Below are positions 1-64,000 of a stretch of 64,000 nt of DNA, one piece after another. The stretch comes from Halococcus salsus (GTDB taxonomy: Archaea; Halobacteriota; Halobacteria; Halobacteriales; Halococcaceae): assembly GCF_009900715.1 (NCBI RefSeq), contig NZ_JAAAJC010000001.1, positions 733,216-797,215 of the forward strand, read 5' to 3'. The notes under the pieces are model-generated. The model did not search any database. It saw only the letters and a list, made by a program, of their open reading frames with translations, and was not told where the DNA came from. The translations under genes and the position numbers were made by a program. Numbering within the stretch: position 1 is the first letter of the stretch; every line of letters begins with the position of its first letter.

Positions 1-1197
1 CCCGGTGGCCTCGACCATCACCGGCGTTCTGGCCCCGACCTGCGAGAGGTTGAACGTCGCGGCGAAGCTCCCGTTGGGCTTCACCCGTGTGGTGTTGGTC
101 TTGACGAACGAGTCGGAGGCGTTCCGCTGGAGGCGGACCGTCACCTCGCTGCCGGGGGCGACGCTCGTCGTTCCCCGCACCGTCTGATTGGTGTCGGCCG
201 AGAGCGAGAGCGCCCCCAACCCGAGTTCGGCCCCGACCACGGTGACGTTCGCTGAGACGGTTCGGTCGTCGCCCGCGAAGCCCTCGCTGCCGTTGAGCGT
301 GAGCGCGGTTTCGAACTCGTCGCCCGCGGCGAGGCTCCCGTTCTCGAAGACCGCCGTGGTGGTGTTGACGTTGACGTAGAGCACGTCGTTCCCACCGTCG
401 GGGATCACCCGTATCGAGTCGTTTTCGAGGCTCCGTGCCAGGTCGAGGCGTTTGGGCGGTCGGTTGGTCTCGGGGTTGGTCTGCACCATCGAGAAGTCGA
501 GCGTCCCGGTCTCGACGAGCGTCGAGAAATTCGAGGCCGCGAGCACACCGTAGACCCCGGAGACGCGGAACTGGTTCACCGCGACGTCGCCGTTCGCGAC
601 CGAGTCGGTCGTCGTGACCCGGCCGGCGTTGACCGCGGTGGCCACGTCGCGCGCGGTGGTGATGTTGTCGAAGCTCGCCGCCGGCGCGGTCCACGTCGCG
701 AGGTCGCCGTCCGTCCGACCCATGAGCTCGAGCGACGCGGTGTCGGTCTCGCGACCGTCGACCGCGACCGAGAGGTTGTACGTGCTGACTTCGAGCGGGG
801 CGTCGAGCGGTTCAGTGGTGCGGTTCGTCTCGGTCACGGTGTCGTTGCCGGCGCGGTAGACCTCGCTCTCGTTTTCCCCCGTCCCCGCGAGATAGGTGTT
901 CATGCGCAGCGTGACCTGCCCGTCGCCGTCGGTGTCGTTGACCGTGACGTTGGTCGCGTAGTTGACCGCCCCGCTCCCGACCGTGACGGTCGCGCTCGTC
1001 GTCCCTGCGAGGGTCACCGGGATCGCGGCGATATCGCCGCGGTGCTCGGCGACGGTCGAGCGGTTGAAGGTCGCGGTTTCGGTCGCGTTACCGGCGTTCT
1101 GTGCGCTCGTCGGGAGGGCCATCACGCCGGCGACCGTCGCGAGAACGACCAGCGCGACGAGCGCCGCGCCGATCCGACGGCGTCGTGGGCTCGTCAC
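1..1197 (-). CDS. BGTF-type surface glycoprotein, 3' end beyond window
   Basis: The reverse strand is open from a GTG at 1197 to the window edge: 399 codons without a stop, so the C-terminus is missing. The start is followed by four arginines and a hydrophobic stretch (about residues 8-30, ending PTSAQNA), a typical haloarchaeal Sec signal peptide. The mature part is a Thr/Ser/Asn/Asp-rich beta-type sequence with many N-x-T/S sequons. Its last 40 visible residues (VRLQRN..., KTNTTRVKPNGSF...) resemble the BGTF repeat domain of haloarchaeal cell-surface proteins. Family knowledge suggests an S-layer-associated or cell-wall protein, often anchored at a C-terminal PGF motif that would lie outside the window. 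Upstream in-frame codons give only Arg/Pro-rich sequence with no ATG, so GTG is the best start. The name is inferred from motif style and is not certain. Confidence 0.75.
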   Translation of the reverse strand, partial: MTSPRRRRIGAALVALVVLATVAGVMALPTSAQNAGNATETATFNRSTVAEHRGDIAAIPVTLAGTTSATVTVGSGAVNYATNVTVNDTDGDGQVTLRMNTYLAGTGENESEVYRAGNDTVTETNRTTEPLDAPLEVSTYNLSVAVDGRETDTASLELMGRTDGDLATWTAPAASFDNITTARDVATAVNAGRVTTTDSVANGDVAVNQFRVSGVYGVLAASNFSTLVETGTLDFSMVQTNPETNRPPKRLDLARSLENDSIRVIPDGGNDVLYVNVNTTTAVFENGSLAAGDEFETALTLNGSEGFAGDDRTVSANVTVVGAELGLGALSLSADTNQTVRGTTSVAPGSEVTVRLQRNASDSFVKTNTTRVKPNGSFAATFNLSQVGARTPVMVEATG

Positions 1198-1395
1198 GGT
1201 CGGTCCGCACGGTGACCGTCGGCGGTTCCGCGATTCGCGGCTCCCGGCTGCAGCGGCTGCTGGTCCGTGGACTGGCGATCGGGGGGCAGTCGTGGCATCA
1301 TTCGTCGGCGTCTGCCTCGAAGGAACTACCCATCTGGTAAGTGCTTTGTGGTGGGGGGAGCCGGCTCCCAAAACAGCGGACGGCGAAGCGACGGG

Positions 1396-2025
1396 TCAGC
1401 GCGGCTCGGCGACCACGGCGAGGTGGTCGGCGTGGAACGGGTCGAGCCGTTTCGTCTCGAGGACCCGATACTCGTTCCGGAGGTGGTCGAGCGCGTCCTC
1501 GAAGACCGCCTCGGGGTCGCGGACGGTGTCCTCGCTTCGGGCCTTGACCACCGCGGCCAGCCGGCCGTCGTCGGCGAGGAACCGGCGGTTCGCACACGCG
1601 ACGCGCGCCTGCCCCCGGGTTGCCACGTCCTGAACGAGTACGTCGAGGTCGGCCTCGACGACGTGACCGTAGCTCGCGGGTTTTCGCGCGTCCTTCAGGA
1701 GCGGGACCAGGGCATCGCGTGTCCCGGCCACGTCGACGAGGTCGCGCATCGGGCGGGCGGCGAACTCGACCGCGTAGACCACCCGCGCGACGTCGGCGAC
1801 GTGGCTCGCGGTGGTGCCGTTCGCCGCGCCGAGGTAGAGTACCCGGTCGCCGTTCTGGAGTCCGGGCTCCATCCCGCGTTCGTACATCGCGCCGAGTTTC
1901 GAGCGCCGGGCGTCCCACGCGCGCCAGCCCTCGGCGGTCGGTTCGCCGTACACCGGTTCGCCACGGGTCGCGAGGCGCTCCTCGCCGTCGAATTCTCGAT
2001 ACTCGATCCCTTCAGGCAGATCCAT
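1396..2025 (-). CDS. flpA: Fibrillarin-like rRNA/tRNA 2'-O-methyltransferase
   Basis: 209 aa, usual length for archaeal fibrillarin. The SAM-binding motif LYLGAANGTT is at residues 63-72, followed by the acidic ribose-binding region (VEF at 86-88), the EADLDVLVQDVA strand (124-135) and the late VVKARSED strand near 159-166. Fibrillarin is the catalytic subunit of C/D box sRNPs, which methylate ribose 2'-OH in rRNA and tRNA guided by C/D sRNAs. It works with Nop5 and L7Ae. The start overlaps the end of the upstream nop5 gene by 14 bp, so the two are translationally coupled, the usual archaeal arrangement. No missing motif was seen. Confidence 0.96.
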   Translation of the reverse strand: MDLPEGIEYREFDGEERLATRGEPVYGEPTAEGWRAWDARRSKLGAMYERGMEPGLQNGDRVLYLGAANGTTASHVADVARVVYAVEFAARPMRDLVDVAGTRDALVPLLKDARKPASYGHVVEADLDVLVQDVATRGQARVACANRRFLADDGRLAAVVKARSEDTVRDPEAVFEDALDHLRNEYRVLETKRLDPFHADHLAVVAEPR

Positions 2026-2854
2026 CGGTAGCCTCCGTATTGCTTCTGATCTGGGCGATCCGGTCGGCCAGTTCGTCGTCGAGTGCGGGCCGGCGGTCGC
2101 CGGCGTAGTGGTCGATCCGGGCGGCGATCGTGAGCTTCCCGGCGAGCGCCCGCGCCGCCGACCCGCGTTTCTCGGGCCGGGTCCCGCGGACGGACTCGTG
2201 GACGTAGATCACGCCGTGTTTCGGCGAGGGGGCGGTCCCCCGAAGGTGGGCGAACAGGGCCTCCTCCGCACCGAGGAGCTGGACGGTGCTGCTCGACGTC
2301 CTCGCCAGCGATTTCAGCCCGCCGGCGAGCGAGAGGAGGCGGGCCGCGAGCGTCGGTCCCGCGAGCGCCGTGAGGTTCGGGGCGACCGCCGGGAGGGCCC
2401 GTTCGAGGAACGTTTCGAGCGCGGCGCGTTCGTCGTCGAGCGCGACCGCGCGACCCGCGAGCGACCGGACCCGTTCGCCCGTGGGGTCGTCGGCGTCCTC
2501 GTGGGCGAGTTCGCGGCAGAACTCGACCCCGGTTCCCGCGTCGTCCGAGCGGCTCCCCGCCCACTCGGCGACGCGTTCGGCGAGTTCGTTCGCCATCCGT
2601 TCGGTGTCGTCCATCGCGCGAATCGCGTGGATGACCTGGCGGTCGTCGGCGCGCTCGCGTTCGGTCGCGGCCGTCCGGGCCGCCTCGGTCGCCGTGTCGT
2701 GGAGCGTCGCGTAGTAGTCGTCCTCGTCGGCGACGAAGCCGTCCTCGACCGCCAGTGCGGGCCAGTCGGCCGGTTCGTCCGCGCTCCCGTCGCGGATGCG
2801 GTCGCGGGTCGCCGGGTCGTCGGGCGCGAGCCCCGCGAACCATCCCTCTGTCAT
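2012..2854 (-). CDS. nop5: Nop5/Nop56-family C/D box sRNP scaffold
   Basis: 280 aa. The NOP domain is clear in the C-terminal half: GPTLAARLLSLAGGL (166-180), GAEEALFAHL (195-204), PKHGVIY (211-217) and the basic helix GSAARALAGKLTIAARIDHY (231-250). The region around 60-150 is helical and highly charged, as expected for the coiled-coil dimerisation arm. Nop5 bridges fibrillarin and the L7Ae-bound kink-turn of C/D sRNAs. Compared with methanogen homologues the N-terminal fibrillarin-binding domain is short, which is common in haloarchaea. It is the first gene of the nop5-flpA pair. The ATG at 2854 opens the frame directly after a short intergenic region. Confidence 0.94.
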   Translation of the reverse strand: MTEGWFAGLAPDDPATRDRIRDGSADEPADWPALAVEDGFVADEDDYYATLHDTATEAARTAATERERADDRQVIHAIRAMDDTERMANELAERVAEWAGSRSDDAGTGVEFCRELAHEDADDPTGERVRSLAGRAVALDDERAALETFLERALPAVAPNLTALAGPTLAARLLSLAGGLKSLARTSSSTVQLLGAEEALFAHLRGTAPSPKHGVIYVHESVRGTRPEKRGSAARALAGKLTIAARIDHYAGDRRPALDDELADRIAQIRSNTEATDGSA

Positions 2855-3005
2855 GGGATGGGTTGCGAACTCGCGCGCAAAAGCCGTCCGGTTCCCCCGA
2901 TGGGCCGTGGGCCGTCCAATTCAGGGCGAATTTGGGTGTATTTGTGGCATACTTTCATGTACTGATCCGGCGGATGATAGCCGTGCGGCGACGCACGTGA
3001 CTCAA

Positions 3006-3701
3006 ATGACAGACGAAAACACCGTACGTGAGGAGTCCGACGGACCGCTCGATTTCTTCGAGACGATGACCGAGAAGCTGGGTTCGCGCCGAAAGTTCAT
3101 GGGCGACGCCGCGAAGGTCGGCGTCGGTGCCGTCGCGCTCTCGGCCGTGGGGGCCGGGACCGCGAGCGCTTTCCACGAGTCCAGCGACGTCGACATCCTG
3201 AACTACGCGCTGACGCTCGAACACCTCGAAGCCACCTACTACGCTGAGTTCCTCGAAGAGCACTCCGAGAGCGACGTCGAGGGCTCGGCGGTGGCCCAGT
3301 ACTTCGCCCGCCCCACCCTCCGGTACTCGCTCTACCAGCAGATCGAGGACGTCGCGGACCACGAGGCCCAGCACGTCGACGCGCTGAGCCAGACCATCTC
3401 CGACCTCGGCGGCACGCCCGTCGAGGCTGCGGAGTACACCTTCCCCTACGACTCGATGGAGGAGTTCGTTGCCCTCTCGGACCGCATCGAGGCGGTCGGC
3501 GTCTCGGCCTACGCGGGTGCCGCGCCGTACATCGAGAACGACGACGTGCTCGCGGCGGCGCTCTCGATCCACAGCGTGGAGGCCAACCACTCGACGTTCT
3601 TCAACGTCCTCAACCTCCAGCGCGCCGCGCCGAACGCGTTCAACCCGGCCCGCGACAAGGACCAGGTGCTCGGCATCGTCACGCCGCTCATCGACTCGTA
3701 G
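3006..3701 (+). CDS. Tat-exported ferritin-like protein
   Basis: 231 aa from the ATG at 3006; a longer in-frame extension to 2796 is shadow sequence. A twin-arginine signal is visible: [11 protein letters not shown] at 27-37, then a hydrophobic run ending TASA near 55. The mature domain is a four-helix ferritin-like fold of the desiccation-related/Ferritin_2 kind. Candidate metal ligands sit in the four expected helices: E72/E75 (EHLE), E120 and H123 (DHEAQH), E162, and E192 with H195 (EANH). Such secreted ferritin-like proteins occur widely in haloarchaea, but their substrate is unknown. The Tat signal means export of a folded, probably metal-loaded protein. It seems monocistronic: a T6 tract follows the stop, and the next gene has its own start region. 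Calling it iron-storing would be speculation. Confidence 0.88.
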
Positions 3702-3715
3702 AACCGTTCACCCAC

Positions 3716-3726
3716 CGATTTTTTGG
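3716..3726 (+). terminator. Oligo-T terminator candidate
   Basis: A run of six T at 3719-3724 lies 18 bases after the stop of the ferritin-like gene. Archaeal RNA polymerase commonly terminates at T-rich tracts without a hairpin, and no clear stem precedes this one. Confidence 0.45.
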
Positions 3727-3816
3727 TCGTTACACCCGCCAGCAGTGCCGTCGCCGTCACGGCTCCGGTCCGCGCGGTTTCGACAGGATTTAACCCGCGG
3801 GTACACACGTCCCGGT

Positions 3817-4002
3817 ATGAGTCAGAGCGATGCCGACGGTACGCCCGCGCGGACCTGTGTCTCGTGTGGGACCAACATCTCCGGGACCAACGCCGCGAAG
3901 TTCCCGTGTCCCGACTGTGGCCACCAGATCTACCGCGACGCCAACTGCCGCAAGCAGAGTACCCTCTACGAATGCCCGCGGTGTGGCTTCACGGGGCCGT
4001 AA
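3817..4002 (+). CDS. Small zinc-ribbon protein, HVO_2753-like
   Basis: 61 aa with paired knuckles: CVSCG (14-18), CPDCG (31-35), a single C44 in NCRKQ, and CPRCG (53-57). The layout and the ending [12 protein letters not shown] resemble the small haloarchaeal zinc-finger protein HVO_2753, which is reported to affect motility and biofilm traits in Haloferax. Only seven cysteines are present; the third knuckle has D-A-N-C, so H36 or N43 would have to supply the missing ligand, or one site is incomplete. Its stop lies one base before the ATG of the aEF-1beta gene, which ties it to a translation operon and suggests a ribosome- or RNA-related role. The function is inferred from homology and context only. 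Confidence 0.85.
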
Positions 4003-4003
4003 A

Positions 4004-4270
4004 ATGGGGAAAGTCGCCGCGAAACTCAAGGTGATGCCCGAAAGTCCCGACGTCGACCTCGACGACCTCCAGGACGAGCTCGAGGAGAGCCTGCCGGAGG
4101 GCGCGAAGATCAACGGTTTCGAACGCGACGACGTCGCCTTCGGGCTGGTCGCGCTGCTCCCCACCGTCATCGTCCCCGACGACGCGGGCGGGACGGAGTC
4201 CGTCGAGGAGGCCTTCGCCGCCCTCGACCGTGTCGAGAGCGTCGCGGTCGAGAACGTCGGCCGGATCTGA
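4004..4270 (+). CDS. ef1b: Translation elongation factor aEF-1beta
   Basis: 88 aa, the usual size. It starts [19 protein letters not shown], the conserved beginning of archaeal EF-1beta, and ends with the ferredoxin-like core around residues 45-88 ([13 protein letters not shown], then SVEEAF and VESVAVENV). The protein is the guanine nucleotide exchange factor that regenerates aEF-1alpha-GTP during elongation. It sits one base after the zinc-ribbon stop and is followed about 50 bases later by the L21e gene, giving a compact translation gene cluster. Confidence 0.95.
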
Positions 4271-4322
4271 GCGACGGGAGAACGCACGTTTTATGGCCGC
4301 CGACGCATAACCCGGTTCTACC

Positions 4323-4613
4323 ATGCCCAACTCCAAGGGACCCCTCAAGAAGACCCGGAACAAGCTCTCGAACGACCCGCGCGACCGCGGCACCTCGCCG
4401 CCCCAGCGCGCCATCGAGGACTTCGACGAGGGCGAGCGCGTCCACCTTCGTCTCGACCCCAGCGTTCCCGACGGTCGGTTCCACCCCCGATTCAACGGCC
4501 ACACCGGCGAGGTGCTCGGTCGACAGGGTCGGGCCTACCGGGTTCGGATCAACGACGGCGGCAAGGACAAGACCCTGATCGCGATCCCCGCCCACCTCCG
4601 CCGCCAGGAATGA
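4323..4613 (+). CDS. rpl21e: 50S ribosomal protein L21e
   Basis: 96 aa, full length. The start [15 protein letters not shown] and the SH3-like core ([18 protein letters not shown], then [16 protein letters not shown]) are diagnostic for L21e, a large-subunit ribosomal protein of archaea and eukaryotes. The stop overlaps the rpoF start by four bases (ATGA type), so rpl21e and rpoF are translationally coupled. This order is conserved in many archaea. Confidence 0.97.
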
Positions 4614-4966
4614 CGATATTCAAGCGGAAACTCGACGAGGAGTACCTCACGCTCGCCGAGACCAAGGAGCTCCTCGCCGACATCGAGGCCGAACGCGCCG
4701 CCGACCCCGACCGAGAGCTGCGCTACGAGCTCCACCGCGCGATCGAGCACGTCAACCGGTTCTCCGAGCTCACGGTCGAGGAGTCCCAGGAGTTCGTCGA
4801 CGAACTCGACGACTTCGAGAAGATCGACGAGCCCACGGCGTACAAGATCGCGAACCTCAAACCCGCCAACCGCGACGAGCTCCGCGCGGTGTTCGCCCAG
4901 GAGCGCTACTCCCTCTCGGGCGACGAGCTCGACGAGGTGCTCGACGTCGTCGCTCGGTACGCCTGA
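4610..4966 (+). CDS. rpoF: RNA polymerase subunit F (Rpb4)
   Basis: 118 aa. It is an HRDC-like helical protein with the typical late sequence [22 protein letters not shown] followed by a C-terminal helix rich in Glu/Asp. RpoF forms the stalk of RNA polymerase with RpoE (Rpb7) and contacts the emerging RNA. Its ATG lies inside the end of rpl21e (four-base overlap). DUF655 follows after about 40 bases, the common archaeal order L21e-RpoF-DUF655-RsmA, here interrupted by one gene on the other strand. Confidence 0.95.
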
Positions 4967-5008
4967 GCCGGCGCGAATTTAAGTGCGTCCTCGGCGTACG
5001 GGAGCGGC

Positions 5009-5590
5009 ATGAGCGACGCCAAACAGAGCGGTGATACGGACGACCGCCGTGTCGTCGTGCTCGACCTCCTCCCGAACGGCCGCGCCGACGACGACCGCCC
5101 GCCCAATCGGAAGTCCCCGATCGCCTACTGTCTCCGTGAGACCGATTTCTCGCTCGTCGAACTCACGCTCGCCGGCGAGACCGACATCGGTTTCAGCGAC
5201 CGGGTTCGCCCCGACCACGAGGGCGTCGAGCGCTTCCGGACCGTGACCTTCGAGGACGTCTCGAGCGCCGCGCGCTCGGAACTCGAGTACGCCGTCGAGG
5301 ACCTCATCGACCGCGAGGAGACCCGGTTCGTCGACTTCTACAACGACGCCCAGCCGATCAGCCTCCGGCTCCACCAGCTCAACCTCCTCCCGGGGATCGG
5401 CAAGAAGCTCCGAAACTCGATCCTCGACGAACGGAAACGAACCCCGTTCGAGAGCTTCGACGACCTCGAAGAGCGTGTCGCGGGCCTCCACCGCCCGAAG
5501 GAGATCCTCGTCGAACGGATCCTCGAAGAGCTCCGGGACGAGGACCTGAAATATCGGATCTTCGTGGGGCGCGAACCGGTCGAGGAGTGA
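5009..5590 (+). CDS. DUF655 family putative RNA-binding protein
   Basis: 193 aa. The N-terminal half is an OB-like region (VVVLDLLPNGR at 15-25). The C-terminal half carries a helix-hairpin-helix with LLPGIGKKL (126-134), a nucleic-acid binding motif. DUF655 proteins are archaeal and are almost always found beside rpoF and rsmA; their function is not known, but context points to rRNA maturation or transcription-translation coupling. An A/T-rich ATTTAAG precedes the start by about 25-30 bases. The full length agrees with the family. Confidence 0.93.
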   Translation: MSDAKQSGDTDDRRVVVLDLLPNGRADDDRPPNRKSPIAYCLRETDFSLVELTLAGETDIGFSDRVRPDHEGVERFRTVTFEDVSSAARSELEYAVEDLIDREETRFVDFYNDAQPISLRLHQLNLLPGIGKKLRNSILDERKRTPFESFDDLEERVAGLHRPKEILVERILEELRDEDLKYRIFVGREPVEE

Positions 5591-5592
5591 CG

Positions 5593-6387
5593 TCACGCGG
5601 CGTTCGACACCGAGCCGTGCGTTTCGATATCCACGACGAGCGCATCCCGAACCGGTGCCAAGAGGGCCGCTAACCCGTCGACCGTCGACCCCGCTTTCGG
5701 CTCCCAGTCGTCGACCAGCACGAGGTCGAACGGACGGAGCACCGCCGCGGCATCCACGTCTCGGTACTCCGCGACCGCGAAGACCGTCGCGGCCTCCATC
5801 TCGACGGCGAGCACGCCTTCGTCGCGGTAGTGTTCGATCTCGGGGACCGTCTCGCGGAAGATCGCGTCGGTGGTCCACGACGAACCGGTTCGGTGGTCGA
5901 CGTCGGTGTCGTCGAACGTGTCCGCCAGCACGCTCACGAGTCGTTCGCTCGCGTCGGCGTACCGCTCCGACGGGAGATAGTGGTGTGAAACGCCGTCGTC
6001 ACGGATCGCGCGGTCACAGACGACCGTTTCACCCGGTGCGACGTTTCCGCCCAGACCACCGCAGCCACCGAGGACACAGAACCGCTCGGTTCCGAGCTCG
6101 ATGAGGTGTTCCATGGCGATGGCCGTCACCGGTCCGCCGATCCCGAAGCCGCCGAGAACGCCGACCCGGCCGTCGGTTCCCGATAGCGAATGAAGTCGAC
6201 CGGCACCCGGGTATTCGACCTCGGCTTCGGTGTGTGCTTCGACGACGTGGTCGAAGAACGGTGGCTGATAACAGAGGACGACCGCTTGCGGTACGTCGCT
6301 GGCGGCAACGTCCTTCGACTCGTGGAAGGCGCTCGGCGTGAGATACGCCGATGCACCGTGTTTGTCGGGATAGTTCGGAACCGGCAT
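5593..6387 (-). CDS. Nucleoside phosphorylase (PNP/UDP family)
   Basis: 264 aa from ATG 6387 (MPVPNYPDKH...), a better start than the upstream candidate at 6441. It belongs to the PNP/UDP phosphorylase superfamily: glycine-rich strand LGGFGIGGP near 78-86, phosphate-binding GGCGGLGG (107-114) and the signature VEMEAA (195-200), where Glu and Met contact the ribose. It probably cleaves uridine or a related nucleoside with phosphate, in salvage; exact substrate cannot be read. It lies on the opposite strand between DUF655 and rsmA, its stop only two bases from the DUF655 stop, so the two transcripts converge. It appears to have been inserted into the rpoF-DUF655-rsmA order. Confidence 0.87.
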   Translation of the reverse strand: MPVPNYPDKHGASAYLTPSAFHESKDVAASDVPQAVVLCYQPPFFDHVVEAHTEAEVEYPGAGRLHSLSGTDGRVGVLGGFGIGGPVTAIAMEHLIELGTERFCVLGGCGGLGGNVAPGETVVCDRAIRDDGVSHHYLPSERYADASERLVSVLADTFDDTDVDHRTGSSWTTDAIFRETVPEIEHYRDEGVLAVEMEAATVFAVAEYRDVDAAAVLRPFDLVLVDDWEPKAGSTVDGLAALLAPVRDALVVDIETHGSVSNAA

Positions 6388-6488
6388 GTCCCGTTTCGAT
6401 GGTCGGGCGGTATCAGTGTTGGCCGCCGAGACCACGCGCACGACCGAGAGCGGGAGGTTTTACATCTGGCGGGCAACAAACCCACTCA

Positions 6489-7343
6489 ATGACCGAACCC
6501 GAGGGTTCGCGAGCCCGGCGCGACCCCGACGCGTTGCTGGCGCGGGCGGGCGTTCGCGGCGACCGGAACCAGGACCAGCACTTTCTCGTCGACGACCGGG
6601 TGCTCGACCGGCTCCCCGAGTACGCAACCGAGTTCGACACGACCCACGTCCTCGAGGTCGGGGCGGGCACCGGTGGGCTGACCGACCGACTGCTCGCCGA
6701 CGCCGAGCACGTGACCGCCGTCGAGCGGGACGTCCGCCTCGTCGAGTTCCTCCGCGAGGAGTTCGCGGGGGCGGTCGACGCCGGGCGGCTCGACGTGGTC
6801 GCCGGCGACGCGCTCGACGTCGACCTGCCCGAGTTCTCCGTCTCGGTCTCGAACCTCCCCTACGGGAGTTCAAGCGAGCTCTTGTTCCGCCTCCTGCCGC
6901 GAGAGCGCCCGCTGGTGGTGATGGTGCAGGCGGAGTTCGCCGAGCGGATGGTCGCCGAGCCGGGAACCTCGGAATACGGCCGGCTGTCGGTGACGGCGGG
7001 TCACTACGCCGACGCCGAGATCGTCGAGCGCGTCCCGCGCGAGGCGTTCTCGCCCCCGCCCGCCGTCGAGAGCGCGGTGGTACGGACCACGCCACGCGAA
7101 CCCGACTACGAGGTCCCCGAGGACGCCTTCTTCGCGTTCGTCCGCGGGGTGTTCACCCAGCGTCGGAAGACGATGCGCAACGCGATCCGCAACACCACCC
7201 ACATCACCGGTATCGACGACGCGGCGGCCGTCGTCGCGGCCGCGGACGACGACCTGCTCGGGAGCCGCGCGGGCGAGCTCCGTCCCCACGAGTTCGCCGC
7301 GCTCACGACCCTCGCGATCGAGGACGGAGGGCTCACGGTGTGA
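6489..7343 (+). CDS. rsmA: 16S rRNA dimethyladenosine transferase
   Basis: 284 aa from ATG 6489. It contains NQDQHFLVDD (27-36), the SAM motif I EVGAGTGGLT (56-65), the acidic motif II VERD (78-81) and the catalytic NLPY (122-125). RsmA/KsgA/Dim1 dimethylates the two adjacent adenosines near the 3' end of 16S rRNA. The C-terminal domain has the family-typical FTQRRKTMRN. Longer in-frame upstream extension to 6351 is unlikely because it runs into the divergent promoter region of the phosphorylase gene. Confidence 0.96.
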   Translation: MTEPEGSRARRDPDALLARAGVRGDRNQDQHFLVDDRVLDRLPEYATEFDTTHVLEVGAGTGGLTDRLLADAEHVTAVERDVRLVEFLREEFAGAVDAGRLDVVAGDALDVDLPEFSVSVSNLPYGSSSELLFRLLPRERPLVVMVQAEFAERMVAEPGTSEYGRLSVTAGHYADAEIVERVPREAFSPPPAVESAVVRTTPREPDYEVPEDAFFAFVRGVFTQRRKTMRNAIRNTTHITGIDDAAAVVAAADDDLLGSRAGELRPHEFAALTTLAIEDGGLTV

Positions 7344-7503
7344 CGGCTCGCGGTCCGCGCCGTCCACACCGTCCGCACCGCCCGCGTTCCGGCCACCCCA
7401 CTCGAACGCCGTCGTTCGGTCCGTGGCTGAAGACCCCTTCAAACGTTCGAACCTGGCAGTTTCAAGCAACGACCCGAAGGACCCCGATACCCTACCACGC
7501 CCC

Positions 7504-7656
7504 ATGGCGATCATCGAGGACATCCGGGAGAGCCTCTCCCCGGCGTCCACCGACGACGAGACGACGCGGTACCGGTGTGTCGACTGTCTCACGGAGTTCG
7601 ACGAGCAAAAGCGGATCTGTCCGAAGTGTGGCGGTGCCGAGTTCGACCGGCTGTAG
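7504..7656 (+). CDS. Small C-terminal zinc-ribbon protein
   Basis: 50 aa from ATG 7504: an acidic N-terminus and one zinc knuckle pair, CVDC (25-28) and CPKCGG (39-44), ending FDRL. Single-zinc-ribbon proteins of this size are common in haloarchaea and are usually unannotated. A longer start at 7423 would add sequence that looks non-coding. It stands between rsmA and the mscS-like gene with about 90 bases to the latter. Function unknown; nucleic acid or protein contact is plausible. Confidence 0.7.
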   Translation: MAIIEDIRESLSPASTDDETTRYRCVDCLTEFDEQKRICPKCGGAEFDRL

Positions 7657-7743
7657 CGGGTCGGGACGAGCGGGGGCGTTCCCCGCCGACCGATGGCCCG
7701 CGACGGCGACGCTCTCGACCGTGCGGTCCGGGGGTGATCGCCG

Positions 7744-8886
7744 GTGATCCTCGCGACCGGCTTCGTCAGGTGGCTCCAGACGACGTACTTCTCCTCGGTA
7801 GGCGCACGTGTGCTCGGGACCCTCGGGGCGTTGGTACTGCTCGGGGTCGTGGTCTACCTCGTCGACCGTGCGGGGCGGCCGTTCAAGAACCGCTACAGCT
7901 CCCGGCTCACCGAGGCCTCCCAGGCGGGTTTCGTCGCGGTCTGGGTGGTCGCCACCGTCTACTTGCTCACCGTGATCTGGCGGCGGGCCGACGGGGCCGC
8001 CCACCTCATCACCAGGGCGTTGAGCATCAAACCCTGGACGGGGATCCGGATCCTCCTCATCATCTCGGTGGCCGTGATCGCGTACCTCTTGGTCCGACTG
8101 CTGAACCGCTCGATCGACCGTCTCTCGGAGGAACACGGTGCGATCACCGACCATCAGAGCGAGGTGGCCTACCACGTCGCCGACGTGGGTGTGTTCGTGC
8201 TCGCGGGCTTCATCTCGCTCGCGGTCTGGGGCGTCAGCCTCGGCAACCTCTTCCTCAGCGCGGGCGTTCTGGGGGCGGTCGTGGGGCTCGCGGGCCGGGA
8301 GACCATCGGCGCGGTCACCGCGGGCTTCGTCCTGCTCTTCTCGCGGCCGTTCCACGTCGGCGACTGGATCGAGGTCGAAGACCACGAGGGCGTCGTGCGC
8401 GACGTCACCATCGTCAACACCAAACTCCGGACGTTCGACGACGAGCACGTCCTGATCCCCAACGACGAGATCACCTCCAATCCGCTGGTGAACCGTTCGG
8501 AGAACGACCGCCTCCGGATCGACCTCGAAGTCGGTGTCGACTACGAGACCGACCTCGACCGGGCGATGGAGGTCGCCCAGGAGGCGATGACCGACGTCGA
8601 GGCGGTGCGGGAGATACCGACCCCGCGCGTCATCTCGAAACGGTTCGCGGAGTCGGGGGTCGTCCTCGAACTCCGGTGGTGGATCGGCGACCCGAGCGCC
8701 CAGCGGCTCTGGAAAGCGAAGACCGCCGTCATCACCGACGTGAAAGCCGCCTTCGACCGCGAGGGGATCTCGATCCCCTACCCGCAGCGCACCCTCAGCG
8801 CGCGCGAGGAGGCCACCTTCGAGGTCGACGAGATGGCCCCGGAGGCGGCTCCGAGGTCGGATACGGCCGCCGACGGGGGCGAGTGA
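7744..8886 (+). CDS. MscS-family mechanosensitive ion channel
   Basis: 380 aa from GTG 7744. Membrane segments are visible around residues 15-40, 55-75, 95-120 and 140-190, the last being the Gly/Ala-rich pore helix. The MscS signature follows: AGRETIGAVTAGFVLLFSR then FHVGDWIEV, then a beta domain with VLIPNDEI. The cytoplasmic alpha/beta domain reaches about residue 350 and is followed by an acidic, Ala-rich tail. Such channels open under membrane tension and release solutes during hypo-osmotic shock, which is relevant to a halophile. Its stop (TGA 8884-8886) overlaps the next gene's ATG by one base. Confidence 0.93.
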   Translation: MILATGFVRWLQTTYFSSVGARVLGTLGALVLLGVVVYLVDRAGRPFKNRYSSRLTEASQAGFVAVWVVATVYLLTVIWRRADGAAHLITRALSIKPWTGIRILLIISVAVIAYLLVRLLNRSIDRLSEEHGAITDHQSEVAYHVADVGVFVLAGFISLAVWGVSLGNLFLSAGVLGAVVGLAGRETIGAVTAGFVLLFSRPFHVGDWIEVEDHEGVVRDVTIVNTKLRTFDDEHVLIPNDEITSNPLVNRSENDRLRIDLEVGVDYETDLDRAMEVAQEAMTDVEAVREIPTPRVISKRFAESGVVLELRWWIGDPSAQRLWKAKTAVITDVKAAFDREGISIPYPQRTLSAREEATFEVDEMAPEAAPRSDTAADGGE

Positions 8887-9455
8887 TGGGGCTCGACGCC
8901 CGCCGCGAACGCGACCGGGTCTATCAGCCGGCGGAGGATTCCGACCTCCTCGCGACCGCCGCGCGCGAGGCCGCGTCGTCGACCGACCGCGTGCTCGACG
9001 TCGGGACGGGGTCGGGCTACGTCGCCCACGAGGTGGCCGAGACCGGGGCCCGGGCCATCGGCGTCGACCGGAACCCCCACGCCTGTCGGGAGGCCCGCGA
9101 CCACGGTATCGAGGCCGTCCGCGGCGACCTCACCGCACCGTTCGCGCCCGACTCGTTCGACCTCGTGACGTTCAACCCGCCGTATCTCCCGACCGACCCC
9201 GACGACGAGGCCGACGACTGGATGGGGGTCGCCCTCTCGGGTGGCGAGACGGGTCGGGCCGTGATCGAACCGTTCCTCGCCGACGTCGGTCGGGTGCTCG
9301 CCCCGTCCGGCCGCGTTCTCCTCCTCGTGAGCAGCCTCTCCGATATCGACGTGGTTCGCGAGCGCGCGGCGAGCGCGGGCTTCGAGGCGACGGCCGTCGC
9401 CGAGAACTCGTTCCCCTTCGAGACGCTCGTGATACTCCGACTCGACCCGACGTGA
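8886..9455 (+). CDS. HemK2/Mtq2-type protein methyltransferase
   Basis: 189 aa. It has the SAM motif VLDVGTGSGYVA (36-47) and the catalytic NPPY (97-100) of glutamine/N6-adenine methyltransferases, preceded by the family's YQPAEDSDLL (13-22). Short archaeal members without an N-terminal domain match HemK2/Mtq2, which methylates the GGQ glutamine of release factor aRF1. The target is inferred from family. The ATG shares one base with the mscS stop, so the two are coupled. The stop codon lies inside the left arm of a 14-bp inverted repeat (9443-9513). Confidence 0.88.
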   Translation: MGLDARRERDRVYQPAEDSDLLATAAREAASSTDRVLDVGTGSGYVAHEVAETGARAIGVDRNPHACREARDHGIEAVRGDLTAPFAPDSFDLVTFNPPYLPTDPDDEADDWMGVALSGGETGRAVIEPFLADVGRVLAPSGRVLLLVSSLSDIDVVRERAASAGFEATAVAENSFPFETLVILRLDPT

Positions 9456-9513
9456 TAACTCGGGTGCATAAAACAGAGTAGAAAATATTAAAGACCCGCA
9501 TCACGTCGGGTCG
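9443..9513. promoter_or_regulatory. Methionine synthase promoter inside perfect 14-bp inverted repeat
   Basis: CGACCCGACGTGAT at 9443-9456 is repeated as its exact reverse complement at 9500-9513, with 43 bases between. The spacer contains a TATA-like AAAATATTA (9482-9490), 27 bases before the metE-type ATG at 9517, so transcription is probably leaderless or nearly so. The left arm covers the stop codon of the previous gene and the right arm covers the start region of the next. A second GACCCG (9493-9498) can pair with the right arm in a tighter hairpin. It could be an operator, a terminator for the upstream gene, or both. Confidence 0.6.
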
Positions 9514-9516
9514 GCA

Positions 9517-10521
9517 ATGACGGAACTCGTTGCGACGACACCGGGTGTCCTTCCGCTGCCGGACTGGGCGAAGGACCGATTGGGGAGTCTGAAGGGCCAC
9601 CAGAAGGAGGACCTCGTCGACGGCGACGAGGGCGCGGAAATAACCGACGTCTACGACGAGGCGCGCGCGGCGGTCGCCGACTGGCAGACCACCGCGGGGC
9701 TCCACAGGGTTGGGGAGGGCCAGCTCCGCTGGGACGACATGCTCGCCCACCCGCTCTGCGTTCACGACGCGGTCGAGACCCGTGGGATCGTGCGCTACTA
9801 CGACAACAACAATTTTTATAGGGAGCCGGTGGTCTCGGGTGAACTCACCTTCGACGGCGACCTCGCCGACGACCTCGACGCGTTCGTCGAGATGGAGAAC
9901 GCGCCTGAATCCGTCCAGGCCGTGGTCCCAGGACCGTACTCCCTCGCCGACCTCGCGACCGACGAGTTCTACGGCGACGAGGCGGCCTTCCTCGACGCCA
10001 TCGCGAACTTCCTCGCGGGCGAGGTTCGGGCGTTCCCCGAGGTCGAGACGGTGTTCGTGCTCGAACCCTCGCTGGTGACCGCCCCACCGGACGACGACCT
10101 CGCCGAGCGCGCGAGCGAGGCGCTCGATTCGGTGGCCGACGCGACCAGCGCCGACGTGGTGGTCCAGACCTACTGGGGCGCGCTGACCGAGAAGGTCCAC
10201 GCTCATGTCCTCGACGCCGACGTCGACGCGGTCGGCTACGACTTCGTGACCAACCACGAGGACAATTTGTACAATATCAACGAGTACGGCACGAAGGACG
10301 ACATCGCCCTCGGACTCGTCGACGGCCAGAACACGCTGGTCGAGGACCCCGAGAAGGTGGCCGAACGGATCGCGTGGGTCGAGTCGAACGTGCCGGCCGC
10401 CGACTTCGAGACGACCTACCTCACCACCAACACCGAGCTGTTCTACCTCCCAGTGAACCGAACCAAAGCCAAGTTCGAGGCGCTTGCCGAAGGGGCCGCG
10501 CTCGCGGAGGCCGACGCATGA
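9517..10521 (+). CDS. Methionine synthase, N-terminal-type partner
   Basis: 334 aa TIM-barrel protein of the cobalamin-independent methionine synthase (MetE/UROD) superfamily. It contains FYREPVVSGEL and VPGPYSLADLA, typical of the folate-binding half-barrel. It lacks the zinc ligand set (H-x-C ... C) found in the next gene, so it is unlikely to be catalytic alone. In haloarchaea two such genes occur side by side and are thought to act together in methionine synthesis from homocysteine; this is family knowledge, not visible proof. Its stop overlaps the next ATG by four bases. The promoter is described at 9443-9513. Confidence 0.88.
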   Translation: MTELVATTPGVLPLPDWAKDRLGSLKGHQKEDLVDGDEGAEITDVYDEARAAVADWQTTAGLHRVGEGQLRWDDMLAHPLCVHDAVETRGIVRYYDNNNFYREPVVSGELTFDGDLADDLDAFVEMENAPESVQAVVPGPYSLADLATDEFYGDEAAFLDAIANFLAGEVRAFPEVETVFVLEPSLVTAPPDDDLAERASEALDSVADATSADVVVQTYWGALTEKVHAHVLDADVDAVGYDFVTNHEDNLYNINEYGTKDDIALGLVDGQNTLVEDPEKVAERIAWVESNVPAADFETTYLTTNTELFYLPVNRTKAKFEALAEGAALAEADA

Positions 10522-11582
10522 GCGACAACCGCGAGCAGTTCCGACCCGCCGACCACCCGAACGAGCACTTCATCCTCACCACCGTGGTGGGGAGCTACCC
10601 GAAACCCAAGTGGCTCGACCGGGTGCGCGAACAGTACGAGGACCCCGACGGGCCCTTCGACGACGACAACTGGGCCGAAGCCGCCGACGACGCCGCCCGG
10701 GTCATCACCGACGAGCACGAGCGCGCGGGGCTCGACGTGGTTGTCGACGGCGAGATGCGGCGAAACGAGATGGTGGAGTTCTTCGCCGAGCGGATCGAGG
10801 GCTACGAATTCAATGGACCAGTGAAGGTCTGGGGCCACAACTACTTCGACAAACCCTCCGTGACGGACACGGTCGCCTACGACGAGCCCTGGCTGGTCTC
10901 GGAGTTCGAGTTCACGGACGAGGCGACCGAACGGCCCGTCAAGGTGCCGATCACGGGACCCTACACCCTCGCGAGCTGGAGCTTCAACGAGGCTTACGAC
11001 GACGACCGCGACCTCGCGCTCGCGCTCGCGGACCTCGTGAACGAGGAGATACAAAAGCTGGTCGAACAGGGTGCGCGCTACATCCAGATCGACGAGCCCG
11101 CGCTCGCCACCACGCCCGACGACCACGCCATCGTCGGCGAGGCGCTCGACCGGATCGTCGCCGACCTCCCCGAGGACGTCCGGATCGGCCTCCACGTCTG
11201 TTACGGGGACTACTCCCGGATCTACCCCGAGATCCTCGACTTCCCGATCGACGAGTTCGACGTCGAGCTCGCCAACGGCGACTACGAACAGCTCGATGTC
11301 TTCACGGAGCCCGAGTTCACGATCGACCTCGCGCTCGGCGTGACCGACGCCCACGTCGCGGCGGTCGAATCCGTCCCGGAGATCAAGGAGAACATCAAGA
11401 AGGGACTCGAACTCGTCCCGCCCGAACGCCTCACCGTCAGCCCCGACTGCGGGCTGAAGCTCCTGCCGCGCGAGGTGGCCTACGGCAAGACCGCGAACAT
11501 GGTCCAGGCCGCCCGCGAGGTCGAACGCGAACTCGACGCCGGCGAGATCGAGGTCGGTACCTCGGCGGCCGCCGACGACTGA
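10518..11582 (+). CDS. metE: Methionine synthase, zinc-binding catalytic protein
   Basis: 354 aa, matching the C-terminal half of bacterial MetE. The zinc/thiolate site is intact: H226 and C228 (HVCYGD), E250 and C311 (SPDCGLK). The intervals (H-x-C, +22, +83) equal those of the E. coli enzyme. Also present are the substrate motifs TTVVGSYPKP (21-30) and QIDEPAL (190-196). It transfers a methyl group to homocysteine; in archaea the donor may be a corrinoid or pterin other than polyglutamylated methyl-THF, which the sequence does not settle. It is coupled to the upstream partner by ATGA overlap. No SAM riboswitch was recognised. Confidence 0.93.
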   Translation: MSDNREQFRPADHPNEHFILTTVVGSYPKPKWLDRVREQYEDPDGPFDDDNWAEAADDAARVITDEHERAGLDVVVDGEMRRNEMVEFFAERIEGYEFNGPVKVWGHNYFDKPSVTDTVAYDEPWLVSEFEFTDEATERPVKVPITGPYTLASWSFNEAYDDDRDLALALADLVNEEIQKLVEQGARYIQIDEPALATTPDDHAIVGEALDRIVADLPEDVRIGLHVCYGDYSRIYPEILDFPIDEFDVELANGDYEQLDVFTEPEFTIDLALGVTDAHVAAVESVPEIKENIKKGLELVPPERLTVSPDCGLKLLPREVAYGKTANMVQAAREVERELDAGEIEVGTSAAADD

Positions 11583-11985
11583 CCGTCGGGGGCGTCTCTG
11601 GAACCGATGGATTCGCGGGCCGAGAACACCGCCGGCTACTTCCTCACCGCCGCGGACCCCCGCTGGTTCCTCGACCACTCCATCGAGGACGGACTCGACG
11701 CGTCGTCCGCGGTCGATGTGCCCGACGGAACCGCTGCCGAACGTTTGATCCGCGCGGTTCGTCGAACGAACAAGGCTCCGGAGCGGTGCAGAAAGTTTAT
11801 TACGGGGTCTCGAAAACGGATACGATGGAGCCCGACCGGCTCCGAACCGACGGGACGACCCGTTCGCTGGCATCACCCACCCCAGTCCGTCCCCCTCCCC
11901 GCTTTTGCGACCGTCGTCCCACGAGCCGCGCCTCGCGGTCTGCCTGGGGGCGAGGAATTATGCGCCCGCCCCCGGACGGGTGAGT
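11583..11985. other. Gap with possible coding remnant
   Basis: About 400 bases without a firm gene. From ATG 11607 the plus frame has haloarchaeal codon choice for about 55 codons (MDSRAENTAGYFLTAADPRW..., to about 11774) and then turns into Arg/Pro-rich sequence that overlaps the next gene out of frame. This looks like the N-terminal scrap of a degraded gene, or a small gene with an unclear end. A TATA-like TTTATTA near 11795 is about 190 bases before the next start. Confidence 0.35.
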
Positions 11986-12873
11986 ATGCGAGTCCTGGTG
12001 ACCGGCGCGACGGGGTTCATCGGCGGCCGGCTGCTCCCGGCCCTCCGCGCCGCCGGCCACGACTGCGTCGTGCTCACCCGGAACGCCGAACGCTACGATG
12101 GCCCCGACGGAGTCGACGTCGTCGAGGGCGACCTCCTCGAACCCGGAAGCTTCGACACTGCTCTAGAGAACTGTACGGCGGCCTACTACCTCGTCCACTC
12201 GATGGAGTCGCCGGACTTCGAGGCACGCGACCGGCGTGCAGCCCGGAACTTCGCGCGGGCGGCGAGCGCGGCGGACGTCTCGCGTGTGATATACCTCGGC
12301 GGGCTCGGTGAAACGAGCGAGGGGCTCTCTCCCCACCTGCAGTCGCGCCGCTCGCTCGAAGGCGTGCTGCGGGACGGCGATTACGACCTCACGGTGCTCC
12401 GGGCGGCGGTCGTTCTCGGTGCGGGCGGTGCGAGTTTCGAACTCCTCCGCCAGTTCGTCGAACGCCTCCCGCAGTTCGCCGTCCTGCCGCTCCCGGCGGC
12501 GGTGACGACGACCTGTCAGCCGATCGCGATCGACGACGCCGTGGCGTCGCTCGCGGGCGTGCTCGACGCCCCGGAGACCCGTGGGGAGACCTACGATATC
12601 GGCGGCCCGGAGGTACTGACCTACGAGGAACTCCTCCTGCGTGTCGCCCGCGCCACCGGCCGAACGGTGCTGACGGTGCCCGTCTCGTGGCTCCCGCGGT
12701 CGACCGCGACCTACTGTCTCGACCGGCTGACGGGTATTCCCACGGTCATGATCGCCTCGCTGATCGAGGGGCTCGACAACACCGTCGTGGTTCGGGATCC
12801 GTGCCCCCGCGACCTGGTGCCGGTCGAGCGGACCCCGGTGACCGTGGCGATCCGCCGGGCGCTCGCCGAGTGA
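11986..12873 (+). CDS. NAD(P)-binding NmrA/NDUFA9-like protein
   Basis: 295 aa from ATG 11986. It begins with the Rossmann motif VTGATGFIGGRLLPAL and shows the atypical short-chain dehydrogenase pattern (VVEGDLLEPGSF, then YYLVHSME, then VIYLGGLGE). It lacks a clear YxxxK catalytic pair, which fits the NmrA/NDUFA9-like group, often NAD(P)H sensors or binding proteins rather than enzymes. The C-terminal part (TYDIGGPEVLTYEELL) is typical of the same group. Its stop abuts the purL stop, so the transcripts converge. Substrate unknown. Confidence 0.85.
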   Translation: MRVLVTGATGFIGGRLLPALRAAGHDCVVLTRNAERYDGPDGVDVVEGDLLEPGSFDTALENCTAAYYLVHSMESPDFEARDRRAARNFARAASAADVSRVIYLGGLGETSEGLSPHLQSRRSLEGVLRDGDYDLTVLRAAVVLGAGGASFELLRQFVERLPQFAVLPLPAAVTTTCQPIAIDDAVASLAGVLDAPETRGETYDIGGPEVLTYEELLLRVARATGRTVLTVPVSWLPRSTATYCLDRLTGIPTVMIASLIEGLDNTVVVRDPCPRDLVPVERTPVTVAIRRALAE

Positions 12874-15033
12874 TCACTCCATCGTGGCGTCGAGCACCGC
12901 TCGGCGCTCCGCGATGGTTTCGGCGGTCATCGAGAGACGCTCGCCGTCCGTGTGAACGTCGAGCCGCCCGGTGTCGGTGCTCCGCCCGATCGCGTCGACG
13001 GGCGCGACCCCGTCGAACGCCGCTCTGACCCTCTCCGGGTCGTCGGTCTCGACGACGGCGCGGCCCGGTCGTTCGCCGAACAGTGCGGCGGCGGGGTTCT
13101 CACAGCCGTCGAGGTCGACCTCCGCCCCCGCTTCGGCCGTGACCATCTCCGCGAGCGTCACCGCGAGGCCACCGTGGCTCACGTCGTGAACTGCGGTCGT
13201 CGTCTCCTCGTTCGCCACCCGCGCGAGCGCCGTGACGAACGCTTGGGGATCGTCGGGAAGGCTCGGGAAGCGGTCGGACCCGCCGAACCGCGCGAGGTAC
13301 TCGGACCCGCCGAGGCCCGGGTCGTCGTCGAGCCCGCCACCGACCAGGAGGAGGTCGCCGGCCCCGCGGAGGGCGGTCGGCGGGGCTTCGTAGCCCTCGC
13401 GAACGCCGACCATCGCGAGCGTCGGCGTCGGCGGGATCGGACCCGTGGTGGAGTCGTTGTAGAGCGAGACGTTACCGCCGACGACGGGGACATCCAGGTC
13501 GGCACACATTCCCGCGAGGCCGTCGACGATGGCCGAGAACCCGCCGTAGGTTCCGGGGTTCTCGGGGTTGCCGCCGTTGAGACAGTCGACCGCGGCGAGC
13601 GGTGTCGCACCCTTCGCGGCGAGGTTGGTGGCGTTTTCGAGCGCGACCGCGCGCGCCCCGACCTCCGGGTTCGCGGCGGTCCAGTTCGGTTCCGCGCCCG
13701 CCGAGAGCGCGAGACCGACCCCCGTTCCCTCCTCACTGGTTTCGTGGATCGCGAGCACTGCGCTGTCGTCGCCCGGTCCGCGCGCCGTCCGGAGGCCGAC
13801 TTCGTGGTCGTACTGGCGGTAGACCCACTCCCGGCTCGCGGTGTTCGGGCTCCCCACTACTTCCCCGAACGCGGTTTCGAGGTCGGGGTTCGGTAGGTCG
13901 CGGTCGGGTTCGGCGGGCGATTCGGCCGGCAGGTCGTAGGCCGGCGCGCCGTCGGCGAGGAACTCGGCGGGGGCGTCGACCACGGCGTCGCCGTCGAACG
14001 AGCAGGTGTAGTTCCCTTCGACGACCTCCCCGATGACCGAACAGCCCAGGTCGAACTGCTCGGCGACTTCCCTCACTCGCTCGACGTTTTCGGGAGTCAC
14101 CTCGTAGCACATCCGTTCCTGGCTCTCAGCGAGCAGGATCTCGACCGCGTTCATCCCTGGCTCGCGCTGGTGGACGGCTTCGAGGTCGATGTCGGCCCCG
14201 AGGTCGCCCTTCGCGACCAGCTCGGCGGAGGCCCCGCCGAGCCCCGCCGCGCCGAGGTCGCGGGCGGACTCGACCAACCGCTCGTCGATCAACTGCTCGT
14301 TCGCCTCGATCAGGAGCTTCTCGGTGTAGGGGTCGCCCACCTGCACCGCCGGCCGTTCCTCGGTTTCGGCGTCCTCGGCGAGGTCCTCGCTCGCGAAGCT
14401 CGCCCCGCCGAGCCCGTCGCGACCGGTCGCGTTGCCGACCAGCACGAGCGCGTTCCCGGGCCGCTGCGCCTCGGCGGTGACGAGCCGCTCGGTGTCGAGC
14501 AGGCCAACACACGCCACGTTGACCAGCGGGTTGCCCTCGTAGCCCGGGTGGAACGCGAGGCTCCCGCCCACCGTCGGCACGCCGATTGCGTTGCCGTAGT
14601 CGGCGATCCCCTCGACCACGCCGTCGAGGAGGTAGCGGGTGTGCTCGCGGTCGAAGGGTCCGAAGTAGAGCGAGTCCGTGAGCGCGATCGGGTAGGCCCC
14701 CATCGAGAGGGTGTCGCGAACGATACCGCCCACGCCCGTCGCCGCGCCGTCGTAGGGGTCGACGAACGAGGGGTGGTTGTGGCTCTCGATGCCGAGGGTG
14801 ATCGCGAGGTCGCTCGCATCGTCGTCGGTGGGCAACCCGACCACGGCGGCGTCGTCGCCGGGGCCGACCACGACCTGCTCGCCCTCGCTCTCGAAGTTCG
14901 TGAGGAGCGGCCGCGAGGAGCGGTAGGCGCAGTGCTCGCTCCAGAGGTTCTCGAACAGCACGCTCTCGGTGGGGGTCGGCTCGCGACCGAGCCGCTCGGT
15001 TATCCGGCGGCGGTCGTCGTCGGCGAGGGGCAT
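12874..15033 (-). CDS. purL: Phosphoribosylformylglycinamidine synthase II
   Basis: 719 aa, the normal size for the small (archaeal/Gram-positive) PurL. It has the N-terminal [21 protein letters not shown]-type motif (E/W-S-E-H-C-x-Y-x-S), the [12 protein letters not shown] site and a duplicated AIRS-like domain with [12 protein letters not shown]-type motif ([11 protein letters not shown]). It catalyses the ATP-dependent amidation of FGAR to FGAM in purine synthesis, together with PurS and PurQ, which are not in this window. A TATA-like GCTATACTC about 25 bases upstream suggests a leaderless message. Three 36-bp direct repeats lie about 100 bases further upstream. Confidence 0.97.
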
Positions 15034-15134
15034 GGGCGAGATTTCGGGAGTCCGAGTATAGCGCTTTTGATAGTCGAGAAACGAAGGGAGACCGACTGCG
15101 TGATTTCGTCCGTCTATTCAGCATCGTGCGCTTG

Positions 15135-15244
15135 TTTTGCTTCGAGTGCTGATTCGGTATCCGATTCCCGTTTTGCTCCGAGTGCCGATTCGGTATCCGA
15201 TTCCCGTTTTGCTCCGAATGCCGATTCGTCGATTACAATTCCCG
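15135..15244. repeat. Three 36-bp direct repeats
   Basis: A 36-base unit starting TTTTGCTYCGAGTG and ending GGTATCCGATTCCCG is present at 15135-15170 and 15171-15206 (two differences). A third, degenerate copy runs to about 15244. The copies are directly adjacent. They lie about 100 bases upstream of the purL start, so they could be an iteron-like protein binding array or a simple tandem expansion. Confidence 0.85.
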
Positions 15245-15253
15245 ATCCAAGTG

Positions 15254-15463
15254 AGAACCGCAGACCGCCCCGCGACGGCCACATACCTCCCCAGCCGACT
15301 GCGCTCCTCAGTCGCTCGGCTCACGGCTCACTTCGTTCGCCGTTCACGCGTGGTGGTGTTCACTTCGTTCACACCACCCCTTGCTCCCTGCGGTGCTCAT
15401 CCCTCGCACAATGTCCGCAGCCGTGGGTTCACCTCCGTTCACCCACGACTGCGAGCGCGCGCC
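15254..15463. repeat. Dispersed intergenic repeat, family X copy 1
   Basis: Contains CCTCCCCAGCCGACT (15286-15300), short TTC-loop palindromes such as the one around 15350-15378, GGTGCTCATCCCTCGCAC (15392-15409) and GCGAGCGCGCGCC (15451-15463). The same ordered blocks recur at 34762-34885 and, reversed, at 44874-45126. No protein coding was seen. It fills most of the gap between purL and the acetyltransferase gene. Confidence 0.7.
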
Positions 15464-15507
15464 ACCGCGGCCCGGTTTGTGTGGGCTCGCGAGATACACG
15501 GTGAGTG

Positions 15508-16107
15508 TTACTCCGTCGCGTCGCGGTACTCCGCTTGCGAGATGGTGTATCGGTACTCGTCGCTGACCTCGTCGCCGTGGGGGAGCCAGTTTCGGAGCAG
15601 TCCCTCACAGCGCCCGCCGTGGGCCTCGACGTACTTCTCGATGGCGCGGCGCGACTGGTCGTTGTCCGCGTGGTGGCTCACCGAAACCAGTTCGAGGTCC
15701 AGGCGCTCGAAGGCAAGCTCCATCAGCGCGCCGGCGCGCTCGCCCGAGTAGCCACGGCCCCAGAACCGCTTCCGGAGCCAGGTTCCGAGGTTGCCGGTTC
15801 GGCGGTCCCAGTCGATGTGGAGCGCGGCGTTGCCGGCGTACTCGCCAGCGCCGGGTTCGCCGTCCCGCGGTCGGACGACGTAGCCCGCCGCCTCGCCCTC
15901 CTCCCAGCGTTCCTCCACGCCGTCGATGTACTCCTTCGATTCGAGGAGCGTCTGGTGGGGCTCCCAGGGCATGTAGCGGGTGACCTCGTCCATCGCCTCC
16001 GGACCGTCGGCGTCCGAACAGATGTCGTAAAACTCGAAGACGTCGAGGGTCTCGTGACACAGCCGTTCGAGGATCAACCTGTCCGTCTCGATGCGCTCGG
16101 GGAACAT
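15508..16107 (-). CDS. GNAT N-acetyltransferase (RimJ-like)
   Basis: 199 aa from ATG 16107 (MFPERIETDRLILERL), the canonical RimJ/RimL-type beginning. The acetyl-CoA loop is GRGYSGERAGALMELAFERLDL (long form of R-G-x-G-x-G/A with the first glycine in WGRGYSGE). Later SHHADNDQSRRAIEKYVEA matches the family N-x-x-S-x-x-A-x-E-K motif. It may acetylate a protein N-terminus or a small molecule; this cannot be decided. The longer frame to 16272 overlaps the mutS start and is rejected. Confidence 0.88.
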   Translation of the reverse strand: MFPERIETDRLILERLCHETLDVFEFYDICSDADGPEAMDEVTRYMPWEPHQTLLESKEYIDGVEERWEEGEAAGYVVRPRDGEPGAGEYAGNAALHIDWDRRTGNLGTWLRKRFWGRGYSGERAGALMELAFERLDLELVSVSHHADNDQSRRAIEKYVEAHGGRCEGLLRNWLPHGDEVSDEYRYTISQAEYRDATE

Positions 16108-16216
16108 ATCCGACTCTCCGGGCGGGCTCACAAAAGCGTTCGCCGCCGCTCGCCGGAAAACCACCCCGCGGCGACGGGTCCGCAAGCCTTTGGACCGTTC
16201 ACGACCAGGGAGGGGC

Positions 16217-18859
16217 ATGGACGCCGCGCTCGGACCGCCGGCCGCGATGGCCGACCACGGCGACGACCTCACGCCGATGATGACCCAGTACGTCGAGCTG
16301 TGCGAGCGCTACGACGACGCTCTGGTGCTCTTTCAGATGGGGGACTTCTACGAGGCCTTCTGTGACGCGGCGGAAGTGGTCTCGCGCGAACTCGAAGTCG
16401 CGCTGACCCAGCGCGAGGACAGCACCGGCACCTACCCGATGGCCGGGGTCCCGGTCAGAAGCGCGGCCTCGTCGGTCGAAACCCTGCTCGATGCGGGTTA
16501 TCGCGTCGCGATCGCCGAGCAGGTCGAGGACGCGGAGGAGGCCACGGGAGTCGTCGATCGGGCGGTCACGCGGGTCGTGACCCCCGGAACGGTGGTCGAG
16601 GACGAACTCCTCGCCCCCGGTTCCGCGAACTACGTCGCGTGTCTCGCGAGCGAGACCGAGGACGGCGAGGGTGCGTACGCCGTCGCGGTCGTCGACGTCT
16701 CCACGGGGGAGTTCCGGGTCACGAGCGCCGACTCGCGCGAGGGGGTCCGGGACGAACTCGATCGGTTCGCCCCCAAGGAGGCCCTGCTCGCGTCCGAGTT
16801 CGACGGGGAGTTCGACCTCGACTGCATGGTGACGCCCCACGACCCGGACGCGTTCGCGGTCGAGACCGCCCGCGAGCGGCTCGAAAGCGTGGTCTCACGG
16901 CCCGAGGCCGTCGTCGAGAACGACGCCGAGCTCCGTGCCGCGGGGGCGCTGCTCGCCTACGCCGCCCACACCCAGACCACCGACGGCGCGCTCGACCACG
17001 TCACCCGACTCACTCGGGACGACCCACGGGACCGCCTCGAACTCGACGCCACCGCGCTCCGGAGCCTCGGGGTCTTCGAGAACCCGTCCGGGAGCGACGA
17101 CCACACCCTCGTCGACGTGCTCGACGAGACCTCGTGTGCGCTCGGCCGCCGAACGCTCGTCCGGTGGCTCCGACGACCGCTCCAGGACCGCGCCGAGATC
17201 GAAGCTCGTCTCGACGCCGTCGCGGAGTTGACGCACGCGTCGCTGGTTCGTGAGGAGCTCCGCGACCTGCTCCGGGACGTCTACGACATCGAACGCCTCG
17301 TCGGGACGGTCTCGCGCCGGCGGGCGAACGCCCGCGACCTCCGCGCGCTGAAAGCCACCCTCGACGTCGTCCCGGCGATCCGCGAGACCCTCTCCGAGGC
17401 CGATTCGACGCTGCTCGCCGACTCGCGGGCCGACCTCGACGGGCTCGACGACGTCCGAGGGTTGATCGGCCGGGCGATCCGCGAGGAACCGCCGACCGAG
17501 ATCACAGAGGGCGGTGTCATCGCGCGGGGGTTCGACGACGACCTCGACGAGCTCCGGACGAACGCGCGCGAGGGCCGCGAGTGGGTCGAGGGCCTGGAGG
17601 AGCGCGAACGCGAGCGGACCGGGATCGACTCGCTCTCGGTGGGTCACAACGAGGTCCACGGCTTCTACATCGAGGTCACGAACCCGAACCTCGACGCGGT
17701 GCCCGAGGAGTACACCCGGCGGCAGACGTTGAAGAACTCAGAACGGTTCTACACCCCCGAACTCAAGCGCCGCGAGGACGAGATCCTGGGGGCCTCCGAG
17801 CGCGCCGACGCCCGCGAACACCGCCTCTTTCGCGAGGTTCGCGAGGAGGTCGCAAGTGAGACCGAACGCCTCCAGGCGCTCGCCGACACCCTCGCCGCGC
17901 TCGACACCCTCGCGACGTTGGCCCACGTCGCGGTCGAGAACCGATACACCAGACCCGAACTCGGCCACGACGGGGTCGCGATCCGGGACGGTCGCCACCC
18001 GGTGGTCGAGCGCGGAACCGAGTTCGTCCCGAACGACGTCGACCTCCGCGAGGAGCGGTTCGCGGTCATCACCGGGCCGAACATGTCCGGGAAGTCGACC
18101 TACATGCGTCAGGTCGCGCTGATCCAGCTGCTCGCCCAGGTCGGGAGTTTCGTGCCGGCGAGCGAGGCGAACCTCCCGGTCGTGGACCGGATCTTCACCC
18201 GTATCGGGGCCTCCGACGACATCGCGGGCGGTGAGTCCACCTTCATGCGCGAGATGACCGAACTCACCGCGGTGCTCCACGACGCGACGCGCGACTCGCT
18301 CGTCCTCCTCGACGAGGTGGGACGGGGCACCTCGACCACCGACGGCGAGGCCATCGCCCGCGCGGTCACGGAGTTCATCCACGACGAGGTCGGCGCGACC
18401 ACGCTGTTCGCGACCCACTACCACGACCTCGCGCGGCTCGGCGACGAACTCGACGGGGTGCGAACCCTCCACTTCGCCGTCGAGGGCGACCCCGACGCGG
18501 GAGACGGGACGGGGTCGGAGGGCGTGACCTTCCTCCACACGGTGGCCGAGGGGAGCGCGTCGGCCTCCTACGGGATCGAGGTCGCGCGGCTGGCGGGGGT
18601 CCCCGAGTCGGTCGTCGAGCGTTCGCGCGACCTCGTCGCCCGCGGAACTGGGAGTTCCGAACCGACGACCGACGAGACGAACGAGCCAGGTGAGGAACAG
18701 CACTCGGTCGAGGACGGGACCGAAGCGGGCGACGAAGCCGCTATACCGCCGGAGACCGTAGCCGAGCTACGCGAGCTTCGGGTGGCCGAACTGACACCGG
18801 TGGAGGCGCTCGTCCGGCTCGACGCGCTCAAACGACGATTCGATGACCAGGATAACTGA
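16217..18859 (+). CDS. mutS: DNA mismatch repair protein MutS
   Basis: 880 aa from ATG 16217. It has the mismatch-reading motif GDFYE (42-46; Phe and Glu insert at the mispair), connector, core and clamp domains, then the ATPase with Walker A GPNMSGKST (620-628), Walker B LVLLDEVGRGTST and the helix-turn-helix end GIEVARLAGVP. A Ser/Thr/Asp/Glu-rich linker near 810-845 precedes the last helices (ELRELRVAELTPVEAL). MutS recognises mismatches and small loops and recruits MutL. MutS/MutL are found in haloarchaea but not in most archaea, probably after transfer from bacteria. The end overlaps mutL by 17 bp. Confidence 0.97.
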   Translation: MDAALGPPAAMADHGDDLTPMMTQYVELCERYDDALVLFQMGDFYEAFCDAAEVVSRELEVALTQREDSTGTYPMAGVPVRSAASSVETLLDAGYRVAIAEQVEDAEEATGVVDRAVTRVVTPGTVVEDELLAPGSANYVACLASETEDGEGAYAVAVVDVSTGEFRVTSADSREGVRDELDRFAPKEALLASEFDGEFDLDCMVTPHDPDAFAVETARERLESVVSRPEAVVENDAELRAAGALLAYAAHTQTTDGALDHVTRLTRDDPRDRLELDATALRSLGVFENPSGSDDHTLVDVLDETSCALGRRTLVRWLRRPLQDRAEIEARLDAVAELTHASLVREELRDLLRDVYDIERLVGTVSRRRANARDLRALKATLDVVPAIRETLSEADSTLLADSRADLDGLDDVRGLIGRAIREEPPTEITEGGVIARGFDDDLDELRTNAREGREWVEGLEERERERTGIDSLSVGHNEVHGFYIEVTNPNLDAVPEEYTRRQTLKNSERFYTPELKRREDEILGASERADAREHRLFREVREEVASETERLQALADTLAALDTLATLAHVAVENRYTRPELGHDGVAIRDGRHPVVERGTEFVPNDVDLREERFAVITGPNMSGKSTYMRQVALIQLLAQVGSFVPASEANLPVVDRIFTRIGASDDIAGGESTFMREMTELTAVLHDATRDSLVLLDEVGRGTSTTDGEAIARAVTEFIHDEVGATTLFATHYHDLARLGDELDGVRTLHFAVEGDPDAGDGTGSEGVTFLHTVAEGSASASYGIEVARLAGVPESVVERSRDLVARGTGSSEPTTDETNEPGEEQHSVEDGTEAGDEAAIPPETVAELRELRVAELTPVEALVRLDALKRRFDDQDN

Positions 18860-20501
18860 ACTCGACACCGAGACGGTCGAACGCATCGCGGCCGGCGAGG
18901 TCGTCACCCGGCCCGCGAGCGTCGTGGTCGAACTCGTCGAGAACGCGCTCGACGCGGGGGCCGAGTCGGTCGAGATAACCATCGAGAACGCGGGGCTCGA
19001 CCTGATCCGCGTGGCCGACGACGGGCACGGCATGGCCCGCGAGGACGCGGCGCTTTCGGTCGAGCGCCACACCACGAGCAAGATCAGCGGGGTGGCGGAC
19101 GTCGAACGGATCTCGACCCTCGGCTTCCGGGGCGAGGCGCTCCCGAGCATCGCCCACGCCGCGCGGCTCGAACTCACGACCAAGCACGAGGAGAGCGGCG
19201 TCGCCGGCACCCGAGTGGTGGTCGACGGTGACGAGAAGCGCGTGACGGCGGCGGGGCGAGCGGTGGGGACCACGGTCTCCGTGCGAGACCTGTTCGAGCG
19301 GATCCCCGCCCGGCGGAAGTCGCTGGCCCAGCCCAAACGGGAGTTCGCGCGGGTCAGCGAGGCGGTCACGGGCTACGCGCTGACCCACCCCGCGGTGCGG
19401 TTCTCGCTGACCCACGACGGCCGAAGCGTGGTCTCGACGCCGGGGTCAGGGAGCTACACCGACGCCGTCCTCGGTGTCTACGGTCGCGAGACCGCCAGCG
19501 AGAGCACGACCGTCGAACACCGCACGGACGGGGTCGCGGTGCGTGGGCTCCTCGTCTATCCGTCGATAACCCGGGCGAACCCCACCCACGTGACCACCGC
19601 GGTCAACGGCCGCACGCTCCGGGACGGCACGATTAGGGGCGCGATCCGGGAGGGCTATGGCAGCCTGCTCCCCGACGGCCGACATCCGGTCGCCGTCGTC
19701 GACGTCTCGCTCCCCCCGGAGGAGGTCAACGCCAACGTCCACCCCGCGAAGGAGGCGGTCGCGTTTCACGACCCGGACGCGGTCGCGAGCGCCGTCGAGC
19801 GGGCGGTTTCGGAGGCGCTCTCGACCGAGGACCTCTCGCGGACCGCCGACCTCGCCCTCGACCTCGACGCCGCGGTGGACGACGTCGGGGAGTCGGCGTT
19901 CGAGTCCATCGCGGTGATCGGCCAGTTCCGCGAGCTCTACTTGCTCTGTGAGGCCGACGACGACCTCCTCGTGGTCGACCAGCACGCCGCCCACGAGCGG
20001 ATCAACTACGAACGCCTCCGGGCGGCGGTCGGCGATGGCGGTTCGGACGACGAAACGGGTCAGCCGGGCGTCGAGTCCGCCGATATCGAACCGCGACGGC
20101 TCCCGCTCACGGCGAGCGAGGCGGCGCTCGCCGAAACACACAGGGACGACCTCGCCGCGGTCGGCTTCCGGTTCGAGACCGATGGGGCGTCACTGCGGGT
20201 CACGGGCGTGCCAGCGCCCCTCGGTCGGGTCGCGAGCCCCGAGGCGCTCCGCGACGCGCTCGACGCGCTCGCCGCGGGTGAGGAGCCCACCGACCCGCGC
20301 GACGAGCTACTGAAGGCGTTCGCGTGTCACCCCTCGCTCACGGCCGGCGACGCGCTGACGACCGAGGAGGCGACCCAGCTCGTGCGGCGGCTCGGGGCGT
20401 GCGAGCAGGCCTTCGCGTGCCCCCACGGCCGGCCGACCGTGCTCCGGATCGACGAGGCGGCGTTCGCGCGCGGGTTCGAGCGGCCGAACACCCGATTCTG
20501 A
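18843..20501 (+). CDS. mutL: DNA mismatch repair protein MutL, endonuclease type
   Basis: 552 aa. The GHKL ATPase motifs are intact: ENALDAGA, DDGHGM and GFRGEALPSI in the first 100 residues. The C-terminal domain carries the endonuclease motif DQHAAHERINYE (from D379), an ACHPS metal-site block and CPHGRP (526-531). These define the MutL group that nicks DNA itself, as in organisms without MutH. The start ATGACC lies inside mutS, so translation is coupled. A PCNA link would be expected but no clear PIP box was found in the C-terminus. Confidence 0.97.
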   Translation: MTRITELDTETVERIAAGEVVTRPASVVVELVENALDAGAESVEITIENAGLDLIRVADDGHGMAREDAALSVERHTTSKISGVADVERISTLGFRGEALPSIAHAARLELTTKHEESGVAGTRVVVDGDEKRVTAAGRAVGTTVSVRDLFERIPARRKSLAQPKREFARVSEAVTGYALTHPAVRFSLTHDGRSVVSTPGSGSYTDAVLGVYGRETASESTTVEHRTDGVAVRGLLVYPSITRANPTHVTTAVNGRTLRDGTIRGAIREGYGSLLPDGRHPVAVVDVSLPPEEVNANVHPAKEAVAFHDPDAVASAVERAVSEALSTEDLSRTADLALDLDAAVDDVGESAFESIAVIGQFRELYLLCEADDDLLVVDQHAAHERINYERLRAAVGDGGSDDETGQPGVESADIEPRRLPLTASEAALAETHRDDLAAVGFRFETDGASLRVTGVPAPLGRVASPEALRDALDALAAGEEPTDPRDELLKAFACHPSLTAGDALTTEEATQLVRRLGACEQAFACPHGRPTVLRIDEAAFARGFERPNTRF

Positions 20502-20537
20502 CGAGGGTTTATCCGCGATCCGGCGACGAACGCTCCC

Positions 20538-21164
20538 ATGGCGACCTCTCTGCCGACCGGCATCGACGTGCTCGACCAACGGCTCGGGGGCGGCGTCCCG
20601 CCGGGCAGCGTCGTCGCGCTGTGTGCGCCGCCGGCGAGCCAAGCCGAGCTCCTGCTCGCCGAGTTCATGGGCCCGCGCGAGACGTTGTATCTCGCCCTCG
20701 ACCGGACGGAGCGCGCGGTCACGGACGGTCTCCGTCGAACCACGACCGAGACGGGCGACCCGGACGTTCGGGCCGTTCCCGACGAGAATCGGGTCGACCA
20801 CGTGCTCGAACGTCTCGGGGACCGTCCCCGGGATTCGACGGTGATCGTCGACCACCACACCGTGATCGAGACCGAGGAACCCGACTGCGTCTCCGAGTTC
20901 GTGACCCGACTCCGTCGCCATCTCACGGAAACCGGGGGCGTCGCGGTGCTCTACTGCCTCGACGGCGACCCGGTCCCGGAGCGCCGGGCGACCACCCTCC
21001 ACAGTGCCGACGTGGTCTTCCGGCTCACCGTCGACGTCGTGGGAGCGACGGTCGACACCCGGCTCGCGGTGCCGAAGGTCCGTGGCGGTCGCGCGCTCAC
21101 CGAGACCCTCAAACTCCAGCTCACCGACCGGGTCACGGTGGACACGAGCCGCGACATCGCGTAG
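20538..21164 (+). CDS. RecA/KaiC-like protein with degenerate Walker A
   Basis: 208 aa. The fold is that of RAD55/KaiC-like ATPases: TGIDVLDQRLGGGVPPGSVVAL (7-28) leads directly to the P-loop position. There the sequence reads CAPPASQAELLL (29-40) instead of GPPGSGKT, so the Walker A lysine is missing and ATP hydrolysis is unlikely. A VIVDHHTVIE strand (around 117) replaces Walker B. Haloarchaea have many such KaiC-like proteins of unknown role. It follows mutL after 36 bases and is probably co-transcribed, but a role in mismatch repair is only suggested by position. Confidence 0.8.
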   Translation: MATSLPTGIDVLDQRLGGGVPPGSVVALCAPPASQAELLLAEFMGPRETLYLALDRTERAVTDGLRRTTTETGDPDVRAVPDENRVDHVLERLGDRPRDSTVIVDHHTVIETEEPDCVSEFVTRLRRHLTETGGVAVLYCLDGDPVPERRATTLHSADVVFRLTVDVVGATVDTRLAVPKVRGGRALTETLKLQLTDRVTVDTSRDIA

Positions 21165-21239
21165 CGGACGACCCGGCGGGTAGTAGCCCCGGTAGCAATC
21201 GGCGGAGCGCTTATGATCTAATCATTCGACCTGGACTCG

Positions 21240-21431
21240 ATGGCTGCGACGGAGGGCTTCGGGCTTCGTCGGCTTGGCGTCCAGGTCGCGCTCGTCGGGC
21301 TCGTGCTCGTCGTGGTACTCACCGGCTTCGGGAACCCGTCGTTCGCCGCCGTCGCGCCGCTCCTCGTTCTCGGTGGCCTCGTCTCCACCGGCGGGTGGGG
21401 CTATCGCTGGGACGAAACGACGAGTTCGTGA
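21240..21431 (+). CDS. Small membrane protein (63 aa)
   Basis: Two hydrophobic helices at about 13-31 and 34-50, with a short tail containing WGYRWDE. The N-terminus (AATEGFGLRRLG) is basic just before helix 1. No family was recognised with certainty; small two-helix proteins of this kind are common and unstudied in haloarchaea. The stop is 15 bases from the stop of the convergent FKBP gene. ATCTAATC about 25-30 bases upstream is a weak promoter candidate. Confidence 0.65.
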   Translation: MAATEGFGLRRLGVQVALVGLVLVVVLTGFGNPSFAAVAPLLVLGGLVSTGGWGYRWDETTSS

Positions 21432-21446
21432 GAAGGTCGTCGGGCG

Positions 21447-22430
21447 TTACTCGCTCGCGTCGGCCTCGTCGAGCTCCTCGGTGACGTCGTCGAGGTCGAC
21501 GTCCGCGTCCGCGAGCTCCTCCTCGATGGCTTCCATGTCGGCCTCGCCACCACCGCCGCCCATGCCGCCCATCATCCCACCCATGCCGCCCATCATGCCG
21601 CCCGAGCCGTCGATGACCTCCTCGACGACCACGCGGTCGAGGTCGAGCCGGTCGATGAGGTCGCCCAGGATCTGCTGTTTGCCCATCATCCACTGCTGGT
21701 CGAACTGGAGCTGGGGCGACTGCTCGATGTAGAGGGTCTCCTTTTCCACCGTCTCCGTCTCGAACTCGGGTTCGCTCTCCTCGTCGTCGTCCTCGGACTC
21801 GACGAGCTGCTCCTCCTCGACCTCGTCGGTCTCGATCCGCATGTCGAGGTCGGCGTCGAAGTACATCGAGAGCATCCCCTTGGCCTGCTCGACGCGGTCC
21901 TCGACCACGTCGAGCACCTCGTAGTCGTACTCGACGTCCGAGCCCGCGAGCGGGTGGTTGAAGTCGACCCGCGCCCGCCCGCCGATGATGGTCTCGACGT
22001 GGCCGTGCTGGCCGTCGATGTCGACGTGGCCGCCCGGATAGCGGTCGTCCTCGGGGATGCGGTCGGCGCTCACAGTTCTGACCTCACCCTCGTCGTACTC
22101 GCCGAAGGCCTCGACCGCCGGCACCGTGACCGTCCCCGAGTCGCCGGGTTCGCCGCCGATGAAGTCCTCCTCGACGGCGTCGAAGAGGTGGCCCGCCCCG
22201 ACCGCGATGACGCGGGGCTCGAAGCTCTCCTGCTGGTCGGCGACGCCCTCCTCCTCGGCGACCTCCTCGTCGGTGGTGTCGACCAGCTGGTCGTTCTCGA
22301 CGGTGCGTGCGGTGTAGGAGAGTCGAACGAAATCGCCCTCCTGGATTCCCGTGGCTTCGGTTTCGTCGGCGGCCGCCGATTCCTCGGTCTCGGTGGCGTC
22401 GGCGTCCGTCTCGGCCTCGTCGTCGGTCAT
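21447..22430 (-). CDS. FKBP-type peptidyl-prolyl isomerase with GGM tail
   Basis: 327 aa from ATG 22430; longer upstream frames are shadow. After an acidic start, the SlyD-like FKBP core runs from about 32 to 190 (GDFVRLSYTARTVENDQLVDTT, FGEYDEGEVRTV, ARVDFNHPLAGSDVEYDYEV), with an inserted-flap region. A further domain from about 200 to 270 is acidic and ends QQWMMGKQQILGDLIDRLDL. Next comes a Gly/Met run (GGMMGGMGGMMGGMGGGGG, about 283-301), then an acidic end. The core folds or refolds proteins at Pro bonds in the cytosol. The Gly-Gly-Met run resembles the C-terminal tails of chaperonins. Histidine-rich metal sites of bacterial SlyD are absent. Confidence 0.9.
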   Translation of the reverse strand: MTDDEAETDADATETEESAAADETEATGIQEGDFVRLSYTARTVENDQLVDTTDEEVAEEEGVADQQESFEPRVIAVGAGHLFDAVEEDFIGGEPGDSGTVTVPAVEAFGEYDEGEVRTVSADRIPEDDRYPGGHVDIDGQHGHVETIIGGRARVDFNHPLAGSDVEYDYEVLDVVEDRVEQAKGMLSMYFDADLDMRIETDEVEEEQLVESEDDDEESEPEFETETVEKETLYIEQSPQLQFDQQWMMGKQQILGDLIDRLDLDRVVVEEVIDGSGGMMGGMGGMMGGMGGGGGEADMEAIEEELADADVDLDDVTEELDEADASE

Positions 22431-22498
22431 ACCCCCATCAAGTCCCGTTCGACGTTTAAGAACAACGCTTCGCTCCCGCCCCCGCGAACCGCCCCCGA

Positions 22499-23131
22499 TC
22501 ACGCGTCCGCATCGGCGTAGAGCGTGGTTTCGAGGTACTCTTCGAGCAGCCCGTGGGCGGTTTCGAGTACCGCCTCGTCGCCGAGCACCACCCAGCGGGT
22601 CCGTGCGCCGTCGATGATGGTGAGCAGCATCGTCGCGGTGCGCTCGGGGTCGACGGGAGCGAAGACGCCCCGCTCGATGCCGTCCTCGATCATCGCCTCG
22701 AACAGGTCGAGGACGTAGACGTCGTTCGTCCGGAACTGTTCGCGGTAGACCTCGTTGTGGGCGGCCTGGGAGCGGAGTTCGAGCATCGCGGTCTGGAACG
22801 CCTCGTGGTCGTCCGGACCGTAGACCAGCGCGTCGATCGTCTCCCGGAGCCGTTCGGCGGGGTCGTCGTTCTCGGTCACGGCCACCTGCGTCTCGAACCG
22901 CGCGATGAGGTAGCCCAGAAACGACGACAGCAGGTCCTCCTTCGAGTCGTAGTGATAGAAGATCAACGACTTGCTCTTCTCGAACTCGTCGGCGATCGAC
23001 TGGACGGTGAGGTCCACCGCGCCGTGACGACACAACGCGCGGTAGGTCGCCCGCATGATCGCCTCGTGTTCGGTTCCCGTCTCGTCCTCCGCACCGTCGG
23101 CCGATCCCGCTTCGTCGGTCGTATCCCCCAT
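22499..23131 (-). CDS. TetR/AcrR family regulator
   Basis: 210 aa from ATG 23131; a GTG three codons upstream (23140) is an alternative. After an acidic leader, the HTH is clear: ATYRALCRHGAVDLTVQSIADEFEKSKSLIFYHYDSKEDLL, with the family signature F/Y-Y-H-Y at about 66-69. The rest is a helical ligand and dimer domain. An imperfect palindrome (23139-23156) lies between its TATA box and its start, so it probably represses itself. No drug pump is adjacent; nearest genes are FKBP (downstream) and the divergent amphi-Trp gene, which may share control. Confidence 0.93.
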   Translation of the reverse strand: MGDTTDEAGSADGAEDETGTEHEAIMRATYRALCRHGAVDLTVQSIADEFEKSKSLIFYHYDSKEDLLSSFLGYLIARFETQVAVTENDDPAERLRETIDALVYGPDDHEAFQTAMLELRSQAAHNEVYREQFRTNDVYVLDLFEAMIEDGIERGVFAPVDPERTATMLLTIIDGARTRWVVLGDEAVLETAHGLLEEYLETTLYADADA

Positions 23132-23138
23132 TTCGATC

Positions 23139-23168
23139 ACTGACTACGTGGTTAGTTGCGGGTTTATA
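23139..23168 (-). promoter_or_regulatory. TetR gene promoter with palindromic operator candidate
   Basis: On the minus strand TATAAA (23168-23163) precedes the ATG by about 31 bases. Between them, ACTGACTACGTGGTTAGT (23139-23156) is an imperfect palindrome, 14 of 18 positions symmetric around CGTG/CACG. This covers the expected transcription start, the standard place for an archaeal repressor. Operators of TetR proteins are usually palindromes of this length. Confidence 0.6.
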
Positions 23169-23270
23169 CCTTGTGCTCGACGCTCTGCTCGGACCGGTCT
23201 CGACGGACGACGCCACGCGACCGAGCCCGTCGGACGGTTGGTTTTTGTAGCGTCCCGACCTCGACCGTCC

Positions 23271-23516
23271 ATGGCCGACACCACCACCGCGAGCGAGTCC
23301 CTCTCGAACGAGGCGGCCGCCGAGCGGCTCGAAGCCCTCGCGAGCGAACTCCGGCAGGAGGACGGCGGGATCCAGGTCGAGGTGGGCAACAAGTCCGTCT
23401 CGCTCGCCCCCTCGGGCGACATCGACTACGACATCGAGGTCGCCGAGCGCGAACCGATGCTCGGCAGCAAGCACGAATCGGTCACCATCGAGCTCGAGTG
23501 GACGACCGACGAGTGA
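23271..23516 (+). CDS. Amphi-Trp domain protein
   Basis: 81 aa. The amphi-Trp domain, named for its amphipathic strands and conserved late Trp, is recognisable from LSNEAAAERLEALASELRQ through VEVGNKSVSLAP to VTIELEWTTDE. The family is small, found in haloarchaea and some bacteria, and has no assigned function. It is transcribed away from the tetR gene across a 130-base divergent region with a palindrome, and is followed 26 bases later by the CYTH gene, likely co-transcribed. Confidence 0.85.
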   Translation: MADTTTASESLSNEAAAERLEALASELRQEDGGIQVEVGNKSVSLAPSGDIDYDIEVAEREPMLGSKHESVTIELEWTTDE

Positions 23517-23542
23517 GCCCGTACGGCCACCGCTAACCGTCG

Positions 23543-24112
23543 ATGTACGAAGTCGAACTCAAAGTCCGCACCGCCCACGACCCGGTTCGCGAACGGCTCG
23601 CCTCGCTCGATGCGGAGCCGCTCGGCACGGTCCGCCAGGTCGACACCTACTACGACGCCCCGGACCGCTCGTTCGCCGAGACCGACGAGGCCCTCCGCAT
23701 CAGAACCGAGTCGACCGACGACGACGAGCGGACTCGGGTGACCTACAAGGGACCGCTGGTCGAGGCGGCCTCGAAGACCCGGATCGAGCACGAGACGGGG
23801 GTCGGTGACCGCGAAGCGATGGCGGGCGTGTTCGACGGGCTCGGTTTCTCGCCCGCGGCCACGGTCGAGAAGGACCGCGATCGGTTCTCGTGTGGGGAGT
23901 ACACCGTCGCGCTCGATACCATCCGCGGGCTCGGCGAGTTCGTGGAGGTCGAACGCGAGGTCGCGGACGAGTCGGCCGTCGCGGACGCCCGTGACGGCGC
24001 GCGCGAGCTCCTCACCGACCTCGATTGCGACCCCGACACCCAGATCCGGACCTCGTATCTCGGGCTCCTCCTCGATGCCGACGCCGACTCGCCACCCACC
24101 GAGGATAACTGA
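23543..24112 (+). CDS. cyaB: CYTH-domain protein (CyaB-like)
   Basis: 189 aa. It opens with YEVELKV, which contains the CYTH signature E-x-E-x-K at residues 3-7, and continues with paired acidic/basic strands (RIRTE, RVTYKGP, VEKDRDRF, ALDTIRGLGEFVEVE). The fold is the triphosphate tunnel. Members are class IV adenylate cyclases, thiamine triphosphatases or general triphosphatases; archaeal members are called CyaB but most are probably not cyclases. The exact substrate cannot be read. It stands just before the S-adenosylmethionine synthetase gene; triphosphate is a transient product of that enzyme, so a triphosphatase role would be sensible but is only inference. Confidence 0.88.
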   Translation: MYEVELKVRTAHDPVRERLASLDAEPLGTVRQVDTYYDAPDRSFAETDEALRIRTESTDDDERTRVTYKGPLVEAASKTRIEHETGVGDREAMAGVFDGLGFSPAATVEKDRDRFSCGEYTVALDTIRGLGEFVEVEREVADESAVADARDGARELLTDLDCDPDTQIRTSYLGLLLDADADSPPTEDN

Positions 24113-24176
24113 GCGTAATTTATCGGCCGCCGAAGGTTTCCGCAAGTTATAGGCGGGCGGCTGTCGAAGGACGACC

Positions 24177-25376
24177 ATGACCCAGCGAAACGTCAGTATC
24201 GAGGGACTCGACCGGCCGGCGGCGGAGGAGACCGCCGTCGAGATCGTCGAACGAAAGGGGATCGGCCACCCCGACTCGCTGTGTGACGGGATCGCCGAGA
24301 GCGTCTCACAGGCGCTCGCCTCGGCCTACCTCGACCGCGTCGGGCGGGTGCTCCACTACAACACCGACGAGACCCAGCTCGTCGCCGGCACCGCCGCGCC
24401 CGCCTTCGGCGGCGGCGAGGTGGTCGAACCCATCTACATCCTCGTCGTCGGCCGGGCGACCTCAGAGTTCGAGGGGACCACGATCCCCACCGAGCCCATC
24501 GCACTCGAAGCCGCCCGCGAGTACCTCGAAACCCACGTCCCCGAACTCGAGGTCGGCACCGACGTCGTGGTCGACGCCAAACTCGGCGAGGGCAGCGGCG
24601 ACCTCCGCGGCGTGTTCGACGAATCGGGGGTGCCGATGGCGAACGACACCAGCTACGGCGTGGGCCACGCACCGCTCTCGGAGACCGAGACCATCGTCCA
24701 CACCGTCGAGAACAGGCTCAACGGCGAGTACGCCGCCGACCATCCCTATCTGGGTCCCGACATCAAGGTGATGGGCAAGCGCGAGGGTGAGACGATCGAC
24801 GTCACGGTGGCGGCGGCGATGATCGACACCTACCTCACCGACGTCGACGCCTACGCGAGCGCGGTGACCGACGTCCGGGAGTACGTCACCGGGATCGCCG
24901 AGGAACACACCGACCGCGAGGTCACCGTCCACGTCAACACCGCCGACGACTACGAGACGGACTCGATCTACCTCACGACCACGGGCACGAGCGCCGAACA
25001 GGGCGACGACGGCTCCGTGGGGCGGGGCAACCGCGCGAACGGGCTGATCACGCCCAACCGCTCGATGTCGATGGAGGCCACCTCCGGGAAGAACCCCGTC
25101 AACCACATCGGGAAGATCTACAACCTCCTCTCGACCGACATCGCCGAGAACGTCGTCGAGGAGGTCGACGGCATCGCGGAACTCCGGATCAAACTCCTCT
25201 CGCAGATCGGCCGGCCGATCGACCAGCCCCACGTCGCCGACGTCCGGGTCGCCACCGAGGCGGGCGTCGCGCTCGGCGACGTCGAGAACGAGATCGACCG
25301 GATCGTCGACCGCGAACTCGCCGACGTCACCGGGCTGACCGAACGGGTGATCGACGGCGAGATAGCCACGTTCTGA
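24177..25376 (+). CDS. mat: Archaeal S-adenosylmethionine synthetase
   Basis: 399 aa, full length for the archaeal MAT family, which is very divergent from bacterial MetK. Typical blocks are [43 protein letters not shown] and [17 protein letters not shown]. It makes SAM from methionine and ATP, releasing phosphate and diphosphate. Upstream there is an A/T-rich GTAATTTATC and a TTATAG element about 25-60 bases before the start, suitable as a promoter. The methionine synthase pair lies 13 kb away, with no shared regulatory motif seen. Confidence 0.96.
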
Positions 25377-25382
25377 CCCGCG

Positions 25383-26060
25383 TCACTCCCGTTCGTCGAG
25401 CACCCCGGCCGCGCCGGGGATCAGGGCGTCCTCGACGAGGGCCGCGGTCGCGCGACGGAGTCGTTCGGAGAGCGCCTGGTGGGAGATCTCGAGTCGGTCG
25501 GCGAGTTCGCTCAGGCTGGTCTCGCGCGGGATCGCGAAGTAGCCGGCATCGAGGGCGGCGTCGAGCGCCTCGAACTGGGCCTCGGTGAGCCCGTAGCGAC
25601 CCACCGGTTTCCCCTGCATCTGTCGGATAGCCTTCACGTCGAAGGTCAAGCCGTTCTCCTCGACGAAGTCGTTGGTCATCGTGAGCGACTCCTGGTCGGG
25701 ATAGAGCACCCGGAGATGCCATCGGCCGTTCTTGCCGAGGGCGTCCATCACCGTCGCGGCGGAGTTGGTGATCATCTGGAGGACGACCTCGACCTCGGAG
25801 ACCCACTGCATCCGGTAGAGCTGTTCGTTCTCGAACGTCGAGAGCAGGGAGATGTCGCGGGTGCTCGGGTCGGCTTCCAGCGCCTCGCCGACCGCGTCGG
25901 CCTCCGCCCCGCGAACCCACACCAGCGGCATGACCGCGTCGTCGCCGCTCTGGACCACCCGTTCGATCTCGAACTCGACGTCCGGCAGCGACCGCAGCGC
26001 CTCGTAGAGCGCGAACTCCTCGGCGGGTATCTCCCCCCTGACGACCTGTGCGTTGCTCAT
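25383..26060 (-). CDS. Bat-type HTH_10 transcription regulator
   Basis: 225 aa from ATG 26060 (MSNAQVVRGEIP). The N-terminal two thirds form the regulatory domain seen in haloarchaeal bacterioopsin-activator-like proteins (FALYEALRSLPDVEFEIERVVQSG...). The C-terminal HTH_10 domain is clear: YGLTEAQFEALDAALDAGYF, then ETSLSELADRLEISHQALSERLRRA. Ligand or signal unknown. TATA-like GTTTATC lies about 28 bases upstream on the minus strand. It is divergent from the DUF2797 gene across a 134-base region and convergent with mat. Confidence 0.92.
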   Translation of the reverse strand: MSNAQVVRGEIPAEEFALYEALRSLPDVEFEIERVVQSGDDAVMPLVWVRGAEADAVGEALEADPSTRDISLLSTFENEQLYRMQWVSEVEVVLQMITNSAATVMDALGKNGRWHLRVLYPDQESLTMTNDFVEENGLTFDVKAIRQMQGKPVGRYGLTEAQFEALDAALDAGYFAIPRETSLSELADRLEISHQALSERLRRATAALVEDALIPGAAGVLDERE

Positions 26061-26194
26061 ACTCGGGGTTTCTACTCGATACTGATAAACTCGCCTCACC
26101 GGTCCGAAAACTCCCTCGCTTGCCGGGCGACCGCGAACCCCCGTCCGGCGGTCCGGAACGGTGGTGCTTTGAGCCGTCGCCGTCGAGGGCGTGC

Positions 26195-26926
26195 GTGCAG
26201 ATCGTCGGCTACGCGTCGCTCGACCCCGCGCTGTTCGTCGCCGAGGCGGGGTCGGTGGAGCGGATGGACCTCGCCCCCGGCACAGAGCTCGCCTACACCC
26301 TCGGCGAGCGCCACTGTGCGGGAACGACGACCGACGACGGGACTCATCACCCCTGCGAGCGCCCGCGTGCGCCCTACTGCGAACTCCACACCACGCCGTG
26401 GTCGGTGGCGAACAACGCCGACTCCGAGGAGGAGCACGCGGTCTACCTCGCGGGTTTCACCCCGCGGACGTTCAAGGTGGGCGTCACGCGCTCGTGGCGG
26501 CTCGACACCCGTCTCCGCGAACAGGGTGCCGACCGGGCCGCTCACGTTCTCACTACGTCCGACGGCCGAGCGGCACGTGACCGCGAGACACAGATATCGA
26601 CGGAGTACGGGGTTACCGAGCGGGTTCGCGTGGCGACCAAGATCCGAGGACTCGCCGAGCCGTTCGACGAGGCGGCGTGGGAGGCGCTGCTCGATCCCTT
26701 CGAGGTCCACGAGACGTTCGCGTTCGAGTACGGCCTCGAACTCGGGGAGCGACCGGTGGCCGAAACCCTCCTCTGTGGCACTGTTGTGGGAATGAAGGGC
26801 CGCGTTCTGCTTCTGTCCTACCGGGGAACCACCTACGCCGTCGACTGTCGGGACCTCGTGGGCTACGACCTCGAATCGGGCGCGCCCGACCGCGACCTCC
26901 AGGCGAGCCTCGGCGGGTTCGGCTGA
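26195..26926 (+). CDS. DUF2797 family protein
   Basis: 243 aa from GTG 26195 (MQIVGYASLDPALFV); the longer ORF from 26048 runs through the divergent promoter region. A cysteine/histidine cluster, HCAGT ... HPCERPRAPYCELH at about 40-65, looks like a zinc site. It is followed by YLAGFTPRTFKVGVTR, the family core, which resembles a GIY-YIG-like strand pair, and ends with KGRVLLLSYRGTTYAVDCR. DUF2797 occurs in archaea and some bacteria with no proven function; nucleic-acid handling is a guess from the fold resemblance. Confidence 0.85.
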   Translation: MQIVGYASLDPALFVAEAGSVERMDLAPGTELAYTLGERHCAGTTTDDGTHHPCERPRAPYCELHTTPWSVANNADSEEEHAVYLAGFTPRTFKVGVTRSWRLDTRLREQGADRAAHVLTTSDGRAARDRETQISTEYGVTERVRVATKIRGLAEPFDEAAWEALLDPFEVHETFAFEYGLELGERPVAETLLCGTVVGMKGRVLLLSYRGTTYAVDCRDLVGYDLESGAPDRDLQASLGGFG

Positions 26927-26976
26927 GGACGGGGAAGTACCGAACGCTTTTCCGGCGGGCCAGCCAACCCGGGCGC

Positions 26977-27417
26977 ATGGCAGACGACGAACCCGAACCC
27001 ACCGACGAGTCGAGTTCCGAACCCGAGATCAACGAGAGCGAGGGCGAGGAGAAGTCCTTCCGCGAGCGCGTCGAGGAGATCCGCGAGGAGCGCGAGGCCG
27101 AAGCGGAGGGCGACGGCGAGAGCCGCGAGGAACGCATGGAGGAGCTGATGGGTGGCGGCGGTCCCGGTGGCGGCATGGGCGGCGGTGGCAACCCGTTCGC
27201 GCAGATGATGGGCGGGATGATGGGCGGCGGTCCCGGCGGCGGCATGGGCGGCCCCGGCGGCATGGGCGGCGGCCCGCCCGGTGCCGGTCCCGGCGGTCCG
27301 GGTGGCGAGAGCGACGCGGGCAACGAGGAGATGGTTCGCGAGCTTCGACAGCTCCGCGACGAGGTTCACGACGTCCGACGCACGCTCGACCGCATCGCCG
27401 ACGCGCTCGAAGAGTAG
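26977..27417 (+). CDS. Acidic protein with long Gly/Met-rich middle
   Basis: 146 aa in three parts: an extremely acidic, coiled N-terminus (residues 1-57, many Glu/Arg in SFRERVEEIREEREAEAEG), a Gly/Met/Pro run of about 52 residues (PGGGMGGGG, AQMMGGMMGGG, GGMGGPGGMGGG and similar), and a C-terminal coiled coil (ELRQLRDEVHDVRRTLDRIADALEE). The ends could form a multimer with a flexible linker between. No family with known function is recognised. It overlaps nothing and is five bases from the convergent cysE stop. The ATG is preceded by a CTTTTCCGG element about 25-30 bases upstream. Confidence 0.75.
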   Translation: MADDEPEPTDESSSEPEINESEGEEKSFRERVEEIREEREAEAEGDGESREERMEELMGGGGPGGGMGGGGNPFAQMMGGMMGGGPGGGMGGPGGMGGGPPGAGPGGPGGESDAGNEEMVRELRQLRDEVHDVRRTLDRIADALEE

Positions 27418-27421
27418 CTCC

Positions 27422-27988
27422 TTACTCCGGGAAGCCGGTCCCGAGTTCGATCGATTCGTCCTCCGCACAGCGACCGACGAGTTTCGCGGGGTTGCCGACC
27501 GCGGTGCAGTTCGGCGGCACGGATTCGAGGACGACGGACCCCGCACCGACGCTCGCGTTCTCGCCGATGACGATCGGACCCAGTAGGGTGGCGTTCGCGC
27601 CGATCGTCGCGCCGTCTTCGAGCGTCGGATGGCGCTTTTCGTCCGCCAGCGAGTCACCGCCGAGCGTGACGCCCTGATAGAGCATCACGTCGTCGCCGAT
27701 GTCGGTCGTCTCGCCGACCACCACGCCCGCGCCGTGGTCGATGAAACACCGCCGGCCGATGTCGGCCCCGGGGTGGATCTCGACCCCGGTGAGGAACCGG
27801 GCGAGGTGCGATATCAGCCGTGCGGTGAGGTGGAAGTCCCGCTCCCACGCGGCGTGGCCGAGACGGTGGGCCCAGAGCGCGTGAAGCCCCGGATACGCGA
27901 GCACGACTTCGAGGGCCGACTTCGCCGCCGGGTCCTTCGCCAGCGCCGTCTCGATGTCCTCTCGGATCCGTTTTCCCAGACCGATCAT
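27422..27988 (-). CDS. cysE: Serine O-acetyltransferase
   Basis: 188 aa from ATG 27988; an ATG three codons upstream (27997) is also possible. The left-handed beta-helix is clear from the hexapeptide repeats [28 protein letters not shown] and [28 protein letters not shown], with the catalytic histidine in DHGAG. The N-terminal helical domain ([26 protein letters not shown]) has the family H-x-x-x-H pair. It makes O-acetylserine for cysteine synthesis. No cysK is adjacent. Some homologues are hard to tell from other hexapeptide acetyltransferases, but this pattern is strong. Confidence 0.94.
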
Positions 27989-28063
27989 GGGGAACATCCG
28001 TGACGAGTGAGCATAAACCATGCGTCCACCGAAACCCGGTGCCCCGAGCGCGTCGAGGCTTCG

Positions 28064-29020
28064 TCACTCCCGCGGGGACTGCTCGAACAGCCACTCGAAC
28101 CACTGGAGTTTGAAGTCCCGGCGTTCGCTCTCGTCGAGCGAACTGTTCTGGGTGTGGCCGTAGTTCAACAACGCGACCAGGATGACGCCGCCGACGGTGT
28201 TGCCGAGGGTGATGGGGAGCGTCACGCCGAGCAGCGCGGTGGCGAAACCAACGGAACTCCCGAACGCGACGTAGAAGGCCTCACAGGTCGCGATGATACA
28301 GTGAAAGAGGCCGTTCGCGGGGATCAACGCCATGATGAACACCACGAGAACCACGCGGGCGGTCGACTCCCGGACGGCGTGGGTGACCCAGACCATCCCC
28401 GCGACCAGCCAGCCCGCGATGAGTCCCTTGAAGAACAGCCCGAACCACGGCGTGTCGAGCGCGTGATGGCCGATCTCGGTCGCGGCGCGCGCGGCTTCCG
28501 GCGTGAATATCGGCGTCTCGGCGAGGAGGAACCCGCCCGCTATCGCGCCGAGGAGGTTCGCGACGAGGACGATCCCCCAGACGCGGAGTAAGAGTGGGAC
28601 GCTCGCGATCCGCGTCAGGACGAGCGTGACGGGGGTCAGGGTGTTCTCGGTGAACAGCTGATAGCCGCCAATCACGATGAAGACGAACCCGATGGGATAG
28701 AGCAGGTAGCTCAGGACCTCGCCCGCCGGGCCGGGTATCGTCGCGACCACGGTGGCGCGAGTCAGAAAGGAGAGCACGATCGAGAGGCCGGCAGCGAGCC
28801 CGCTCAGGAACAGTTGGCGGTCGCTACAGCTGAACTCGTAGGAGGCGGTCGCCACCACCCGCTCGAACACCTCGTCGCCCGAGAAGCGGTCACGGATCGC
28901 CTCGCCCGCGGCCGGCGCGCCGCTCCGGGACCGATCGAGGAACTCCCGTATCCGACGGCGACGATCGAGCCCCTTCGAGTCGTTCGATTCGTCGACCGGG
29001 CTCGGCGAGTCGGCGCTCAT
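28064..29020 (-). CDS. Formate/nitrite transporter (FNT) family channel
   Basis: 318 aa. A soluble acidic N-terminus of about 75 residues precedes six hydrophobic helices between about 75 and 290. FNT hallmarks are the half-helix regions LSFLTRATVVATIPGP and, in the second half, GFATALLGVTLPITLGNTVGG, which carries the conserved N-T/S-x-G-G. Such channels pass small anions (formate, nitrite, hydrosulfide) or weak acids. The substrate cannot be read. It diverges from the acyl-CoA dehydrogenase gene across 143 bases. Position beside cysE (43 bases away, same strand) suggests a link to sulfur metabolism, possibly sulfide, as inference only. Confidence 0.87.
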   Translation of the reverse strand: MSADSPSPVDESNDSKGLDRRRRIREFLDRSRSGAPAAGEAIRDRFSGDEVFERVVATASYEFSCSDRQLFLSGLAAGLSIVLSFLTRATVVATIPGPAGEVLSYLLYPIGFVFIVIGGYQLFTENTLTPVTLVLTRIASVPLLLRVWGIVLVANLLGAIAGGFLLAETPIFTPEAARAATEIGHHALDTPWFGLFFKGLIAGWLVAGMVWVTHAVRESTARVVLVVFIMALIPANGLFHCIIATCEAFYVAFGSSVGFATALLGVTLPITLGNTVGGVILVALLNYGHTQNSSLDESERRDFKLQWFEWLFEQSPRE

Positions 29021-29163
29021 TCGACGGGCTCCGAGACCGGGTGGCGTCGTACGTGATACATCCTAATTCGGCCGGAGGTGCGATTCGCGTCGAAATATAG
29101 GCAACGGCATCGGTTCGTCCCCCGTGTCACAACAGTAATGCGGACGCGACGTGAGGAACGGTT

Positions 29164-30306
29164 ATGGACTTCAGCCTCTCGGCCGAGCAACGACAGATCC
29201 AGGGGATGGTCACCGAGTTCGTCGACGAGGAGGTCGTGCCTCGCGCCGCCGAGATCGACCACGACGACGAGTTCCCGGCCGACCTCGTTCGCGAGATGGG
29301 CGAACTCGGTCTGATGGGGATGCCCTTCCCCGAGGAGTACGGCGGTGCAGGGCTCGACTACCACTCCTACGCGCTCGGCCTCGCCGAGATCGCGCGCGGC
29401 TCGGGTGGGTTGGGGACCGTGGTGGCCGCCCACATCAGTCTCGCGGGCAACATGCTCTACGAGTTCGGAACGGAGGACCAAAAAGAGGAGTTCCTGACCC
29501 CGCTGGCCGAGGGCCGCGACATCGGGGCGTTCGCGCTCTCGGAGGCCGGCGCGGGCAGCGACGTGCCGGCGATGACGACCACGGCCCGAAAGGAGGGCGA
29601 CGAGTACGTGGTCGACGGCGGCAAGCTCTGGATCTCGAACGGCTCGGTGGCCGACACCGTCACCCTGTTCGCCAAGACCGACCCCGACGCCGGCAACAAG
29701 GGCATCTCCTCGTTCGTCGTGCGGCCCGAGGAGGACGAGGGCTTCCACGTCGAGGGGACGGAGGACAAACTCGGCGACAAGGGCTGTCCGACCGCGGAAC
29801 TCCGGTTCTCGGAGATGCGGATCCCCGAGGACCGACGGCTCGGCGAGGAGGGTCGGGGGTTCGTCCACGCGCTCAAGACCCTCAACGGGGGGCGGATCAC
29901 CATCGCCGCCCGCGGGGTCGGGATCGCCCAGGCCGCACTCGATGCGGCGCTCGACTACGCCCAGGACCGCGAGCAGTTCGACCAGCCCATCTCGGAGTTT
30001 CAGACCATTCAGCACAAACTCGCCGACATGGACACCAAGGTTTCTGCCGCCCGCCTCCTGATGCACCAGGCGGCGGACCTGAAGATGCGCGGTGAGGACT
30101 TCCGGAAGGAGGCCGCCCAGGCGAAGCTCTACGCCAGCGAGGTGAGCCGTGAGGTCGCGAACGAGGGCGTCCAGATCCACGGCGGCTACGGCTACACGAA
30201 GGACTTTCCCGCCGAGCGCTTCTACCGCGACGCCAAGCTCAACGAGATCTACGAGGGGACCAGCGAAGTCCTCAGAAACACCATCGCGGGCAACCTGCTC
30301 GATTGA
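29164..30306 (+). CDS. Acyl-CoA dehydrogenase
   Basis: 380 aa, standard length. The FAD and acyl-CoA motifs are intact: FALSEAGAGSDVPAM (174-188 region), LWISNGSVADTV, and the C-terminal signature QIHGGYGYTKDFPAERFYRD with the catalytic Glu in IYEGTSEV. It oxidises acyl-CoA to the enoyl form in fatty acid or branched-chain amino acid breakdown; chain length cannot be read. The natural electron acceptor is ETF. It is transcribed with its own divergent promoter region and seems to be a single gene. Confidence 0.95.
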   Translation: MDFSLSAEQRQIQGMVTEFVDEEVVPRAAEIDHDDEFPADLVREMGELGLMGMPFPEEYGGAGLDYHSYALGLAEIARGSGGLGTVVAAHISLAGNMLYEFGTEDQKEEFLTPLAEGRDIGAFALSEAGAGSDVPAMTTTARKEGDEYVVDGGKLWISNGSVADTVTLFAKTDPDAGNKGISSFVVRPEEDEGFHVEGTEDKLGDKGCPTAELRFSEMRIPEDRRLGEEGRGFVHALKTLNGGRITIAARGVGIAQAALDAALDYAQDREQFDQPISEFQTIQHKLADMDTKVSAARLLMHQAADLKMRGEDFRKEAAQAKLYASEVSREVANEGVQIHGGYGYTKDFPAERFYRDAKLNEIYEGTSEVLRNTIAGNLLD

Positions 30307-30346
30307 GAACCGATAGCTTCGATTAGCCGGCGAGCGAAGCGGGAGT

Positions 30347-30625
30347 ATGACCCCCGAGGCGGAAGCCAGCGCCGACGGCATCACCGCGCGCTACACCGAG
30401 ACCGACGGCGAGCGCGTGCTCGAATTCTCGCGCGACGGCGCGACCGCGGCGGTCGCCCAGAACGTCGACGGCTACGCCATGCTCAAGGTCCGGCCCACGG
30501 CGGACGGTGACGAACTCGAACGCTACTACGGCTTCGACATGGCGCTCGACCACGCCGCCGAGTTGCTCGGCGTCTCGCCGCACGACCTCCCGGTGCCCGA
30601 CGCCGCCGCCGACATGGGGATGTGA
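30347..30625 (+). CDS. DUF7111 family protein
   Basis: 92 aa. Acidic, with pattern ITARYTETDGERVLEFSRDGATAAVAQNVDGYAMLKVRPTADGDELERYYGFDMALDHAAELLG, as in a haloarchaeal family of unknown function. It has no signal or membrane segment, so it is cytosolic. It comes 40 bases after the acyl-CoA dehydrogenase stop and is followed at 57 bases by an acetyltransferase, so co-transcription is possible. Confidence 0.75.
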   Translation: MTPEAEASADGITARYTETDGERVLEFSRDGATAAVAQNVDGYAMLKVRPTADGDELERYYGFDMALDHAAELLGVSPHDLPVPDAAADMGM

Positions 30626-30682
30626 CTGGATGGACGACGACACCCGAGTATCTCGTTCGAACCCGGCTACGGAGCGGCATCG

Positions 30683-31240
30683 ATGACGGGGAACGAAGGC
30701 GGTGTTTCGGTCGAGCGCAGTGGATTCGAGGCGTACGAGACCGGCATCGAGACGCTCCTCGGGGAGTACCATCGGTCGGTCGCGGACGGCCATCGTGACT
30801 ACCTCGCTCGCCACGCGCCCGAGTACGAGTTCTCCCCGGCCGCGTACGTTCGGGACGAGACCGAGACGGATCTCGCGTATCTCGGTGCGAACGACGACCG
30901 GCGACCGCTGGTGGTCGCGGTGGACGGCGACGACGTCGTCGGCTGTGTCTACCTGTACGAGCTCACCGACGACGAGGCCGAGATAAAGCGGCTCTACGTT
31001 CGCGAGGCGTATCGCGGCCGTGGAGTGGGCCGCCGACTCCTCGAACGGCTGATCGAGGTCGCCGAGAACGAAGGCTATCGCTCGCTCCGTCTCGACACCG
31101 CCCCGTACATGGAGGGCGCACAACACCTCTACCGGCAGTTGGGTTTCGACACCTACGAAGGCGGGGCGTCGGTCACCGACGTTCCCGACCCGCTCCTCGA
31201 TGACCTCGTCTTCATGCGCCGCCGTCTCGACGGGCGATAG
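30683..31240 (+). CDS. GNAT N-acetyltransferase
   Basis: 185 aa. The acetyl-CoA site is RLYVREAYRGRGVGRRLLERLIEVAENEGY, with the classical R-G-x-G-x-G/R. Before it is VVGCVYLYELTDDEAEIK, the central strand pair, and after it LDTAPYMEGAQHLYRQLGF, the usual late motif. The substrate is unknown. It may be in one transcript with the preceding small gene. Similar proteins are numerous in haloarchaea. Confidence 0.9.
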   Translation: MTGNEGGVSVERSGFEAYETGIETLLGEYHRSVADGHRDYLARHAPEYEFSPAAYVRDETETDLAYLGANDDRRPLVVAVDGDDVVGCVYLYELTDDEAEIKRLYVREAYRGRGVGRRLLERLIEVAENEGYRSLRLDTAPYMEGAQHLYRQLGFDTYEGGASVTDVPDPLLDDLVFMRRRLDGR

Positions 31241-31269
31241 CGCTCGGAACGAGAGCCGTCCAAGTCGAT

Positions 31270-31410
31270 TCAGAGCGCGAGGAAGACTAGGTAGGGAACC
31301 GCGAACAGCACGACCGTCAGGAGGAGCAGGATGACACCGTAAGCGGCCAGGGTTCCAGCGGCCGTGAGCCACGACGGATGGTCGAATCGGCCGGGGAGGC
31401 TCGTGCTCAT
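31270..31410 (-). CDS. Small membrane protein (46 aa)
   Basis: A short reverse-strand ORF, ATG 31410 to TGA 31270. It has a hydrophilic start (MSTSLPGRFDHPSW) and then one long hydrophobic run from about residue 20 (YGVILLLLTVVLFAVPYL). It shows haloarchaeal codon use (GCG, CTC, GTC) and fills the gap between the acetyltransferase and monooxygenase genes. Such 40-60 aa single-helix proteins are under-annotated. Function unknown. Confidence 0.65.
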   Translation of the reverse strand: MSTSLPGRFDHPSWLTAAGTLAAYGVILLLLTVVLFAVPYLVFLAL

Positions 31411-31529
31411 GGCTGATGCAGTGCGCGTCGGGGCTTAAACGCTCGTGCTCGCGACACCGTTCGTGGCGCGACCGTCGACCCGGTCCCCGAAGCGCCACGG
31501 CTTTCCCGCGGCCGGCCGAAGGAACGTCG

Positions 31530-31829
31530 ATGTTAGTCGTTCACGCGAGCTTTCCGGTCGACCCGGCCCACCGAGACGACGCGCTCGAACTCCTCCCCGA
31601 CCTCGTTGAGGGGTCGCGGGCCGAGGACGGCGTGATCGAGTATCGGGCGACGACGGACGTCACCGACCCCAATATCATCCGCTTCTTCGAGCGCTACGAG
31701 GACGAGGAGGCGTTCGCGGCCCACGGCCAGTCCGACCACTTCGGGACCTTCGAGGACGCGGTCGGCGAGTATCTCGCCGGCGAACCCGAGGTCGTTCAGT
31801 TCGAGGTCGACTCCGTCACCGAACGCTGA
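31530..31829 (+). CDS. Antibiotic biosynthesis monooxygenase-like protein
   Basis: 99 aa dimeric alpha-beta barrel (ABM) domain: MLVVHASFPVDPAHRDDALELLPDLVEGSRAEDGVIEYRATTDV, then IRFFERYEDEEAFAAHGQSDHF, the typical layout with the conserved His-Phe. These proteins are small quinol or heme-related monooxygenases, or have unknown roles; they function as dimers. No cofactor motif is visible. It is convergent with the DUF5800 gene; 13 bases separate the two stops. Confidence 0.88.
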   Translation: MLVVHASFPVDPAHRDDALELLPDLVEGSRAEDGVIEYRATTDVTDPNIIRFFERYEDEEAFAAHGQSDHFGTFEDAVGEYLAGEPEVVQFEVDSVTER

Positions 31830-31842
31830 GGGCGACGGGGTT

Positions 31843-32046
31843 TCAGGCGGTTATTTCGGCGATGCGGCGGGGTTCGCCCGAGAGGGTCGGGTCGGGCTCG
31901 ACGATCTTGAGCACCTCGTGGTCGGTGACCTCGGGATAGGTCTTGCCGATGGCCTCTTCGATCAGCGCGCGTTCGAGCCGGAACTCGGTACCCTCATAGA
32001 CCACGTCCACACCCTGTTCGTCGAACGAGAGGAGGGTCATATCCAT
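31843..32046 (-). CDS. DUF5800 family protein
   Basis: 67 aa from ATG 32046. It matches a haloarchaeal family (TLLSFDEQGVDVVYEGTEFRLERALIEEAIGKTYPEVTDHEVLKIVEPDPTLSGEPRRI) without known function. It is acidic and soluble. A divergent TTTTTATT on its strand at about 32063-32070 is a possible TATA box; it shares an 81-base divergent region with the bactofilin-like gene. Confidence 0.85.
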   Translation of the reverse strand: MDMTLLSFDEQGVDVVYEGTEFRLERALIEEAIGKTYPEVTDHEVLKIVEPDPTLSGEPRRIAEITA

Positions 32047-32097
32047 CGTAGCGCGGTTGACGAATAAAAACGACTCGCGTTCGCGTCGGAGACTGGA

Positions 32098-32104
32098 TTT
32101 ATTA
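32098..32104 (+). promoter_or_regulatory. TATA box of bactofilin-like gene
   Basis: TTTATTA at 32098-32104 lies 24 bases upstream of the GTG start at 32128, the distance expected for a leaderless haloarchaeal transcript. This supports GTG over downstream ATG codons as the start. Confidence 0.55.
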
Positions 32105-32127
32105 GGGATGGCCCCCGATTCTGCCGT

Positions 32128-33096
32128 GTGTCGTTCCGCTCGGACCCCCTCTCCGAACTCGTCGTCCCCGATGGGACCACGGTCGAGGAACACGATATCG
32201 TGACCGATGCCGACGTGATCGTCGGAACACAGAGCACGATAGCGCTCGGCGTCCGGGCCCGGAACGTCGTCGCGGGCGAGCGCGTCACGTTCGACGGGGA
32301 CATCGAGGCGAGCGGCGACTGCCGGCTCGATATGTGGTGTGAAGTCAACGGCAACGTGCTCGTTGGCGCGGACGCCTACATCGGCGAGCGCGTCGAGATC
32401 GGTGGCCAGCTCGTCGTCGCGGGCGACCTCGACATCGGCGACGACGTCACCATCGAGGAGGGGTTCGACGCCAACGGCTGGATCGTCATCCGCAACCCCG
32501 TGCCGACGCTGGTCTTCCTCTTCACCTACCTCACCCACCTCCTCCGACGCGGCGAGGAGGAGCTCGCCGACGACGTACTCTCGGAGGTGTTCGAGGGCCA
32601 CGACGACCAGCCGCTCGTCGTCCCGAAGAACGCGACGCTCGGCGACGACGCCTGGCGGGTCTCGACGCCCGCCCGGGTCGGCGACGACTGTCGGCTCCAC
32701 GGCAACCTCCGCGCCGAGACCATTTCGGTCGGTGCGAACGACGAGATATTCGGGAGCCTCCGAGCGCGCGAGTCGATCACCCTCGATGAGGGCACCGTCG
32801 TCCACGGCGACGTCACGACCAGCGACGGCGCGGTCGAGGTCGCGGCGGGGGCCCACATCCGCGGCGACATCGCGTGCGAACGGCTCCGCCTCCACGAGGG
32901 CGCGGTGGTCGAGGGGCAGATGCGCGCCCGCGGCGAGATGACGGTCGTCCGGGCCCAGCGCGGGGTCGACACCGCGGCGTCGGATACCGAAACCGAGACG
33001 GTGACGAGCGCCGACGACGTCGACGGAACGGTCGAGTCGGACGACGAGCGAACCGAACCCGACGGATCGAAAGGCAGTTTCACGCCGCCGAAATAG
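32128..33096 (+). CDS. Bactofilin-like polymer-forming protein
   Basis: 322 aa from GTG 32128. It has two blocks of beta-helical repeats (about 35-110 and 165-270, with runs such as GDLDIGDDVTIEEGFDANGW and ARESITLDEGTVVHGDVTTSDG) separated by a helical segment (LVFLFTYLTHLLRRGEEEL, about 130-150). The C-terminus is acidic and disordered. Bactofilins polymerise into cytoskeletal filaments at the membrane; the hydrophobic middle helix may attach this one to it. Haloarchaeal members are uncharacterised or linked to cell shape. Start supported by a TATA box 24 bases upstream. It is eight bases from the next gene. Confidence 0.85.
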   Translation: MSFRSDPLSELVVPDGTTVEEHDIVTDADVIVGTQSTIALGVRARNVVAGERVTFDGDIEASGDCRLDMWCEVNGNVLVGADAYIGERVEIGGQLVVAGDLDIGDDVTIEEGFDANGWIVIRNPVPTLVFLFTYLTHLLRRGEEELADDVLSEVFEGHDDQPLVVPKNATLGDDAWRVSTPARVGDDCRLHGNLRAETISVGANDEIFGSLRARESITLDEGTVVHGDVTTSDGAVEVAAGAHIRGDIACERLRLHEGAVVEGQMRARGEMTVVRAQRGVDTAASDTETETVTSADDVDGTVESDDERTEPDGSKGSFTPPK

Positions 33097-33103
33097 TCGG
33101 CCC

Positions 33104-34285
33104 ATGCTCTCGCTCGCGCTCGCCGGCAAGCCGAACGCCGGCAAATCTACGTTCTTCGCGGCGGCGACGATGGCCGACGTCGACGTCGCCAACTATCCCT
33201 TCACGACCATCGACCCGAACCGTGGGGTCTCCCACGTTCGCACCGACTGCCCCTGTCTCGCTCGCGAGGAGCGCTGTGGCGACGAACACTGTCACGACGG
33301 TACGCGTTACGTCCCCATCGAACTCCTCGACGTCGCGGGTCTCGTACCGGGGGCCCACGAAGGCCGCGGGCTGGGCAACCAGTTCCTCGACGAACTCACG
33401 AACGCCGACGTGATCCTGAACGTCGTGGATTCGTCGGGGGGGACCAACGCCGAGGGCGAACCCGTCGAGGTGGGCGATCACGACCCCACGGAGGACGTCG
33501 ACTTCATCACCGAGGAGATCGAGCAGTGGCTCGCCGGTATCGTCGAGCGGAACTGGGAGACCATCGCCCGCGGGTCGCGCGCGCCGAACTTCTCGATCGA
33601 CGAGGCGATCCGGGAGATGCTCTCGGGGCTCGGCGTCGGCGAGGCGGCCATCACCGCGACCCTCCGCGAGCTCGACTATCCCACGGACCCGCGCGAGTGG
33701 ACCGACGACCACAGGACCGCCCTCGCCCGCCAGGTCCGCGAGCGAACCAAGCCCCTCGTCGTGGTGGCGAACAAGGCCGACATCGCACCCGCAGGCGCGC
33801 TCGACGCGCTCCGCGAGGCCGCGGGCGAGGCGATCCCGGCGACTGCGGAGGGCGAGCTCGCACTCCGGCGCGGCGCGGAGGCGGGAGCGATCGACTACCA
33901 CCCCGGCGACCCCGACTTCTCCATCATTGGCGACCTCACCGACGGCCAGCGCGCAGGCCTCGACCAGGTCCGCGAACTCATGGCCGACCACGGTGGCACC
34001 GGGATCCAGACGGCGTTGAACACCGCCGTCTACGACCTGCTCGATCACATCACTGTGTACCCCGTCCAGAACGAGACGAAGTGGACCGACGGCCAGGGCA
34101 ACGTCCTGCCCGACGCGTTTCTGGTTCCCCGGGGTTCGACCCCGCGCGACCTGGCCTACGCAGTCCACTCGGACATCGGGGATGGCTACCTTCACGCCGT
34201 GGACGCGCGCTCGAACCGGCGGGTGGGCGAAGACCACGAGCTCTCGGAGGGCGACGTGGTGAAGATCGTGAGCACGGCGACCTGA
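33104..34285 (+). CDS. ychF: YchF/OBG-family GTPase or ATPase
   Basis: 393 aa. P-loop GKPNAGKST (about 7-15), G2/G3 region VAGLVPGAHEGRGLGNQFLDE, NKAD motif and a C-terminal TGS domain ending LSEGDVVKIVS. These are the features of the archaeal OBG-like group close to YchF. Family members bind the ribosome and hydrolyse GTP or ATP; YchF proteins prefer ATP because the NKxD motif is altered, but NKAD is present here, so GTP preference is plausible. The stop overlaps the following ATG by one base. Confidence 0.95.
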   Translation: MLSLALAGKPNAGKSTFFAAATMADVDVANYPFTTIDPNRGVSHVRTDCPCLAREERCGDEHCHDGTRYVPIELLDVAGLVPGAHEGRGLGNQFLDELTNADVILNVVDSSGGTNAEGEPVEVGDHDPTEDVDFITEEIEQWLAGIVERNWETIARGSRAPNFSIDEAIREMLSGLGVGEAAITATLRELDYPTDPREWTDDHRTALARQVRERTKPLVVVANKADIAPAGALDALREAAGEAIPATAEGELALRRGAEAGAIDYHPGDPDFSIIGDLTDGQRAGLDQVRELMADHGGTGIQTALNTAVYDLLDHITVYPVQNETKWTDGQGNVLPDAFLVPRGSTPRDLAYAVHSDIGDGYLHAVDARSNRRVGEDHELSEGDVVKIVSTAT

Positions 34286-34674
34286 TGGAACCGTCTCGGA
34301 TTTCTACCGAGAAGCTACAACCGAGCCAGCTGTTTCTCAGCGCTAGGAAACTCCGTGAGGCGAGGGAATGGTTCGATTTCGACGCGCCGCATTACGAACC
34401 GGTCTCCGTTATCCAGCTTGAGGACGAGGTGGTACTCATCGACGGTCACACTCGGGTGTATCTCGCTTTCCACGCCGGTGCGGAGGAGGTGCTAGCCCAC
34501 GATGTGACGGCTGGGAACCATCCGGTAGTGCTGTACGCCGACTGTGTCATGTGGTGCAAACGGAAGGGGATCACCTCGATCGCGGACCTTGACGGTCGGA
34601 TAGTGACTCACGAGACCTACGAACGGAGGTGGATCGATCGGTGTCGCCGCGTGGCCGCCGTGCTCGGTAACTAG
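34285..34674 (+). CDS. Lone ParB/sulfiredoxin-like domain protein
   Basis: 129 aa. It has the ParB N-terminal-like core: LQPSQLFLSARKLREA, then YEPVSVIQLEDEVVLIDGHTRVYLAFHAG, with the diagnostic DGHTR (53-57). There is no HTH and no ParA partner, so it is not a plasmid partition pair. ParB-fold proteins can bind CTP or act as nucleases or kinases; the activity here is open. Two cysteines (C87, C91) lie in DCVMWCKRK. Base use is unlike its neighbours, with codons such as CTA, AGG and TTT and lower GC, which suggests recent acquisition. It starts one base before the YchF stop ends. Confidence 0.75.
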   Translation: MEPSRISTEKLQPSQLFLSARKLREAREWFDFDAPHYEPVSVIQLEDEVVLIDGHTRVYLAFHAGAEEVLAHDVTAGNHPVVLYADCVMWCKRKGITSIADLDGRIVTHETYERRWIDRCRRVAAVLGN

Positions 34675-34761
34675 CCGCGCTTAGTGATCTGCCTACCGAG
34701 ATCCATCGGGCTGGTTGGAGTTCCCTTATTTCTCGATCTGCAGAGGATTTACGACGACTCG

Positions 34762-34885
34762 CCCGGTGCAAACGAGAACCGCAAGCCACGAGCCTCCCCA
34801 GCCGATTCCTTCGCTCGTTCACTCCGTTCACTCGCTCGGTCATCCCTCGCGCGAGTCGCGCGTCTCCGACGCGCTCCCGCGCGCC
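34762..34885. repeat. Dispersed intergenic repeat, family X copy 2
   Basis: Contains AACGAGAACCGC, GCCACGAGCCTCCCCAGCC within 34785-34807, GGTCATCCCTCGCGC (34838-34852) and GCGCTCCCGCGCGCC (34871-34885), in the same order as copy 1 (15254-15463) and the reverse of copy 3 (44874-45126). It fills most of the 228-base gap between the ParB-like gene and UbiA. No coding sequence seen. Confidence 0.7.
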
Positions 34886-34902
34886 GACCGCACCCGTTCC
34901 GA

Positions 34903-35760
34903 TCAGATCCACGAGAACGGCTCGATCAGGACTGCGAGGAAGAGCAGTCCGAGGAACAGATACGACCCCCGCATCAGGACCTCCGTCGCGCGTCGGGAGT
35001 CGAGCCGTCGGGTGGTGAGCGCCACGCCGGCGAAGGCGACGACGGCGAGCCCGGTGCTCGGCGGGAAGACCCCGAGGAACGCGCCGGCGAGGGTTCCGAG
35101 AAGCGCGAGGGCCAACAGGAGGTAGGCGCTCCGGCGGGCGCGGGCCCGTCCGAGGACGACCGCGACGGTCCGTTTGTCGATCGAGCGGTCGTAGTCGTAG
35201 TCCTTCGCGTCGTCGATGACCTTGATCCCCGAGAGCAACACGAGGAAGACGGCGGCGAAACCGAGGACCGGAACCGAGAACCCGACGGCTTGGACGTAGT
35301 AGCCACCGAGGATGGCGAGCGTGATCCCGAGGGGGTAGCCCATCGTGGCGCTCACGGGGTGCATGTCGAGCTGTGGCGCGTGGAGGTAGGCGACCAGCCA
35401 CGTCGGGAGGGTGACGAGCGCCGCGCCGAGTCCGGCGGTCAGCCAGAGCCAGCTACAGCACGCCGCGAAGCCGAGGGTGGCACAGACGAGCCCGAGGCGA
35501 CAGCCACCGGCCGTGAGCGGGTGGTCGTCGTCCTCCCCGCGAACGTAGAAGTCGACGTAGCCGTCCTTGACGTGGGCGGTGTAGACGGCGAAGAACATCG
35601 CCGCCACGTGGACGGCCGCCGCTGTTGGCACGGTCGCCGGCGCGAGCACCGCACCGAAGACCGAGGCCGCGAGCGGCGGCAGCATGAACACCGGGTGGAC
35701 CTGTGAGGCGAGCGCGGAGAGCGCCGCCCCGGTCCCCGAATCGTGGCGTGCGACGGCCAT
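34903..35760 (-). CDS. UbiA-family prenyltransferase
   Basis: 285 aa from ATG 35760; a GTG at 35784 would add eight residues. It has about eight hydrophobic helices. Acidic motifs expected for Mg-diphosphate binding are present: DGYVDFYVRGEDDDHP (about 66-82; D-x-x-x-D pattern) and IKVIDDAKDYDYDRS (about 174-188). UbiA enzymes join a polyprenyl chain to an acceptor such as an aromatic ring, glyceryl phosphate or heme. Haloarchaea have several for menaquinone, membrane lipid and heme O; the acceptor here cannot be read. Confidence 0.88.
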   Translation of the reverse strand: MAVARHDSGTGAALSALASQVHPVFMLPPLAASVFGAVLAPATVPTAAAVHVAAMFFAVYTAHVKDGYVDFYVRGEDDDHPLTAGGCRLGLVCATLGFAACCSWLWLTAGLGAALVTLPTWLVAYLHAPQLDMHPVSATMGYPLGITLAILGGYYVQAVGFSVPVLGFAAVFLVLLSGIKVIDDAKDYDYDRSIDKRTVAVVLGRARARRSAYLLLALALLGTLAGAFLGVFPPSTGLAVVAFAGVALTTRRLDSRRATEVLMRGSYLFLGLLFLAVLIEPFSWI

Positions 35761-35843
35761 GCTCCTCGTTCGGTTGCCAGTCACATAGATGTGCGGCTAC
35801 CGATGGCGGTCACGTGACCGTCCGGAAGCCGAACGGGAACGGT

Positions 35844-37133
35844 TCAGTTCGGCGAGAACCGGCGGCGGTCGTGGATCGTGAGCTCGATGTCGACGGCGTG
35901 GCCGGTTCGCGTCTCGATCCGCTCGGCGAGTGCCTGCGGCAGGCCGGGATACGACTCGCCGGTGGGCCGGCTCACGACCACGGCGACCTCGCGTCGGTCG
36001 TCGGACAGGCTCGTGAGTATCACCTGTGTCCGGACGGTTTCGAGGTCGACGGCCGCGTAGGCCGGCTGATCGAGGGTCGTCTCCACGGCGTCGTTGATAT
36101 CCCGGTCGAACGAGACCTGGCCCGCCATCACGGTTCCCGAGACGGCGAACACGGCCAGTAGCACCCCGAGCGCCACCAGAGCCGGTGCGAGCCGTCGGAG
36201 CCCGCTCCGGGTGCCGTTGCCGGTCCACGGCCGGTAGCCGAGGTAGACGAGCGCGAGCACGCCCGCGAGGTTGACCGCGACGGTGTTCACGACTAAGAGC
36301 GCGAGCGCACCGAGCGCCACCGCCGGGAGTCCCCACGCGACCCCGATACCCACCGCCGCCGCGGCCGGGATCAGGGCTGCAGCGATCATCACGCCCACGA
36401 GCGCCTCCGAGAGCCCGGTCGAGAGCCCGAACGCGCCAGCCGCGCCGGCACAGACCGCCACCGCGAGCGCCAACAGTCCCGGCGACGTTCGCTGGCTCAC
36501 CTGGGCCACCGCCGAGACGTCGAGGGTCGCCGGAACCACCCCGCCGGCCTTCAGCGCGAACGCCAGCACCGTCCCCGCGAGGACCGCCGCTGTCAGGCCA
36601 CCAGCGAGCGACTTGAGTCCCAAACCGATGAGCTTGCGGTCGTTGAGGACGATCCCGACGCTGCTCATCATCGCTGATCCGACCTGTGGAGCGATCACCA
36701 TCGCACCGACGACGATCGCGGCGGAGTTGAGGAGGAGTCCCGCGGCCGCCACCACCGCGCTGAACAGCGTCATGGCGTAGTAGGTCAGCGGGTTCCGGTG
36801 CATGTCCAGCGCCTTCGCCCGGATCTCCTCGTGGGCGACGCTGTCGTCCTCCTCGACGCCCGCGACGAACCGGTTCTCCAGTTCGTTGTAGTGGGTGGTC
36901 TTCGCGGTCTCGGCGGTGGCGATCACGGTGTAGTTCGTGTCGTCGAGCCCGGCCTCGCGGAGCTCGCCGAGAACGTACTCGACGGCCTGTGTCGGCAGCG
37001 GGAACTCGACCAGCGTCGAAGCGTCGCGCTCGCTCGCGTCCTCGGTCACCACCCGATCGATGTTCTCGGTCCGGAGAACGTCGAGAACGGTTTCGCGCTG
37101 TCCATCGGGCACGACGAGCTTGATGAGCCGCAC
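35844..37133 (-). CDS. DUF389 (TIGR00341) membrane protein, copy A
   Basis: 429 aa from GTG 37133 (MRLIKLVVPDGQRETVLDVL). The soluble N-terminal half (1-120) is an ACT-like sensory region, then ALDMHRNPLTYYAMTLFSAVVAAAGLLLNSAAIVVGAMVIAPQVG begins the family membrane region of about six helices (120-310). A soluble beta domain ends ...HDRRRFSPN. DUF389 proteins have no assigned function and are common in haloarchaea. The neighbouring gene is a paralogue with the same layout, so the pair is a tandem duplication. Confidence 0.88.
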   Translation of the reverse strand: MRLIKLVVPDGQRETVLDVLRTENIDRVVTEDASERDASTLVEFPLPTQAVEYVLGELREAGLDDTNYTVIATAETAKTTHYNELENRFVAGVEEDDSVAHEEIRAKALDMHRNPLTYYAMTLFSAVVAAAGLLLNSAAIVVGAMVIAPQVGSAMMSSVGIVLNDRKLIGLGLKSLAGGLTAAVLAGTVLAFALKAGGVVPATLDVSAVAQVSQRTSPGLLALAVAVCAGAAGAFGLSTGLSEALVGVMIAAALIPAAAAVGIGVAWGLPAVALGALALLVVNTVAVNLAGVLALVYLGYRPWTGNGTRSGLRRLAPALVALGVLLAVFAVSGTVMAGQVSFDRDINDAVETTLDQPAYAAVDLETVRTQVILTSLSDDRREVAVVVSRPTGESYPGLPQALAERIETRTGHAVDIELTIHDRRRFSPN

Positions 37134-37240
37134 GAGATGGCCTGCACACGCAGGTGTCTTACGGCTGTGGATCGACGCCTCGCGAACGAACCTTTCGCTC
37201 GGTACGCCGCGCGCCGAAACGACCGTCGGTGGGTGACGGC

Positions 37241-38545
37241 TCAGTCGCCGGGCGACGCCGACTCGTAATCGACGTATCTGAGCTCGACCGTGACCGGCCG
37301 GTCGGTAGCCGCGCTGATGCGCTCTTGAAGGGTTTCCGCGAGCCCCGGGTACGCCGTGCCGGTCGTTCGGTCGAGCGTCACCGTGGCCGTCACCTCGCCG
37401 CCGAACACGTCGCCCGCGTCGTAGCTCGTCGAGACGTCGGTGAGGTCCAACCCGTCGTAGGCCGGGCCGTCGATCGCGGTCTGGACCTCCTGGTTGACCG
37501 AACCCTCGAAGCTCACGTAGCTCGCCGTCGCGGCGCTCACGACGACGATGCTGGCGACGAACGCGAGCACGACGAGGGCGTACGCGCCCGTCCGGAGCGA
37601 GACGGAGAGGTTCTCGCGGACGCTCTCGACGACCGACTCGCGGTAGCCGAGCGCGACGAGCGCGACGTAGGCGCTGACGTTGATGAAGACGACGTTCATG
37701 AAGAGCAGTACGAACGCACCCGCCACCACGAGCGGCTGCCCCCAGACGGTACCGATGCCCGCCGTCCCCGCCGAGGGAACGATCGCCGCCGCGACCGCGA
37801 CGCCCGCGATCGAGACCGGGAGGTCGGTCGCGAGCGCGAGCGCACCCGCCGCGCCCGCCGCGAGCGCGACGACCACCGCGAGCAGGCTCGGGGTGAGGAA
37901 CGCCGACACCTGGTCGACGCTGGTGATCGCGAGCGACGCGGGGACGAAGAAGGTCCGACGGAGCACGAAGCTCATCGCCACCGCGCCGACGTAGGCGACC
38001 ACCAGACCCAGCACTTGGGAGACGACGCTCTCGACAACCATCTCGCGGTCGTCGATCACCGCGCCCACGGCGGCCGAGAGCGACGAGCCCGCGAACGGCG
38101 CGACCACCATCGCGCCGACGATCACGATCGCGGAATCGAGGAGGAGGCCCGCGACCGCGACGACCGCGCTCAGTGCCGCGAACGCGATGTAGGTCGGGCG
38201 GTCCGGCTGGAGGTCGGCCGCGCGCTCGCGGATCTCCGAATAGGAGACCCCCGAATCGCCCTTCGGCCCCGCGACGAACCGGTCCGCGAGGTCGTCGACA
38301 TCCTGGGTCGTCGACCCCCGCGTCTCGACCTCGGTGACGACGGTGTGAGCGTCCTCGGGTAGCCCCGCGTCGTAGAGCAGGTCGAGGACCGGTTCGACCC
38401 CACCGCCGGGCACCGGGACGTCGAGCATCACCGCACCGCGACCGCTCACCTCCTCGGTGAGGTGATAATCGATGTCCTCGTCGGTCAGCGCGGTCGTGAC
38501 CGCCGACCGCGACTCGCCCGGCACTCGGGTCCGTATCTGTCGCAC
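37241..38545 (-). CDS. DUF389 (TIGR00341) membrane protein, copy B
   Basis: 434 aa from ATG 38545. Same organisation as its neighbour: ACT-like N-terminus (RQIRTRVPGESRSAVTTAL), the core LDSAIVIVGAMVVAPFAGSSLSAAVG (about 135-160), five or six membrane helices to about 330, and a C-terminal soluble domain ending with YVDYESASPGD. It lies 107 bases upstream of copy A on the same strand. Sequence identity with copy A is clearest in the AIVVGAMVxAP block and falls off elsewhere, so the duplication is old. Confidence 0.88.
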   Translation of the reverse strand: MRQIRTRVPGESRSAVTTALTDEDIDYHLTEEVSGRGAVMLDVPVPGGGVEPVLDLLYDAGLPEDAHTVVTEVETRGSTTQDVDDLADRFVAGPKGDSGVSYSEIRERAADLQPDRPTYIAFAALSAVVAVAGLLLDSAIVIVGAMVVAPFAGSSLSAAVGAVIDDREMVVESVVSQVLGLVVAYVGAVAMSFVLRRTFFVPASLAITSVDQVSAFLTPSLLAVVVALAAGAAGALALATDLPVSIAGVAVAAAIVPSAGTAGIGTVWGQPLVVAGAFVLLFMNVVFINVSAYVALVALGYRESVVESVRENLSVSLRTGAYALVVLAFVASIVVVSAATASYVSFEGSVNQEVQTAIDGPAYDGLDLTDVSTSYDAGDVFGGEVTATVTLDRTTGTAYPGLAETLQERISAATDRPVTVELRYVDYESASPGD

Positions 38546-38626
38546 GCTCTGGGGTCGAAAGCGACCGAGATGAAGGTTCTGGTCGGTCCACGAAACGCAC
38601 CGAATCGGTTCGGGGCGCGTGGCCGG

Positions 38627-40039
38627 TCAGTCCGACGACTCGGCGTCGCTGCCCATGATGGCGTTCGATCGGAGGTCGTCCTCGATGTCCTCGAGCGAAC
38701 GACCCATCGTCTCGGGCACGCGGAGGTAGATGTAGACGAAGCCGAGCACCCCGAAGACCCCGAGGGCCCAGAACGAGACCGTCTGGCCGAAGCGCTCGAT
38801 CAGCGAGAGGAAGGTGAGCGAGACGATGAGGTTCGCCGACCAGTTGAAGAAGGTCGTGATCCCCTCGGCGGTCCCGCGGACGCGGAGCGGGAAGATCTCG
38901 GAGGTCAGCAGCCAGAACACCGGTCCGAGGCCGAGCGCGAAGAAGGCGACGTAGAGGATCATGCTGCCGAGCGTGAAGTAGCCCACGACGCCCGAGAGAC
39001 CGGGGAGGTAGAAGCCGAGGCCGAGCGCGCCGAGCATCACCGTCATACCGCCGACGCTGACGAGCAGGAGGGGCCGCCGGCCGATCCGGTCGGCGTAGTA
39101 GACCGCGACGATCGTGAGCGCGACGTTGACGATACCGATGCCGATCGTCCCGAACAGCGACGCGGCCGAGCCGAGACCGATGTTCTGGAGGATCGTCGGG
39201 GCGTAGTAGAGCACGGTGTTGATCCCGGTGACCTGCTGGAGCACCGCGAGCGCGACCCCGACGGTGAGCGCGGGCCGGATCCACGGTTCGAGGACGTCCC
39301 GCCAGCTCCCCTGGGACTCGCGCTCGCTGATCTCCTCCATCCGTTCGATCTCGCTCTCGAAGTCCGCCTCGTTCCGGATACGCGAGAGCACGTCACGGGC
39401 TTCGTCGTGCCGGTCGTGTTCGACCAGCCACCGCGGGCTCTCGGGCAGGAAGAACATCGTGACCCCGAGGATCACCGCGGGCACCGCGGCGAACCCGAGC
39501 ATCCAGCGCCACCCGATGACCCCGAGCAGCGACGGCGCGAAGATCGCGTTCACGATGTACGCCACGAGGATCCCGACCACGATCATCAGCTGCTGGAGGA
39601 AGCCGAGCGTGCCCCGGATGTCCTCGGGCGCGGTCTCGGAGATGTAGAGCGGCCCGATCAGCGACGCGATCCCGACCGCGACGCCGAGCACGATCCGCCA
39701 GCCGATCAGCCACTCGACCGACGGCGAGGCCGCGAGCCCGAGCGCCGCGACGAAGAAGATCACCGCGCCGACGAGCGTCATCCGACGGCGACCGAGCCGG
39801 TCGGCCAACCGTCCGCCGGTCGCCGCACCGATCATCGCGCCGACGAGGACGCTCACGGTGACCACCTCCTGGAGGAACGTCGAGAGCGTGAACGATTCCT
39901 GGATGTAGGGCAGGGCCCCCGCTATCACGCCGGTGTCGAACCCGAACAGCAGGCCATTGAGCGCACCGACGAACGCCATGACGTAGACGAACCGGGGGTG
40001 CTCCCGGTCGGCGTTCGCCAGCCTGTCGAGGAAACTCAT
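38627..40039 (-). CDS. Sugar-porter MFS transporter
   Basis: 470 aa from ATG 40039, 12 helices. Sugar porter signatures are complete: GFDTGVIAGALPYI in helix 1, GGRLADRLGRRR between helices 2 and 3, PLYISETAPEDIRG, the QQVTGINTVLYYAP block of helix 7, PVFWLLTSEIFPLRVRG and the final PETMGRSLEDIED. It probably moves a hexose or pentose with a cation. No sugar pathway gene is adjacent, so the substrate is open. A 210-base gap before the aminotransferase gene holds nothing else recognisable. Confidence 0.95.
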   Translation of the reverse strand: MSFLDRLANADREHPRFVYVMAFVGALNGLLFGFDTGVIAGALPYIQESFTLSTFLQEVVTVSVLVGAMIGAATGGRLADRLGRRRMTLVGAVIFFVAALGLAASPSVEWLIGWRIVLGVAVGIASLIGPLYISETAPEDIRGTLGFLQQLMIVVGILVAYIVNAIFAPSLLGVIGWRWMLGFAAVPAVILGVTMFFLPESPRWLVEHDRHDEARDVLSRIRNEADFESEIERMEEISERESQGSWRDVLEPWIRPALTVGVALAVLQQVTGINTVLYYAPTILQNIGLGSAASLFGTIGIGIVNVALTIVAVYYADRIGRRPLLLVSVGGMTVMLGALGLGFYLPGLSGVVGYFTLGSMILYVAFFALGLGPVFWLLTSEIFPLRVRGTAEGITTFFNWSANLIVSLTFLSLIERFGQTVSFWALGVFGVLGFVYIYLRVPETMGRSLEDIEDDLRSNAIMGSDAESSD

Positions 40040-40249
40040 CGTCCACCGCCGGCCGCACGGCGACCGTGCGTTCGTCGTTTCGCCACAAAACACCGACCGT
40101 CGCCGATACTGACTACGGGAGGTCTCTCCACACACTGCCTAACCGGTTCGTCAATGTGTAGGTTGCGCTCTCTTCAAAACGATCGATAATTCGGTTCGAT
40201 CACCGCTTCGAGAACACGAGCGCCCGTTGGCTGTCGGTAGGCCCGGCGT

Positions 40250-41371
40250 TCAGCGGACCGCCGCCGCGGCGTCGCCCATGACATCGACCGCTTCCTTGAT
40301 CTCCTCGACGTCCGTCGCGTAGGAGATCCGGGCGTAGCCCGCGCCGCGCTCGCCGAACGCGTCGCCGGGAACCACGACCACGTCGCGCGCGAGGCACTCG
40401 TCGACCCAGCCCTCGGGGACCTTCGGCATCGCGTAGAACGCGCCCTCGGGGGTCGGGGTTTCGAGGCCGGCGTCGGCGAGCCCATCCAGCAAAACGTCGC
40501 GGCGCTCCTCGAAGGCGTCGACCATCTCGTGGACGCGGTCCTGGGGGCCCGAGATGGCGGCCTCGGCGGCGTACTGCGCCGGCGCGGAGGCACAGGCCTG
40601 GACGTACTGGTGGACCCGGAGCATCCGGTCGGCGCGGCGCTCGGAGGCCGCGACCCAGCCCAGCCGCCAGCCGGTCATCGAGTAGGTCTTCGAGCAGGCG
40701 TTCACGACGACCACGTTGTCCGTCTCGGCGAACTCCATCGGGCTGTGGTGTTCGCCCTCGAAGACGATGTGCTCGTAGACCTCGTCGGAGATACAGAGCA
40801 CGTCGTGTTCGTCGGCGATGCGGGCGAACTCGCGCATGTCCTCCTCGGATTGGACGGCACCGGTGGGGTTCGCGGGCGAGCAGACCACGAAGGCTGCGGT
40901 GTCGTCGGTGATGGCCGCCTCGACCGCTTCGGGACTCATCGTGAGGTCCTCACGGAGGCCGACGGGGTTCGGGACGCCACCCGCGAGGTGGGTCAGTGCG
41001 GCGTAGGAGACGAAACCGGGGTCGGGGATGATGACCTCCTCGCCGGCGCTGACGTGGGCTTCGATGGCGAGGTGGAGCGCCTCGCTCCCGCCCGCGGTCG
41101 CGATGACGTTCTCGGCTGGGACGTCGATCCCGTTGTCGCGGTCGTGTTTGTCGGCGATCGCCTCCCGGAGCGGTCGGACGCCGGGGTTCGATGTGTAGCC
41201 GTCGGCGGCTCCCGATTCGATGGCCGCGATGGCGGCCTCGCGGGCGTTCTCGGGTGCGGGGAAGTCTGGCTGGCCGAGGCCGAGGTTGATGGCGTCGCCG
41301 CCCGCCGCCTCGAACACCTCGCGAATGCCGCTGATGGCGATCCGTTCGACGCGGTCGGAGAAGTCGGTCAT
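40250..41371 (-). CDS. Aspartate/aromatic-type aminotransferase
   Basis: 373 aa, fold-type I PLP enzyme of the I-gamma group. Motifs: GYTSNPGVRPLREAIA, PANPTG (166-171), the SDEVYE aspartate D196, PLP lysine K228 in NACSKTYSMTGWRLGW, and a late arginine in ARISYATDVEE. It probably transfers the amino group of aspartate or an aromatic amino acid to 2-oxoglutarate. Haloarchaea have several such enzymes with overlapping substrates. No biosynthetic neighbour specifies it. Confidence 0.93.
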   Translation of the reverse strand: MTDFSDRVERIAISGIREVFEAAGGDAINLGLGQPDFPAPENAREAAIAAIESGAADGYTSNPGVRPLREAIADKHDRDNGIDVPAENVIATAGGSEALHLAIEAHVSAGEEVIIPDPGFVSYAALTHLAGGVPNPVGLREDLTMSPEAVEAAITDDTAAFVVCSPANPTGAVQSEEDMREFARIADEHDVLCISDEVYEHIVFEGEHHSPMEFAETDNVVVVNACSKTYSMTGWRLGWVAASERRADRMLRVHQYVQACASAPAQYAAEAAISGPQDRVHEMVDAFEERRDVLLDGLADAGLETPTPEGAFYAMPKVPEGWVDECLARDVVVVPGDAFGERGAGYARISYATDVEEIKEAVDVMGDAAAAVR

Positions 41372-41416
41372 GGTTCTACAGGACGGCCGCGCGGCGATAA
41401 CTGTTGATGTTCGTCG

Positions 41417-41560
41417 TCACTCCAGGTCGTCGCGGAGCGCGTCGACGTGGGCTTCGAGGACCGCGAGCGCGTCGTCGGGGTCGGTGTAGCCGTTCTCGTA
41501 GTCCGCGAACACGGCGTCGGCCTTGTCGAGGAACGTCTCGACGGCTTCGGTGTCTGCCAT
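41417..41560 (-). CDS. Small acidic protein (47 aa)
   Basis: Reverse-strand ORF ATG 41560 to TGA 41417: MADTEAVETFLDKADAVF followed by a helical acidic stretch (DDALAVLEAHVDALRDDLE). It has full haloarchaeal codon bias and amphipathic helices. It lies 45 bases upstream of the aminotransferase gene on the same strand and is likely in one transcript with it. No family recognised; comparable small proteins beside aminotransferases have not been assigned a function. Confidence 0.7.
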   Translation of the reverse strand: MADTEAVETFLDKADAVFADYENGYTDPDDALAVLEAHVDALRDDLE

Positions 41561-41691
41561 ATCGCCCCCAGCCCCTGCCGACGGTTATACTCGGTGTCTC
41601 GGATAGCGGCCGCTGTGCGGCCGGTGCGGCCGCGGTTGCGGTGCGGGCCTGGTGTCTCGGCGAGCGGGAGCGAGCCGAGGCTCAGGGGAGC

Positions 41692-41803
41692 GGTGCTCTC
41701 CTGGTGGATGAAGGGCGAGCGCCCGGCTCACGGGTCGTTCCTCCCCGTTCGCATCGAGGTGCGTCGCTTCGCTCGCACCTCGCACCCGAGGGCTTCGGCG
41801 GTG
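41692..41803. repeat. Dispersed intergenic repeat, family Z copy 1
   Basis: On the minus strand it runs from CACCGCCGAAGCCCTCGGG (41803-41785) to the block CGCCCTTCATCCACC (starting 41717), AGGAGAGCACC (ending 41692). The same two blocks, 19 of 19 and 25 of 26 bases identical, recur at 63110-63165 with a shorter centre. The centre here holds a hairpin, CGAGGTGCG / CGCACCTCG. No coding sequence; the 458-base gap between 41560 and 42019 is otherwise GC-rich palindromes. Confidence 0.75.
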
Positions 41804-41904
41804 TGGTTGCGGTTGCTGTGCGAAGCGGTCGCGGAACGTGATAGCGTCCACACGAGCGAAGCGAGTGTGGTTCACCGCGAGTGACCGAAGGGAGCGAGCG
41901 GCAG

Positions 41905-41983
41905 TTTTTAGTCCAGGTTTTTGCAGGGGGTTCGACGGAGCGCCGGAGGCGCGACGGAGGACCCCCTGTAAAAAAGTGGGTCC
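41905..41983. repeat. Stem-loop repeat, family Y copy 1
   Basis: Left arm TTTTTAGTCCAGGTTTTTGC (41905-41924) then GGGGG; right arm CCCCCTGTAAAAAAGTGGGT (41962-41981). The arms can pair imperfectly (GGGGG/CCCCC and the A/T runs) around a GC-rich loop with its own CGCCGGAGGCG palindrome. A second copy with an identical 20-base left arm is at 45213-45287. It ends 36 bases before the DUF5789 start. Confidence 0.8.
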
Positions 41984-42018
41984 GAAAGCTCTAATCGGGT
42001 CCCGTCCGAGGATGGCGC

Positions 42019-42324
42019 ATGGCCGACGACGAGGCGGACGAGGAAGAAGAAAACGAGCCGGTCGTCGAGCTCGGCGAGGGAAACGCCGTCGAGGGTGCAC
42101 CGCTCGCGCGGGTCGCCGCGCGGCTCACGTGGGGTATCTCCCGGTCGGACCTCGAACGCCGAGTGGGCGACATCGAGATCCGAACCCCGGACGGCCCCCG
42201 AACGGTGAGCGACGCCCTGAGCGACGTCGACATCACCTACTTCGAGCGCCGCCAGGAGTTCGAAGCCAGCGTGCGCGAGGCGGTCGGAACCGGGCCCGTG
42301 CCGACGGCGGACGACGACTCGTAG
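42019..42324 (+). CDS. DUF5789 family protein
   Basis: 101 aa: an acidic start (MADDEADEEEENEPVVELGEG), then the conserved part GAPLARVAARLTWGISRSDLERRVGDIEIRTPDGPRTVSDALSDVDITYFERRQEF. This is a haloarchaeal family of unknown function, perhaps a small DNA- or protein-binding domain, since SRSDLERRVG followed by TPDGPRTVSDAL resembles a winged-helix layout. Soluble. It is convergent with the CPBP gene. Confidence 0.8.
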   Translation: MADDEADEEEENEPVVELGEGNAVEGAPLARVAARLTWGISRSDLERRVGDIEIRTPDGPRTVSDALSDVDITYFERRQEFEASVREAVGTGPVPTADDDS

Positions 42325-42428
42325 GGTACCGACCCCAGCCAGCAGCTGCGCGGGCAGAGCCGTCGTCCGTTCGTTTGAGAAGACGACCGTTGAATCCCCA
42401 GCGGGATCCGTTCGTTGACTACCTTCCT

Positions 42429-43199
42429 TTAGCCGACCAGCAGCTGTAGCACGGTGGCTCCCTGCGCACCGTAGCTGAACGCGAGGTAGGCGATCCCGAA
42501 GAGCGTGGCGTTGTAGGCCCCGTGGATGAGTATCGGGACGAGGAGGTTGTTCGTGCGTTCGTAGGTCGCGCCGAAGACGAGTGCGGGGACGAACAGAACC
42601 GCGACGGTGACCATGAGCGCCCGCACGGACCCGCTCAGTGCGAGGATGTGGACCGGTGCGAAGCTCGCGCTCGAAAGCACGACCGACCCGACCGGGCCGA
42701 ACGATTCGCGGAGGCGTCCCTGGACGGCACCGCGGAACAGCAGTTCCTCGCCGGGCGCGATCAGGAGGAAGGCGAGCGGGATGAGCCACAGCAGGGTTCC
42801 CGGGTCTTGGAGGGCGGCCTGGTCGGTCCGTTCGGCCATCGGCGCGCCGACCGCGACGGCGGCGAACAACAGCGTGAAGACCAACAGGAGGACGAGGAAG
42901 TAGCCACCGACGGTCCAGGCCATATCGCGGAGCGTCGGCGTTCTGGTTCGAACGAACGAACCGAACCGGACGCCCCGAAGCCGGAGGTACGCGAGCGTGG
43001 TGAGTGGGAAGGCGATACCTTGGAGGACGACCAGTCCGAGGACGGTCTCGGCGGTCAACGAGAGTCGTACGCCGAGGGCGGGGAGCCCCAACAGAACGGC
43101 GAGGCTGAGTATCCCCCCGAGGATGAATCCGGCGACGATGACCAACACGGCGACCACGATCGCCCGGAGGCGGCCCAGCAGTCCGGCTGTCGTTACCAT
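42429..43199 (-). CDS. CPBP-family intramembrane protease
   Basis: 256 aa, about seven membrane helices. The catalytic motifs are intact: EELLFR (E151, E152, R156), SFAPVH with H184, and HGAYNA near 235. CPBP/Abi enzymes are glutamic-type membrane proteases, related to Rce1, acting on prenylated or other membrane proteins; haloarchaeal members have unknown substrates. It provides a useful contrast with the broken CPBP gene at 58754-59716. It precedes nreA on the same strand with 42 bases between. Confidence 0.92.
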   Translation of the reverse strand: MVTTAGLLGRLRAIVVAVLVIVAGFILGGILSLAVLLGLPALGVRLSLTAETVLGLVVLQGIAFPLTTLAYLRLRGVRFGSFVRTRTPTLRDMAWTVGGYFLVLLLVFTLLFAAVAVGAPMAERTDQAALQDPGTLLWLIPLAFLLIAPGEELLFRGAVQGRLRESFGPVGSVVLSSASFAPVHILALSGSVRALMVTVAVLFVPALVFGATYERTNNLLVPILIHGAYNATLFGIAYLAFSYGAQGATVLQLLVG

Positions 43200-43241
43200 G
43201 ACGGCAGTCGGTCGCGGGGGGTCAAAAATCCGGGTATCGTC

Positions 43242-44507
43242 TCACGCGAACGCGTCGAGTCGGGACTGGACGCCGGCCACCATCGTCGACTTCCGGCGGA
43301 GCCGCCCGAGCGAGACCGGGAGCTGTGGTTCGAGGTCGCGGAGCGCGTTGCCGAACGACTCCGCTTCGCCGCCCTCGGCGTCGAAGGCGTTGCGAACCGT
43401 CTCGCGGACCTGCCAGACGCCGGTCGGGCCCCAGTAGTCCGGCGTGACGTGCCGGAGGACGAGCACCGAGGCCTGGCGACCGCGTTCCTTGAGGTGTTCG
43501 AGCACGCCCAGTCGAGCCGCATAGTACGCACCTGCGGTCTCGGCCACGTAGCCCGTCCGGCCGTCGTAGCCCTCGCGGTCGGCGGCGATCCACATTCCCC
43601 GATCCGGGTCGGGGTTCCAGACGCTGCCCGGGGCTTTGAGCTCGACGAGCTCGAACTCCCAGTCGCCGGGCGCGAGCAGGACCCAGAACTTGTTCCCGAG
43701 GTACTCGTTGTAGTAGACCTCCGTCTTGTCGACCGCCGTGGCGTTGTGGACCCCGCCCCGGAGGAACTTCCCGACCGTATCGTCGACCGCGGTGATCGAC
43801 CACCGGGTGGGAACGAGCCGGCGGGTCTCGGTCTCGCCGAGCGCGCCCGCCGAGAGGATGGTGTTGATGTCGTAGACGTCGTAGCCCCGATTGTAGAGGT
43901 AGTTCATCGCGCCCTCGGCGCGCCAGTCGTCGTCTTCGAGCGTCTTCTTCACCGGGCGCGGAACGTGTGGGTTCTCGGTGAGGGTCGCGCTCGTGGCGTG
44001 GGCGCGCGGGCCGGTCGGCGAGGAGACGTCCGCCTCGGAGATCGAGAAGTCCACGTCGAGCGGGCCGTCGAGACCGACCTCGATGTCGACCGGTCTGTCG
44101 GCGATGGCGACCTCGCGCTGGGTGCCGAGGAAGCCGTTCCAGGCGTCGGCGACGTTGCCGACGTCGGTCTTCCGGGAGGTGTTGACCAATCCCGTCCGGT
44201 GCTGGAAGACGTCCTCGATCGAGAAACCCTGGTCGTACCACTGGCCGCTGGTCTCGAAGTCCGCGGCGCGCTCCTCGTGGCCGACGGGCGAGAGCAGCCC
44301 GGTCGAGACGTTGGGGTAGGACGACCGACCGACGAAGATGGAGGGCGAGGTGCTTCCGAGAAGTGCGTCACCCGAAACGCGTTTGTTGAACTCGTACTCG
44401 ACGTCGTCGAGGTAGTCGGTGATGGCGTAGGACTTCTCCTTCACCAGTTCGCGACGCTCGGCGGCCTCGTCGCGTTCGATCTCCTCGAAGTACTCGTCGA
44501 GTCGCAT
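43242..44507 (-). CDS. nreA: DNA repair protein NreA
   Basis: 421 aa, full length, with the Nre N-terminal block SIFVGRSSYPNVSTGLLSP and the C-terminal half (VTPDYWGPTGVWQVRETVRNAF). The last residues, GVQSRLDAFA, form a PCNA-interacting peptide (Q-x-x-L-x-x-F-A), the feature reported for NreA. NreA is an archaeal repair protein that works with PCNA in response to DNA damage in Haloferax. No clustered partner is seen here; the glycine-zipper gene upstream is unrelated. Confidence 0.95.
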   Translation of the reverse strand: MRLDEYFEEIERDEAAERRELVKEKSYAITDYLDDVEYEFNKRVSGDALLGSTSPSIFVGRSSYPNVSTGLLSPVGHEERAADFETSGQWYDQGFSIEDVFQHRTGLVNTSRKTDVGNVADAWNGFLGTQREVAIADRPVDIEVGLDGPLDVDFSISEADVSSPTGPRAHATSATLTENPHVPRPVKKTLEDDDWRAEGAMNYLYNRGYDVYDINTILSAGALGETETRRLVPTRWSITAVDDTVGKFLRGGVHNATAVDKTEVYYNEYLGNKFWVLLAPGDWEFELVELKAPGSVWNPDPDRGMWIAADREGYDGRTGYVAETAGAYYAARLGVLEHLKERGRQASVLVLRHVTPDYWGPTGVWQVRETVRNAFDAEGGEAESFGNALRDLEPQLPVSLGRLRRKSTMVAGVQSRLDAFA

Positions 44508-44591
44508 CGTGAGAAGGGAGGGGGCGAGCGGCTTTGAACGCTTGGGTGGAGGGTGCCGGCCGACAAGATCGCCCGAGGGCGACGCGTACTG

Positions 44592-44792
44592 CTACGTTTC
44601 CTGCTCGCGCAGGGCGGCACCGATGCCCGCGCCGATAGCAGCGAACACGGCCGTGATGAGGGCGGCGACTGCGGCGCTTTCGACGGAGGATCCGAACCAC
44701 GAGAACAATACGACGCCACCGACGAGCGCCCCGAAAGCGCCGCCGAGCGCGCTCTTCAGTCCGGTCCGAACCGCCGTTCTGTTGTGGGGCAT
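44592..44792 (-). CDS. Glycine-zipper-type small membrane protein
   Basis: 66 aa from ATG 44792. A basic start (MPHNRTAVRTGLKSAL) is followed by two hydrophobic helices with small residues spaced every four (GGAFGALVGGVVLF and AALITAVFAAIGAGIGAAL), a glycine-zipper pattern that favours helix packing. It ends with a soluble REQET. Function unknown. The upstream 500 bases contain only repeats. The longer ORF to 45086 reads through these repeats and is rejected. Confidence 0.75.
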   Translation of the reverse strand: MPHNRTAVRTGLKSALGGAFGALVGGVVLFSWFGSSVESAAVAALITAVFAAIGAGIGAALREQET

Positions 44793-44873
44793 GGGTTCGT
44801 TTCGTCGAGCGAGCGACCGAATCCGATGAGTCGTCTTAGTTTTGGATTGAACCCTCGTGAATTTGAACCCTTG

Positions 44874-45126
44874 GGCCGGCGCGCGCTCGTCGCCCGTGTG
44901 CGAACGATAGTGAGCACCGGGCGCGAACCGGCGTGCGAGGGATGAGCACCGTGGTTCGAGAGAGCTTCGCTCTCTCGTCATCACGAAACGGCGAAGCCGT
45001 TTCGAACGACAGAGAGGGAGCGGAGTCGTTCGAGACGGCGAAGCCGTCTCGTGATGACGAAAGACGCTTCGCGTCTTTCGAACCACGAGCGATCGAGGAG
45101 CGCAATCGGCTGGGGAGGCTCGTGGC
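44874..45126. repeat. Dispersed intergenic repeat, family X copy 3 (reverse)
   Basis: Reversed relative to copies 1 and 2. It contains GCGCGCGCTCGTC near 44878-44891, GTGCGAGGGATGAGCACC (44933-44950) and, after an inserted hairpin block, AATCGGCTGGGGAGGCTCG (from 45104, block to 45126). Its middle is occupied by the inverted pair of hairpin units (44951-45086). Together with the family Y stem-loop (45213-45287) it fills the 497-base gap between 44792 and 45290. Confidence 0.75.
44951..45086. repeat. Inverted pair of double-hairpin units (family U)
   Basis: Two 60-62 bp units face each other, 44951-45010 and 45025-45086, with 14 bases between. Each has three constant linkers, GTCGTTCG / CGTGATGACG / CGAACCAC (reversed in the left unit), and two hairpins with different stems: GAGAGAGC-TTC, GAAACGGC-GAA, GAGACGGC-GAA and GAAAGACGC-TTC, each followed by its exact complement. 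All four stems are perfect. A third unit is at 62904-62965. Confidence 0.85.
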
Positions 45127-45212
45127 CGTGGCGGAGCGGTTGGCGGTGTGTAGCGGTTGCGGGAGTGGTTAGTAGTTGTACCGCGAGCGAGCCGACGGTG
45201 AGCGAGCGGCCC

Positions 45213-45287
45213 TTTTTAGTCCAGGTTTTTGCGCGGGGGTTGAGCGCGAGCGGAGCGAGCGCGATGCCCCCGTGGAAAAAAGTGGGT
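45213..45287. repeat. Stem-loop repeat, family Y copy 2 / possible tfb terminator
   Basis: Left arm TTTTTAGTCCAGGTTTTTGC (45213-45232, identical to copy 1), then CGGGGG; right arm CCCCCGTGGAAAAAAGTGGG up to 45286. It ends three bases before the TAA of the minus-strand tfb gene. In tfb orientation this gives CCACTTTTTTCC directly after the stop codon, so this copy could terminate tfb transcription, although copy 1 is not placed downstream of any gene. Confidence 0.75.
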
Positions 45288-45289
45288 GG

Positions 45290-46255
45290 TTAGCTGTGGA
45301 TGCCCATCGCCTCGATCTGCTCTTGGTACCGGTTCCGGATGGTGACCTCGGTCACCTGCGCGACGTCGGCGACCTCGCGCTGGGTCTTCTTCTCGTTGCA
45401 GAGCAGCGAGGCGGCGTAGATGGCGGCGGCGGCGTACCCAGTGGGAGATTTCCCCGAGAGCAGGCCCTTCTCGGCGGTGGTCTCGATGATGTCGTTGGCC
45501 TTCGATTGGACCTCCTCCGAGAGGGTGAGTTCCGAGCAGAAACGGGGGACGTACTTCTTGGGATCGACGGGTCGCATCTCGAGCGCGAGCTCCTGGGAGA
45601 CGTAGCGATACGTCCGACCGATCTCCTTGCGTTCGACACGGGAGACCTCGGAGATCTCTTCGAGCGAGCGCGGGATGCCCTCCTTCCGGCAGGCGGCGTA
45701 GAGCGCCGAGGTGGCGACGCCCTCGATCGAGCGCCCGCGGATGAGGTCCTCGGCGAGCGAGCGGCGGTAGATCACCGAGGCGACCTCGCGAACGGAGCGG
45801 GGAACCCCGAGCGCGGACGCCATCCGGTCGATCTCCGAGAGGGCGAACTGGAGGTTACGTTCGCCGGCGTCCTTCGTCCGGATCCGTTCCTGCCACTTCC
45901 GGAGGCGGTGCATCTGGGAGCGCTTTTTCGAGGAGATCGAACGACCGTAGGCGTCCTTGTCCTTCCAGTCGATGGTCGTCGTCAGCCCCTTGTCGTGCAT
46001 CGTCTGGGTTGTCGGCGCACCCACACGGCTCTTCTGCTGGCGTTCGGCGTGGTTGAACGCCCGCCATTCCGGACCGGGGTCGATGTTCTCCTCTTCGACA
46101 ACGAGTCCACAGTCCTCACAGATGAGCTCGCCCCGGTCCGCGCTCTTGACCAGGTTCTCGGACTCACACTCCGGACACCCCCGCACGCCCTCTCGTTCGT
46201 CGTCTTCGGTTTCGGTCTCGGCCTGCCGCTCCCGCTGACGAGTGGACCGTGTCAT
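45290..46255 (-). CDS. tfb: Transcription initiation factor TFB
   Basis: 321 aa. The zinc ribbon has C27, C30, C46 and C49 (GCPECES ... [10 protein letters not shown]). The B-finger linker follows ([12 protein letters not shown]), then two cyclin-like repeats (from about 125 and 220), the second with [46 protein letters not shown] recruits RNA polymerase to TBP-bound promoters. Haloarchaea encode several TFBs with different target sets; which this is cannot be told. Its own TATA box is at 46283-46291 and the message is nearly leaderless. Confidence 0.97.
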
Positions 46256-46282
46256 TGCACTTTTATAGTAGTATCGTGGCAG

Positions 46283-46291
46283 TTTATAAAT
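46283..46291 (-). promoter_or_regulatory. tfb promoter TATA box
   Basis: TTTATAAAT (46283-46291) lies about 28 bases before the tfb ATG on the minus strand. A second A/T element, CTATAAAAG, sits about 10 bases before the ATG, too close to serve as a TATA box for this start. Confidence 0.6.
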
Positions 46292-46437
46292 CTTGTGCGG
46301 GTTCGCGTTCGGCCCGCTTTTCCCGCGCTGTCCGGCGGCTTTGCCGGTGTTCGCCGACCGAACGTCGTCGTTTGGTCCGGACCGACGTCCGGTGACCGAC
46401 CGGAATCGCTTTGGCCGCGCTGGCTCGACTCGGGGTG

Positions 46438-47028
46438 ATGCCCGTGATGGAGTGCGACACCGAGCACGCCCGCGAGCGCCTCGAAACCGCCGGGATCGCC
46501 GTCGAGCCGGGGAACACCGACCACGAACGCTGGCGAGCCACCCACGAGGGGGCGACCGCGGTGGCCTACGAGGGAAAGCTCGTGATCCAGGGCGCGAACC
46601 CGGCGAAGCTCGAAGCGATCGTTCGCGAGGCCGGCGGCCGCGCCCACTGTTACTTCGACGGCGCGTCGCGCGGCAACCCCGGTCCCGCGGCGGTCGGCTG
46701 GGTGATCGTCGACAGCTCGGGGATCGTCACCGAAGGCAGCGAACGGATCGGCGAGACCACCAACAATCGTGCCGAGTACGAGGCCCTGCTGCGCGTGCTC
46801 GAACTCGCCCGGAAGTACGGCTTCTCGACCGTCGACGTCCGTGGTGACTCCCAGCTCGTCGTCGAGCAGGTCCGGGGGGCCTGGGACACCAACGACCCCG
46901 GGCTCCGCGAGCGCCGCGTTCGGGCGCGCGAACTCCTCGACGGGTTCGACGAGTGGTCGATCGAACACGTCCCGCGCGAGGTCAACGAACGCGCCGACCG
47001 GCTGGCGAACGAGGCCTTCGATGGTTGA
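46438..47028 (+). CDS. rnhA: Ribonuclease HI
   Basis: 196 aa from ATG 46438. An N-terminal helical extension (about 1-65) precedes the RNase H domain. The catalytic acids are in place: D74 ([17 protein letters not shown]), E113 ([10 protein letters not shown]), D137 (RGDSQLV) and D187 (RADRLAN). It cleaves RNA in RNA-DNA hybrids. Haloarchaeal type 1 RNases H of this kind have been shown active, unlike most archaea, which rely on RNase HII. The following gene overlaps by eight bases. Confidence 0.94.
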
Positions 47029-47575
47029 GCTCCCGACCGAGGTCGCCGACGAGGCCGAACGGCTCACCCGGCTCGCACGGACGGCGACCGACCCCGACGA
47101 GCGCGCCGCCCGCCGCGAGCGCCGCGACGACCGCCTCGCCGAGCACGGGTTCACCGCACGGGTCCGCGAGGACTCCGACGGCGACGTCCTAGTCTGCTAT
47201 CCGAGCGAGTGGATCGTGGACGGGGAGGTTCGGACCGACCGGATCGAGGAGACGGACCGGGCGGTCGAACGCCGGCTCTCGGGGACCGAACAGGGCGGGG
47301 ACTGGGAAGCGCTCGCGACGCACAACAACCGCATCGCCGAGCGCGTCGCCGACGCCCACGGCCCGGTCCACGGCGCGAACGCACGCGTCTTCGCGGATTT
47401 CATGAGCAACCACCGCGCCCGCCGGGTCGGGACGGCGACCGAGGCCGACCGGACGGAGTTCCGAACCGAGTACTTCGTCCGGAACGCCTGGCCCACCGAC
47501 GACCAGCGGGCGGCGGTCGAGACCTCGCTGTCGCTGGTCGCGGACGTGGCTACCGCGCTCGAAAACGATGAGTGA
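47021..47575 (+). CDS. DUF7108 family protein
   Basis: 184 aa from ATG 47021, overlapping rnhA. It is acidic, with conserved-looking blocks LVCYPSEWIVDGEVR, ALATHNNRIAERVADAHG and FADFMSNHRARRVG. It is a haloarchaeal family without known function that commonly follows rnhA. The coupled start suggests a role tied to RNase HI. No signal or membrane segments. Its stop is followed by a perfect GACCCC/GGGGTC hairpin. Confidence 0.85.
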   Translation: MVELPTEVADEAERLTRLARTATDPDERAARRERRDDRLAEHGFTARVREDSDGDVLVCYPSEWIVDGEVRTDRIEETDRAVERRLSGTEQGGDWEALATHNNRIAERVADAHGPVHGANARVFADFMSNHRARRVGTATEADRTEFRTEYFVRNAWPTDDQRAAVETSLSLVADVATALENDE

Positions 47576-47590
47576 CCCCGAAGCGGGGTC
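47574..47590. terminator. Hairpin between convergent genes
   Basis: GACCCCGAAGCGGGGTC is a perfect six-base stem with a GAAGC loop, exactly between the DUF7108 stop and the stop of the convergent PadR gene at 47594. No T-run follows on either strand, so termination is only possible; it may instead protect both 3' ends. Confidence 0.35.
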
Positions 47591-47593
47591 CGA

Positions 47594-47947
47594 TTACTGG
47601 GTCTCGACGAGGTCGCGCACCGTCTCCGCACGGTCGTCGTCGGTGACGAACTTCGAGAGGGTCCACTCGAGCTTGTCGGTCACGGCGTCGTAGCCCTCGT
47701 CGGTCAGTTCGTACTGGTTGGTTCGTTTGTCGAGCTCGCTCTTTTCGACCAGCCCGAGCTCGACGAGGTCGTCGAGGTTGGGGTAGAGCCGCCCGTGGTT
47801 GACCTCCGAGTCGTAGTAGGACTCGAGCTCGCGTTTGATCGCCAGCCCGTACATCGCGTCGTCCGACAGTATCGCGAGGATGTTCTGTTGGAACGCCGTG
47901 AGGTCGCGGGCGACGCTTCGGTCCGTTACCGTTCGTGTCTCTGACAT
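47594..47947 (-). CDS. PadR family transcription regulator
   Basis: 117 aa from ATG 47947 (MSETRTV). The winged helix is typical: LTAFQQNILAILSDDAMYGLAIKRELESYYDSEVNHGRLYPNLDDLVELGLVEKS, with the G-x-x-I-x-x-x-L and G-x-L-Y-P motifs. The short C-terminal helix (LEWTLSKFV) dimerises. PadR proteins are usually repressors responding to small molecules. Direct repeats CTAACTAT flank its TATA element, so autoregulation is likely. The targets are unknown; ppa is the divergent neighbour. Confidence 0.93.
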   Translation of the reverse strand: MSETRTVTDRSVARDLTAFQQNILAILSDDAMYGLAIKRELESYYDSEVNHGRLYPNLDDLVELGLVEKSELDKRTNQYELTDEGYDAVTDKLEWTLSKFVTDDDRAETVRDLVETQ

Positions 47948-47965
47948 CGGGCCGACAGATGTCAT

Positions 47966-47991
47966 CTAACTATTTAATACTTCCTAACTAT
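47966..47991 (-). promoter_or_regulatory. Direct repeats flanking PadR promoter
   Basis: CTAACTAT occurs at 47966-47973 and 47984-47991, 18 bases apart from start to start. Between them is ATTTAATA (TATTAAAT on the minus strand), the likely TATA box, about 25-30 bases before the ATG at 47947. Repeats on both sides of the TATA box suit a repressor that blocks TBP/TFB. Confidence 0.5.
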
Positions 47992-48110
47992 ATCGGAAAA
48001 CGGGGAGATCCGACCGGGAACCGAAGCCGTCGCCGGCTCACGAACGCGATACCGTGGAGCAGACGTCCGGATAGAAAATACTTTTTGGCTGCCTTCCGGA
48101 GGGGGGGACG

Positions 48111-48644
48111 ATGGTGAACCTCTGGACGGACCTCGAAACCGGCCCGGACGCGCCCGAGACGATCCACGCCGTCGTGGAGTGTCTCAAGGGCGAGCGCAAC
48201 AAGTACGAGTACGACAAGGATATCCCCGGGATGGTGCTCGATCGGGTGCTCCACTCGAACGTCCACTACCCACACGACTACGGTTTCATCCCGCAGTGTT
48301 ACTACGACGACGGCGACCCGTTCGACGTGCTCGTGCTGGTCGAGGACGCGACCTTCCCCGGCTGCGTCATCGAGGTCCGCCCCGTCGCGCTGATGGGGAT
48401 GGACGACGACGGCGAGCAGGACGACAAGGTCATCGCGGTCCCGGTCGAGGACCCCCGGTTCGACCACATCGAGGACCTGGAGGACATCCCCCAGCAGCAA
48501 CTCGACGAGATCGAGGAGTTCTTCGAGACCTACAAGAACCTCGAAGCGGGCAAGGAGGTCGAGACCCTCGGCTGGGAGGACAAGCAGGCGGCCCACGACG
48601 CGATCGAGCACGCCCAGGAGCTCTACGAGGAGCAGTTCGGGTAG
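48111..48644 (+). CDS. ppa: Inorganic pyrophosphatase
   Basis: 177 aa, family I. Active-site blocks: ECLKGERNKYEYDK (23-36), VHYPHDYGFIP, DDGDPFDVLVLVEDATFPG (the D-x-D-P-x-D-V core) and DDKVIAVPVEDPRF. It hydrolyses diphosphate released by polymer synthesis, including SAM synthesis. AAAATACTTTT about 30 bases upstream serves as a TATA box, and GGAGGGGGGG just before the start may act as a ribosome binding site. It ends before a T5 stretch (48660-48664). Confidence 0.97.
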   Translation: MVNLWTDLETGPDAPETIHAVVECLKGERNKYEYDKDIPGMVLDRVLHSNVHYPHDYGFIPQCYYDDGDPFDVLVLVEDATFPGCVIEVRPVALMGMDDDGEQDDKVIAVPVEDPRFDHIEDLEDIPQQQLDEIEEFFETYKNLEAGKEVETLGWEDKQAAHDAIEHAQELYEEQFG

Positions 48645-48733
48645 TCCTCGGAACGCTTCTTTTTCGAGCCTCACGCACCGAAAACGACGACCGAAAACGA
48701 ACCATCTTTGTGTCCCTCCGGAGTTAGGCCTCC

Positions 48734-50083
48734 ATGGGACTGTTCGACCGGATCCGCGGCGACGACGACGCCCCACGGGTCGCTTTCTTCGGCATCGACG
48801 GCGTTCCGTACAGCCTGATCGAGGACAACCCGGACGTCTTCGAGAACCTCACCGCGATCGCGAACGAGGGGAGCTCGAACGCGATCGAGTCGATCGTGCC
48901 GCCCGAGTCCAGCGCGTGCTGGCCCTCGCTCACGACCGGCGTGAACCCGGGCGAGACGGGCGTCTACGGTTTCCAGGACCGCGAGGTCGGCTCGTACGAG
49001 ACCTACGTCCCGATGGGACGCGACGTCCAGGCGGACCGCGTCTGGGACCGCGTCGAGGACGCCGGTCGCGACGCCACCGTCATGAACGTCCCCGTGACCT
49101 TCCCGCCCCAGCGCGACGTCCAGCGGATGGTCTCGGGCTTCCTCTCGCCGGGCGTCGACGAGGCCGCCTACCCCGACGAGATGCGCAACACCCTCAACAA
49201 CACCGGCTACCGGATCGACAACAACGCCAAACTCGGTCACGACGACGACAAGACCGAGTTCATCGAGGACGCCCACGACGTGCTCGACGGGCGCTTCGAG
49301 GGCTTCAGCCACTACATCGAACAGGACGACTGGGACCTGTTCTTCGGCGTCTTCATGACCACCGACCGCGTCAACCACTTCCTGTTCAAGGACTACGAGC
49401 AGGACGGCGAGTACAAGGAGGAGTTCCTCGACTTCTACAAGAAGGTCGACGACTACCTGGGTCGGCTCCGCGAGATGCTCCCCGAGGACGTCACGATGGT
49501 CGTGGCCTCCGACCACGGCTTCACCACCCTCAACCACGAGGTCCACTTCAACGCGTGGCTCGAACAGGAGGGCTGGCTCTCCTACGAGGACGACGACCAC
49601 GACAGCCTCGCCGACATCTCCGAAGAGGCCGAGGCCTACGCCTTCATCCCCGGTCGCTTCTACATCAACCTCGAAGGTCGTGAGCCCCGGGGTGGTGTCC
49701 CCGAGGACCAGTACGAGGAGAAACGCGCCGAGCTCAAGGCGGAACTCGAAGCGCTCGAAGGGCCCGACGGGGAGAAGGTCTGTGAGCGCGTCGTCGAGAA
49801 GGAGGAGGCCTTCCGCGGCGACCACGACGACATCGCGCCGGACTTGGTGGCGATCCCGAGCCACGGCTTCGACCTCAAGGCCGGCTTCTCCGGGCACGAC
49901 TCGGTCTTCGCCACCGGCCCGCGAAACGGGATGCACAGCTTCGACAACACCTCGCTGTTCGTCGACGAACCCGGCGTCTCGATCGGCGACGACACCAACC
50001 TCTTCGACATCGCGCCGACGCTGCTCGACTACATGGACGTCGACTACGACCGCGGCGAGTTCGACGGCGCGAGCCTCCGATAA
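48734..50083 (+). CDS. Alkaline phosphatase-superfamily phosphodiesterase
   Basis: 449 aa. Metal and nucleophile sites of the type I phosphodiesterase/nucleotide pyrophosphatase group: FFGIDGVPYSLI (D22), PPESSACWPSLTTG (S/T nucleophile region, about 57-69), TTDRVNHFLF and ASDHGFTTLN, with a late SGHDSVFATGPRNG. It has no signal peptide, so it is cytosolic, and may split phosphodiesters or sulfates; substrate unknown. Some homologues act on glycan or nucleotide-linked sugars. A single gene, about 90 bases after ppa. Confidence 0.9.
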   Translation: MGLFDRIRGDDDAPRVAFFGIDGVPYSLIEDNPDVFENLTAIANEGSSNAIESIVPPESSACWPSLTTGVNPGETGVYGFQDREVGSYETYVPMGRDVQADRVWDRVEDAGRDATVMNVPVTFPPQRDVQRMVSGFLSPGVDEAAYPDEMRNTLNNTGYRIDNNAKLGHDDDKTEFIEDAHDVLDGRFEGFSHYIEQDDWDLFFGVFMTTDRVNHFLFKDYEQDGEYKEEFLDFYKKVDDYLGRLREMLPEDVTMVVASDHGFTTLNHEVHFNAWLEQEGWLSYEDDDHDSLADISEEAEAYAFIPGRFYINLEGREPRGGVPEDQYEEKRAELKAELEALEGPDGEKVCERVVEKEEAFRGDHDDIAPDLVAIPSHGFDLKAGFSGHDSVFATGPRNGMHSFDNTSLFVDEPGVSIGDDTNLFDIAPTLLDYMDVDYDRGEFDGASLR

Positions 50084-50234
50084 GGTCGCGGTCGGCGTAC
50101 CACTCGTTCCCGGACAAACGTCCTGTGGGACACAGCTCGACGTTACCGTGCTTTCGCCGAGCGTGTTCGAGCCGAGCTACCGAGACTGGGTCTGACACCG
50201 ACTACGGCATCAACGAGTTAGCGTCGAGCGTGGC

Positions 50235-52232
50235 TCAGGCCAACCACTCGTCGGGTTTGGTGTCGTAGTCGACGTCGGTGGCGGCGACGTCCTCGACGGC
50301 CTCCCAGGGGACGTCCTCGACGGAGAAGTCCATCCCGTCGTAGCGGATCAGCTTGCCGCGCTCGGTCGGCTCCGGTTCGCGCTGGCGGCGTTTGGCGACC
50401 TCGAGGTCGTGGTCGTCGAGCTCCTTCACGATGGTCTTGAGGTTCACCGGTCGCCCCCAGAGGTCGAACACCCGTTCGACGGTCTGGCGCGCCTGTTCGA
50501 GGTCGAGCATCACACCGTTGTAGTGGTGAGCCAACAGGAGCTCGTTGCGGTTGTTGTAGTTGCCGTCGTGCACGGTGACGGTCGGTTTCCCGAAGTTGGT
50601 GAACTGGAGCAGGAGCTTCTTCTTCACGTCCTCGTAGTCGGTCGAGGTCGCCCGGTAGTCGCCCGTGGTCCGGGTGAACTCGTAGGTGAAGTAGTCGTTG
50701 TCGTCGACGAACTCCTGGGTGAGGAACTCGTCGAGGAACGTCACGTCGTTGTGGCTCTCGCGGATCTCGAACAGTCGGTCCCAGCCCGCGGCGTACTCGA
50801 CGTCCGCGAGCGCCTCGTCGACGCTCGCGTAGCGCGAGTCGTCGAAGAGGTAGCGCGAGACCCGTTCGAGTTCCTCCCGGCTCGTCCGCGCGAGGAAGCC
50901 CCGGTTCTGGGGTTTGACCAGCGAGTAGTGGCGCTCGGCCATCCCCCGGTAGGTGAACAGCTTCCACGGGTAGCGCTCGACGTCTATCCCACCGGATCTC
51001 GCCTCCGCGAGCGCTTCGCCGTCGACCCGCGGGTCGGCGGGGTCGAGCGCGTCGAGGCAGTCGGGGTCGACCGCCGCGACCATCGGGTCGGGTTCGAGGC
51101 CGTCCTGAACCGCCGCGAAATCGACGACGTCGTGGAAGTTCCGCCAGGTTATCCCCTCGACCCGCAGCAGGCGTTCACAGACCTCGCGGCGATTGACAGT
51201 GTTCTCGATGTACTCCCAGAGCTCCTTGCCGAGCTTGTAGGGGTTGAGCCCCGGTGAGGCGAGCACCCGCGCCTGGTGGTCGGCGTAGCTCAGGAATTCA
51301 TCAGTTCCGGCGAAGGCCTCCTCGCCCATCATCATCGACTCCCAGTAGGCCGCCCAGCCCTCGTTCATCACCTTCGTCATCCGCTGGGCCGCGAAGTAGT
51401 AGGCCTCGCGCCGGAGGAGTTCGAGCACGTCGCGCTGCCAGTCGGTCATCTCGACGGCCTTCCCCGACTCCTCGTCGTAGGCCATCCCGTGCCGCCAGAA
51501 GAACGCTAACAGGTCCGCCTCGGGTTCGGGCGGTATCGTGGCCGACTCCTCCTCGGCGCGCTGGGCGTCGAGCCACTCGTCGTCGAAGACCTCCTCGACC
51601 ACCGTCGATTCGAGGTCGAGCTCCGCGAGCTGGTCGGCGATGTCGTCGATCTCGATGTCGGCGGGTTCGTCGGCGCTCGCGCTCGCGAACGCCCGGTGGC
51701 GGTCGATGTTGGTGTCGAGACACTGGATGGTGTCGATCCAGCGCTCGACGGCCTCGCGTTCGATCTCGGGGTCGGCCATGTAGCCGGCGATGGTGTCGGC
51801 GTGGCGCGCCAGCATCGCCGCGGCGTTCGGGGTCCGTCCCCCGCTGAACAGCCCGAACCACTGGTTGTGGGCGAAGAAGTCGGCGTGGGCCTCGACGTGG
51901 GTGATCACGGCTTTCTGGTCCGCGAGGGAGTTCGACTCCTGGAGGAAGGCGTGGGCGGGGTCGTCATTGTTGACGATCTCGAAGGCCTTCCCACCCAGAA
52001 ACTGGTTCTGCTTTCGCTGGCGGTCGTACTTCATCCCCCAGCGCCAGTGTGGGTAGCGCGTCTGGAAGCCGTCGTAGGCGATGAGTTCGTTCATCTCGTC
52101 GTAGTCGACGATCCAGTAGTTGACGGCGTAGGGCCGGAGCCCGAGCTTTCGGGCGAGGTTCGCGGCCTCCGCGACCGGCTCTTCGAGCGATTCGGCGATC
52201 CGCCGGGCGGTGATGCGGTCGGTGTTACTCAT
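50235..52232 (-). CDS. SpoVR family protein
   Basis: 665 aa. The whole protein matches the SpoVR/YcgB family: [38 protein letters not shown] near the start, [18 protein letters not shown]-like block, then [52 protein letters not shown] and late [24 protein letters not shown]. In Bacillus the family was linked to spore cortex; in Proteobacteria ycgB is a stress gene with yeaG/yeaH. It is the last gene of the four-gene operon, overlapping yeaH by eight bases. The molecular role is unknown. Confidence 0.95.
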
Positions 52233-53538
52233 CGTTCTCGTCCTCGGTGTTCAGGATCGTCTCGATCGCGGCCACCACGTCGTCCGCGCCGTTGACGTAG
52301 GCCACCGCGACGTTCCCGGCGTCGCCGAAGTGGCGTTCGACCTCCTCGGCGTGGGTGGCGTTGATCGCGTTGCCCGACGGCTGGGTCTCGACGTAAGCGT
52401 GGAGGTTCGCCGGGATCCCCTCCATCAGCGGGATCACGCGTTCCTCGGTGTCGTTGCTCGAGTTCTCCGAGTCACCCGCGGCGAAGACGTACCGGTTCCA
52501 GTCGCTCCAGGGGTACTCCTCGTCGAGCACCCTCCCCGCGAGCTCGTAGGCCGAGGAGATCTTGGTGCCGCCGCCGGAGCGGATGCCGAAGAACTCCTCG
52601 CGTTCGACCCGCCAGGCCTCGGCGTCGTGGGCGATGTAGACGAACTCCGCGCGGTCGTACTTGCCCGTGAGATACCAATCGAGCGGGGTGAAGGTCCGCT
52701 CGACGAGCTCGCGTTTGCGCTCGCGCATCGAGCCCGAGACGTCGCGGATGTTCACCACGACGACGTTCCGCTCCTGCTCTTCGACCACCTCGGGGTAGCG
52801 GTAGCGCTCGTCCTCCCGGCGGAACGGGACGTGGTCGATGCCCTCGCTCCGGATCCGGGCGGCGGTCTTAGTCTCCTCGACGTTCGCCTCCATCTCGTCG
52901 ATGCTCGCCCACCGCGAGCGCTCGGCGGCCCCGAGCTTGCTGTACTCGTCGTTGAGCCACGCGTGACTCACCGGGAGGTGTCGCTCCCGCGCCCACCGGA
53001 AGACCCCCTCCGGGCCCATCCCGTCGACCCGGAGCGCCTCGCGAACGTAGTCGCGGTCGAAGTCCATCGCGAGCTTGCGCTTCAGCCCCTGTTTGAACAT
53101 CCGCTCGAAGTCGAGGGTGCTGTTCGGACCCGTCCGGCTCACGTCGGTGTAGTCGCCCTCGGTCTCCTCGACCACGCGCTTGCCCTTGGGTTCGAGGTCG
53201 AGCCCGAGGCGCTCGTCGAGCTCCTGGGCGAACTCCTCGGGGTCCATCTCGTAGTACTCGTGGTCGCCGCCGTCCTCGCCGGGGTCGCCGTCCTCGTCGC
53301 CCGGCTGGGGTTCCCCTACCGGTTGGCCCGGCTGTGGGGTGTCGCCGTCGCCCTGGCCGACCCCGCCCGCGTCGCGCTGGTCGTACTCGAAGCCGGGGAG
53401 GTCGATGATCTTGACCGGGACCCGCACCGAGTCCGGGCGGCTCCCGCCGAGGTCCCCGTACTGGATGAACTCCGCGAGGTCCTGGCGGCGCTCCTCGCCG
53501 ACCTCGCGATACCTATCGAGGTCGTCCCTCAGTCCCAT
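52225..53538 (-). CDS. yeaH: YeaH/YhbH family VWA protein (DUF444)
   Basis: 437 aa from ATG 53538. A Gly/Asp/Pro/Gln-rich linker (about 55-100) follows a basic start, then VWA-like domain with MIDAS-type DVSGSM (266-271) and a late AAGDSENSS near 350. YeaH is the usual partner of the PrkA-type kinase YeaG and is thought to bridge it to targets; it is also a common neighbour of spoVR. It overlaps prkA copy 2 by 10 bases and the spoVR gene by eight, so translation is coupled along the operon. Confidence 0.94.
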
Positions 53539-55823
53539 CGGTAGCTCACCTGGCCCATGACGTGCCGGCTCGTGAGTTCGGCCGACGCCTCGGTGTAGCC
53601 GAACTCCGCGACCATCGTCGTGATGGTCTCGTCCTTGAGGCTCGCGGTCTCGGTCCCCAGTGGTGGGTCCTGCCACTGCCGCGGGTCGAAGTCCTCGTAG
53701 GTCCGCCGGACGTCCGACCAGTCGTAGCTCCCGAGTACGGCATCTATCACGGGGATCTCGGTGAGCGCGACGTCGCTGGCCCGGAACTCGTCGTCGCGGC
53801 TGTGCCAGGCGTGTCTGTTCATCGCGGTGATGATCTTCTCGGTGCGGAACTCCCGGACCGCGGGCGAGGGGTGGTTGCCGTCGTAGCTCTCGGCCCCGAA
53901 CCGACCCAAGTGCTCGGTCTCGAAGACCTTCATCACCAGCGGGTCCGGCCCGACGACCTCGCCGCGGTCGTTCTCCACGGCGTCGTCGGTGGCCCACGCG
54001 TAGACGTGCTCGACGTACTCGGCGACGGTGGCCTCGTCGACCTGTTTGTCGTACATCATCGCGCCGAGCACGTCGGCTTCCTGGCGGTCAAACACCTGGT
54101 TCTTCACCGCCACCACCCGGCCCTCGAACTCGCCGCGTTCGGTGGTCGAGAAGACGGGGGCCGTCGCGAGCCCCTCGGCCATCGCGTCGAGCACGTCCTG
54201 TGGCATCACGACGTTCTCGACGGGCAGGTCGGGATGCTGGCGGTCGCGGTCGGCGTAGAGCAGGTCCGCGATCGTGTCCCGGGTGAAGGTCACGGGGATC
54301 CCGCTGTCCCCGTCGGTGCTCCCGTCGGGGAACGAGAACGCCTCACGCTCGACCCGTTCGTCGCCCCGCTGCAGATAGCCCTGGTCGAACAGCAGCGCCT
54401 TGTCCACGAGGTCGAGGCCGCCGGGGAGGGCTTCGGCGTCCAGCCGGGTGACGACGCTGTAGAGCGCCGCCGCCGCCACCGTGTGGGGTGCGAGTTCGAT
54501 CTCGGTCGCGGTCCCCCCGGAGCCCTCGCCGACCGACATCGTCACCGCCTCGCGGATCGTCTCGTCGAGCTCCGGTTCGTCGAAGTCCCAGACCGCCGTC
54601 TCGTTCGTGAGTTCGCGTCGGATGAGTTCGGCTTCGAGCGAGACGTTGGTGAGGTAGTCGAACTCCCGCCTGTCGAGCCGGCGCTTCAGCGCCTTCAGCG
54701 GGTCGCCCGCGTTGCGCTCGGCGTGCTGGTTCAACTGGGCTTCGAGGTCGGGGTTCGAGATGATCACTAACTGTGTATCGATGTCCATCCCGATCCCCTT
54801 GTCCAACTTCACCGACCCCTCGTCCGGCACGTTCAGCAGTTTCCGGAGGAGGTCGGCGTGCTGGGCGGCGTCCTCGACGATCGTGAGCAGGCCGTTGCCC
54901 TGGCTCAACACCCCGTCGTAGGAGAACGCCTGCGGGTTCTTTCGACCCCTGGAATCGAGCTCGCGCACCATCCCCGCCATCCACGAACCGACGAGCCGTT
55001 CCTTCGGGCTGCCGTCGTCCTCGGAGTGGAGCACGCCGATGCCCTGACCGACGTCCACCACGTAGTTCTTCACCCGGAGGTGGCGGCGGTCGGTCACGGC
55101 CGAGAACAGGTCACGGACCCCTTCGCGGCGGTACTGCTCTTCGAGGTAGTCGTAGGCCTCCCGGCAGAACGGGTCGAGACGGCCCTCGGCCACGATCGGG
55201 ATGTGGTCGTCGAGCCGTTCGTTGAGCGCCGCGACGACCTCCGCGCGAACCGCCGCCGGGAACACCGTGAGGGGGCTCGACTGCACGGGGCTCTGGTACC
55301 AGTCGTCCTCGTCGTCGCGGTACTCGTTGCCGTAGGTCAGCCCGCCACCGCCGCCGACGCCCGCGACGTTCCACTCCACGGTGTACCGCCGCCCTGCGTC
55401 GGTCTTCGAGAACTCCCGGAGGCCGTTGATCAGACACCGCTTGAGTTCGGACTTGCCCGTGGCCGTGGGGCCCGCGAGCCAGATTATCTTCTCGTCCTTG
55501 CCGCGCCGGGCCGCGATCGACCGGAGGTCGTCGACGAACGCGTTGAGCACTTGGGTGTTCCCGAGGATCGCGTGTTCGCCGTCGTTGTGCGGGTCGTCGA
55601 AGAAGCGGTAGCGCTCGCGCTCCTCGCCCTCCTCGATCACGGTTCGGGTGCCCATCGACTCGATCGCGGTCACGAGGTACTTCGAGGCGTGGGCGGCGAT
55701 CGCGGGGTCGGCGAGCGCCGCGTCGACGTACGCCGCGAGGCTCATCGGCTCCTCGTAGGTCGCCCGGAGCGCCCGGTCGGCGGCCCCGACGAACGTCTCG
55801 CCCGCCGGCTGGCGGTCGCTCAT
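53529..55823 (-). CDS. prkA: PrkA-family serine kinase/AAA+ protein, long form
   Basis: 764 aa from ATG 55823, much longer than Bacillus PrkA (about 630). AAA+ core with Walker A GPTATGKS (118-125), basic EKIIWLAG before it, and a distal [20 protein letters not shown] sensor region. The family N-terminal [31 protein letters not shown] is present. C-terminal third (from about 500) is unlike the first copy and includes [39 protein letters not shown]. PrkA proteins are reported as serine kinases or AAA+ proteases; activity here unproven. The start shares one base with the end of the other prkA. Confidence 0.92.
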
Positions 55824-57895
55824 CAGCCCTCCATCTCTGCTTTTGCGACCTCGGCCCCGGCGAACTCGAGCACCTCCTTCGCGCCACCCTCGGAGTAGCC
55901 CTGTTCGCGGAGGGCGTCGATCCACGCGCTCCGCTCGTCGTCGTCCAGCTCGCCCGACGACACCAGCGCGGAGAAGTTGATGTTGTGTTTCTTGTCCTCC
56001 CAGAGCTTGCGTTCGAGCGCGCGGCGGAGGCGGTCGTTGTCCTGGGGATTGAACGTATCGCCCTCGCGCGCCCGCCGCGAGACCCAGTTCGAGACCTCCT
56101 GGCGGAAGTCGTCCTTTCGATCCTCTGGGAGGTCGAGTTTCTCCTCGACGGAACGAAGGAACGTCTCGTCGGGACCCTGTTCGCGCCCGGTGAGTTCGTC
56201 CTCCACGGTGTCGTCGTCGATGTAGGCCATGACGTGGTCCATGTACTTCTCGCCCTGGCGCTGGATCTCGTCGAGGTCGTAGGCCAGCGCGTGCCGGACG
56301 TCCTCGATCGCGCGTTCGCGGTACTCCTCGCGAACGAGTTCGAGGTAGCGGTAGTAGGTCTCGAAGAGGTCCTCGGCGATCGAGCCGTGGTTCTCGAGGT
56401 TCCCCTCCAAGTGGTTGAACGTCGTCAGCGCCGAGAGGAACTCTCTACTACGATGCATCGAGTCCATGATGGCCTCGGCGATCTCGTCGCCGATGAACCG
56501 CGGCGAGACCCCCTCCATCCCCTCGCCGATCTCGGCGGTCCCCGCGGCCTCCTCCCGGAGCTTCTTGACGTCGATGTCCTCCGATTCGTCGATCTCGCCG
56601 TTGTAGGCCTTCGCCTTCTGGAGGACGTCGATCGTTCCCGAGTCGGGTTCCTCGATCCGGGTGAGGACGCCGAACAGCCCCGCCATTTCGAGGGTGTGAG
56701 GCTCGACGTGGACGTCGGGCACGTCGGCGTTCTGGAGCATCTTGCGGTAGATGTTGGCCTCCTCCTCGTACTGGAGCACGTAGGGGAAGTCGATCCGCTT
56801 CGTGCGGTCGTTGAACGCCTCCATCTTCTCGTCGCCCTTCTTCTCCTTGTACTCGGGCATGTTGGTCCGCCCCACGATCACCTGGTCGATATCCATCCGG
56901 GGGTTGTTCTTCGGCTTGATGGTCATCTCCTGGGTCGCGTGGAGGAAGTCGTAGAGGAACTCCCGCTGGAGTTTCAGGAGCTCCTCGCCCGAGAAGATAC
57001 CACGGTTCGCGTTACAGAACGCCCCCGAGTAATCGAAGGCGCGGGGGTCCGATTCGCCGTAGACGGCGATCTTGGAGTAGTTGACGTCGCCGGTGAGCTC
57101 GGTCTCGTCCTGGTTCTTCTTGTCCTTCGGCTCGAAGGTCTCGACCGCCTGCCGTTTGTTCTCGTCGGCGGTCAGACGGATGATCTCGATGTGGTTCTCG
57201 AGCACCTGCTGGAGGTCGTCGTCGTAGTAGGCCAACAACCTATCCATGTAGAACTCGCTGGCGGGGTCGAGCGCCTGCTCGTTCTCGATCGTGTAGGGTG
57301 CGTCGAGCCGTTCGTTCAGCTCCGCTATCACCCGGTTTCGCTGGTCGAGCGGTAGGAGTACTAACGGATCCTGGTTCATCGGGCTCCGGACCACGTCGTC
57401 GGCGGGGTCCTGGTCGGCGATCACGTCACACAGGTTGGTCCACCGGAAGGTGTACATCCGGCCCTCCTCGCGGAGGGTGTAATCCTCGAAGTAGCGCCGG
57501 ACCTGCCGGTCGAAGTCGGATTTCCCCGACCCGACGGGGCCGAGCAGGAGCTTGATCCGGCGTTCGGGACCCAGTCCGCGGGCCCCGGATTTCGCCTTGT
57601 TGACGAACTCGTGGATCGACTCGTGGATCTCGCGACCGAAGAAGGTGTTCTCGCCCCCACTCAACGGGTCCTCGGTGGCGAGGTGGTACTCGACGATCCC
57701 GGTGTCCTCGTCGTACTCGGTGCCGTAGAAATCGAACATGTCCGCGACGCGCTGGTGGGCGTTGCGCGCGATACGCGGTTCGTCGCGGACCGCGTCGAGA
57801 TACCACTGGAAGGTCTGGGTCGTCCGGAGGTCGGTCGGTATCGATGCCCGGTACTCCTCACTGAGTGCTTCGAGCGTGTTTGTTTCGCCTGACAT
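55823..57895 (-). CDS. prkA: PrkA-family serine kinase/AAA+ protein, short form
   Basis: 690 aa from ATG 57895, close to E. coli YeaG (644 aa). Walker A GPVGSGKS (119-126), VIVGRTNMPEYKEKKGDEKMEAFNDR (sensor and kinase-associated block), and a C-terminal PrkA domain with FIGDEIAEAIMDSMHRSREFLSALTTFNHLEG. It is the first gene of the operon prkA-prkA-yeaH-spoVR. Family knowledge links YeaG/YeaH to nitrogen starvation and stress survival in enterobacteria. Its sequence differs from copy 2 throughout, so the two are not a recent duplication. Upstream gap described at 57896-58223. Confidence 0.95.
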   Translation of the reverse strand: MSGETNTLEALSEEYRASIPTDLRTTQTFQWYLDAVRDEPRIARNAHQRVADMFDFYGTEYDEDTGIVEYHLATEDPLSGGENTFFGREIHESIHEFVNKAKSGARGLGPERRIKLLLGPVGSGKSDFDRQVRRYFEDYTLREEGRMYTFRWTNLCDVIADQDPADDVVRSPMNQDPLVLLPLDQRNRVIAELNERLDAPYTIENEQALDPASEFYMDRLLAYYDDDLQQVLENHIEIIRLTADENKRQAVETFEPKDKKNQDETELTGDVNYSKIAVYGESDPRAFDYSGAFCNANRGIFSGEELLKLQREFLYDFLHATQEMTIKPKNNPRMDIDQVIVGRTNMPEYKEKKGDEKMEAFNDRTKRIDFPYVLQYEEEANIYRKMLQNADVPDVHVEPHTLEMAGLFGVLTRIEEPDSGTIDVLQKAKAYNGEIDESEDIDVKKLREEAAGTAEIGEGMEGVSPRFIGDEIAEAIMDSMHRSREFLSALTTFNHLEGNLENHGSIAEDLFETYYRYLELVREEYRERAIEDVRHALAYDLDEIQRQGEKYMDHVMAYIDDDTVEDELTGREQGPDETFLRSVEEKLDLPEDRKDDFRQEVSNWVSRRAREGDTFNPQDNDRLRRALERKLWEDKKHNINFSALVSSGELDDDERSAWIDALREQGYSEGGAKEVLEFAGAEVAKAEMEG

Positions 57896-58223
57896 TGTTT
57901 TATCGGTTCGATCGGGGGATCGGTCGACGCCCACCGGTCGCTTCCGAGGGCGGCCGATCTACTGTTGTGTGCGTACACGTGTCATTCAGCACGGCCGGCG
58001 ATGCACTCCGTGACTGGTTTCGGGGACCACCGTGGAGCGCCTCGGGACGGCGTAGCATGGTAGAGGAACCCACCAATACTACTAAAAGGGAGTGGTTTGA
58101 GACATATAACTGTTTTCCCAAATCGGGGTCGAACGGCTTTCCTCCGCGAGAACGCGCCGAAAATTCAGGGAGCGGTGCACCCACGACCGGGAACGACTTG
58201 CCGGGCCGGCACCGAACGACGGC
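57896..58223. other. Divergent region between prkA operon and DUF5820 gene
   Basis: 328 bases with no firm gene. CATATAAC (58103-58110) is a TATA-like centre readable in both directions: it is about 114-121 bases before the DUF5820 ATG and about 210 bases before the prkA ATG on the other strand, so long leaders are possible for both. TACTACTAAAAGGG at 58077-58090 is a second A/T block. A 52-codon minus ORF ending at 57900 has no coding character. GATAAAAC just before the prkA ATG is too close to be a TATA box. Confidence 0.4.
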
Positions 58224-58613
58224 ATGGGCGACTTCGAGACGCTTCCCGAGGACTGGGTTGTCTGGAACGAGGCCGACGACCGGTGCGTGCTGGTCTATCG
58301 GCCCGACGTGTTCGACACGAACGCGTTCGACGCGGCGTGCCTCCCGACGATCTACCTCACGCGCGGTCGGCGGTCGCGCCGTCCGGGTCGCCAGCGCGCC
58401 CCCGGTACCGCGAACACGTGGTACGTCACGCTCTTCCTCGAACCCGAGGTCGAACGCGAGGCCGAGACCTACGACACCCGCCCCGAGGCCGTGGCGGGTA
58501 CGGTGGCGCTCGCCGAGCGCTTCGCTGTCGGCGAGGTCGACTATCGCGACCTCTATCAGGTCCCGCGCGAGGCGTACCTCGAAAAGCTCGACGAACTCAC
58601 CGGCGGTGGGTAG
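58224..58613 (+). CDS. DUF5820 family protein
   Basis: 129 aa. FETLPEDWVVWNEADDRCVLVYRPDVFDTNAFDAACLPTIYLTRGRRSRRPG is typical of this haloarchaeal family, which has a basic patch in the middle and an acidic end (EVDYRDLYQVPREAYLEKLDEL). Function unknown; the basic loop suggests contact with nucleic acid or ribosome, as inference. It is divergent from the prkA operon. Confidence 0.85.
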   Translation: MGDFETLPEDWVVWNEADDRCVLVYRPDVFDTNAFDAACLPTIYLTRGRRSRRPGRQRAPGTANTWYVTLFLEPEVEREAETYDTRPEAVAGTVALAERFAVGEVDYRDLYQVPREAYLEKLDELTGGG

Positions 58614-58753
58614 CGCTCGGGTACCGTCGTGTGGAGCCCCATTCTCGATCGAGAGGACGAGTGACGGCGACACTAGGTGCAGATACGGGCCGTTTGAACC
58701 GTCTCGTTGCTGCTCTCTATATAAGTCAGATAGAATCGCCGATGCTGCCGAAT

Positions 58754-59716
58754 TCAAGCCCTATGCGGACGAAGTGCGTCGGTGTTCTGGAGGAGCCATA
58801 CTGCGAGCACTGCGAGCGGGAGCGAGCCGACCACGCCGGTCATCGCGGGACCGAGAAGTCGACTCGGGTCGTTTCGTGCGAGGAGCAACACGATCCCGGC
58901 GTTTGCGTTGATCGCGGCGTGACCGATGACGGCTGGCCAGACGCTTCCGCCCCGTAGCGTCACCCACCCTAGGAACACGCCGGCGATGACGGTGAAGTAG
59001 ACCATCGCGAGGGTTCCGAGCACCGGTGTTTCCGGATAGTTGTATCCCATCATGATTATTGGCCAGTGCCAGACGCCCCAGATCACACCCGAAAGTACGA
59101 CGGCCCGACGACCGCCGAGCGGAAGGAGTTTTGGCAGGAGATACGCCCGTCAACCGAACTCCTCGCCGAACGTGGCTACGCAGTTGACCGCCGTGTTCAC
59201 CGTGAGGGCGGCCACTGCGGAAACAAAAACGAGTTCCTGCGGGCCAAGCCCACCTGTCTGGCCAGCATTCACTCCGAGAGTCTCACTCAGAGCGCTCGCC
59301 GTCACGCCGAGAAATCGCGGGAACACCGCGAAAAAGAGCGCGGCCCCGAGATACACCAGCACGGGTGGGACAATCCACGCACCGACCAACCACTTCCAGT
59401 TGCGCCGCGCTCGTGGACGGAGATGCAGGTTTTCTCGCCCCTCACCAGTGACCGCTCGCGTGAGGACGTTGGCGATCGCTGGCGCAAACATATAGACTGT
59501 CGCGACGAGCACATACCACAGTCGTACTCCGGGGAATACTTCGGGACTTCTGGCACCGATCCCACCGGTCGCGTAGATCACGATAGCGACCGCCCACGAG
59601 AGCCCGAATGTGAACAGCACGAACAGCCCCACACGATGCCACTCTACGTCGGCGTTTCGAAGCGTCTCCGTCGAAAACGCGTTCCGGTCCGATTGTTCTG
59701 TCTTCGCTGTTGTCAT
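58754..59716 (-). pseudogene. CPBP-family membrane protease with in-frame stop
   Basis: From ATG 59716 the frame runs 188 codons, meets TGA at 59152-59150, and continues in the same frame to TAG/TGA at 58754, giving 320 codon positions. The stop falls inside the catalytic motif: residues read ATFGEEFG-stop-RAYLLPKLL, where intact CPBP proteins have EEFGWRAYL, so TGG (Trp) has become TGA. The remaining domain (SGVIWGVWHWPIIMMGYNYPE, then HAAINANAG) is well preserved, so the loss is recent. The gene is lower in GC than its neighbours. Readthrough or a sequencing error cannot be excluded. Confidence 0.85.
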
Positions 59717-59850
59717 GACGATCCGTAGTTGATCCACGACACCACATATAACTACGGTATGGAAGATATTTTATTTTAGCTGCCGTTGTCGATTGATTGA
59801 GTGACGGTAGCGAGTCGCTCCGCCAAGCCGTATTCTTATTCGGACCCGGC

Positions 59851-59867
59851 ACATACCGCCGGTATGT
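59851..59867. promoter_or_regulatory. 17-bp palindrome across the UPF0179 start codon
   Basis: ACATACCGCCGGTATGT (59851-59867) is a perfect inverted repeat with 8-base arms and one central base. The ATG of the UPF0179 gene (59864) is inside the right arm. TATTCTTATTCGG (about 59831-59843) is upstream at the right distance for a leaderless TATA box, so the palindrome covers the transcription start. An operator is the simplest reading. Confidence 0.5.
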
Positions 59868-60313
59868 CACAGATCACCCTCATCGGCACCCGTCTCGCGG
59901 AACCCGGAACGGAGTTCGTCTATCGCGGCGAGGCCAGCGCGTGCGAGGGCTGTCCCTATCGCGAGCAGTGTCTCAACCTCTCGACGGGGACGAAGTACCG
60001 CGTCACGAGCGTGCGCGAGAACGCCCAGACCCTCGAATGCGGTGTGCACGACACCGGCGTGCGCGCGGTCGAGGTCGAACCCGCCTCCGTGATGGCGAAC
60101 GTCTCGCCCAAGAGCGCCTACGCCGGGAGCAAGGCCCACCTCGAAGGACCGTGCCCGCACACCGGCTGTCCGAGCCACCCGTACTGCGAACCCGCGGGGG
60201 CGGAGTTCGAGACCGAGTACCGCATTCAGGAGGTCATCGGCGACCCGCCCCACGACTACTGTCACCTCGACCGCGAGCTCACGCTGGTGGAGTTCGCCCC
60301 ACCCACGGGGTGA
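59864..60313 (+). CDS. UPF0179 family protein
   Basis: 149 aa, the family length. Cysteines are concentrated in CEGCPYREQC (27-36), in TLECGVHDTG and in GPCPHTGCPSHPYCEP (about 96-111), with a late HDYCHLDRE. The spacing suggests metal or Fe-S binding. UPF0179 is an archaeal family of unknown function. Start supported by a TATA box and palindrome. It is convergent with the aspartoacylase-like gene, 18 bases apart. Confidence 0.9.
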   Translation: MSQITLIGTRLAEPGTEFVYRGEASACEGCPYREQCLNLSTGTKYRVTSVRENAQTLECGVHDTGVRAVEVEPASVMANVSPKSAYAGSKAHLEGPCPHTGCPSHPYCEPAGAEFETEYRIQEVIGDPPHDYCHLDRELTLVEFAPPTG

Positions 60314-60331
60314 GCCGCCGACCGTCGTGAC

Positions 60332-61156
60332 TCAGTCGGCGTTGGTCGACTGGCCGGGGCTCGATTCGACGTTCCCGCCGAGCTTTCCCACCAGCTCCGC
60401 GGCGTAGCCGAACTCGTTCTCGTAGCCATAGGGCGACATCAACACGGGGTAGAAGGGTTCGTTCGCGACGAGCTCCTCGCCGTCGATGCTGGCGTAGGTC
60501 TCGCCCGCCGCGACCCGCTCGAAGTTGGTTGCCGGTACCCCGTAGTCGTCGGCGGCCTCCTTCGGGACCAACCGCGTGAGCCGATAGAGCGGGAGTTCGC
60601 GCGGCGGCGAGCGCTCTCCCTCGAGCGCCCCCACGGCGGTGAGGAACTCCTCGGTGAGCGTGATGGCGTTCTCGGCGGCCTGTTCGGAGCCCTGATAGCC
60701 GCACTCGACTTCGAGGACCTCGGCGTGTCTGATGAGCCGACCGTCGATGAAGTCGCTGGCGTCGACCACCGCGTCGAGCGAGAGCGACGGACAGACGGAC
60801 TTCGCGAACGTCGCGTTCTCGTCGATCACCGCGAACGGTTCGGTGTAGGACTGCGTCGAGTGCATCGAGAGGCTGACACAGCCCTTGAGTTCGGTCAGGA
60901 GCTCCGCCGCGAGGCGCTTCTCGTGGGCGTCGCTGTCGGGGTCGCCCGGGAAGACCCGGTTGAGGTCGGCATCGAGGTAGCGGGTCCCCGCCGCGAGCGC
61001 CTCCTCGTTCGCGACGATACACTTGACCGGTCGTTTCACCTCGGGGGCGGCTTCGAGGAGGTGTTCGACCGCGCGGACGCCGCATGGTTCGTCGCCGTGG
61101 ATCCCGCCGACGACGGCGATCTCGGGCTCGCCGTCGCCCAGCTGCTCGATTCGCAT
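60332..61156 (-). CDS. Succinylglutamate desuccinylase/aspartoacylase-like hydrolase
   Basis: 274 aa zinc carboxypeptidase-like fold. Zinc ligands: H and E in GGIHGDEPCGVRAVEHLL (near 18-35) and the second H in SMHSTQSYTEP (about 98-108); the catalytic Glu is likely in EVECGYQGSEQAAENA. The DLNRVFPGDP motif is also present. Family members remove acyl groups from amino acids; the substrate is open. Soluble and cytosolic. It lies between UPF0179 (convergent) and the tRNA-Leu gene. Confidence 0.9.
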   Translation of the reverse strand: MRIEQLGDGEPEIAVVGGIHGDEPCGVRAVEHLLEAAPEVKRPVKCIVANEEALAAGTRYLDADLNRVFPGDPDSDAHEKRLAAELLTELKGCVSLSMHSTQSYTEPFAVIDENATFAKSVCPSLSLDAVVDASDFIDGRLIRHAEVLEVECGYQGSEQAAENAITLTEEFLTAVGALEGERSPPRELPLYRLTRLVPKEAADDYGVPATNFERVAAGETYASIDGEELVANEPFYPVLMSPYGYENEFGYAAELVGKLGGNVESSPGQSTNAD

Positions 61157-61269
61157 CTACCTGCTCTACTCGGCCCACCTTATTGAGTGACGCGATACGG
61201 ATACGAACCACCGACCGAGGCGAGTGATCGCAACGTTTTACCCGGATCCCGGTCGACTCGACACTGCGT

Positions 61270-61353
61270 GCGAGGGTAGCCAAGTCTGGAAACGGCGGCG
61301 GATTCAAGCTCCGCTCCTGTAGAGGTCCACGGGTTCAAATCCTGTCCCTCGCA
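61270..61353 (+). tRNA. tRNA-Leu (CAA)
   Basis: Acceptor stem GCGAGGG (61270-61276) pairs with CCCTCGC (61346-61352), discriminator A. D-arm GTAGCCAAGTCTGGAAACGGC, anticodon stem GCGGA/TCCGC with loop TTCAAGC, so anticodon CAA, reading UUG. The long variable arm (CCTGTAGAGG) is a class II feature shared by Leu and Ser; the T-arm is ACGGG/CCTGT with loop TTCAAAT. No intron is seen. CCA is not encoded. The 3' end is repeated downstream at 61545-61579. Confidence 0.93.
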
Positions 61354-61372
61354 CTGCGCGCCATCCGGCGCG

Positions 61373-61408
61373 AAAGTGCGGGCAAGATGGAGCGTCTTGC
61401 CCTCGCAA
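61373..61408 (+). repeat. 36-base hairpin repeat after tRNA-Leu, copy 1
   Basis: AAAGTGCGGGCAAGATGGAG followed by CGTCTTGCCCTCGCAA is a strong stem-loop (GGGCAAGA/TCTTGCCC). It is identical, base for base, to 61610-61645. It is preceded by another hairpin CGCGCCATCCGGCGCG (61357-61372), whose counterpart in the second copy has changed in a compensatory way (TGCGCC ACCC GGTGCA). It could be a terminator or processing structure of the tRNA transcript. Confidence 0.75.
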
Positions 61409-61441
61409 CATTGTCAAATCACGGAGAGACACGATAGCGGA

Positions 61442-61579
61442 GCGGCGGATTCGAGCTCCGCTCCTGTAGAGTCTCCGCGAGCGAAGCGAGCGGAGGCAGG
61501 GAAGTCGCAGTCCGCGAACGAAGTGAGCGGAACCGTCTTCTCGTGGTCCACGGGTTCAAATCCTGTCCCTCGCACTGCG
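61442..61579 (+). pseudogene. Degenerate, interrupted tRNA-Leu-like copy
   Basis: 61442-61471 matches the anticodon arm and variable region of tRNA-Leu (61295-61324) at 29 of 30 bases, but A to G changes the loop to TTCGAGC (anticodon position CGA). 61545-61579 matches its T-arm and 3' end (61324-61358) at 35 of 35. Between them lies a 73-base insertion with two GCGAGCGAAGCGAGC-like palindromes. The region before 61442 does not match the tRNA 5' half, so no acceptor stem can form. It looks like a partial duplication later invaded by a palindromic insert. Confidence 0.7.
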
Positions 61580-61609
61580 TGCCGGCTGGCACCTGCGCCA
61601 CCCGGTGCA

Positions 61610-61645
61610 AAAGTGCGGGCAAGATGGAGCGTCTTGCCCTCGCAA
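61610..61645 (+). repeat. 36-base hairpin repeat, copy 2
   Basis: Exact copy of 61373-61408, at the same place relative to the tRNA 3' end sequence, preceded by hairpins GTGCCGGCTGGCAC and TGCGCCACCCGGTGCA. The complete identity over 36 bases contrasts with the changes in the tRNA-like part. Confidence 0.75.
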
Positions 61646-61745
61646 ACTCCACATCGAGCCGGAGCGGCGCGACCGGCCCGAAACCCGAGCGCGTGGCGGG
61701 GATTCGACGGACTAAAGACGCGGCGTTCGTGAGCTACGGACGTTC

Positions 61746-62888
61746 ATGGCCGCCATCGCTGACCGAACGGATCCCGTCAGAACGTGGCTCGCGGCGGCGG
61801 TCGTCGGCGTGGTGGCCATCGCGGGCGCGTCGGTCGCGTTCCCGAAAGCCGTCTACACGAACTTCGTCTGGCGGTACTTCTGGGGTCCCATCGACGCCGA
61901 CGCCCACAACGCGGTCTGTGCGATCCGGGCGAACGGGATGGTCGAGCGGCTCGGGACCGCGGACGCCTGCCAGGTCGCGGTCAGTCGGGGGTTCACCGTC
62001 GCCGAACCCGGCTACACCTTCGTCTCGGAGGCCGGCTACGCGCTCGTCCTCCTGTTCATGCTCGCCGGGGTGCTCCTGCTCGTGCGCCGGCTCGGCATCG
62101 GCACCGACCGACGGGTCGTGTTCGCGCTGATCCCGTTCGTCCTCTTCGGCGGCGCGCTCCGAACCGTCGAGGACGCCGCCGACGTCGTGCCCGCGAGCGT
62201 GGCCACCGGGATCGACTACCCCGCCAGCGCCCTGATCATCAGCCCGGTGATCTACGTCACCGTCTTCCTCGTCACCCTCGTCGCGCTGCTCGTCAGTCTC
62301 TGGCTCGCGCGCCGCGGCATCGTCGGGCGGTACGAGGACGCGCTCGCGGGCTTCGGGACCCTCGCGCTCGCGGTCACCGTCGGCTATCTCGGCTACCTCG
62401 CGGCGACGACCGAGTACCTGGGCTTCTACCCCCAGATGCTGGTCGCGACCATCGGGATCGCCTCGGCCATCGCCGTTGGGGTCTACCTCGCCATCGACCG
62501 CCTCGCGCCCGCGCTCAACGCCGGCACGGGCACCATCGGCCTCGCGATCCTCTGGGCCCAGGGCATCGACGGCGTCGCGAACGTCATCGCCTCCGACTGG
62601 TGGAACGCCATCGGCCTCCCGTTCGAGTACACCGCGAAACACCCCGTGAACGAACTCATCGTGGGCTTCACCGAACTCGTCGTTCCCCACTCCGTCATCC
62701 TGGTCATCGGCGACTCCTGGCCGTTCCTCGTCGTGAAGATCGCACTCTCGGTCGGCGTGATCTGGCTGTTCGAGGAGTCCATCTTCGAGGACAGCCCGCG
62801 CTACGCCTACCTCCTGATGCTCGCCATCATCGTCGTCGGGCTCGGACCCGGGACGAGAGATATGCTCCGGGCGACCTTTGGGATCTAG
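61746..62888 (+). CDS. DUF63 family membrane protein
   Basis: 380 aa with about eight to ten hydrophobic helices. The periplasm-facing loop YTNFVWRYFWGPIDADAHNA (about 34-53) and FGGALRTVEDA (about 137-147) are the conserved DUF63 blocks; late NVIASDWWNAIGLPFEYTAKHPVNE is also typical. The family is archaeal, multi-pass and of unknown function. The gene begins about 100 bases after the second tRNA-linked hairpin. It may be transcribed alone. Confidence 0.88.
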   Translation: MAAIADRTDPVRTWLAAAVVGVVAIAGASVAFPKAVYTNFVWRYFWGPIDADAHNAVCAIRANGMVERLGTADACQVAVSRGFTVAEPGYTFVSEAGYALVLLFMLAGVLLLVRRLGIGTDRRVVFALIPFVLFGGALRTVEDAADVVPASVATGIDYPASALIISPVIYVTVFLVTLVALLVSLWLARRGIVGRYEDALAGFGTLALAVTVGYLGYLAATTEYLGFYPQMLVATIGIASAIAVGVYLAIDRLAPALNAGTGTIGLAILWAQGIDGVANVIASDWWNAIGLPFEYTAKHPVNELIVGFTELVVPHSVILVIGDSWPFLVVKIALSVGVIWLFEESIFEDSPRYAYLLMLAIIVVGLGPGTRDMLRATFGI

Positions 62889-62903
62889 AACCCACCTTTT
62901 GCT

Positions 62904-62965
62904 GTCGTTCGGAAGGCGCTTTGCGCCTTCCGTGATGACGAGACGGCTTCGCCGTCTCGAACCAC
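62904..62965. repeat. Double-hairpin unit (family U), third copy
   Basis: GTCGTTCG (62904-62911), hairpin GGAAGGCGC-TTT-GCGCCTTCC, CGTGATGACG, hairpin GAGACGGC-TTC-GCCGTCTC, CGAACCAC (62958-62965). The three linkers are identical to those at 45025-45086, and the total length is the same (62), while the first stem is different but still perfect. It begins 15 bases after the DUF63 stop. Confidence 0.85.
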
Positions 62966-63244
62966 GGTCGCTCGCTTCGCTCGCTCCCTGGCAAAATGTG
63001 GATCAAAAGCCTGCGTCACCCCCTCCGCTTCGCTCCGGGGGCTCCTTGGCCCGCTCGCTCACTTCGTTCGCTCGTGGTGCAACCACTAATCACTGCCACA
63101 ACCGCACAGCACCGCCGAAGCCCTCGGGCCTACGGCCCTCGCCCTTCATCCGCCAGGAGAGCACCACAACCGCCCCGCGGCCGCGCCGCCAGCGCCGCCG
63201 CGCCGCGACCGCTGACCGCACCGCAGCCGGCGCACGGCCGAGTG
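62966..63244. repeat. Gap with family Z copy 2 and other palindromes
   Basis: About 280 bases without a gene. CACCGCCGAAGCCCTCGGG (63110-63128) and CGCCCTTCATCCGCCAGGAG with AGCACC (63140-63165) repeat the blocks found at 41692-41803. CGCTCGCTTCGCTCGC (62969-62984) and CTCGCTCACTTCGTTCGCTC near 63055 are palindromes of the TTC-loop kind. CACTAATCACTGCCACAACC near 63084 resembles the minus-strand sequence at 45147-45177 beside family Y copy 2. Confidence 0.65.
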
Positions 63245-64000
63245 CTACGGATACGGGTGGAACGCCCGGTCGAGGTCCGCTTCGAATCCCAACGCCGCGG
63301 GAACCTCGCGGGCCCGCTCGCCGAAGTACGGCTCGTCGGTGAACAGCGGCTGGGCGTCCGGCACCAGCACCCGCACCGCCTCGAAGCCGAGCGATTCGAC
63401 GTCCCTCGGGGTGAGCCGTGCGGCGTAGGCGTCGAGGCCCGCGTCTTCGATCCGGTCGAGCAGCAGTGTGAGTTCGTCCTCCCCTTCGGGCACCGTCTCG
63501 GGACCGGCGCTCGCCGCCGGGATCCGACCGTCGACGTCGAAGAAGGCCGCCGCCTCACCGGGTTCGGCGGCATAGCGCCCGACCGCACCCCCCGCCGCAT
63601 CGGCCTCCTCGGGCCCCATCGCGCGAAGCTCCATCCAGTTCTGGAGCGCCTCCGCGAGCGCCGCCCCCGCCGCCGCCTCGGGGTCGAAGTCCGCCGCCGA
63701 CCCGACCGCGAGCTGGGGCCACTCGCCACGTCCAACCCCGACCGCCACCACCGGCACGTCGACGTCCTGGGTGATCAGCGCCGCGCGCACCGTCAGGTCC
63801 TCTGAGCGCGCCCGTTGGGCCAGGGTCGTGAACGGCTCGGCGTCGACGGCCAACCCGAGCGGCTCGAACGACGAGTACCACGACATCATCGCGGCGTCGC
63901 GCTCGATCACCTCGTAGAGCCCCGAGCACAGCGCCTCCGCACCCGAACTCCCGAGCCCCAGACCCGTGGTGATCGACGGGCCGTGACGGCGTTCGGGCGG
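63245..64000 (-). CDS. YcaO-domain protein, 5' end beyond window
   Basis: The reverse strand is open from the window edge to TAG at 63245 (251 codons visible); the N-terminal part is outside. The visible part includes TTGLGLGSSGAEALCSGLYE, EVIERDAAMMSWY and later AEALQNWMELRAM, which are YcaO core motifs (ATP-binding E-x-x-x-R/D segment). The C-terminus ends FHPYP, Pro-rich as in YcaO enzymes, where a C-terminal proline aids catalysis. YcaO proteins activate amide oxygen with ATP to make azolines, amidines or, with TfuA, thioamides. No TfuA or precursor peptide is in the window; a haloarchaeal target is unknown. Confidence 0.88.
   Translation of the reverse strand, partial: PPERRHGPSITTGLGLGSSGAEALCSGLYEVIERDAAMMSWYSSFEPLGLAVDAEPFTTLAQRARSEDLTVRAALITQDVDVPVVAVGVGRGEWPQLAVGSAADFDPEAAAGAALAEALQNWMELRAMGPEEADAAGGAVGRYAAEPGEAAAFFDVDGRIPAASAGPETVPEGEDELTLLLDRIEDAGLDAYAARLTPRDVESLGFEAVRVLVPDAQPLFTDEPYFGERAREVPAALGFEADLDRAFHPYP

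Follow-up and report, generated by a model that had tools for sequence, protein, structure and literature searches.

The window, by which we mean the whole 64,000-nucleotide stretch of Halococcus salsus DNA analysed here, includes a transcription factor B gene (TFIIB, PF00382; positions 45290–46255, minus strand) and a gene for a DUF63 membrane protein (61746–62888, plus strand). Adjoining the former lies an inverted pair of short units, each built of two hairpins: unit 1 at 44951–45010 (minus strand, 60 nt) and unit 2 at 45025–45086 (plus strand, 62 nt). A third unit stands at 62904–62965 (plus strand, 62 nt), with the DUF63 gene immediately ahead of it. The coordinates and lengths given in a first-pass annotation based on the letters alone are exact on re-reading of the sequence. 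The hairpins had been called perfect, and all six are indeed fully paired, with single-stranded DNA folding at z values of -4.8 to -6.4 and even the best shuffle folding worse; the linkers GTCGTTCG, CGTGATGACG and CGAACCAC, described as constant, are identical in the three units.

Read on the plus strand, unit 1 comprises GTGGTT (44951–44956), a hairpin (44957–44977), TCATCA (44978–44983), a second hairpin (44984–45004) and AACGAC (45005–45010); its inserted part is 44952–45009, the outer G and C belonging to the target. Unit 2 runs from GTCGTT (45025–45030) through hairpin 1 (45031–45051, stem CGAGACGGC), TGATGA (45052–45057) and hairpin 2 (45058–45080, stem CGAAAGACGC) to AACCAC (45081–45086), with 45026–45085 as the inserted part. 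The same order is found in unit 3, namely GTCGTT (62904–62909), hairpin 1 (62910–62932), TGATGA (62933–62938), hairpin 2 (62939–62959) and AACCAC (62960–62965).

All three units are embedded in larger repeats. A long repeat lying between genes (44860–45260, GTGCGAGGGATGAGCACC..GAGGAGCGCAGTCGG..) hosts the 45-kb pair; partial matches to it are numerous in 10 of 10 genomes of the genus, and the 14-nt spacer between units 1 and 2 (45011–45024, AGAGAGGGAGCGGA) is part of it. In a syntenic relative (contig G007:C24) the alignment extends to 44951 and resumes at 45089 with 13 nt in between, both units being absent and the spacer being replaced in the alignment by a different sequence. What had been described as one large nested palindrome consists of two units that inserted separately, facing opposite ways and with 14 nt between them. 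Unit 3 is carried by a palindromic repeat, CCACCTTTTGCTG^C..hairpin..CTGGCAAAATGTGG (62890–63001, plus strand), that also holds a twin-hairpin unit at locus L009 and in genome G002 (L206, L210); in the syntenic region of the relative, G007:C25, this host repeat is occupied by different hairpin inserts.

Architecture and stem covariation

The general layout of the element is T-CGTT[hp1]TGATGA[hp2]AACC-A, 58–66 bp long, the body consisting of the two hairpins (hp1 and hp2) and the ends TCGTT and AACCA being complementary at four of five positions. In the 3.52-Mb genome a gapped pattern of the three linkers has 11 matches and its reversed control none, so that the matches are not due to chance. 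A covariance model trained on 43 sequences recovers the same 11 genome copies together with five variants.

The first-pass annotation had claimed that stems change while pairing is kept, and the larger sample bears this out. In a set of 43 different units of 60 nt, pairing holds in 98.6% of the cells and there are 132 double-sided stem changes, compared to 44.6 in shuffles (0 of 500 as high); the covariation score reaches 0.471, where shuffles give 0.182, again with 0 of 500 as high, and falls to 0.125 or less when partner columns are slid by one to three positions. Across 160 units, free stem positions are Watson-Crick paired in 97.3% of cases, versus 73.8% after arms of different hairpins have been exchanged. 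The further claim that the stems simply differ holds for their upper part. The foot of the 5' arm is fixed as CG followed by purine, purine, A (CG-RRA) in 311–319 of 320 hairpins per position, and hence true variability is confined to the upper stem. As a side observation on the same 160 units, the loops are mostly GAA/TTC or GGA/TCC within GC closing pairs, a type that is abundant in haloarchaeal palindromes. The sequence GCGNAGC forms an unusually stable DNA mini-hairpin.

Such covariation could in principle arise if the unit were transcribed and acted as a regulator, terminator or stabiliser, with selection on the RNA keeping the stems paired. Beyond the strength of the covariation, this explanation can draw on a very stable predicted RNA fold (z -6.1) in which the 5' linker pairs with the central linker. 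However, GAA/TTC and GGA/TCC loops occur in near-equal numbers, with 153 purine-rich and 133 pyrimidine-rich orientations; G.T mismatches are in no clear excess over A.C (25 vs 14, p = 0.11); Rfam returns zero matches at the gathering or E-value threshold; and the units occupy mobile positions, often within transposons, tnpB genes and other repeats. We therefore consider a structured RNA very unlikely. The first-pass annotation had left the choice between selection on structure, in RNA or single-stranded DNA, and a mobile hairpin element; the RNA part of that proposal is not supported, and the mobile part is supported by empty sites, by insertions in IS605 ends and tnpB, and by the wide spread of the family. 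The upkeep of pairing could reflect either selection for transposition or DNA-level repair of the folded strand.

No unit carries two like hairpins. Identical hairpin arms within one unit were found in 0 of 152 cases against 12.2 expected (0 of 2000 shuffles), and six or seven of seven arm positions match in six units where 27 are expected, even though identical stems occur at both the hp1 and the hp2 positions across units. Solo hairpins are nearly absent, with three instances versus 285 twins in 146 genomes, so that the single hairpin was rejected as the basic unit; all three are chimeric, with mismatched arms, as expected from hp1–hp2 deletion. Together, the near-absence of solo forms and the lack of pairs of like hairpins indicate that the twin is the unit and that two like hairpins are not tolerated.

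Distribution, insertion sites and hosts

The first-pass annotation had proposed searching this genome and other haloarchaea with the linkers and a covariance model. Besides the copies in H. salsus given above, the strict pattern yields 285 copies, spread over 83 of the 146 genomes examined from the order and 40 of 56 genera, with a maximum of 28 per genome. In a phylum-wide draw, 17 of 24 genomes of the order were positive and none of the 124 genomes from outside the order carried the strict pattern. A scan of named genomes gave at least 120 stretches, with haloarchaeal titles throughout among the matches listed, and the unit is also present on haloarchaeal megaplasmids. The viral contigs of IMG/VR contain no sequence that matches the pattern exactly, and an origin from viruses was accordingly rejected. 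Haloquadratum-type genomes contain numerous variants of the unit; at eight such loci (L265–L269, L271, L272, L302) a near-palindromic version, GTCGTCCG..CGTGATCACG..CGAACGAC, recurs in a similar sequence stretch.

Comparison of orthologous sites supports the identification of the unit as a mobile element with clean insertion. The copy at G000:C7:78675 (L011) has a counterpart region, G007:C8, with 92% identity across 8.6 kb, from which precisely TCGTTCG..CGAACCA is missing, the empty site being a G^C within the perfect hairpin CGGAAGACGCGAAG^CGTCTTCCG. Likewise, the IS605-type palindrome CCTCGGGGCTTGACCCCGAGG is empty at two loci (L087, L104) and occupied elsewhere at the same G^C. No target duplication or loss was seen at the orthologous empty sites. 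Units also lie within or beside genes: one copy (L147) lies in frame inside tnpB (PF07282), five others (L290, L294, L298–L300) lie inside tnpB as judged by the surrounding sequence, the insertions within tnpB including several in one genome (G147), and the copy at L237 borders the end of a gene annotated as TnpB. That the host itself keeps the units as protein-binding or transcription-termination sites at many loci is a reading to which their palindromic form and the many copies outside genes might lend themselves, but presence or absence at orthologous positions of close relatives, and insertion into open reading frames and IS ends, make it highly implausible.

Insertion takes place after a G and usually before a C. 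The flank consensus for 138 de-duplicated strict sites is C(75%) G(85%) N N G^C G(72%), in which the outer G and C are fixed by the search pattern. A relaxed search of 41 genomes gave 20 further copies, with the 5' G retained in 18 of 20 and a 3' base that is mostly T or A rather than C. Of 199 sites, 182 have C as the 3' base, 14 have T and 3 have A, and G occupies position -4 in 87%, the middle two positions of GNNG^ being free. Sites within hairpins of at least 8 bp are enriched (6.5% vs 1.2% for shuffled flanks). In IS605-type palindromes the orientation is the same in all de-duplicated cases (16 vs 0), which, since these hosts are partly related, represent fewer than 16 independent events; a single orientation is what a single-strand mechanism predicts. 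Many copies reside in hosts other than IS605-type palindromes.

Not every copy stems from a jump of its own. Within G002, one host repeat carries seven near-identical unit copies, and within G148 a short IS605-type palindrome with a unit inside (a composite of a PATE and a unit) recurs at sites with different flanks, from which it follows that the unit also multiplies by riding along as a passenger; several multi-copy sets reflect host repeats bearing the unit, not new jumps. Taken to its limit, this observation would make the unit an ancient insertion in repeats and PATEs that is now copied only along with them, its pairing being kept by repair of folded DNA. The G002 and G148 sets agree with such a history, as does the one confirmed shared site, L008 (L326) and G007:C13, where the orthologues differ by one loop change with the stems unchanged and thus without compensatory change, so that stem change goes unseen at such short distance. 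Against it, the unit alone is present or absent at orthologous sites of close relatives, and many unrelated hosts obey the same junction rule; purely passive copying therefore appears unlikely.

The units serve as hosts in turn. At seven loci (L147, L055, L119, L181, L224, L239, L241) the TGATGA linker holds another, nested twin-hairpin element. A second family, TGG[hairpin]TGCAA[hairpin]AA with its relatives, occupies the same spot in the central linker (L147:1751–1870, L055 at about 7050–7160, L119, L181). A third, TCGTC[AAAAGAGT..]GGACCTC[GCGGAGC..]TCAG, is nested in the linker at L239, L241 and L224, the first two of which are in the H. salsus genome itself (C2:442087 and C5:107951); L006 has the same host without that insert. 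A further family, with linker GAGCCAAT (..TTCACGAGAGC..GTGAGCCAATCAGAACGC..GATGACGAC), likewise shows changing stems (L063, L105, L166, G007:C25), and related linkers occur at L240, L242 and L243. When about 1.1 Mb of loci were scanned de novo, the TGATGA-linker family appeared 129 times, these loci having been fetched with it, along with several twin-hairpin families with other linkers. The class is thus larger than the TGATGA-linker family.

Mechanism of movement and relation to known elements

On the basis of these data, we put at roughly 60% the probability that the unit is non-autonomous and depends for its movement on a putative trans-acting enzyme that works on single-stranded DNA and recognises the shape of the hairpins. 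Such an enzyme, supplied in trans, would read both hairpins mainly by their shape, in addition to the CG-RRA foot and the linkers, and would move one DNA strand; the upper stems could then drift as long as they remain paired. The two hairpins may correspond to a left end and a right end joined back to back, and they would have to differ from each other to avoid mispairing or deletion. A Y1/HUH-like strand-specific transposase is our best guess, although a standard Y1 TnpA is not supported. More tentatively, and with less than even confidence, the families with different linkers might form a haloarchaea-wide superfamily of self-nesting twin hairpins that move as folded single-stranded DNA by means of an undiscovered transposase reading shape plus a short foot and requiring unlike hairpins.

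A narrower version of the single-strand mechanism would see the unit as a true IS200/IS605 derivative, a PATE reduced to its termini and moved by the classical TnpA. Its hairpin-hairpin layout with constant bases 5' of each hairpin, the lack of target duplication, the one-strand orientation and the frequency of IS605 targets all suit this origin. Yet the Y1 TnpA domain (PF01797) is not associated with the presence of units (49/34/28/35 genomes, p = 0.095), for which reason the Y1 transposase was rejected as the mobiliser; mean copy numbers are 1.9 with the domain and 2.0 without it, and genomes with 28, 17, 12 and 10 copies lack it, the 28-copy genome being only 77% complete. No complementarity between guide and cut site was apparent by inspection (CGTT/ATGA vs GNNG^ and CCA^; rule from PMC8266576), and the target 5' of the left end looks more like a loose GNNG^ than a fixed tetra- or pentanucleotide. 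Furthermore, 1.34 Mb of scanned loci contained no autonomous version with separated ends around tnpA/tnpB or another gene; the half-units found there are chance matches to coding sequence, units altered by mutation, or units that carry a nested twin hairpin. A derivative of this kind is accordingly quite unlikely.

Several known systems resemble the unit in part, and in its workings it is best read as similar to a REPIN or a minimal IS200/IS605 element, the closest relatives being the small mobile repeats of Haloquadratum. The latter (SMR-A, HqIRS42/43/55), described from Haloquadratum walsbyi, are about 110 bp long, homogeneous within each type and have prominent terminal repeats, and their mobilisation was called enigmatic in 2011 (PMC3119063). 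Both groups are haloarchaeal, of non-coding length, with inverted ends, no target duplication and no identified mobiliser, and both insert in near-terminal palindromes of IS605-type elements and PATEs, as in the 16 de-duplicated cases here; 58–66 bp, two hairpins and variable stems set the unit apart from the small mobile repeats as these are reported (PMC3119063). Some small mobile repeats may nevertheless be identical with the twin-hairpin family. The gapped pattern gave one irrelevant match in 17 genomes of the genus Haloquadratum, and self-comparison of 400 kb from one such genome revealed no 110-bp family. The first-pass annotation had known of no named haloarchaeal element with this layout. 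This stands for the twin-hairpin family in the literature searched, which left subscription journals mostly outside and held no description of it, and must be qualified by the existence of the similar Haloquadratum repeats (PMC3119063). Searches of the literature with the linker strings gave matches unrelated to archaea, among the matches listed.

REPINs, or REP doublets, have conserved halves inverted to each other and a RAYT gene in the genome (PMC3116915, PMC8266576). The unit shares with them a replicative unit of two hairpin-forming parts, defunct singles, a non-autonomous character and a single-stranded DNA model (PMC3116915, PMC8266576), but its stems vary and the Y1 enzyme does not track its copies; the GTAG tag of REPINs and BIMEs is not found in its constant parts. 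The CGTC-tagged REPs are bacterial, with a single-hairpin unit, four families and fairly conserved stems (PMC3733652). Short hairpins, a CCA-type tail and the lack of a dedicated transposase are common to both, and the preference for heterodimers in some CGTC-tagged families recalls the unlike hairpins of the twin element, whereas the linkers are not shared (PMC3733652). PATEs and IS200/IS605 ends are also haloarchaeal, with near-terminal hairpins and no target duplication, but possess their own terminal sequences and targeting oligonucleotides and serve the twin-hairpin element as targets (PMC3119063). The constant bases 5' of each hairpin, with a cut 5' of the left part and 3' of the right part, match what would be expected of IS200/IS605 ends, organised as described (PMC8266576), if these were joined back to back. 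The absence of target duplication at orthologous empty sites distinguishes the unit from a classical MITE.

The twin-hairpin unit is thus a real, widespread and precisely bounded mobile element of the small-mobile-repeat/REPIN kind. The family supplies exact ends, an exact insertion site, a structural model and a required pairing of two unlike hairpins, and some genomes have copies while others have none, so that the enzyme can be sought in a concrete way. More than 150 distinct copies with matched stem changes and fixed joints also make it a clean natural case of a pattern that an RNA-family search would wrongly report as a non-coding RNA.
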